From a virus: a stretch of DNA of 25,651 nucleotides. This document shows positions 1-25,651 of the stretch, one piece after another. The stretch spans positions 1-25,651 of the IMG/VR virus record IMGVR_UViG_3300008259_000428. One strand, 5' to 3'. A program made the position numbers and the translations under genes. The notes beneath the pieces are model-generated. The model saw nothing but the letters and a program-made list of their open reading frames with translations. It searched no databases and was not told the origin of the DNA. Within the stretch, counting starts at the first letter, position 1, and the number at the start of each line of letters is the position of its first letter.

Positions 1-92
1 TCTAGTGCAAACTCATCTAGACGAGGATCATTATATTGCAGATTCTTCCATTCAGCCTTGTTCTTAACAAGTTCTTTCCAAGTAGGTTCCAT
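1..92 (-). CDS. hypothetical protein, partial (runs off the window)
   Basis: An open frame starts with ATG at 92 and stays open to base 1, giving about 30 residues that begin MEPTWKELVKNKAEWKN. The ATG overlaps the TAA stop of the preceding gene (TAATG), and a GGGAG Shine-Dalgarno stretch sits about 6 bases upstream inside that gene's last codons, so the start is well supported. The fragment is charged and Trp/Asn-rich and I do not recognise a family. Its place just after the internal virion proteins suggests another ejection or tail component, but that is inference from context only. Confidence 0.7.
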   Translation of the reverse strand, partial: MEPTWKELVKNKAEWKNLQYNDPRLDEFAL

Positions 93-2266
93 TATTGCTC
101 CCACCATTCTTTAGCGCCAGCCGTAGGAGCAGATGCTGCAGGTTTAGCAGCCGATGCTGCTGGAGCAGCAGGAGTTGCAGCAGGGGCTGCGGGACGGGCT
201 TCCATGCTGAAGAATCCAGCGTAAGGTTGGTTATTATTAATAATACCAGCAAAATCCTGACCAACTGCTTTTGGCTGCTCTTTTGTCAGCATAGCTCGAC
301 CATACACCATGTTGCTCAGCATGGGTTTTAGTTGCTTCATAAACTCTTCAGAAGCTTGCGTATAAGCAGTATTAATAACAGGTGCAGCAGCAGCTTGCAT
401 CTCTGCCATAGTCATTGCTCTACGCTGTGATGGAATAGCAGGACGGGCTGGCTGCACTACCACAATCTCCCCCGCATCGTTAACACCCAGTTCTAGTTTT
501 ACTTTGTATTTATTTTCAATGGTGGTCTTCATGTCCTGTACATTTCGTACAGATTGCTGAAGGCTGTTGCTGACGTTAGCTTTAATGACAGCTTGATCTG
601 GATCAGCAAGCTTACTAATCTTTTCGCCAATGGTTTTATATTGACGAGCAAGTAGTTGGCTATTAGCACCATACTGCGTAGACGTACTTAGAGCAGCACT
701 CACCACATTAACCTCTACAGGACTTAGTTCTGCTTTCTTTAGCGTTTCTACAGCAGTAGCCATCTGTGCCTGATGAGCAGCACGAGTGGTGTTAGAGGAA
801 GCAATAGGATCTACAGGAACTGCAGCGGGGCTTTGTTGTGACTGTAGCATAACTCTTTGAACGTTAGCTAGATCACCTGCCGCTTTAACATCGTTGCGAA
901 CACCGCCAATAGCTGTAGTAAGTTCATTTTCTTGACCAACCATAAACTCATAGAATGAACGATTTGTACGCTTAAGATTCTGACGATCCGCGCCACCCGC
1001 CCAATATGCCATAACCATAGGGTTATTCTGCATGGCAGATTGTTGTTTAATTGCAAGGTCTACTAGCTGTTGTTTTTCTTGTAAAGTTTTATCACGATAT
1101 GTGCGTAGAATAGTAGCCATAGCAGTTAGACCAATGCCCTTATCATCAGCATATTTGCTTAACGCTGTTTCAGCCATTCGATCTATGTCACCATACAAAT
1201 CATTTCGCTTTGCAGTTGTAAGGTTAGGATTATTTGCAATGTACGAATCAACCGCAGCTTTAGCCTGACGACGAGCTTGGTCAATATTAGTACGCATTTG
1301 AGCACTGTGTAGTTTTGCTAATGTTTCAAATTGTACAGGGTTTACGGCTCTTGGGTCACCTGTTGCCATAAGTTCTAGTGTTTTGGCAAACGTTTCTTCT
1401 TTATCTTGAACAGACTGAGTGAGAACAGATGTTCCTAAACTACCACTAAAAATAGCAGCAAAAGCAGGGCGTTGCTGATCTGCTTGCATGTCGCTCTGAC
1501 CTTGCTGACCATCAATATACGCTTTAACACGTTTAGTCTCAGTAGACGTAGCCATGATCTGCTGAGCACCTGACATACGCCTATCGTACTCGGCACGATT
1601 AGTTCTATACAAATTTAAAAGCTGCTCACGAGTACCGACAACACCTAAATCAGCAGCTTTATCCATATCCTGCAGAGCAACATCTTCAGCAGATTTAGGC
1701 TGTTTACCTTCTTTGGGTGGAGTAAAACGCTCACGTACATAACTCATCTGTGCCCAACGATCTGCACCGGGCATGCCTGTAACTGCAGCAACTCGTTCAC
1801 GAATTTGATTAGCAAGTCCGGGAAACTTTGCAATTGCTGTTTTAGTAATTGAATCAATTCTAGAAATGTAGCGTTCATTAGACATGCCACCTTCTACAGC
1901 AGCTTTAAGACGATTTAATTCGTTATCAAAAGCCCCTAGTTGTTTACCCACTGCTTCTTGTTGTTCAAGAGGTGCAGCCTCATTAAATTGCCCAAATACA
2001 GTACCTCGTGCTGCCGCTACACCGGGAATCTGTTTAGCAGCTTCTTCTGCTAACTTACCTGTACGTAAAAACTCAGCACCTAGACCAGCAGCTTCTTCTT
2101 CAATATTAGCCATCTCACCTGCTACATAACCCTTGTACAAGTCCCCAGCAAAACCTGTGAGAGTGTTAATGGATTCTGCTTTGGCTCTAGCGGCTTGCCC
2201 TAGCAGTGCAGGGTTAGCCATTGCTGGCTCTACGTTCCTAGTAATGTCTGCACGATAAGTTGCCAT
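92..2266 (-). CDS. internal virion protein, gp15-like (724 aa)
   Basis: The 724-residue product is mostly helical and Ala/Gln/Lys-rich with no signal peptide and no clear membrane segment. Length is close to T7 gp15 (about 747 residues), the ejected internal core protein, and it sits directly beside the gp16-like giant. Residues about 687-720 form an Ala/Pro-rich low-complexity tail (repeats of APAA/SAAKPAAS) ending in EWWEQ, like a flexible linker with an anchoring tip. The start ATG at 2266 overlaps the TAA of the upstream gene (TAATG) with an AGGAGA ribosome site about 9 bases before it. The gp15 assignment rests on size, composition and neighbours, not on a diagnostic motif; a different structural or ejection role is possible. 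Its place downstream of the gp16-like gene reverses the T7 order. Confidence 0.6.
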   Translation of the reverse strand: MATYRADITRNVEPAMANPALLGQAARAKAESINTLTGFAGDLYKGYVAGEMANIEEEAAGLGAEFLRTGKLAEEAAKQIPGVAAARGTVFGQFNEAAPLEQQEAVGKQLGAFDNELNRLKAAVEGGMSNERYISRIDSITKTAIAKFPGLANQIRERVAAVTGMPGADRWAQMSYVRERFTPPKEGKQPKSAEDVALQDMDKAADLGVVGTREQLLNLYRTNRAEYDRRMSGAQQIMATSTETKRVKAYIDGQQGQSDMQADQQRPAFAAIFSGSLGTSVLTQSVQDKEETFAKTLELMATGDPRAVNPVQFETLAKLHSAQMRTNIDQARRQAKAAVDSYIANNPNLTTAKRNDLYGDIDRMAETALSKYADDKGIGLTAMATILRTYRDKTLQEKQQLVDLAIKQQSAMQNNPMVMAYWAGGADRQNLKRTNRSFYEFMVGQENELTTAIGGVRNDVKAAGDLANVQRVMLQSQQSPAAVPVDPIASSNTTRAAHQAQMATAVETLKKAELSPVEVNVVSAALSTSTQYGANSQLLARQYKTIGEKISKLADPDQAVIKANVSNSLQQSVRNVQDMKTTIENKYKVKLELGVNDAGEIVVVQPARPAIPSQRRAMTMAEMQAAAAPVINTAYTQASEEFMKQLKPMLSNMVYGRAMLTKEQPKAVGQDFAGIINNNQPYAGFFSMEARPAAPAATPAAPAASAAKPAASAPTAGAKEWWEQ

Positions 2267-5200
2267 TATTTGTTTTCTCCTGTGTTCGTCACGATGTCTT
2301 TAATCTTCCATTCTTTCACAGCTTGATCAGTTAGCATTTTTTCATACTGAGTAAATGCTTCTGTCTTGTATGCTGCTTTCATTAGTTGAGTGTAGTCTGC
2401 ACCGCTATAACTGTTTAGAATAGCTTGAACCACTGCAGCATGTGTTCTATGCCCTTCATCGTCATTGTTACGTAGTGCTGTTAGTGCTAACATGGCATGT
2501 TTACCTAAAGCTTTAGATGCTGCTTTGATGTCATCATCGTGCGCTTTCTTGCTACTGTACACAATGTTGTAGTCTTCTTGTGCTGCAGGAGGAATACCGA
2601 AACCAATCATCCATGCTTCAGTGTCGGTCACTCGGTACATAGCTGAACCACTACTACTTTGGACTTTATTAAAGTTCTCCATTGCAATGCGAGCTTTCTG
2701 AGCGTTATTAATAAACGAGAAGCTGCCCTTACCAATTTCAGTCAGTGCAGTCTGTAAAGTACTCATGGTCATGGGTGCCTTAGCAACGATTGAGAATGCC
2801 TCACCAAAGCCTCCTAGTATACGTAGGGCTGCAAAACCAGATGGGCCAGCAGCTACTTCCATAAATGTTTTCTCAGGGTCTAGCAAACCCTTTACAATGT
2901 CTTCGTAATAACGGAAGGTATTGAAACGGCTACCTAGTGCTAGCTTTGCTTCACCATCTGTTAGTGCTGCAATTGCACCTGCTACCACACCCTGTTGCAC
3001 AGTGATGCGCTGTGTCTCCGACATATCTTCTGGCAGCATGTCAGTTAGAATGTCTCGGAAAGGCCACAGGAAGGCACCAGCAGTACCCATCACCATCGTG
3101 TGGGTTAGCAATAGTTGTGCTGCTTCTTTCTGTGTAAATGCTCGTGGGTTACCCATCAAACTCTGAATGATGTTCATCATTAACTTAACTTGATATTGCA
3201 CGAACTGTGTAGGAATAGACTTCCAACCTTGCTGCCATGAAGCAGTGTTGGCACGAGTCATATTCTGTGTCAGACTATCTTGACGCTCCATAATCTTAGC
3301 TAGAGCATCGTCTGTCCACCAAGCAGTGCCGGGGTTAGCAGCAATGTACTCACGACGAGCAATGTCAAAGCTAACTAGTCGGCTGTAACCTTCACCAGCA
3401 TTGAAGAAAGCTGCAGAGGTGTCACCAGCACGACGAGACACTTTGTTAAAGATGCCGTACTTGCCAACTTCAGCACCGTACAAGCTCGTAGTATTGATGC
3501 CGTCCATTAGACCAGTACGGCGAATAGCGCGTACTACTTCCACAAACTCATCTTCCTTCATGCCTAAGCCAAGGTTGGTGAGGTTGTTTACTTTAGCCAC
3601 ATTACGCCAAATATCTTCTTGATCACTGAACAGTGCAAGAGAATATAGTGACGATGATTTAGCACTCTTAATACCGTGCAGAGGGCTAATTGCAATGGCG
3701 TTGAATGCGTTCATACCCTGCATAAAAAACTGTACAGGATTGAATGCAAAGAAGCTGTGGAAGGCAATGGTACGTGCCCACGTTGGGTAGTCTTTAGTAG
3801 CACGTAGAGTAGCACCTAGCTTGGCAATTGGTTTACTACCTGTCTTAGATTCAAGACCTTCGCTAATCATACGCATAAAACCAAGATAGTCTTTTTCTTC
3901 TTTAGTAGGAATATTCATCTGTGCAATGATGTAGTCTTGCACTTTTTCTGCAACAGCGCGTCTTTTGTCTGTACCAACATACATGCCTTTGTTGTTTAGC
4001 ATGTAACGGAAAGCTGCATCAGGAGTCATTGTACGAACGTTGTCAGGCAGATTATCCACGAACGTATTAAACCAACGAATAACGTGGCTTTCGCGCCACT
4101 CAGTAATTGACGCTACATAAGCAGTGTTGCCAATCTCTGCTGCTACACTATCTAATGGGCTTAGAGTGTTGACCGTATCTTTACCAAATACAGACAGCAC
4201 TTTGTCACCCCGTTTAGATGAGTAGTTGCTAGACATACCAATAGTTTCATTAATATAGTCATCGTCTGTACGAGTATACAATACCTCGACACTAAAAGAT
4301 TGACCAAAGCGATTGCTATCTAGTGCAGCAATGATTTCCTCTGGCCTCCAACCAAACGGTTCCATGAGGCGACTTGCTTCAGCAATAGTTAGGTTGCCAG
4401 CAGCATGTAGTGTTTTGGCTTCGTTTAATGCTTTAACATATGCATTTGCTTCGGCTACACTAGAAGCAGTACGATGTGTTTGTACAACTTGTTCCAACTT
4501 GCCGTCTACTTCGTAAACAGACTTAATCTTAACAAAGTATTCGTCGCTGTAGATACGACGATATTCACCAGCACGATAAGGAATTACGTTGGTAATTTTG
4601 TTGGTTTGATAGCTGCCATCAGGGAAACCAATGATGCGGCGCATCTTACCTTCAATTTCTACAGGCTCAACAACTTCGTAGAATGTGTAACCTTGTGCCC
4701 GGTTTTCTTCTAGGAACGTACTAGTAACACGAGTAGCAGACTGTGAGTCTGCGAGATACACTGTGTCACCTTCAACAACAGTACGAGGCTTAACAAAAAG
4801 CTTACTATCTTCAGTTAATCTAATGTCGCTTGTAAGTTCTACATAACCACGGCGAGTCATGCTACGTGCAGCGGCATCATTCCTAATCTGCCACATAACG
4901 TCACGTAGTGCACGTACTTTGTAATAGCCTTCACGGGCATTAGCAGAAAGACCCATACCAGCCAATTCGTTTTGCTGGAATACTTTACCTTCTTTGTCAC
5001 CTAGCACTAGCGCATCGTTTAGCGCAACCATCTCTGATTTGTTTAGCTTCTCTAGGGAAGGACGTACAAAGTTGGTAAGTAGCTTTTGATAGCGGCTTTG
5101 CTGTGCAATACCTACTACACGCTGCCCATACAGTTCTTTAGACGTAGATAGTGCCCAATCGCCCATAGCAAACCGGGCTGCGCTATTAATATCGTCGTCG

Positions 5201-7590
5201 GTGTATTTGCCAATTAGTGAGTAATCTAGTGTGCGATTAATAGGCTGCTCAACAACGTAGCCAGTCTTAAGACCTTTCTCAGCGTCTTCAATGGCATTAA
5301 GTTCTGCAACTACTTCTTCCAGTTGTTTCTCTAGATTTTCTAAAGAAGGTTTAATGTCTTTGGATTCACTAGCAATGTTTGGTGCAGACGCACGAGTAGC
5401 CACTACCTCATCACGATACATCTTGATGTGGTCATTCAGCATCTTAGTGATGTTCTTGTCAGCCGTAGCAACATCAATCTCACGGCCTAGTAGCTGTGAA
5501 AGACGAGTGTTTAGTTCGGCTGCAATCATCTTGAAGCCTTCAACTAGTTTAGCAAAGGCTTGACCTAGAATGGTTGTAGGTACTTCGTCAGTGAATGCCC
5601 ACTTAGAAAACTGTTCTGCAAAGAATTCAGCATAGCTATTAGCCCACCCATGTAGGTTTGCTTCAGCAGCATTAAAACCTACTTTATCTCCTTGAAACCA
5701 TTTTTGTACAAAGTCGTCAAGAAGTTGTTTACCCATTGTTAAATTGCGGTACTCAATTAGCATCTCAGGTGGATAAGTATCCATAACTTTTTGATGTTTG
5801 CCTTGACCGCTATATTTTAAACCTTTACCTTTTAACCACTCATTAAAAGCATTCTGCATTGTTGCAAAATACTTCTGATTAAACTCTGCATCAAAAGCAT
5901 GCCCATATTCGTGGGCAAATGTTTCCATATAATAACGCAAATTTGCATTAGGGCCTACTTCAGTCCGCATAATAATAAGAGACTGATTATTACCAAAGTT
6001 TGAGTGTGTTGCAGCGGCTCTAGGAAAGTTTTTCTCAAACGCCCGTGCGTATTCAACAATGAATGGGACTTTGCTTTTCTTCATATCACTAAGCTGCATT
6101 ACAATAATTTTGCGGTCTTGCATACCTAGCGCAGTACCTAGTTTACCAACAAACTCGGCAATGAATCCTTGCTGCGTACCCGTAGACATAGATAGATTGC
6201 CTATTTTAACTAAAGCAGGATCTGACTGTAGAATTTTAAACGATTGGTCAAACTGTACTTGTAAAGCTTCAGAAGGTTCATCTCGTGGTCTAACGTAATT
6301 GTTAGGCACAAGAATATTACCTGCATCGTCTAACGCAACATCTTCGTTTTCTTTGATGTAGTTGCGTACACGTTGGGCGTGTCCTTTAATTTCGTTATCA
6401 GACCAGTTGGTTACTTTTTGTAGCCATTCTTTAATGACTAGATCGCTCTTGCTAGGCTTAGTCTTGCTGCCAACTTGATAAGCTGCTTTGTCAATGTCTG
6501 ACTCAAATACTAGCCCTGCAGTTTTCCAACGGGGCTTGCTTAGCTCTAGTTCTTTAGGCGTTTTAACATCTAGTACGTTAACGTCGTCAATCTTAGTTCC
6601 CGGTTTTACTTTGGCTGCGTTAATAGCCTCTAGAATCTGAGCTTCTAGTGCAGCCTTGCGTAGTTGTAGATCCCTTTTTACATTCTCTTCAACTAAGAAT
6701 GCAGTGTTAGTTGTGTCTGGCACAACCTTCATATTCATCTTACCAGTGGGATCTGCGGCTTTAATGTATGCTTCTGCAGCTTCTTTGGTAAGGAATGCAG
6801 ATGCGTTTTCAGGTTTGTAATATACTTTACCAGTAATTACTAAACCATCTTCACTTAGCTTAAAAGGATCTAGCGAATGTACATTAGGGTTGCTTGCTTT
6901 AGAATAGGTACGCTCAAGCAGTGCTAGTTCTGCAGCAGCTTCATCAGCACGAACACCTTTGGCTGCAATTACGTCTTGCAGTTCATTAATCAGACGCTCT
7001 ACGGGTTTGCGAACTAGTTTCTGTAGGTCATCTGCAGCAGTTGTAATTACATCAGGTAAAACTTTAGCAGCATTCATGCTGACTAGCTTGCCCAGATCAA
7101 TTGCAGTGGAGATGCCAGTGAGTTCACCAGCAACAACACCCACAGCTTGTAGACGCATTCTGTTGGAAACTTCAGAAGTAATCTTAGCCGCTTCTGCAGA
7201 TACTAACGCATTTTTGCCACCACCTGCCGCAATGGTGCGTTCTACGTTATTAATAGCGTTTGCATTTTTTAGAAGTTTAGTTGCTTTAAAAACAGCACCA
7301 GCACCTGCTACCGCAGTTCCAACTACTCCTAATCGGTCTAACCAGTCTGACCAACCATCCCACGTTTGCTCAGCACCTGTAGCCACTTCTTGTACTAATA
7401 ATGCAGCTTGCCAATCTGTAATAAGCCAACTGTCTTTCAAATCTTTGTAAAGACCTTCTAGCCATTTACCTTTTTCTTCGTCAGGTTTAGATTGAAATAC
7501 TGCTTGTAGATATGATTTAGTTAAAGAACGTCCAGAAGTACGGCTAATAGCGTCTGCAGGTACGCCATACTTAATTGCCACACGATCCAT
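2266..7590 (-). CDS. giant internal virion/ejection protein (1774 aa) with HExxH metallopeptidase domain
   Basis: This is the largest gene in the window, in the position of T7 gene 16. The family role is to leave the virion with the DNA and help form the conduit across the cell envelope. A zincin motif HEYGHAFD occurs at residues 560-567 (H560, E561, H564). A likely third zinc ligand lies in SYAEFFAEQF (E655 or E659). This matches gluzincin-type peptidases of the lethal-factor-like or polyvalent-protein kind. Hydrophobic stretches lie near residues 88-105, about 1265-1290 (SFFAFNPVQFFMQGMNAF) and about 1485-1515, before an amphipathic C-terminal region. No complete lytic transglycosylase domain is seen; the N-terminus (RVAIKYGVPADAI) only faintly recalls one. 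The ATG at 7590 has AAGGTG seven bases upstream and an in-frame TAA just before it, which fixes the start region. It overlaps the preceding gene by 70 bases. Role confidence is good from position and size; proteolytic activity is inferred from motif only. Confidence 0.8.
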   Translation of the reverse strand: MDRVAIKYGVPADAISRTSGRSLTKSYLQAVFQSKPDEEKGKWLEGLYKDLKDSWLITDWQAALLVQEVATGAEQTWDGWSDWLDRLGVVGTAVAGAGAVFKATKLLKNANAINNVERTIAAGGGKNALVSAEAAKITSEVSNRMRLQAVGVVAGELTGISTAIDLGKLVSMNAAKVLPDVITTAADDLQKLVRKPVERLINELQDVIAAKGVRADEAAAELALLERTYSKASNPNVHSLDPFKLSEDGLVITGKVYYKPENASAFLTKEAAEAYIKAADPTGKMNMKVVPDTTNTAFLVEENVKRDLQLRKAALEAQILEAINAAKVKPGTKIDDVNVLDVKTPKELELSKPRWKTAGLVFESDIDKAAYQVGSKTKPSKSDLVIKEWLQKVTNWSDNEIKGHAQRVRNYIKENEDVALDDAGNILVPNNYVRPRDEPSEALQVQFDQSFKILQSDPALVKIGNLSMSTGTQQGFIAEFVGKLGTALGMQDRKIIVMQLSDMKKSKVPFIVEYARAFEKNFPRAAATHSNFGNNQSLIIMRTEVGPNANLRYYMETFAHEYGHAFDAEFNQKYFATMQNAFNEWLKGKGLKYSGQGKHQKVMDTYPPEMLIEYRNLTMGKQLLDDFVQKWFQGDKVGFNAAEANLHGWANSYAEFFAEQFSKWAFTDEVPTTILGQAFAKLVEGFKMIAAELNTRLSQLLGREIDVATADKNITKMLNDHIKMYRDEVVATRASAPNIASESKDIKPSLENLEKQLEEVVAELNAIEDAEKGLKTGYVVEQPINRTLDYSLIGKYTDDDINSAARFAMGDWALSTSKELYGQRVVGIAQQSRYQKLLTNFVRPSLEKLNKSEMVALNDALVLGDKEGKVFQQNELAGMGLSANAREGYYKVRALRDVMWQIRNDAAARSMTRRGYVELTSDIRLTEDSKLFVKPRTVVEGDTVYLADSQSATRVTSTFLEENRAQGYTFYEVVEPVEIEGKMRRIIGFPDGSYQTNKITNVIPYRAGEYRRIYSDEYFVKIKSVYEVDGKLEQVVQTHRTASSVAEANAYVKALNEAKTLHAAGNLTIAEASRLMEPFGWRPEEIIAALDSNRFGQSFSVEVLYTRTDDDYINETIGMSSNYSSKRGDKVLSVFGKDTVNTLSPLDSVAAEIGNTAYVASITEWRESHVIRWFNTFVDNLPDNVRTMTPDAAFRYMLNNKGMYVGTDKRRAVAEKVQDYIIAQMNIPTKEEKDYLGFMRMISEGLESKTGSKPIAKLGATLRATKDYPTWARTIAFHSFFAFNPVQFFMQGMNAFNAIAISPLHGIKSAKSSSLYSLALFSDQEDIWRNVAKVNNLTNLGLGMKEDEFVEVVRAIRRTGLMDGINTTSLYGAEVGKYGIFNKVSRRAGDTSAAFFNAGEGYSRLVSFDIARREYIAANPGTAWWTDDALAKIMERQDSLTQNMTRANTASWQQGWKSIPTQFVQYQVKLMMNIIQSLMGNPRAFTQKEAAQLLLTHTMVMGTAGAFLWPFRDILTDMLPEDMSETQRITVQQGVVAGAIAALTDGEAKLALGSRFNTFRYYEDIVKGLLDPEKTFMEVAAGPSGFAALRILGGFGEAFSIVAKAPMTMSTLQTALTEIGKGSFSFINNAQKARIAMENFNKVQSSSGSAMYRVTDTEAWMIGFGIPPAAQEDYNIVYSSKKAHDDDIKAASKALGKHAMLALTALRNNDDEGHRTHAAVVQAILNSYSGADYTQLMKAAYKTEAFTQYEKMLTDQAVKEWKIKDIVTNTGENK

Positions 7591-8108
7591 TGCTGCACCT
7601 TGTTCTGCTTAATGGCTTTTTCTAAACTTGCCGAGGCTGCTAAACGGCTGGCAACTCGATTATTAGATTCACTAATTTGTTGAGGCGTGTTGTTTAACAA
7701 TACTGCAGGGTTTTTAACTACTGTGTTTTCTACAGCTAGATCAGTAAGTTCTTTTAATTTAGCGCGAGTGGCATCTGCATTTTTTACAGCAGCTTCACCA
7801 TACATTTTATTACGTTCTGCAATTTTATTTAGTAACGCTTCCATGCTGTAAGGATCGTTACGTGCGGCTGCATTCTGCGCTATTTCATAATCTACAGCGT
7901 TGTTTTTAGGAACAGTAGTTCTCCACGCACCATCCACAAAACTATCAAAGTCAACAACATCGTTTGACAGTTCTTGACCTGTAGCAGCAACAACAATTCC
8001 TTTTGCAACAGAATAGTTACCCCGAGTATCGTCTACTGAGGGTTTAGTATCTTCTTCTGTGTAAAGAGGTTGGTTGTCTTCTGGTGCGTTGTCTTGGTAT
8101 AGTTCCAT
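7521..8108 (-). CDS. putative structural/internal virion protein (195 aa)
   Basis: The product begins with an acidic, probably disordered segment (MELYQDNAPEDNQPLYTEED) and continues as helical Ala/Asn/Lys-rich sequence without membrane segments until about residue 170. The last 23 residues are read out of phase over the start of the giant gene (70-base overlap) and look like by-product sequence (LQTLLAVLLDVL). The ATG at 8108 follows the gp14-like gene by 17 bases, with only a weak GAGAA ribosome site. It lies between gp14- and gp16-like genes, where T7 has gene 15, but it is far too short to be a complete gp15. It may be an adaptor for the ejection core, or the N-terminal part of an ancestral larger internal protein. 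I do not recognise the family. Confidence 0.7.
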   Translation of the reverse strand: MELYQDNAPEDNQPLYTEEDTKPSVDDTRGNYSVAKGIVVAATGQELSNDVVDFDSFVDGAWRTTVPKNNAVDYEIAQNAAARNDPYSMEALLNKIAERNKMYGEAAVKNADATRAKLKELTDLAVENTVVKNPAVLLNNTPQQISESNNRVASRLAASASLEKAIKQNKVQQWIVWQLSMAYLQTLLAVLLDVL

Positions 8109-8125
8109 TATGTATTCTCGTATTA

Positions 8126-8593
8126 TTAGTAACCTACAGGCTGTTGTGGTGTACGTAGATTTTTAGATAGTTGAGCATAACCCCCAGCACCTTCAAAAAT
8201 AGTACCACTTAGTTTACCAATTGTGCCGTACACTGCAGTATTACTCATAGCCTGTGCACCTTCAGCAGCGGCTGCTCCAATTGCAGTATTTTCACGAGCA
8301 ATCTGCTGCATGTAATTTAGGTTACCTGCTAGTTGTGTACCGACACTAGATATACCACCAGCAAGAGCACTGCTACCTACACCACCTGTTTGTGCAGCTA
8401 CGTTACTCATAGCAGCTTGTGCTAAACGTGCTTCACGAATTTGCTGTCTCACTGCACGAATATTTTGTACCTCTGCTTTACGTCCTTCAGCTTCGTACTG
8501 ACGTTGAGCAGCTTTACCTGCTTTACGTTGTTCTTGAGCACTTGCTACTGTGGCTGTAGCACCAATAATTGCCGCTACTTCTAGAATTCCCAT
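8126..8593 (-). CDS. internal virion protein, gp14-like (155 aa)
   Basis: The protein has a hydrophobic N-terminal segment (about residues 4-19, LEVAAIIGATATVASA), then a charged coiled-coil stretch (about 20-60), then Ala/Gly/Ser-rich sequence with small hydrophobic patches. This layout and the position right after tail tubular protein B and the gp13-like gene match T7 gp14 (about 196 residues). In T7, gp14 is ejected first and lodges in the outer membrane. A CGGAG ribosome site lies about 8 bases before the ATG at 8593, and only one base separates that ATG from the stop of the gene before. The hydrophobic segment is not a cleavable signal peptide by appearance. The assignment is by architecture and synteny. 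Confidence 0.72.
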   Translation of the reverse strand: MGILEVAAIIGATATVASAQEQRKAGKAAQRQYEAEGRKAEVQNIRAVRQQIREARLAQAAMSNVAAQTGGVGSSALAGGISSVGTQLAGNLNYMQQIARENTAIGAAAAEGAQAMSNTAVYGTIGKLSGTIFEGAGGYAQLSKNLRTPQQPVGY

Positions 8594-8594
8594 A

Positions 8595-8885
8595 TTAATT
8601 CTCCGTTGAGCAAACCATTAACAGAGCGTTGTTAATCTGTTTAACAGGTTTAAAACCAAAAATAGTTTCAAATTTAATTAGCTTTTTGTCGTTTGCAGGA
8701 ATTAGTACGTATACTTCTTTATGTCCTGCTTCACGTAACTCTTCTTTAGCAACGTGCCATACGTCTAGGCATTTCATATACACACGCTTGTTCCATTGTT
8801 TAGTGGTTGCGTGTGCGTAAACTCGACCCATATGATGTTGGAACTTTAATGTTCCGTCTTCGTCTTCCCAAAATACATCAAACAT
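8595..8885 (-). CDS. T7 gp13-like / GNAT-like small virion-associated protein (96 aa)
   Basis: I chose the ATG at 8885 (MFDVFWEDEDG) because AGGTG stands about 7 bases before it; an in-frame upstream codon at 8894 would add three residues and has less support. The gene overlaps the end of tail tubular protein B by 8 bases. The C-terminal half (EVYVLIPANDKKLIKFETIFGF, about residues 57-78) looks like the end of a GNAT acetyltransferase fold, where a small residue-FGF segment closes the domain. No full acetyl-CoA pyrophosphate loop (Q/RxxGxG/A) is visible. In T7 the gene at this place, 13, encodes a small protein needed for virion assembly. I therefore call it gp13-like by position and size and do not claim enzyme activity. 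Confidence 0.6.
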   Translation of the reverse strand: MFDVFWEDEDGTLKFQHHMGRVYAHATTKQWNKRVYMKCLDVWHVAKEELREAGHKEVYVLIPANDKKLIKFETIFGFKPVKQINNALLMVCSTEN

Positions 8886-11082
8886 TCTGTGCACCTACAA
8901 ACGTGCCTGTCCAACCTACAATCTTCATGTCTTTACCAGATTCAGAAGTGTACTTAAACTGCACAGCTTTACCCCTGCCACGCAACTTATTCTTACTAAT
9001 AACAAGAGGATAGCCGTCGTCAAAGTCTTGAAATGGCGCTGCTAAGAAAGGTCTAGGTTGGCGATAGACTTGTACTTCAGCAGCCCACTTACCGGGATTA
9101 GTATTGTCTGTAAAGTCCCACCGACTCTGCATCAAACACCCACTCTCATTAAGCGGTATGCCGTTAGCATCAAAACTAGTTTCAGTGCGTTTCATAAACA
9201 CAGTGAGGTACATTCCTGTCTTACTACGTGCAGGTCCGTTTCCACCCATGTTGTAGCCTGTAATAAAGTAGGCTTGTTTTTCTACTCCAGCAGTGTTGTA
9301 ACGATACCAGTCTTTAAATTTAGTTGCTGCTGGACGCGCATTTAAAAAGTCTGAAAAAGTAACTGAATAGTTATTAGCACTTACAGGATGTAACGTTAGT
9401 ATTTTAAACGTTTTGACAGTGCCGTTAAGCACTGGAATATTTGCCACAACATCGTCACTGCTTACATTCACATCATCAGAGTTTACATACACATCATACA
9501 CAAGAGATGTTTCATTAGTTTCTTTAGTTGTCTCAATTGATACAGGAATAACACCTAAACTAGTATCAATTTCAAACCAATACCACGCATTCAAACGTAA
9601 GTCTAATACTAAGATAGTATCTTTGTTAAACCGACCAGTGCTAGTATCAACACCAGCCACAGAAGAATATAGCCAATAAATAACTTTATCAGTGGCATTA
9701 TAGTTTCCTTCTGCGTAGAGTTTACTTAGTACAGGAATGTTTTTATAAAATGTTTTAATGTTCTGGTCACTAATGTTTCGGCTAGAAAACTCTGCACCAG
9801 TGTTGCCGGGAGCTACAGCATAAATACCACTGTTAGACCAGTAGATGAGCGTATCCTCAACTACTACAACACTCTTGGTGGACACACACCCTACAGAAGA
9901 TACACGCTCTACAGAATAACTAGCAGCCGTAAAGCCCCTATCAATACCACTAATAAACCACACGCCGTTGGAGGCAATGACCATGATGCCTCGACCAAGT
10001 GGTTCGAGGGCTACAATCTCACCGCTATCTGGAATCTCAATAGTACCACCATCGTCATCCTCTAGATCGCTAACAACTTCTGAGGTAGGATCGTTAGATT
10101 GATAGCAATAACCAACCTTATTGATATCGTCTAGTACTTGACTAAAGTAAACAGTTCCTAGCTGTTCGGTAGTAGGTACACCAGCATACCAAACACGACC
10201 AGCAAAGAATGCACAAACTCGGGGGCGATAAGCTGTAGAAGTAACAATACCACTCCGATTTTGATTAAAGGCATTAATAATAAAACGGCCTTTAGGAGCA
10301 GGTGATGTGCCAAAATCTTGCTTGTTAAGAACTGAAGCAGAGAAGTCATCATTAGTATCTTTACCAAAAATCCAACTTTTGCTGTTAGCAGGTAGTTTTC
10401 CTGTGGCAGACTCATATGTGTTAATCTGAGTATCTGTCCAACCTTGGTTGTATAGATTGTATTTGGCTTGTGTCAAGAAACCTGCGCTAGTCCACTCGGC
10501 TGCAGTTTTCTCAGCGTCAATGGCATAAGGACTTTGAAAACCTACAAAGTCACGAATGTTAATAGTAATTGCCGTTACAGTGATTGTGTCTGTGCTGCTA
10601 TTGTAAGTAATTAGTAAGGGTTCAGTACTTTTACTAGTAACAATAAGTTTTCCGTATGTAGACGCAAAACTGCAGATTGACGTACCTGCAGTGTCTGGAT
10701 TACCGGGAGCAATGTAGGAGGCCAGATTAACAGTGAAAGATTTTTTAGTGTTGCTTACTGTTCCAGAAGATGCACGATAAAAATGAAGAGTAGTGCCTGT
10801 TTGTGCTACAAAGAAATCTAAATTAGAGTTGCCCCCTACACTAGTCCACATACCCGTAGTAAAAGCCCACGTGTTTTTCTGCTCAGCAGTAATGCCTAAA
10901 GCAGCAAGAGTGTAGTTAGCCTCATAATCAAGTGCTGACCTACGCTCAATGCTGCCTTCAATTGTTGGCACTACGTTTACACCTTCTTTCCAAGAATTTT
11001 CAGGTGTAACGAAAAAGCCGCCTTCAGTGTTAAGGCCACCTACAAAAGTAAACGCATCTTTAACTGCGGCTTGTACTGCCAT
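8878..11082 (-). CDS. tail tubular protein B (T7 gp12-like, nozzle)
   Basis: The 734-residue product is beta-rich, with many Thr, Asn, Ser and Tyr residues and repeated short strands, and no signal peptide or membrane span. It fits T7 gp12 (about 794 residues), the hexameric nozzle that forms the distal tail tube. The N-terminus (KDAFTFVGGLNTEGGFFVTPENSWKE) is of the form typical of the family: a short lead, then a GGLN.E motif and a statement of binding residues for the tube. The AAGGA ribosome site lies 7 bases before the ATG at 11082. Two small genes separate it from tail tubular protein A upstream, and gp13/gp14-like genes follow, as in T7. The call is strong on motif, length and synteny together. 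Confidence 0.85.
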   Translation of the reverse strand: MAVQAAVKDAFTFVGGLNTEGGFFVTPENSWKEGVNVVPTIEGSIERRSALDYEANYTLAALGITAEQKNTWAFTTGMWTSVGGNSNLDFFVAQTGTTLHFYRASSGTVSNTKKSFTVNLASYIAPGNPDTAGTSICSFASTYGKLIVTSKSTEPLLITYNSSTDTITVTAITINIRDFVGFQSPYAIDAEKTAAEWTSAGFLTQAKYNLYNQGWTDTQINTYESATGKLPANSKSWIFGKDTNDDFSASVLNKQDFGTSPAPKGRFIINAFNQNRSGIVTSTAYRPRVCAFFAGRVWYAGVPTTEQLGTVYFSQVLDDINKVGYCYQSNDPTSEVVSDLEDDDGGTIEIPDSGEIVALEPLGRGIMVIASNGVWFISGIDRGFTAASYSVERVSSVGCVSTKSVVVVEDTLIYWSNSGIYAVAPGNTGAEFSSRNISDQNIKTFYKNIPVLSKLYAEGNYNATDKVIYWLYSSVAGVDTSTGRFNKDTILVLDLRLNAWYWFEIDTSLGVIPVSIETTKETNETSLVYDVYVNSDDVNVSSDDVVANIPVLNGTVKTFKILTLHPVSANNYSVTFSDFLNARPAATKFKDWYRYNTAGVEKQAYFITGYNMGGNGPARSKTGMYLTVFMKRTETSFDANGIPLNESGCLMQSRWDFTDNTNPGKWAAEVQVYRQPRPFLAAPFQDFDDGYPLVISKNKLRGRGKAVQFKYTSESGKDMKIVGWTGTFVGAQNV

Positions 11083-11091
11083 TATGGTTCC

Positions 11092-11346
11092 TTAAACAGT
11101 TTCTTCTACTTCAATACCACGTTGCTTAGCAATGGTAAGGATACGATCTTTACGAGTAAATAGTCCTTTTAGTTCATCTGGCACTTGACCCCGCATTGAA
11201 TAACGAGCTTGATATAAACCTACAGGAGTCTTTTCAATAATAAGTTTATTAATAATGTTTTGCTCTTCTCGTTCTTCTCGACGCTCTTTTGCTGCTTGTT
11301 TTTTTTCTGCCGCTTTTTCCATTACTTTGTCGTATGCAGTGGTCAT
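11092..11346 (-). CDS. hypothetical charged small protein (84 aa)
   Basis: The ATG at 11346 is preferred over an in-frame codon at 11364 because it overlaps the TGA of the 50-codon gene before it (ATGA) and has AAGGA about 9 bases upstream. The first 30 residues are a dense Lys/Glu/Arg helix (KVMEKAAEKKQAAKERREER), likely a coiled coil. The C-terminal half contains YSMRGQVPDELKGLFTRKDR. No signal peptide or membrane span is seen. It sits between the two tail tubular genes, so a role in tail assembly is plausible, but I do not recognise a family. Confidence 0.75.
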   Translation of the reverse strand: MTTAYDKVMEKAAEKKQAAKERREEREEQNIINKLIIEKTPVGLYQARYSMRGQVPDELKGLFTRKDRILTIAKQRGIEVEETV

Positions 11347-11495
11347 TGCATAGTTCCTTTCCATTTGTGCTTGTTTACGTCTTCAAGTTTTTCTTCTACT
11401 TCGTACTTTAATTTTACCTCAACTTCCTCTACTTTGGGAGGTTGCTGTAATGCTTCTTTAATTTGTTTTTGTACAGGTTGTTTTTTAGTAGCCAT
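11343..11495 (-). CDS. hypothetical 50-residue charged protein
   Basis: This short frame runs from ATG at 11495 to TGA at 11343-11345. The product begins MATKKQPVQKQIKEALQQ and continues with alternating Val/Glu/Lys (VEEVEVKLKYEVEEKLEDV), then a basic tail. Both ends are locked to neighbours: the ATG shares a base with the TAA of tail tubular protein A (TAATG), and the TGA overlaps the next ATG (ATGA). GGAAAT occurs a few bases before the start. The double overlap is the main evidence that it is translated. Function unknown; it would join two genes of the tail tube. Confidence 0.7.
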   Translation of the reverse strand: MATKKQPVQKQIKEALQQPPKVEEVEVKLKYEVEEKLEDVNKHKWKGTMQ

Positions 11496-12202
11496 TATTT
11501 CCGTCCGTAAGATACTTTGGTGTTGTATTTAACTTCGCCGTTTTCATTACGCCAACTTTCGTTACGCATGGTCATGCGGCCTCGGGTTGCTTTGCGCTCT
11601 TCACGAGCATTGCTTTGTTGTTTAAGGTTCACAAACGCTTGGCTTTTTGCTTCAGCTAATAGCGTTGGAAAAAACTTCTCAGGGATGTTTGGAATGAACG
11701 TATCTGTGTGTGACCAGTTTGATTGTTGTGTAGCATATACAACAGCTTTTGAACTTTGTAAACTAGACTCTGTACTTTGTTTGTAACCATCAAAAATAAT
11801 GTACGTATCGTCGTAGCTAGTCCAATATTGCGGATCTTGATTAATTACGTATCCTGCGCTATTAATAACACCTGCTTGGGCTACACGTTGGCTAATAATT
11901 GTGTGGAATGTTTCTGGATCAACATACTGTACTTCTTGTTTGTTGTATTTAATCCATTTAATTTTGTTGTACGTATCAGGAATCTTCATCTTGGTGGGAT
12001 TGTTCACATCACCAAGGCCGTCAAGATTACCTAGTACAAATAGAAAAGGCCAGTCACGCTGGCTAATAATATCGAAGTAAGCTTCTTTAACAAGTTCAGC
12101 AACCTGCACTGCTTCTACAGTTTCGTCAATAGAACTTACAGGGTCGCTGTCTAGCGCAGAAAGAATGTTCTGCGTCATTTGTAGTAGAGTTTGTTTAGCC
12201 AT
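11495..12202 (-). CDS. tail tubular protein A (T7 gp11-like, head-tail adaptor)
   Basis: The 235-residue product starts MAKQTLLQMTQNILSALDSDPVSSIDE, a typical gp11-family N-terminus, followed by AYFDIISQRDWPFLF, which is the conserved helix-strand region near residues 40-55. T7 gp11 is about 196 residues and forms the ring that joins the portal to the nozzle. The C-terminal 40 residues are rich in Arg/Asn (REERKATRGRMTMRNESWRN), suitable for contact with neighbours or DNA. It sits between the head-surface genes and the tail tubular B gene, as in T7 (10-11-12). The ATG at 12202 is two bases after the preceding stop and has no strong ribosome site, so coupling to upstream translation is likely. 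Confidence 0.87.
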   Translation of the reverse strand: MAKQTLLQMTQNILSALDSDPVSSIDETVEAVQVAELVKEAYFDIISQRDWPFLFVLGNLDGLGDVNNPTKMKIPDTYNKIKWIKYNKQEVQYVDPETFHTIISQRVAQAGVINSAGYVINQDPQYWTSYDDTYIIFDGYKQSTESSLQSSKAVVYATQQSNWSHTDTFIPNIPEKFFPTLLAEAKSQAFVNLKQQSNAREERKATRGRMTMRNESWRNENGEVKYNTKVSYGRK

Positions 12203-12204
12203 AA

Positions 12205-12468
12205 TTAAGTAGGATCTACTAGAAGAATGCTGAAGCCAGCTTCTTTAGGTGTAATTGCGGTACTGGATGATGTACCATCACCACCAACATGCATTGACAC
12301 AATGTCATTAGTGGCTAGTGTAGCATAACCTACAGCACTTACGTTAAGTGTATCTACGCCATTAGTTGTCTTTTTAACGTACACTTTGCGTGTTCCAGCA
12401 GTGCCGTTAATTGCGTAATGAAAGTTGTATGCTGCACCACGCTTGAGATCCATTAGCAGTCCACGCAC
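12205..12468 (-). CDS. C-terminal half of a split jelly-roll-like head/tail surface protein
   Basis: This frame begins at GTG 12468 (an internal ATG is at 12453, MDLKRGAAYNFHYA) and ends at 12205. It carries beta-strand sequence typical of a C1q/TNF-like jelly roll: YNFHYAINGTAGTRKVYVKK, then VSMHVGGDGTSSSTAITP and a terminal AGFSILLVDPT. No good ribosome site is placed for either start (an AGGTG lies about 11 bases before the ATG). It overlaps the gene before it by about 60 bases in the +1 frame. The N-terminal half of the same expected fold is encoded in that upstream gene. I think the two were one gene of about 160-180 residues that lost an internal segment, but an independent overlapping gene made by reinitiation cannot be excluded. 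Confidence 0.6.
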   Translation of the reverse strand: MRGLLMDLKRGAAYNFHYAINGTAGTRKVYVKKTTNGVDTLNVSAVGYATLATNDIVSMHVGGDGTSSSTAITPKEAGFSILLVDPT

Positions 12469-12688
12469 CTGTTGGATTTAGTTTAGCTTTAGCACTAGCA
12501 GCAGCAAGTGTTTGAGATGTAGAACTACCATTAATGTACATGTCGCCATATGCATGACCAGCAGGATATTGCCAAACACCACTACCTGCGCCATTGGCTA
12601 CATATACTTTACCACTAGCAGCAGTAGAAACTCCTTTTGGTTCGTGAAGGTTCGGATCAGTTAATGCACTATGTTGTACGGTTGCCAT
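12407..12688 (-). CDS. N-terminal half of a split jelly-roll-like head/tail surface protein
   Basis: The ATG at 12688 has GGAG about 7 bases upstream, just past the post-capsid terminator, so translation initiation is sound. Residues 1-80 (MATVQHSALTDPNLHEPKG, then GKVYVANGAGSGVWQYPAG and TLAAASAKAKLNPTGAWTANG) look like the start of a phage capsid-fibre or tail-surface protein with a C1q/TNF-like domain. From about residue 81 the frame reads an unrelated tail (WCSIQLSLRN) and stops at 12407, while the missing strands of the fold resume in the +1 frame. The change-over lies in the overlap at about 12407-12468. As sequenced this is a truncated product. Confidence 0.6.
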   Translation of the reverse strand: MATVQHSALTDPNLHEPKGVSTAASGKVYVANGAGSGVWQYPAGHAYGDMYINGSSTSQTLAAASAKAKLNPTGAWTANGSQAWCSIQLSLRN

Positions 12689-12697
12689 CTATTTCTC

Positions 12698-12737
12698 CAA
12701 AAGGAAACGGAGAAACCCCTTGTGAGGGCCTCCCCGT
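12698..12737 (-). terminator. strong hairpin terminator downstream of the capsid genes
   Basis: Read on the minus strand, a stem of about 13 pairs (four of them G-U) spans 12737-12707 with a CACAA loop: the 5' arm is ACGGGGAGGCCCT and the 3' arm is GGGGTTTCTCCGT. TTTCCTTTT follows, interrupted by CC. It lies between the stop of the capsid decoration gene (12747) and the start of the next gene (12688). T7 has its late terminator at the same place, just after gene 10. A partial attenuator that lowers expression of the downstream tail genes relative to capsid is the likely role. The interrupted T tract suggests incomplete termination. Confidence 0.7.
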
Positions 12738-12746
12738 CAGTCTACA

Positions 12747-13205
12747 TTAAATGTAGCGAACTACGATGGTAGCAGTACCGGCAGTGAAAGTGCCAGTGAA
12801 AGCTACGTCTAGGGTGTCAGCAGAGGCATAAACCTTGCCTAGACCCCGGTTGGTAGCAGCATCACCAATAGCGTAAGCACCAGCAGCGCGAACAGTGGCA
12901 CCAGCAGTTAGGTTAGCAACAGCACCCTGAGTAGCTGAAATCCAGCCATCAGGATCAGTGCCGTCACCTAGTTGCACATCGGTACCACCTGCCCAAGCGG
13001 TACCAACTTTCATTACCACATCTAGCACAACAGAGCCAGCGGGTAGATCAATGTTAGCACCAGAGCTTTGATAGGTAATGGCTAGATGGGCTTCTTTAAC
13101 AGAACCATCATGCTCATATACACCAGAAACGTTACGCTCGGGGATGTTAGCGCCAAAACCTACTACTAGGCCGTCAGCGTTAGTCCATGAAGAAGCACGG
13201 GTCAT
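12747..13205 (-). CDS. probable capsid decoration / minor head protein (152 aa)
   Basis: The product is Gly/Ala/Thr/Val-rich, beta-type and lacks charged clusters, signal peptide and membrane segments: VVLDVVMKVGTAWAGGTDVQLGD lies near the middle and the end is GTATIVVRYI. It follows the major capsid gene by 17 bases with an AAAGGA ribosome site, and precedes the terminator, so the two are made at the same high level. Codon choice resembles that of the major capsid gene (more C-ending codons than in the neighbouring genes). The size (152) and position fit a head decoration or minor capsid protein. The specific family is not recognised, so the role is inferred from context and composition. Confidence 0.65.
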   Translation of the reverse strand: MTRASSWTNADGLVVGFGANIPERNVSGVYEHDGSVKEAHLAITYQSSGANIDLPAGSVVLDVVMKVGTAWAGGTDVQLGDGTDPDGWISATQGAVANLTAGATVRAAGAYAIGDAATNRGLGKVYASADTLDVAFTGTFTAGTATIVVRYI

Positions 13206-13222
13206 TTTCTATTTCCTTTCAA

Positions 13223-14188
13223 TTAGATGGTGTTCTTGGTGATAACAGACACCAGACACTCAGGACGATATAGTTTTAGACCGAAGCGGGCGTTCATCAC
13301 GTACTCATCACGACGTAGGTCTTTGTTGCGCTCGTACTCTACGCGAGGTAGTTGACGATAGGCACCTACGAAGGGGGTTAGATCGCCACCAACAGCCATG
13401 AATAGGTTCACAGTGGGGGTAGCAGGAACAGTAACGCCACCTAGAGTCGAACCAGCAGCTTCAGCAGCAGCGGGTAGGAAGTTGGAAACGTAAACGTCGA
13501 AACCAAAGATGTTGCGGATAAAACGCATACCAGTGATGTCGTTAACGAAACCACCCTGAACAATACCCTCAAAAGCGGGGTTGTTGGTGAAAGCCTGAGC
13601 GCCCACTAGAGTGTTGAAAACATACTCTTGTGAGGGGTCAATAATAGCAACACGGGTACCACCAGCCTGAGCTTTGTCTAGAGCGTACTTAGCCTTAGCA
13701 AAGTCAGATAGAGATAGAACAGTGTTGGAGCTACCAGAAGCTACGAAACGATGGTCAGCGCCGTTAATAGCGTTGGCATTACCAGAGGTCTGCTGGTTAG
13801 CTAGGGAGAACACAGAAGATTCTAGGTTCTCGTCTAGAGCACGACGCATCTTGGTGGGGAACATGCCGATTAGCTGTTGAGCGTAGTAGCTGTCCTGTTT
13901 AGCCTTATCGGTAATGTAGGTAGCTGACTCAACATAGCGGTCAATGGTGAAATTGAACTCACCAGTGTCCATAGAATCATAGACAACAGGGGTAAGTTCA
14001 GAGGTTTCACGCATTGGCAGTTCGCCAACGGATGGGATGGTAAACTGGTTACCATCGGGGAAGCCATTAAGCATGCGAACATACTTAGTGCCCATTAGTT
14101 GTTCTTGAAGAACATCCTTTAGTTCAGCAGACCATAGTTCAGCACGAACTAGGTTTGCATCAACCTTTGCAAAATCTACACCAGCCAT
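13223..14188 (-). CDS. major capsid protein
   Basis: The 321-residue product forms the icosahedral shell. Size is close to T7 gp10A (about 344), it follows a scaffold-like gene by 10 bases, and the sequence has the expected order: an N-terminal helical arm (VDANLVRAELWSAELKDVLQE), a strand-rich part (QFTIPSVGELPMRETSELTP) and a helical spine (SLSDFAKAKYALDKAQAGGTR). The C-terminal region (DLRRDEYVMNARFGLKLYRPE) is also typical of this kind of capsid protein. An HK97-type fold is inferred from the family. The ribosome site is strong (GGAGAT, 5 bases before the ATG at 14188). Codon use is skewed to ACC, TAC, ATC, GAC and, unusually, CTA for leucine, which suits the most abundant protein. Confidence 0.93.
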   Translation of the reverse strand: MAGVDFAKVDANLVRAELWSAELKDVLQEQLMGTKYVRMLNGFPDGNQFTIPSVGELPMRETSELTPVVYDSMDTGEFNFTIDRYVESATYITDKAKQDSYYAQQLIGMFPTKMRRALDENLESSVFSLANQQTSGNANAINGADHRFVASGSSNTVLSLSDFAKAKYALDKAQAGGTRVAIIDPSQEYVFNTLVGAQAFTNNPAFEGIVQGGFVNDITGMRFIRNIFGFDVYVSNFLPAAAEAAGSTLGGVTVPATPTVNLFMAVGGDLTPFVGAYRQLPRVEYERNKDLRRDEYVMNARFGLKLYRPECLVSVITKNTI

Positions 14189-14198
14189 TTAAATCTCC

Positions 14199-14933
14199 TT
14201 ATTGCCCAAAATATAGGGCGGGGTTTTGAGAAACAGTTTGTTGTAGCTTATACTGGAATTCTTGTGACCAATAGGTTTTAGGATCTTCTTTACGAACCTT
14301 TGTTGCCCACTCTTTAGTGCCAACAATCTTACTACGATCACCACCAGTAGAAGGTACTGAAGTTGTATTCATTGAACCTGTATCCATGTTATTAGCAGGA
14401 GCCGAGGCTTGACCTGCAAACATAGACACAAAATCAACAGGATCAGTTGCTGCCAGTTCCATTAGGACTTTAGCCTTCTCAGGAGTGTTTGCGCGTTGCT
14501 TAAACACTTCTGCTGCCTTCTCGCCAAACTTCTCTTTCATAAGAGCATCAGCTTTTAGCAGGTTCTCAGTCCTAGCTTTTACGGCTTCACGACCCTCTAA
14601 CGTCTTCTCTACAAGCTGTTGCACAACGTCAGGCGTAATACCTGCTGCAGGAGGGTTGTCATCCTCTGGTGCGACATTTTGTTTTGACATACGTTCCAAA
14701 ACCTCGTCGATTGTTTTAGCTGAAGCAGCCTGCTCACGTAGTTTACGATTCTCCTCTTTGAGAGTTTCAATAAACTGGTCAGCGTTGGTATAAGCTTTAG
14801 CTAGTTCTTCCGGGGTTTTGTATTTTTGACCTTCACCAACAAGTGCGGTAAATAGTCCTGCATCAGTTGTCGCTGGTGCGTTATTGGTAGATGGGTTGTC
14901 GCCTTCACCACCAAAAATGGTTGCATTGGTCAT
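14199..14933 (-). CDS. capsid scaffolding protein
   Basis: The 244-residue product has a disordered acidic Asn/Thr-rich start, then KYKTPEELAKAYTNADQFIETLKEE-type sequence leading into a Lys/Glu coiled coil (about residues 53-70), a central helical part with VVQQLVEKTLEGREAVKART, and a basic, aromatic C-terminus (KTYWSQEFQYKLQQTVSQNP). Scaffold proteins line the inside of the procapsid and leave it before packaging; the basic C-terminus usually binds the coat. T7 gp9 is about 307 residues, so this one is short. It has an AGGAG ribosome site 8 bases before the ATG at 14933 and lies directly before the capsid gene. The PEELAKAY segment is a common feature of podophage scaffolds. Confidence 0.88.
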   Translation of the reverse strand: MTNATIFGGEGDNPSTNNAPATTDAGLFTALVGEGQKYKTPEELAKAYTNADQFIETLKEENRKLREQAASAKTIDEVLERMSKQNVAPEDDNPPAAGITPDVVQQLVEKTLEGREAVKARTENLLKADALMKEKFGEKAAEVFKQRANTPEKAKVLMELAATDPVDFVSMFAGQASAPANNMDTGSMNTTSVPSTGGDRSKIVGTKEWATKVRKEDPKTYWSQEFQYKLQQTVSQNPALYFGQ

Positions 14934-14974
14934 GCGTTTTATCTCCTAAAATTGACAGCCTTAGAGTAGGCTTT

Positions 14975-15235
14975 TTAAAAAACGTCACTTTTTGCTGTGT
15001 CTGGTAAAAGTGACATAACGAACTCGTAGGCTTTAATCTGCCCTAAATTGTACGCTAGTTTAGCATAATGGTTAGGACAGTCAAAATCATCTTTTTTAAT
15101 ACTATTTATTTCTTCTTTTAATGTCTTTAAAGTATTATATAGTGCTTCTAAAGTATAACTACTATTATTCCAAGCTTTAATAAACTCTTCATTAGTACTA
15201 TCTTTAGGTTTATTATTAAGTAATAGTTTATTCAT
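14975..15235 (-). CDS. hypothetical small AT-rich protein between portal and scaffold (86 aa)
   Basis: I chose the ATG at 15235 (MNKLLLNNKPKDS); an upstream in-frame TTG at 15253 is not convincing. There is no visible Shine-Dalgarno site, because the 31 bases between portal and this gene are almost only A and T. The body is noticeably more AT-rich than its neighbours and Asn/Lys/Tyr-rich, with a C-terminal part YNLGQIKAYEFVMSLLP that is like small proteins found between portal and scaffold in T7-like phages. No membrane segments or signal peptide. The base composition hints at acquisition or at relaxed constraint. Function unknown. Confidence 0.75.
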   Translation of the reverse strand: MNKLLLNNKPKDSTNEEFIKAWNNSSYTLEALYNTLKTLKEEINSIKKDDFDCPNHYAKLAYNLGQIKAYEFVMSLLPDTAKSDVF

Positions 15236-15266
15236 ATAATATATATTAAACAATATTAATAATATA

Positions 15267-17057
15267 TTACATCATTTGTTGCTGCATGTCAACCCCCTCT
15301 GGAGGCATCTCTTCAGGCATTTCCCCTTCAGGACTAATTGTAGCTTCAGTTTGAATGTCTTCAGCCACTTGGTTCATTAGACGTTGCGTTTCAGCTTGTT
15401 CAAAGATCATTGCATTATCTTGCACAATCTTGTAGTTTTGCCAGCCCAGATTCTCTTCTAGAGCTTTGGCAATGGCTTTACCGCTAATGTGTGCTGCTAC
15501 TGTAGGAATGGCTTGTACGGCAGCAATGGTTTGGTTTAGTTCTTGAATAAACCGGGCTTGTTCCCCAAAGTGACGAGCACCAATAGGATAAATCTTACCT
15601 GCAGCCATTAAATCGTCTTTGGTGACTTCTACAAAAGCTTCGGTACCATAATCCTCGTCTACAGTGCGAATACGCTCTACACCTTCAAAATTGCGGATAG
15701 ATTCAGCCAGCATGCCGTTTAGTAGTGGTTCTAGAATGTTGCGCTCAAACCAGCTAACTTTGCTCTGAAAAATACGTCCTGCAGCGTTCTCTAGACTTTG
15801 TACCTCGTACTTGGTCTTTTCACCGGGAGTGCGGATGCCCATAGCCTGTTTTGGCGCACCAGCTAATTCCTCCATACGATTCATTAGCTCACTAATTTGC
15901 AGATCAGCTTGTAAAGCAGTGGCATCTGGACGTAAAAAGTCTAAATTACCCTCATCTCCTACGAACACAGTAGCACCGGGTTCGTACTCAAACTCTTCTA
16001 CAGTGGAACCTTTTACAACCATTACTGGATAGGCAATCAGGTCAAATACGTCAGCTTTAAGGTTTTCTAGGTGGTCAATGCGGTATTGCATACCTACTAG
16101 TTGGTCTAGTGGGCCTTGTGCCCACAGGTTATCAGTGCGTAACCTCCAACCACAATGGAACATGGGTTTACTACCTGTCCACATGGGATTAGGTTGCTTG
16201 CGTAAAATCCACTTGCGGTCAATTACAGTGATGAGTTGATTACGTAGCAAAGTATTGGTTTCTGGATCATAAATGTCGCCCCAAAACTCTAGGAGTTCTA
16301 CCATATCACTTTCTAGGTATTCGTCAGCACTGCCAAAGCCATCAATAGCCATGTTGAGTTCTTTCTTGAACTCAGGATCATCTCGGTAGTTTTGACGGAA
16401 CTGTAAAGCTTTGTTCAACACACCTTTATTGTAGTTTAGTGCAGGTTTGGTTTCTACGTCAGTCATTAGGTCGCCAAGGCTTTTTAACATGCGACGAACC
16501 ACTGGCGTTTTATCAAACGTTTCTGATAGGGGATTAAACACAAGATCGGTAGGATTAATACGATAGGCTTTAGGGCCTACGTAACGGCTAACTACGTTAC
16601 CATTGCTGTCACTAATAACATCTCGCACGTAGTCATACGTAGCAATTACGTTACCAAAATCAATGTAATCGTACACTAGTTGTGATACAAGAAGCTGAAA
16701 GTTAGATGCTTTTAGCTTCTGTTTTAGATAGTTGGTGATTGCGTAACGCTTTTGAGTCAGGTCTTTACTCTTATCAGTTGCTTCCCAAAAAAACCAATTC
16801 TCAGATGGGAATAATGCAGCCATGTAATTAGCATGCAGGTTATCCCGAATCTGAGTTAGTTTAGGAGTTACAGTAGAGTTTTTCCAAGGGAGTTTACTGT
16901 TACTAGTTTTACGAGTATCTGTAGCAAACAGGTAGTTGCGTAGTTCTTGCTGGTCACTTTTCCACACATTACGTGCATTATCCCAACGTACCCACATATC
17001 AGCAATTTTCTTTGCTAGGCTATCGTCGTCAAAAGAAACCTGAATATTTTCGTTCAT
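15267..17057 (-). CDS. portal (head-tail connector) protein
   Basis: The 596-residue product forms the dodecameric ring at one head vertex, through which DNA is packaged and ejected. Helical sequence early in the protein (QELRNYLFATDTRKTSNSKLPWKNS, residues about 40-65) and TPKLTQIRDNLHANYMAALFPS are typical of podophage portals, as are YVGPKAYRINPTDLVFNPLS and the later DQLVGMQYRIDHLENLKADVFD near the long helices of the channel wall. T7 gp8 is about 536 residues; this one is longer, with a Met/Pro/Glu-rich C-terminal tail (PEGEMPEEMPPEGVDMQQQMM is the last stretch). The ribosome site AGAGGA lies 4 bases before the ATG at 17057, 9 bases after the terminase stop, so packaging and head genes are contiguous. 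Confidence 0.92.
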   Translation of the reverse strand: MNENIQVSFDDDSLAKKIADMWVRWDNARNVWKSDQQELRNYLFATDTRKTSNSKLPWKNSTVTPKLTQIRDNLHANYMAALFPSENWFFWEATDKSKDLTQKRYAITNYLKQKLKASNFQLLVSQLVYDYIDFGNVIATYDYVRDVISDSNGNVVSRYVGPKAYRINPTDLVFNPLSETFDKTPVVRRMLKSLGDLMTDVETKPALNYNKGVLNKALQFRQNYRDDPEFKKELNMAIDGFGSADEYLESDMVELLEFWGDIYDPETNTLLRNQLITVIDRKWILRKQPNPMWTGSKPMFHCGWRLRTDNLWAQGPLDQLVGMQYRIDHLENLKADVFDLIAYPVMVVKGSTVEEFEYEPGATVFVGDEGNLDFLRPDATALQADLQISELMNRMEELAGAPKQAMGIRTPGEKTKYEVQSLENAAGRIFQSKVSWFERNILEPLLNGMLAESIRNFEGVERIRTVDEDYGTEAFVEVTKDDLMAAGKIYPIGARHFGEQARFIQELNQTIAAVQAIPTVAAHISGKAIAKALEENLGWQNYKIVQDNAMIFEQAETQRLMNQVAEDIQTEATISPEGEMPEEMPPEGVDMQQQMM

Positions 17058-17066
17058 ATTATCCTC

Positions 17067-18590
17067 TTAGTAGGCTACGCCACCAAACTTGCTATTAAAA
17101 GCTACTACGTTAGATTTACGACCCCAAGTTCTGCTAGAAATTGGAGACTTACAAATTTCAACACATGAAGCCACAGCATCTTTAACGTCATCATGCTCTG
17201 GGTTGTTCATAATGAGTTCTTCTTCTAGAATCTGGCAGTTACCACCTTTGTAATGCCAAATCTGATTGTTGTTATAACGAGGTTCTAGAATAGCTGCAAT
17301 TCGCTCTGTTTTACTCATGTTACGTGGAGGATTATATTCTTCCACAGTAAATACGATGTTTTGACTACGCATGTAATCTTTAAACTGTGTAACAATAAGT
17401 CGCTGTGCTGCTACAACTTCACAGCGCATTTTTTTAAATCTCCACTTTCTAAATACCGATTCTGCTCTGTCATACATCACAGAAATTTTATTTGTTTTAA
17501 ATCGGTCAATATCTAAAATGTAGTAGTTATTATCTTCGTCTACACCAACTACTGCAATAACTGTATAGTCTGAATTATGGTTGACTGTGTATGCAAAATC
17601 CATCGCTGCGTACACATGTAGAAGCTTATCACCAAAATACCAAGCCCCACTAAAATTTTCAATCTTGTCCCTGTCATAATAGTTAAAACGGCTTCGGTCA
17701 ATAAGCTGTGTTTCTACAGCATTTGGGTTGTTGTAATATTGAGCGTAAAACTGAGTAATGTCTAGATATTTAGCTTTTTTACGTGCTAGTTCTTTAGCAT
17801 CAAAACCAAACGTCTTACCATCTGTTCGGCGTTGTTTAGGCCAAAGAAATTCACCATTAGTTTCTACAGTGCGCTCAAATACTTCATACACTTCTAGTTC
17901 TACTTCAGTGTCAGTTTCTTCATCATAGTAGGTTTCAGTCATCTCCATCATGTCTTTGTACAAATCACCGGGATGGTAACGAGTACCTACTGCCCATTCT
18001 TTTGCACCAGTAGATTCAATAGAAGATAGTTGTGAGTAAAACGCTCTAACTTGTTCACGACCTAACTGCGTATAAGCATTGTCAGGCACCACTACGTCAT
18101 CAAGCACAGCAACCGAGCAGTGTAGCCCGGTTACGTTAGCAGTGATACCTGCTGCTTTAATAGTCGCATCACGAATGCCTTCTGCTTTTCGTTTAGGGTG
18201 GTCTACGCTAATTTCATCCACAGCCCAACGTTCACGCTTACCTTCCAATTCATTGACCATTTCGGGCCAATAAAAACGATAAATGTCTGACAGCAAAATA
18301 TCTTTTACAGCTTTTAACTGCTTCTCTGCAAGGTTAGCTGTTGCAGAAACATACAGTACAGTTGCTTCAGGATGCTTAGTAATGTGATGTGCTACACGAT
18401 AGGCAATCATAGCTGACTTTTGATGATCCCGAGGCAATAACACTAGCTGGTTGTCTTTAGCATCCTCACGTTGCCACCAAACACAAAGCTCTTCATGCAC
18501 TGCACCGAGTACACGATGCGGTGCAACAAGTTTAATAAAAGTTAACAGGTCTGCTTCCGCAGCCTGTTTTACTAGTTCTTTTTCTGTCAT
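17067..18590 (-). CDS. terL: terminase large subunit (507 aa)
   Basis: TerL is the ATP-driven motor that translocates DNA through the portal and cuts the concatemer. The ATPase part has LLPRDHQKSAM (residues about 51-61, K58) in the Walker A place, a deviant form without the classic GxxxxGK, and CSVAVLDDVV with D164-D165 as Walker B and the catalytic acid region. The nuclease part starts with YAAMDFAYTVNHNSDYT (D331) and ends with a DDVKDA segment near the C-terminus. Length is 507 residues (T7 gp19 is about 586). I chose the ATG at 18590, which overlaps the TAA of the preceding gene (TAATG); an in-frame GTG at 18596 would add two residues. The portal follows 9 bases later. The LLPRDHQKS variant is characteristic of a group of aquatic podophage terminases. 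Confidence 0.94.
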   Translation of the reverse strand: MTEKELVKQAAEADLLTFIKLVAPHRVLGAVHEELCVWWQREDAKDNQLVLLPRDHQKSAMIAYRVAHHITKHPEATVLYVSATANLAEKQLKAVKDILLSDIYRFYWPEMVNELEGKRERWAVDEISVDHPKRKAEGIRDATIKAAGITANVTGLHCSVAVLDDVVVPDNAYTQLGREQVRAFYSQLSSIESTGAKEWAVGTRYHPGDLYKDMMEMTETYYDEETDTEVELEVYEVFERTVETNGEFLWPKQRRTDGKTFGFDAKELARKKAKYLDITQFYAQYYNNPNAVETQLIDRSRFNYYDRDKIENFSGAWYFGDKLLHVYAAMDFAYTVNHNSDYTVIAVVGVDEDNNYYILDIDRFKTNKISVMYDRAESVFRKWRFKKMRCEVVAAQRLIVTQFKDYMRSQNIVFTVEEYNPPRNMSKTERIAAILEPRYNNNQIWHYKGGNCQILEEELIMNNPEHDDVKDAVASCVEICKSPISSRTWGRKSNVVAFNSKFGGVAY

Positions 18591-18871
18591 TACCACTTAA
18601 CTTTGTCTGCCCAATAAGCAGCACTCATTTTACCTTTAGAAATGTTACTGGCATGACGAGCTTTAAAAGATTCACGACGCTTGCGGTAGCTTTCAGATTC
18701 GCCTTCTTTCTTAGGGCTACCAGAAACACCTTGCTGCCCAAATCGAATAGTTTTTACTTTATCGCCTTCTTTGGCAACAACAACGTGTGATTTAGTAGGA
18801 TGGCTAGGAGTGCGCTTAGGTTTGTTAAAACCAGACACGCCAGCACGTTCTAGTCGAGGGTCTTTAGCCAT
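18590..18871 (-). CDS. small basic conserved phage protein (93 aa)
   Basis: The product starts MAKDPRLERAGVSGFNKPKRTP and continues with KSHVVVAKEGDKVKTIRFGQQG and GSPKKEGESESYRKRRESFKARH, then ISKGKMSAAYWADKVKW at the end. It is strongly basic. I recognise this as a small protein family common in phages of aquatic bacteria (possibly DUF6321, not checked), always a single short domain. The ATG at 18871 has AAGGA 6 bases upstream. The TAA overlaps the terminase start, so translation of terL is coupled to it. Function unknown; a role as a packaging accessory or DNA-binding protein is inferred from position and charge only. Confidence 0.85.
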   Translation of the reverse strand: MAKDPRLERAGVSGFNKPKRTPSHPTKSHVVVAKEGDKVKTIRFGQQGVSGSPKKEGESESYRKRRESFKARHASNISKGKMSAAYWADKVKW

Positions 18872-18879
18872 AATTATCC

Positions 18880-19110
18880 TTAACGATATTTAGCTGTTTT
18901 AGCAGCAATTTTTTTAGGTTGAGCTACAAACTGTTTACCTTTAGCATTGCCTTTGGCTTTAGCTTTATTAGTAGCAGCTTTTTCAGCAGGAGACAGGGCT
19001 TTCCAAGCAGCATCAGGTAGGTAACGCTTTTTGCCTTTAGAAGGTTTGCCGTCAGAAGTACGCCACTTTTGTGCAGTCCACTCGCGCAACGATTGTTGTG
19101 GGTTTTTCAT
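18880..19110 (-). CDS. small Lys-rich conserved protein (76 aa)
   Basis: About 21 of 76 residues are Lys or Arg and only about four are acidic. The sequence has SLREWTAQKWRTSDGKPSKGKKR near the start, LPDAAWKALSPAEKAATNKAKAK in the middle and KGKQFVAQPKKIAAKTAKYR at the end. Similar short proteins occur in many phages and as domains in some large DNA viruses of algae, by my recollection. The ATG at 19110 overlaps the TGA of the 48-codon gene before it (ATGA). A nucleic-acid-binding role is a reasonable guess from the charge. I do not know a proven function. Confidence 0.85.
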   Translation of the reverse strand: MKNPQQSLREWTAQKWRTSDGKPSKGKKRYLPDAAWKALSPAEKAATNKAKAKGNAKGKQFVAQPKKIAAKTAKYR

Positions 19111-19253
19111 TTCTTTTTCTTAGGTGGTGTATGCGTTAGCTTTTGACTTTTTTCAGAGTGTTTTGCGCCTGTGTGCAATTGGTTGCCCATTTTATGCACT
19201 GGGCCTTTATATTCTTTCCCGTTTGGTAAATAATGTTTAGCAGATTTGCTCAC
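19107..19253 (-). CDS. 48-residue basic protein with GTG start
   Basis: This gene is only 48 codons long. It reads (GTG)SKSAKHYLPNGKEYKGPVH, then KMGNQLHTGAKHSEKSQKL, and ends HTPPKKKK. The GTG start shares bases with the TGA of the gene before it (GTGA at 19250-19253), and the TGA stop overlaps the ATG of the gene after it (ATGA at 19107-19110). The K-H-Y-L-P-x-G-K-x-Y-x-G-P-x-H-K pattern and the TGAKHSEKS pattern are features I recall from other small phage proteins. It is very basic, with 12 Lys. The two overlaps fill the gap between its neighbours exactly, which strongly supports translation. Confidence 0.82.
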   Translation of the reverse strand: MSKSAKHYLPNGKEYKGPVHKMGNQLHTGAKHSEKSQKLTHTPPKKKK

Positions 19254-19438
19254 GATTTGTAACCTCCACCTTTAGCTTTGTACTCACGAGCAAGCATTTG
19301 TGCTTTACGTGCAGACCATTCACCGGGATCACCACCCTTACTGCCTGCTTTAATTTTTTCAAACAATGCCTTACGCATGGTGGGTTTAGTGTAGACACCA
19401 GCGGCGTTTACTTTAGACTTAGCTGGTTTCTTGGTCAT
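19250..19438 (-). CDS. small basic conserved protein with GGxPGxWSARKAQ motif (62 aa)
   Basis: The product ends with KALFEKIKAGSKGGDPGEW, then SARKAQMLAREYKAKGGGYKS, a compact motif that I recall from small phage and algal-virus proteins (possibly DUF5872, not checked). The N-terminus is a short basic segment (MTKKPAKSKVNAAG). The ATG at 19438 overlaps the TGA of the HNH-like gene (ATGA). No membrane span or signal peptide. The conserved Trp and SARKAQ helix suggest a folded domain that binds a partner or DNA. No function is established to my knowledge. Confidence 0.85.
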   Translation of the reverse strand: MTKKPAKSKVNAAGVYTKPTMRKALFEKIKAGSKGGDPGEWSARKAQMLAREYKAKGGGYKS

Positions 19439-19704
19439 TTCATTTTCCCAGTTTTAGTGCGTGAAAAACTTTTGTTAGCAGTTGACGAACGTACACGAAG
19501 ATTTTTCTTAGCGTTGCTTCCACCTTTGCTAAGTGGTGTTTTATGGTCAACATCATTACCATCTCCTTTAGACACTCGGCCTTCACGCTCTAACATACGA
19601 CGAGCACCATTGCGTTTAGCACGATCTTTTTTTACGTCGTTTTTGCCGTCATACTTTTCATATTGTTTTTTATAATCACGTTTTCCGTTAGTCATGTACG
19701 GCAT
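19435..19704 (-). CDS. reduced HNH-like endonuclease (89 aa)
   Basis: The motif DVDHKTPLSKGGSNAKKNLR (residues 51-70, D53 and H54) followed by SSTANKSF (N77) fits the beta-beta-alpha-metal fold of HNH nucleases. The Cys pairs of the zinc-ribbon subtype are absent, so it is a minimal version. The first 50 residues are a Lys/Arg-rich arm. HNH proteins next to terminase genes are known to assist DNA packaging or end cutting in several phages, and a homing-type role is less likely for so short a protein without DNA-recognition repeats. The ATG at 19704 overlaps the TAA of terS (TAATG) and the TGA overlaps the next ATG. Catalysis is inferred from motif only. Confidence 0.8.
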   Translation of the reverse strand: MPYMTNGKRDYKKQYEKYDGKNDVKKDRAKRNGARRMLEREGRVSKGDGNDVDHKTPLSKGGSNAKKNLRVRSSTANKSFSRTKTGKMK

Positions 19705-20183
19705 TACTTCTTACCCCCTACAACAATACCTAAACGAGCCATATCACCTGCAATTCGACCTGCAGAAGGGGGTAGTACCTCTTCTTCTTTCTTAGGCCGT
19801 CCTACGGGCTTTTTAGCCCCTTCCTGAGCATATCCTTTGTCTGCCAACCATTTAGCTGCTGCAGTGCCTCCGGGTTGTTTAGCATGTGCCTTCATCTGTT
19901 GAATGGCTTCAGAACGCAGTTTAACTTCCAGTTCAGAATGCCACTTATCAATGTGTGGTTTAATAATAGGGTGGTTACGCACTTCTAACCAGTGATCCCA
20001 ATCACCTAGCAGTGCCATAGCCACACTATACTCAGAAGGATCACGGCAGTCTAAAAAGACCTCTTTCCACTCTTGCAGTGTATATACGGGTTTAAATTTA
20101 ACGTCTACTCTAGCAAACTCTTTAAATAGTTGTAAAACTACTCGCTTGCCGCTTCCGTCGAGGAACTTGGTTCGGTCAACCAT
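19704..20183 (-). CDS. terminase small subunit (159 aa)
   Basis: TerS recognises the phage DNA and loads the packaging motor. The sequence has VYTLQEWKEVFLDCRDPSEY (residues about 33-52) and LLGDWDHWLEVRNHPIIKP (about 59-76), followed by a long helix with ELEVKLRSEAIQQMKAHA. AAAKWLADKGYAQ and the AT-hook-like GRPKKEEE (128-135) lie in the C-terminal part. This layout is that of small terminases of T7-like aquatic podophages; T7 gp18 itself is only 89 residues. The ATG at 20183 has a very strong AGGAG ribosome site 7 bases upstream and lies 46 bases inside the preceding gene. It is separated from terL by five tiny genes. I am fairly sure of the call by pattern and context. Confidence 0.82.
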   Translation of the reverse strand: MVDRTKFLDGSGKRVVLQLFKEFARVDVKFKPVYTLQEWKEVFLDCRDPSEYSVAMALLGDWDHWLEVRNHPIIKPHIDKWHSELEVKLRSEAIQQMKAHAKQPGGTAAAKWLADKGYAQEGAKKPVGRPKKEEEVLPPSAGRIAGDMARLGIVVGGKK

Positions 20184-20404
20184 TCAATTCTCCTAATCAT
20201 ACCGCGAGGTATTTGGTTTCGACGAGCTACAGTGCCGTCTTCAATTACGCCATTCGTAACAACAATGCCTTCAGGCCCATCGTATAGTAAGAAACCTACT
20301 TGTTTACAATGTACGGGAGTGTATGTAAATTCTTCCTCGTGCTCTGCCCATGCTGTCACATCTAGCTCTGTAGCGTCTTCCCACACTACATACACTAGCT
20401 TCAT
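20138..20404 (-). CDS. hypothetical small acidic protein (88 aa)
   Basis: The product [20 protein letters not shown] continues with [26 protein letters not shown] and [12 protein letters not shown], then a Ser/Thr/Glu-rich tail that overlaps terS by 46 bases. The core is a small beta-rich domain of the sort often seen as short phage hypotheticals. The ATG at 20404 overlaps the TGA of the gene before it. No membrane segment is seen. I do not recognise a function; its place just ahead of terS may tie it to packaging or merely reflect the compact operon. Confidence 0.8.
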
Positions 20405-20580
20405 TTTTTCTTTGCTTTGTTAGCCATGTGTTTAGCAGTGCGCTCACCACGCTCAGGTAGTGACTTACCTGCTTTGCTTAGTGCAATGGCAATGGCTTGC
20501 TTTTGAGGCTTACCCTTCTTCATTTCTGCTTTAATGTTCTTGCTAATTGCTTTTTGAGATTTACCTTGAGCCATTGGCAT
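20401..20580 (-). CDS. small Lys-rich conserved protein (59 aa)
   Basis: I start this gene at ATG 20580 ([20 protein letters not shown]), one base past the endolysin stop, because AAAGGA lies about 7 bases before it; a longer frame to 20628 would run inside the endolysin gene without a ribosome site. The segment [21 protein letters not shown], then [10 protein letters not shown], is a short helical motif I recall from other small phage proteins. It ends in a run of Lys. The stop overlaps the next start (ATGA). It belongs by character to the same class as the tiny basic genes near terL. Confidence 0.82.
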
Positions 20581-20581
20581 A

Positions 20582-21040
20582 TTAAATTCCTTTATGATAA
20601 ACAGTTTTGCCGTTTTCTTTAACGGCACGAAGAACTTGGCACTTTAAATCTTTTTCATCATACGAAACATGTACCCAACCACTGTCAGGTACATCGTCTG
20701 TGTAAAACTCTAAAATAAGTTGAGTAAACTTAAAGTTATCTTGGATGTATTCAGCTAATACTTTATTGTCAATGCCTACAATCTCAATGTCTGCTGCCAT
20801 ACCTAAACAATGATCGCTGTAAGGGCTGCCTCCCACAGCGGTGTTTACTGCGGGACTCCTATATCCACTGTTAATGGTTACTGGCCCAAACTTATCACGC
20901 AATGGTTGTAGCACATTAGCAACAAGAATATGTAAATTATTTTGTACTTTTTCAGAAGGAGTGTTATCAATGTTGCGACGAATAGCAACTTCTGATTTGC
21001 ACAATTCTGCTAGTGTAAAGTTTCTAGATAGTTGTGTCAT
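20582..21040 (-). CDS. endolysin, M15-type zinc peptidase (152 aa)
   Basis: The enzyme cuts peptide bonds of peptidoglycan to lyse the host. The family pattern is present: [16 protein letters not shown] (residues 74-87) gives H77 and D84 as zinc ligands, and SGWVHVSY gives H124 as the third. [21 protein letters not shown] at the N-terminus and [16 protein letters not shown] (about 56-71) are also typical of the M15_3 type, which includes many phage lysins. There is no signal peptide, so it depends on the holin just upstream. The ATG at 21040 overlaps the holin TGA (ATGA). Length is right for a single-domain M15 lysin without a separate cell-wall-binding part. Confidence 0.92.
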
Positions 21041-21528
21041 TTATTAGTTTTAGAAAGCATTTCTGTTTTAGCTTGTGAACCAGCAGACGAACCAAAATAA
21101 TAGGCGATAATACCTGTCCACGCAGTGCCTAGACTACCAAGCATCATTAAAATTGCAGGATTATTAGCGTCCATTGTTCCAAATAACATCATGCCTAAAA
21201 TGCCAAAAAATCCAATAGTTACAGCACCAGCAAGCATAGGAGGCACTAAAGACCGAGTAGCTGCTTGCATTTCACGAGCAGACTTCCTATCATCTACAGC
21301 AAGAGCCTCAAAGTTGAGGCCCAATTCATTTTCTTGTTTTTTAAGTTCAATCTCGGCAATCTTAACCTGTGCAATTTGTTCAGGTGTCATTTTATTGCTA
21401 GAAATTAAATCTTGTACTTTATCCTCATCTACACCTACAGCTTTAGCAATTGCTGATACAGCCATGCCAGCAAGAGGGCCACCTAGTGCAGTTGCAATTG
21501 TTGGTGCAATTTGTTTTAACCAATCCAT
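21037..21528 (-). CDS. holin, GTA/3TM type (163 aa)
   Basis: Holins form the inner-membrane lesion that frees the endolysin. This one has an amphipathic Ala/Gly-rich N-terminal segment (about 8-32, IATALGGPLAGMAVSAIAKA), a soluble helical middle part with EQIAQVKIAEIELKKQ (51-66), and two strong membrane segments at about 94-117 (VPPMLAGAVTIGFFGILGMM) and 125-146 (ILMMLGSLGTAWTGIIAYYF). This is the layout of the three-TM holins first named from gene transfer agents. AAGGGG precedes the ATG at 21528 by six bases, and the start lies 13 bases inside the gene before it. The endolysin follows directly with ATGA overlap. Confidence 0.85.
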   Translation of the reverse strand: MDWLKQIAPTIATALGGPLAGMAVSAIAKAVGVDEDKVQDLISSNKMTPEQIAQVKIAEIELKKQENELGLNFEALAVDDRKSAREMQAATRSLVPPMLAGAVTIGFFGILGMMLFGTMDANNPAILMMLGSLGTAWTGIIAYYFGSSAGSQAKTEMLSKTNK

Positions 21529-22016
21529 GCGTTACCCCTTGAATTAACTACTGAAACAATCATTATTAATATTGATGTAAGTGCTGTTCCTACTGCAAGC
21601 ATAACGGCAATACCAATTGCCCAATCTACACGTTGTTTAGCTATTTTTTTACGTTTACGTTCTAACTCACGCGCTTCTCGTTCTTTAGCTTGACGTATCT
21701 TGCTGCGTTCAAGAAGAAGTTGTTCCCAAAGACCCGCTTGCCCATATCCGTAAATTAAAAGATGTTTTAGTTCTTCTTCAGCTTGTCTAAGCTGTTCAGC
21801 ATGCATTACAATTTCTAATGCTTTACTAGTATCGGATTGTCCTTTTTTACCTAAATCATTTGCTGCTTTTTGAACTACGTCTTTAGCATCAAAAAATTTA
21901 CCAAACTCTCCAATAATGTTGGAAATGTCTTTACCTAATGCTTGTGCTTTTTTAATTGTAGCTACAGCCGTTTGTGCTGCTGCAAACGCGGTAGCTGCGG
22001 CTGTAATTGGATCCAT
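21516..22016 (-). CDS. coiled-coil, C-terminally anchored membrane protein of the lysis region (166 aa)
   Basis: The product has an Ala-rich hydrophobic helix at 5-20 (AAATAFAAAQTAVATIKKA), then a long helix with a highly charged stretch at 101-130 (ERSKIRQAKEREARELERKR), and one clear membrane segment at about 132-157 (WAIGIAVMLAVGTALTSIL). The charged run next to the membrane implies that the body is cytoplasmic and the tail short and outside. Similar proteins occur beside holins in aquatic podophages. A lysis accessory (antiholin or spanin partner) or a membrane assembly factor is possible, but no lipobox or other proof is seen. The ATG at 22016 overlaps the TAA of the gene before (TAATG). 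Confidence 0.78.
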   Translation of the reverse strand: MDPITAAATAFAAAQTAVATIKKAQALGKDISNIIGEFGKFFDAKDVVQKAANDLGKKGQSDTSKALEIVMHAEQLRQAEEELKHLLIYGYGQAGLWEQLLLERSKIRQAKEREARELERKRKKIAKQRVDWAIGIAVMLAVGTALTSILIMIVSVVNSRGNAWIG

Positions 22017-22240
22017 TATGGTTTGTAGTTAGACCACATTGCACCAATTGCTGCAACTAAACCACCTATCCATAAAAGTGGTTTAGCTATTTTAGCAATA
22101 AACTCAAGCACAGTAAAAGCTCCACGCGCAGCATTAAAGGCATCAACTACATCTTGTGTACGTTGATTAATACAATCTACTTTACTTTCAACTTCAATGA
22201 GTCGAGCATAAATTTCTGCGTGTGTTACTTCTTCTGCCAT
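22016..22240 (-). CDS. XhlA-like small coiled-coil membrane protein (74 aa)
   Basis: The N-terminal 40 residues form an amphipathic coiled coil (HAEIYARLIEVESKVDCINQ), followed by a single membrane segment at about 53-69 (KPLLWIGGLVAAIGAMW) and a short polar end. This is the plan of XhlA-type holin-associated proteins. Together with the 166-residue protein and the holin it makes three consecutive membrane proteins before the endolysin. A role as a second holin or antiholin is likely but unproven. The ATG at 22240 is 15 bases after the cupin gene stop, without a strong ribosome site. The TAA shares a base with the next ATG. Confidence 0.72.
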   Translation of the reverse strand: MAEEVTHAEIYARLIEVESKVDCINQRTQDVVDAFNAARGAFTVLEFIAKIAKPLLWIGGLVAAIGAMWSNYKP

Positions 22241-22255
22241 AAATTTTACACTAAA

Positions 22256-22609
22256 TTAAGAACAAATGGGGCCAGCTAAAGACAAAGGATTTACTCCAGC
22301 AGGAATCATAGACGGATCAAGAATTTCGTTATTTTCTTTATCACGTAAAGCGTGTATGCAGTAAGCCACAGTATTGTCAACCATAGCTACAAGCTCATGT
22401 ATTTTGTCCTTGTGGATGTATATCATGTGCGGGGCGGTAAACTCAGTCACTTGACCTTCTACAGTAACCTTAAGTTTTCCCTTGGCTAGTAGAGTCAAGT
22501 GGTCAAACTGGTGTGCGTGACCTATTTCTATGTCTCCCGCTTTGCGAAAGTGCATCATGCGGGAGTACAAATTGGCGACACAGCCAATGTGAACGAGGGG
22601 AGAGGTCAT
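22256..22609 (-). CDS. small cupin-fold protein (117 aa)
   Basis: The product carries a cupin motif 1, GHAHQFDHLTLLAKGKLKV (residues 30-48, with H31, H33 and H37 as likely metal ligands), and a shortened motif 2, APHMIYIHKDKIHELVA (59-75, H66 and H71). The strand pattern between them (VEGQVTEFTAP) is that of a single-domain beta barrel. No enzyme type can be read from it. Cupins of this size occur in many aquatic myo- and podophages, where they are unexplained and may be structural or may bind a sugar or metabolite. The ATG at 22609 overlaps the TGA of the gene before it, so it is tied to the tail genes rather than to lysis. Confidence 0.8.
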   Translation of the reverse strand: MTSPLVHIGCVANLYSRMMHFRKAGDIEIGHAHQFDHLTLLAKGKLKVTVEGQVTEFTAPHMIYIHKDKIHELVAMVDNTVAYCIHALRDKENNEILDPSMIPAGVNPLSLAGPICS

Positions 22610-22977
22610 AGCACCGAAGAAGGCACAGTCGGAGCGGCGGTTTGCACGATGAAGTCGAACCCGTCCGTGTAGGACTGCTGACCAGAAATTGACTTCTGAT
22701 ACGCGATCTGTTCAGCGTGATATGGGCGCAGAGTGTCGACAAACTCATCACCACCTTGCGTATCAAACGCCCATTGCAATACTTGTTCTGTCCCAATTTC
22801 GTTGGCAGGAATAAAGTTTGTAATATTATCAACGTTTAAAAACGTTTCAACATAAGCATCACTGCTAAAGCCATCCTGTTCAAATTTCAAAAGCCAATGA
22901 ACACGGCGAACTACATTCATCCTTCCTGCGAACTCCGGGTATACATAAACAGCAACTAGTGCGCGAGTAATATTCAT
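22606..22977 (-). CDS. conserved tail-region protein (123 aa, DUF7936-like)
   Basis: The sequence starts MNITRALVAVYVYPEFAGRMN and continues with VVRRVHWLLKFEQDGFSSDA, FLNVDNITNFIPANEIGTE, and VLQWAFDTQGGDEFVDTLRPYHAEQIAY. I recall very similar small proteins in T4-like and T7-like cyanophages and other aquatic phages (DUF7936 in recent naming, not checked). A mixed alpha/beta fold is likely. The ATG at 22977 overlaps the TGA of the tail-fibre gene before it, and the end overlaps the cupin start. Such proteins sit next to tail-fibre genes and may be assembly factors or chaperones, which is a guess. Confidence 0.78.
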   Translation of the reverse strand: MNITRALVAVYVYPEFAGRMNVVRRVHWLLKFEQDGFSSDAYVETFLNVDNITNFIPANEIGTEQVLQWAFDTQGGDEFVDTLRPYHAEQIAYQKSISGQQSYTDGFDFIVQTAAPTVPSSVL

Positions 22978-23489
22978 GGTTTTTCTGCTCCGTAAAATTG
23001 GCTTATAGAAATCTGCCCAGATGTAGGGACGTTCGTATTGATATTGACTGTGGTACTACTTTGATATGTTCTGTAAATACCCCAATAACTGTTAGTTAAG
23101 CCGTTATAAGAGTCGTATGTGTACCCTCTATAAGAACCTTTATAGTATGTATAAATACCAGAAGTAAAACTGTTAATAACACCACCGCCTATAGATAATT
23201 CTCCCTGATTAGGGAACCTATTCCACATATACCTATTGGTGCCATTCTGGTCACCGGGCGTGAATCCACTATTAAACACCGTCCAGTAATATGAAACTAC
23301 TGAACCGCCAGAACCTATTTGATAGTAATTGCCAGAAGATGGTTCTCTAACACTAGTGGTTGTGCTTTTTGTCGATGGGATATACGCCCCGCCCCGATAG
23401 TAGTTAGAAAGTGCAGGTGAAGCAGGGCCACCAAATAACGTTTTAATGTTATTAATAGAAATAGCACCTGACGACTGAAGAAACGGCAT
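22974..23489 (-). CDS. tail-fibre-like adhesin, Tyr/Gly/Ser-rich (171 aa)
   Basis: The N-terminus SSGAISINNIKTLFGGPAS, then PALSNYYRGGAYIP (residues 6-38), is a motif known from tail fibres and tail tip proteins of many aquatic phages. The end SGQISISQFYGAEKP repeats the same idea (IS-x-x-x-F-G/Y-G). Between them lies a Tyr/Gly/Ser/Thr-rich stretch (for example YTYYKGSYRGYTYDSYNGLT) with no charged clusters. The protein is probably an exposed beta structure and could be the variable receptor-contacting part of the appendage. It starts 3 bases after the stop of the 138-residue gene. No chaperone motif or enzyme motif is seen. Confidence 0.75.
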   Translation of the reverse strand: MPFLQSSGAISINNIKTLFGGPASPALSNYYRGGAYIPSTKSTTTSVREPSSGNYYQIGSGGSVVSYYWTVFNSGFTPGDQNGTNRYMWNRFPNQGELSIGGGVINSFTSGIYTYYKGSYRGYTYDSYNGLTNSYWGIYRTYQSSTTVNINTNVPTSGQISISQFYGAEKP

Positions 23490-23491
23490 AA

Positions 23492-23908
23492 TTACATAGT
23501 CCCGTAAGCAGTAACGTTACCCGTTACAGTAAGGTTGCCTGAGCCATCAAGTTTTGCTTTTGCAACACCACTTACTTCAAAAAACAAAACACCGCCTGAT
23601 TCGTAAACTTTCCATGTAGAACCAATTGGAACTTTAGCAGAAGCATCGCGTTTTACATACTGGTTGTTTCCAGTACCGGGGCCGTTTGTCGCAAGGTCAG
23701 CAAGGTCTGCATCATATGCTTGAACAGTTGAACCAATTGCTGAAGTTGCTAGTGCTCCAATTGATGCAGGAGTTGTGTTTGCTTGAACATACGAAAGAAT
23801 TTGTGCGCCAGTAACTTTTTTACTGGTGAGGCTATCGTTAACCTCAAACTCTTGCGTACCTGACGCTGCTGCTGCAGCCGTTAAGTCCGAAATTTTAATG
23901 TTAGCCAT
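23492..23908 (-). CDS. tail-fibre-like protein (138 aa)
   Basis: MANIKISDLTAAAAASGTQE, then FEVNDSLTSKKVTGAQILSYV, is a common N-terminal module of phage tail fibres and collar-type proteins that starts many fibre genes. It is followed by a segment with GALATSAIGSTVQAYDADLA and a beta end (VSGVAKAKLDGSGNLTVTGNV). The protein is much shorter than a usual fibre, so it is either an adaptor that joins the fibre to the tail or the first part of a split fibre. The ATG at 23908 overlaps the TAA of the previous gene (TAATG). Confidence 0.8.
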   Translation of the reverse strand: MANIKISDLTAAAAASGTQEFEVNDSLTSKKVTGAQILSYVQANTTPASIGALATSAIGSTVQAYDADLADLATNGPGTGNNQYVKRDASAKVPIGSTWKVYESGGVLFFEVSGVAKAKLDGSGNLTVTGNVTAYGTM

Positions 23909-24582
23909 TAGTATATCCTTTTCCAGCTACCAGAGATTTTTTTGTACACCGCCAGCGGTGCAGTCCAATTACCATTGTTTTTAACGTAAACATCTGATTG
24001 TTTCCACACGCCACCAGTTTTATAATAGGCTGTGCTGCTAAATGGTGTATAGTCATCATAAGCTACTAATGATCCTACTATTTCGTTAGTTGGGATAATA
24101 TTAGTAATGCGAGTATCGCCAGATTCTGTGATGCGAGTGTCTTCGCTTTCAAGAATACGAGTAAAAATGGCTTGTCCACTTACTACTTCTACATACTTTT
24201 TAACCCTACCATCTGGGCTAATTGTAGAACTACCACTTAGATTGGTTGCGCCTTTAAGAATAAGGTGCGGGAAAGCAACCATTGCACCTTCTGCAGACAA
24301 AGCACTAGCACCTTGCGTAATTCGTGCTCCTGTTGCAGAAACGGCGCTGTTGTTCGCCACCATACTTGCACCATATCTAGTAACATCTCCAGATGCAGAT
24401 AGAGTAGACGTACTAGTAATTGACGCACTGGCTGTTGCGTTTAATACTCCAAGAAAATCAAAACCGCTGCTGGCAGATAGAGCAGCTTCGGCTGTTTGAA
24501 AGCCTTCGGTAACGCGAACATCCCCGTTTTGCAGAATGCGACTATCGCCGCCTTCTGTAATTCGGTAGCCAGCAACTGCCAT
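23908..24582 (-). CDS. tail-fibre-like repeat protein (224 aa)
   Basis: A short repeat of the type R-I/V-T/L-E-x-G-D-x-R-I/V occurs near the N-terminus (YRITEGGDSRILQNGDVRVTE) and again near residues 145-160 (ILESEDTRITESGDTRI). Between them is a Ser/Ala/Thr-rich beta region. The C-terminus has spaced G-x-W-K units (GGVWKQSDVYVKNNGNW, then YKKISGSWKRIY) that resemble terminal adhesive repeats in tail proteins. No membrane segments or enzymes are seen. The ATG at 24582 overlaps the TAA of the gene before it. It is a structural appendage protein by composition and position. Confidence 0.78.
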   Translation of the reverse strand: MAVAGYRITEGGDSRILQNGDVRVTEGFQTAEAALSASSGFDFLGVLNATASASITSTSTLSASGDVTRYGASMVANNSAVSATGARITQGASALSAEGAMVAFPHLILKGATNLSGSSTISPDGRVKKYVEVVSGQAIFTRILESEDTRITESGDTRITNIIPTNEIVGSLVAYDDYTPFSSTAYYKTGGVWKQSDVYVKNNGNWTAPLAVYKKISGSWKRIY

Positions 24583-24974
24583 TAAGCAACCGTCAGGTCA
24601 ATGTTGCCAATTGCAAATTCTAGGGTGTCACCATCACCAATAGTTTTGGAAGCCGTTAGGCCGCCGTGCCACAGTAGGTTGCCACCAGAAGAGTTATCAA
24701 AAATGCCGATGTGGCTAACAGTGCCCCAAGAGCCACCAGAAGCCGTAAAGCTTACAGTGTTGTTATTACTAGTAGTACCACCGGGACTAGACGCAGCATC
24801 AAAAGTTACTGACTGACGGCTGTAGCCGTTACCAGACACTTCGGTGCCACCACCGCTGTCAGAAGGAGCAGCAGTGTATAGGGCTACGTACCAAGCGGTG
24901 GGTCGCGTGGCAGAACCAGTGGTCATTAGCCAGTCAAGAAGGAGTTTTTCGGAATAATCAGAAAGAGCAGACAT
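24582..24974 (-). CDS. Gp80-type phage tail fibre protein (130 aa)
   Basis: The sequence SALSDYSEKLLLDWLMTTGS, then TAWYVALYTAAPSDSGGGTEVSG, followed by YSRQSVTFDAASSPGGTTSNNN and WGTVSHIGIFDNSSGGNLLWHG, is a recognisable single-domain tail-fibre family seen in many phages and prophages. The last part is ...GDTLEFAIGNIDLTVA. It is probably a jelly-roll-like beta domain in the distal tail. The ATG at 24974 has AAGGAAC about 6 bases upstream and lies 9 bases past the stop of the first gene. The stop shares a base with the next ATG. Confidence 0.82.
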   Translation of the reverse strand: MSALSDYSEKLLLDWLMTTGSATRPTAWYVALYTAAPSDSGGGTEVSGNGYSRQSVTFDAASSPGGTTSNNNTVSFTASGGSWGTVSHIGIFDNSSGGNLLWHGGLTASKTIGDGDTLEFAIGNIDLTVA

Positions 24975-24983
24975 AATGTTCCT

Positions 24984-25340
24984 TTAGGTGCTTACTTTAA
25001 ACCAAATGTCGCCATTGGCCCCGCCAGTTGGAGAAGCTGTGCTGACAGTTACTTTTTGTGTAACAGAGAGATAATTGTTATAAATGGTAGTCATACTATT
25101 GTAATAAGATGTGTAATCGTTATTTAGTTTGACTACATAGTCGATGCCGCCTACAGTGATTGAGGAAACGTTAATTAGCCCGTAGCCGTTCATGTCAATG
25201 TTGCTGAGCATGAAATTGGGGCCAGTGCCATCCCTTGAGAGCGTGTTATCAAACGCCGTCTCAATGGTATCAAAATTATCGTTTAGTGCATCAATAGAAC
25301 CATAACGGCTACCAATGCTATTTAAAGCTACTTTAGGCAT
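24984..25340 (-). CDS. tail-fibre N-terminal adaptor-like protein (118 aa), first gene of the late operon
   Basis: I start this gene at ATG 25340 (MPKVALNSIGSRYGSIDALN), which has GGAA about 5 bases upstream. A GTG at 25400 would add 20 residues but has no ribosome site. The segment ALNDNFDTIETAFDNTLSRDGTG (residues about 18-40) is the usual tail-fibre N-terminal module that binds the tail, and NIDMNGYGLINVSSITVGG follows it. The end VTVSTASPTGGANGDIWFK is also a fibre-type strand pair. It is the first gene after the non-coding region, so it marks the 5' end of the late operon in this window. Confidence 0.8.
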   Translation of the reverse strand: MPKVALNSIGSRYGSIDALNDNFDTIETAFDNTLSRDGTGPNFMLSNIDMNGYGLINVSSITVGGIDYVVKLNNDYTSYYNSMTTIYNNYLSVTQKVTVSTASPTGGANGDIWFKVST

Positions 25341-25412
25341 AGGGTTTCCACAAAAGTCAGAAAGTTGAGTGCTTAGATACACTTTTGTACAAAACGTCAC
25401 TTTATAGATGGG

Positions 25413-25511
25413 TTTAAATAGGCCGTTTTAAGGCAAAAATATCTCACATAGCACCTACCCCCTTACCTATCCCCTAAAAAACGCTTGTAGGGGCCTTAAA
25501 AGCCGTTTAAA
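25413..25511. repeat. long imperfect inverted repeat
   Basis: The left arm TTTAAATAGGCCGTTTTAAG (25413-25432, continuing GC) and the right arm (25493-25511), whose reverse complement is TTTAAACGGCTTTTAAGGC, match at both ends with a three-base length difference. The loop contains a second small stem-loop (25471-25493). The arms also share the direct element GCCGTTT(T)AA. Such nested symmetry is typical of protein-binding or replication sites. Confidence 0.6.
25471..25493. repeat. stem-loop CCCCTA / TAGGGG
   Basis: CCCCTA (25471-25476) pairs with TAGGGG (25488-25493) around an 11-base loop AAAAACGCTTG. It lies inside the longer inverted repeat. There is no run of T on either side, so it does not look like a terminator. 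Confidence 0.55.
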
Positions 25512-25651
25512 TGAGTGTGGTGGGTGGGTGGGACTACTCAAAAAATAAAAAAGTCTAGACAAGTTAATTTCTATGGGATAGTTTTAAGGGGTTGTGCAAT
25601 TTAAAACCAACCCCCCAACCCCCCTTACCCGGGTACCACTAAAGTATTAAA

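Follow-up and report, generated by a model that had tools for sequence, protein, structure and literature searches.

A predicted gluzincin-type zinc metallopeptidase domain in the giant internal virion protein of uncultured phages related to Zobellviridae

The question raised by this locus is whether a giant phage protein that appears to be ejected into the host together with the DNA carries a protease of its own, and what such a protease would cut. The stretch of DNA analysed here (the window) is a virus record of 25.65 kb (25,651 nucleotides) whose structural genes lie on the minus strand and follow the order of a podovirus: terminase, portal, scaffold position, capsid and tail proteins, and then the ejection proteins. 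The first-pass annotation had read two motifs in the ORF running from 7590 to 2266, HEYGHAFD and, further downstream, YAEFFAEQF with E655 and E659, and both are found where it placed them. HExxH occurs once in the 1774 residues (the chance expectation from composition is 0.012), and about 95 residues separate it from the predicted third ligand of the domain. The features discussed below are as follows.

8126 to 8593, minus strand: neighbour of 155 aa, placed where internal virion protein B would lie
7521 to 8108, minus strand: 195-aa ORF, the N-terminal piece of the same giant protein in relatives, where the two form one frame of about 1970 aa
7608 to 7609, minus strand: junction lacking 61 bp that are present in contig L001 and relatives; the frame is broken and the giant gene split into two ORFs
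2266 to 7590, minus strand: ORF of 1774 aa, the larger part of the giant internal virion (ejection) protein, of IVP-D type
5491 to 6228, minus strand: predicted zincin domain, residues about 455-700
6004 to 6006, minus strand: H529, carried by the sheet's middle strand; the same in all 24 family members but lost in the distant member L065
5890 to 5913, minus strand: HEYGHAFD, residues 560-567, with predicted zinc-binding H560 and H564 and predicted catalytic E561
5608 to 5634, minus strand: YAEFFAEQF, residues 653-661, with E655 as the predicted third ligand and E659 as a predicted second-shell residue
2566 to 5232, minus strand: C-terminal core, residues about 787-1675, common to internal virion proteins of Zobellviridae phages
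92 to 2266, minus strand: 724-aa neighbour, in the place of the 600-800-aa protein found downstream of IVP-D in Zobellviridae

On account of the 61-bp gap, the earlier annotation misread how large the protein is and whether the gene is intact: the coordinates given for the ORF are correct, with the gene on the minus strand, but the 1774 residues are not a whole protein. Contig L001 is near-identical to the window (99.7-100%) and holds an extra 61 bp at 7608/7609 that join the 195-aa and 1774-aa ORFs in one frame, and in relatives where the gene is complete the open frame spans about 1890-2020 aa, in most of them 1970-1990. Because of these two observations the window ORF is, as judged by comparison of contigs, a fragment, arising either from an assembly gap or from a real deletion. 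The intact protein would be about 1967 aa long, with HEYGH near residue 753. The gap leaves the zincin untouched.

The label of ejection protein is backed by homology as well as by gene order. Residues 832-1584 match the internal virion protein family PHROG 12003 (E 8e-48), residues from about 787 to 1675 align in hhalign with Zobellviridae proteins over 787 columns at a probability of 100, and the gene order around the giant protein is that of ICP2, VP41s3 and ICBM2. The protein would be present in the virion and delivered with the DNA in the manner of T7 gp14-16. The zincin lies upstream of the shared core, in the N-terminal part, and HExxH is absent from the homologues of ICP2, VP41s3, GX1, 1.015.O, ICBM2 and T4S1, and from the syntenic giant proteins of MEP402 and ctOsX528. 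The nearest named terminase is that of MEP402 (57%), and the phages carrying the domain are an uncultured short-tailed family related to Zobellviridae.

Several other genes of the window may be recorded here. In Zobellviridae a small acetyltransferase (GNAT) gene sits between the tail appendage and internal virion protein B, a place taken in the window by a 99-aa ORF (8595-8894, minus strand) with no significant family match. An 89-aa ORF upstream of the terminase (19435-19704, minus strand), containing DVDHKTPLSKGGSNAKKNLRV, is HNH endonuclease-like. A protein with a Peptidase M15_3 domain (20582-21040, minus strand; E 1.6e-18) is probably the endolysin, and among the genes of the tail-fibre region there is a 117-aa cupin-like protein (22256-22609, minus strand) whose Cupin_2 score, E 9e-4, is below the curated cut-off.

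Conservation of the presumed active site was proposed earlier as a check on the domain, and none of the five residues (H560, E561, H564, E655 and E659) varies among the 24 family members, one of which is the window. The family comes from viral contigs and its domain identity to the window is about 41-81%. Some of the scans used motif patterns; this bias is avoided by a scan whose patterns come from the C-terminal half only, and each of the 26 contigs it recovers that reach far enough carries both HExxH and the EFFxE block, in the open frame of the matched part and upstream of it. Codons are mixed at each of the five positions (CAT and CAC for histidine, GAA and GAG for glutamate), and conservation therefore acts on the protein. 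The third position after HExxH (+3) is D or E in all family members but L066; in this distant relative (L093 is the same contig as L066) the giant protein carries, besides its zincin HEYAH, another HExxH, HEFAH, some 440 residues ahead of the C-core match. In close pairs dN/dS is mostly about 0.015-0.04 in the active-site helices, about 0.10-0.15 over the whole domain and 0.03-0.10 in the C core, with a few pairs departing from these ranges, and these ratios indicate purifying selection on the domain, strong on the catalytic site. Divergence of the zincin domain runs at about twice the rate of the core, although the active site itself does not change (mean pairwise identity 53% for the domain and 76% for the C core).

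The predicted structure arranges these residues in a zincin-like order. AlphaFold with the family alignment gives a pLDDT of 79 for residues 430-725 and of 82 for a trimmed core, and the model consists, in order, of the three strands of a mixed sheet (65-70, 98-104 and 107-112 in model numbering), a long helix with HEYGH (122-159), inserted helices and a helix with E655 and E659 (224-237). The structure prediction that had been suggested at the outset places HEYGH on one long helix and the two glutamates on a later one, and the fold search puts mostly zinc peptidases in the lead. Foldseek against the PDB returns no match at E <= 0.001. In VIA-align, whose rows come only from families that Foldseek ranked well, the leaders are ColH (Z 7.2; 3.9 Å over 109 aa) and ColG (Z 7.1; 4.5 Å over 121 aa), followed by rows for SPRTN (Z 6.6; 4.1 Å over 103 aa), Wss1 (6.3) and ACE2 (about 5-6); the trimmed model aligns with jannalysin (Z 6.4; 3.5 Å over 83 of 104 aa) and ColH (5.3). 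The best rows are mostly zinc metallopeptidases, at Z values that are modest, below 8, a range where common arrangements occur. In BFVD, matches at a probability of 0.93-1.00 fall on the family and on phage proteins whose annotations name polyvalent-protein domains. Because the Z values are modest, the fold is assigned from the structural matches and the motif layout taken together.

Searches at the level of sequence families place the domain in no named group. Neither single proteins nor alignments recover a family for it in Pfam, PHROGs, NCBIfam or the PDB; SprT-like, reprolysin and M50B score at E 0.005-0.02, short of the cut-offs. The gluzincin-type layout put forward in the first-pass annotation holds as regards the zincin HExxH...E arrangement, but its narrower suggestion of lethal-factor-like or MPTase-PolyVal membership finds no support in Pfam, whose ATLF/M34 models give no match to the domain and whose MPTase-PolyVal HMM (PF18818) gives none above its cut-off. 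The latter model also misses the N4 zincin, which the describing authors count in, and does not cover the group; lethal factor rows in VIA-align reach Z 3.8-4.0 only. Likewise, tblastn yields no credible zincin homologue in named phages, a scan of genome contigs yields no cellular or prophage relative, and the domain profile comes back empty from six whole Zobellviridae records, a set with no positive control in it. Seven IMG/VR relatives are picked up by the domain profile.

The region is probably, from its sequence and a predicted model, a gluzincin-type zinc metallopeptidase domain in the N-terminal half of the giant internal virion protein. In such a domain H560, H564 and probably E655 would hold the zinc and E561 would activate water for proteolysis. 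E655 is the probable ligand and E659 probably a second-shell residue because the N4 profile alignment sets ALNEFMAW on YAEFFAE, with an invariant glutamate in ALNEFMAW of N4 and in TEVF of P1 DdrB. The enzyme would act as an accessory protease, ejected with the DNA and working in the newly infected cell, a reading that, taken whole, falls a little short of an even chance. A host protein is the likelier substrate, at not quite even chances, with the phage's own ejection proteins a less probable but substantial alternative. Related phages have the same core without a recognisable protease, and assembly and ejection therefore seem not to need one; a host substrate is favoured on two indirect grounds, this one and the fact that the domain outpaces the core with its active site fixed, although the faster divergence can also mean looser constraint instead. 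The most specific form of the proposal, a Zobellviridae-like lineage whose ejection-protein zincin cleaves a particular host protein at entry, such as one of defence or of the envelope, is more speculative and on balance doubtful.

The strongest rival is self-processing: within the procapsid, or once ejected, the zincin would cleave the giant polypeptide that carries it or the ejection proteins that accompany it, and so free separate working pieces. The domain separates the C core from an N-terminal part, and conservation is low at residues 326-350, 426-475 and 726-750, yet no cleavage site can be identified in the protein and homologous ejection proteins exist without the motif. Precedent is divided as well: self-processing or host targeting was proposed for phage zincins in 2017, and processing brings P1 DdrB to about 76 kDa ahead of packaging, whereas the zincin-bearing N4 virion RNA polymerase is packaged unprocessed (PMC5512222). 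This explanation is credible as a minority view. A role in the envelope, in which periplasmic cutting of envelope proteins or peptidoglycan peptides would serve the ejection channel and replace the T7 gp16 transglycosylase, agrees with the lack of a recognised lytic domain in the giant protein and the neighbours tested; the Zobellviridae homologue, however, likewise has no recognised lytic domain, and no zincin motif either, and peptidoglycan cleavage is without precedent among the matches, which makes this role improbable. Equally improbable is a structural zinc site or another kind of HExxH metalloenzyme, in spite of the modest Z values and the occurrence of HExxH outside zincins, an ambiguity raised in the N4 structure paper (PMC12633501), as against a catalytic E561 as invariant as the histidines and best structural matches that are mostly zinc peptidases.

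A search of the open-access literature found no protease in a podovirus internal virion protein. A zincin in an ejection protein of the IVP-D type was likewise not found described; the arrangement has been predicted earlier for N4 and P1 (PMC5512222). The family described here adds an independent case, in a smaller ejection protein, with a catalytic site under strong selection and with relatives that have the same core without HExxH. Comparison of phages with and without HExxH makes the role of a virion-borne protease at entry testable.

Among known systems, T7 gp16 is the counterpart of the giant protein by position and carries a lytic transglycosylase, whereas the giant protein here has no Pfam match to such a domain, which a divergent one could escape. 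The IVP-D proteins of Zobellviridae (ICP2 gp6, VP41s3 and ICBM2) share the C-terminal core and the gene order, but they are 1414-1674 aa long and without HExxH in the six compared, and the zincin lies outside the core that is shared. The minigluzincin jannalysin and the peptidase domain of clostridial collagenases resemble the domain in predicted fold, with no detectable sequence relation, and differ from it in how far the third ligand lies from HExxH, about 95 residues in the present domain.

Iyer and colleagues (PMC5512222) ranked zincins first in frequency among the domains of polyvalent proteins from phages and plasmids, the N4 virion RNA polymerase and P1 DdrB among them, and a later structure shows the N4 domain (PMC12633501); the passages covered on these two zincins contain no report of protease activity. 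The N4 zincin (MPTase, C1, residues 2124-2375) likewise has HExxH and a later glutamate in an [N/A]EF motif within a giant ejected virion protein, and the helix after the glutamate also aligns; unlike the present domain, it is fused to an RNA polymerase and has T at +3 instead of D/E, and the weak profile match to it (P 9e-4, probability 23%) leaves HExxH outside the aligned region. P1 DdrB has HELGHHLE for HEYGHAFD/E, acidic at +3 in both, and a later TEVF for AEFF, but differs in protein architecture, again with a weak profile match (P 0.0015, probability 17%); the family alignment behind both comparisons is shallow (Neff about 2.6-2.8). One widespread clade of polyvalent-protein MPTases has a conserved histidine on strand 2 and an aspartate three positions after HExxH (PMC5512222), and a histidine on the middle strand (H529) and an acidic +3 residue are present here too, with profile links that are weak. 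The nearest described analogues of the domain are the zincins of phage polyvalent proteins.
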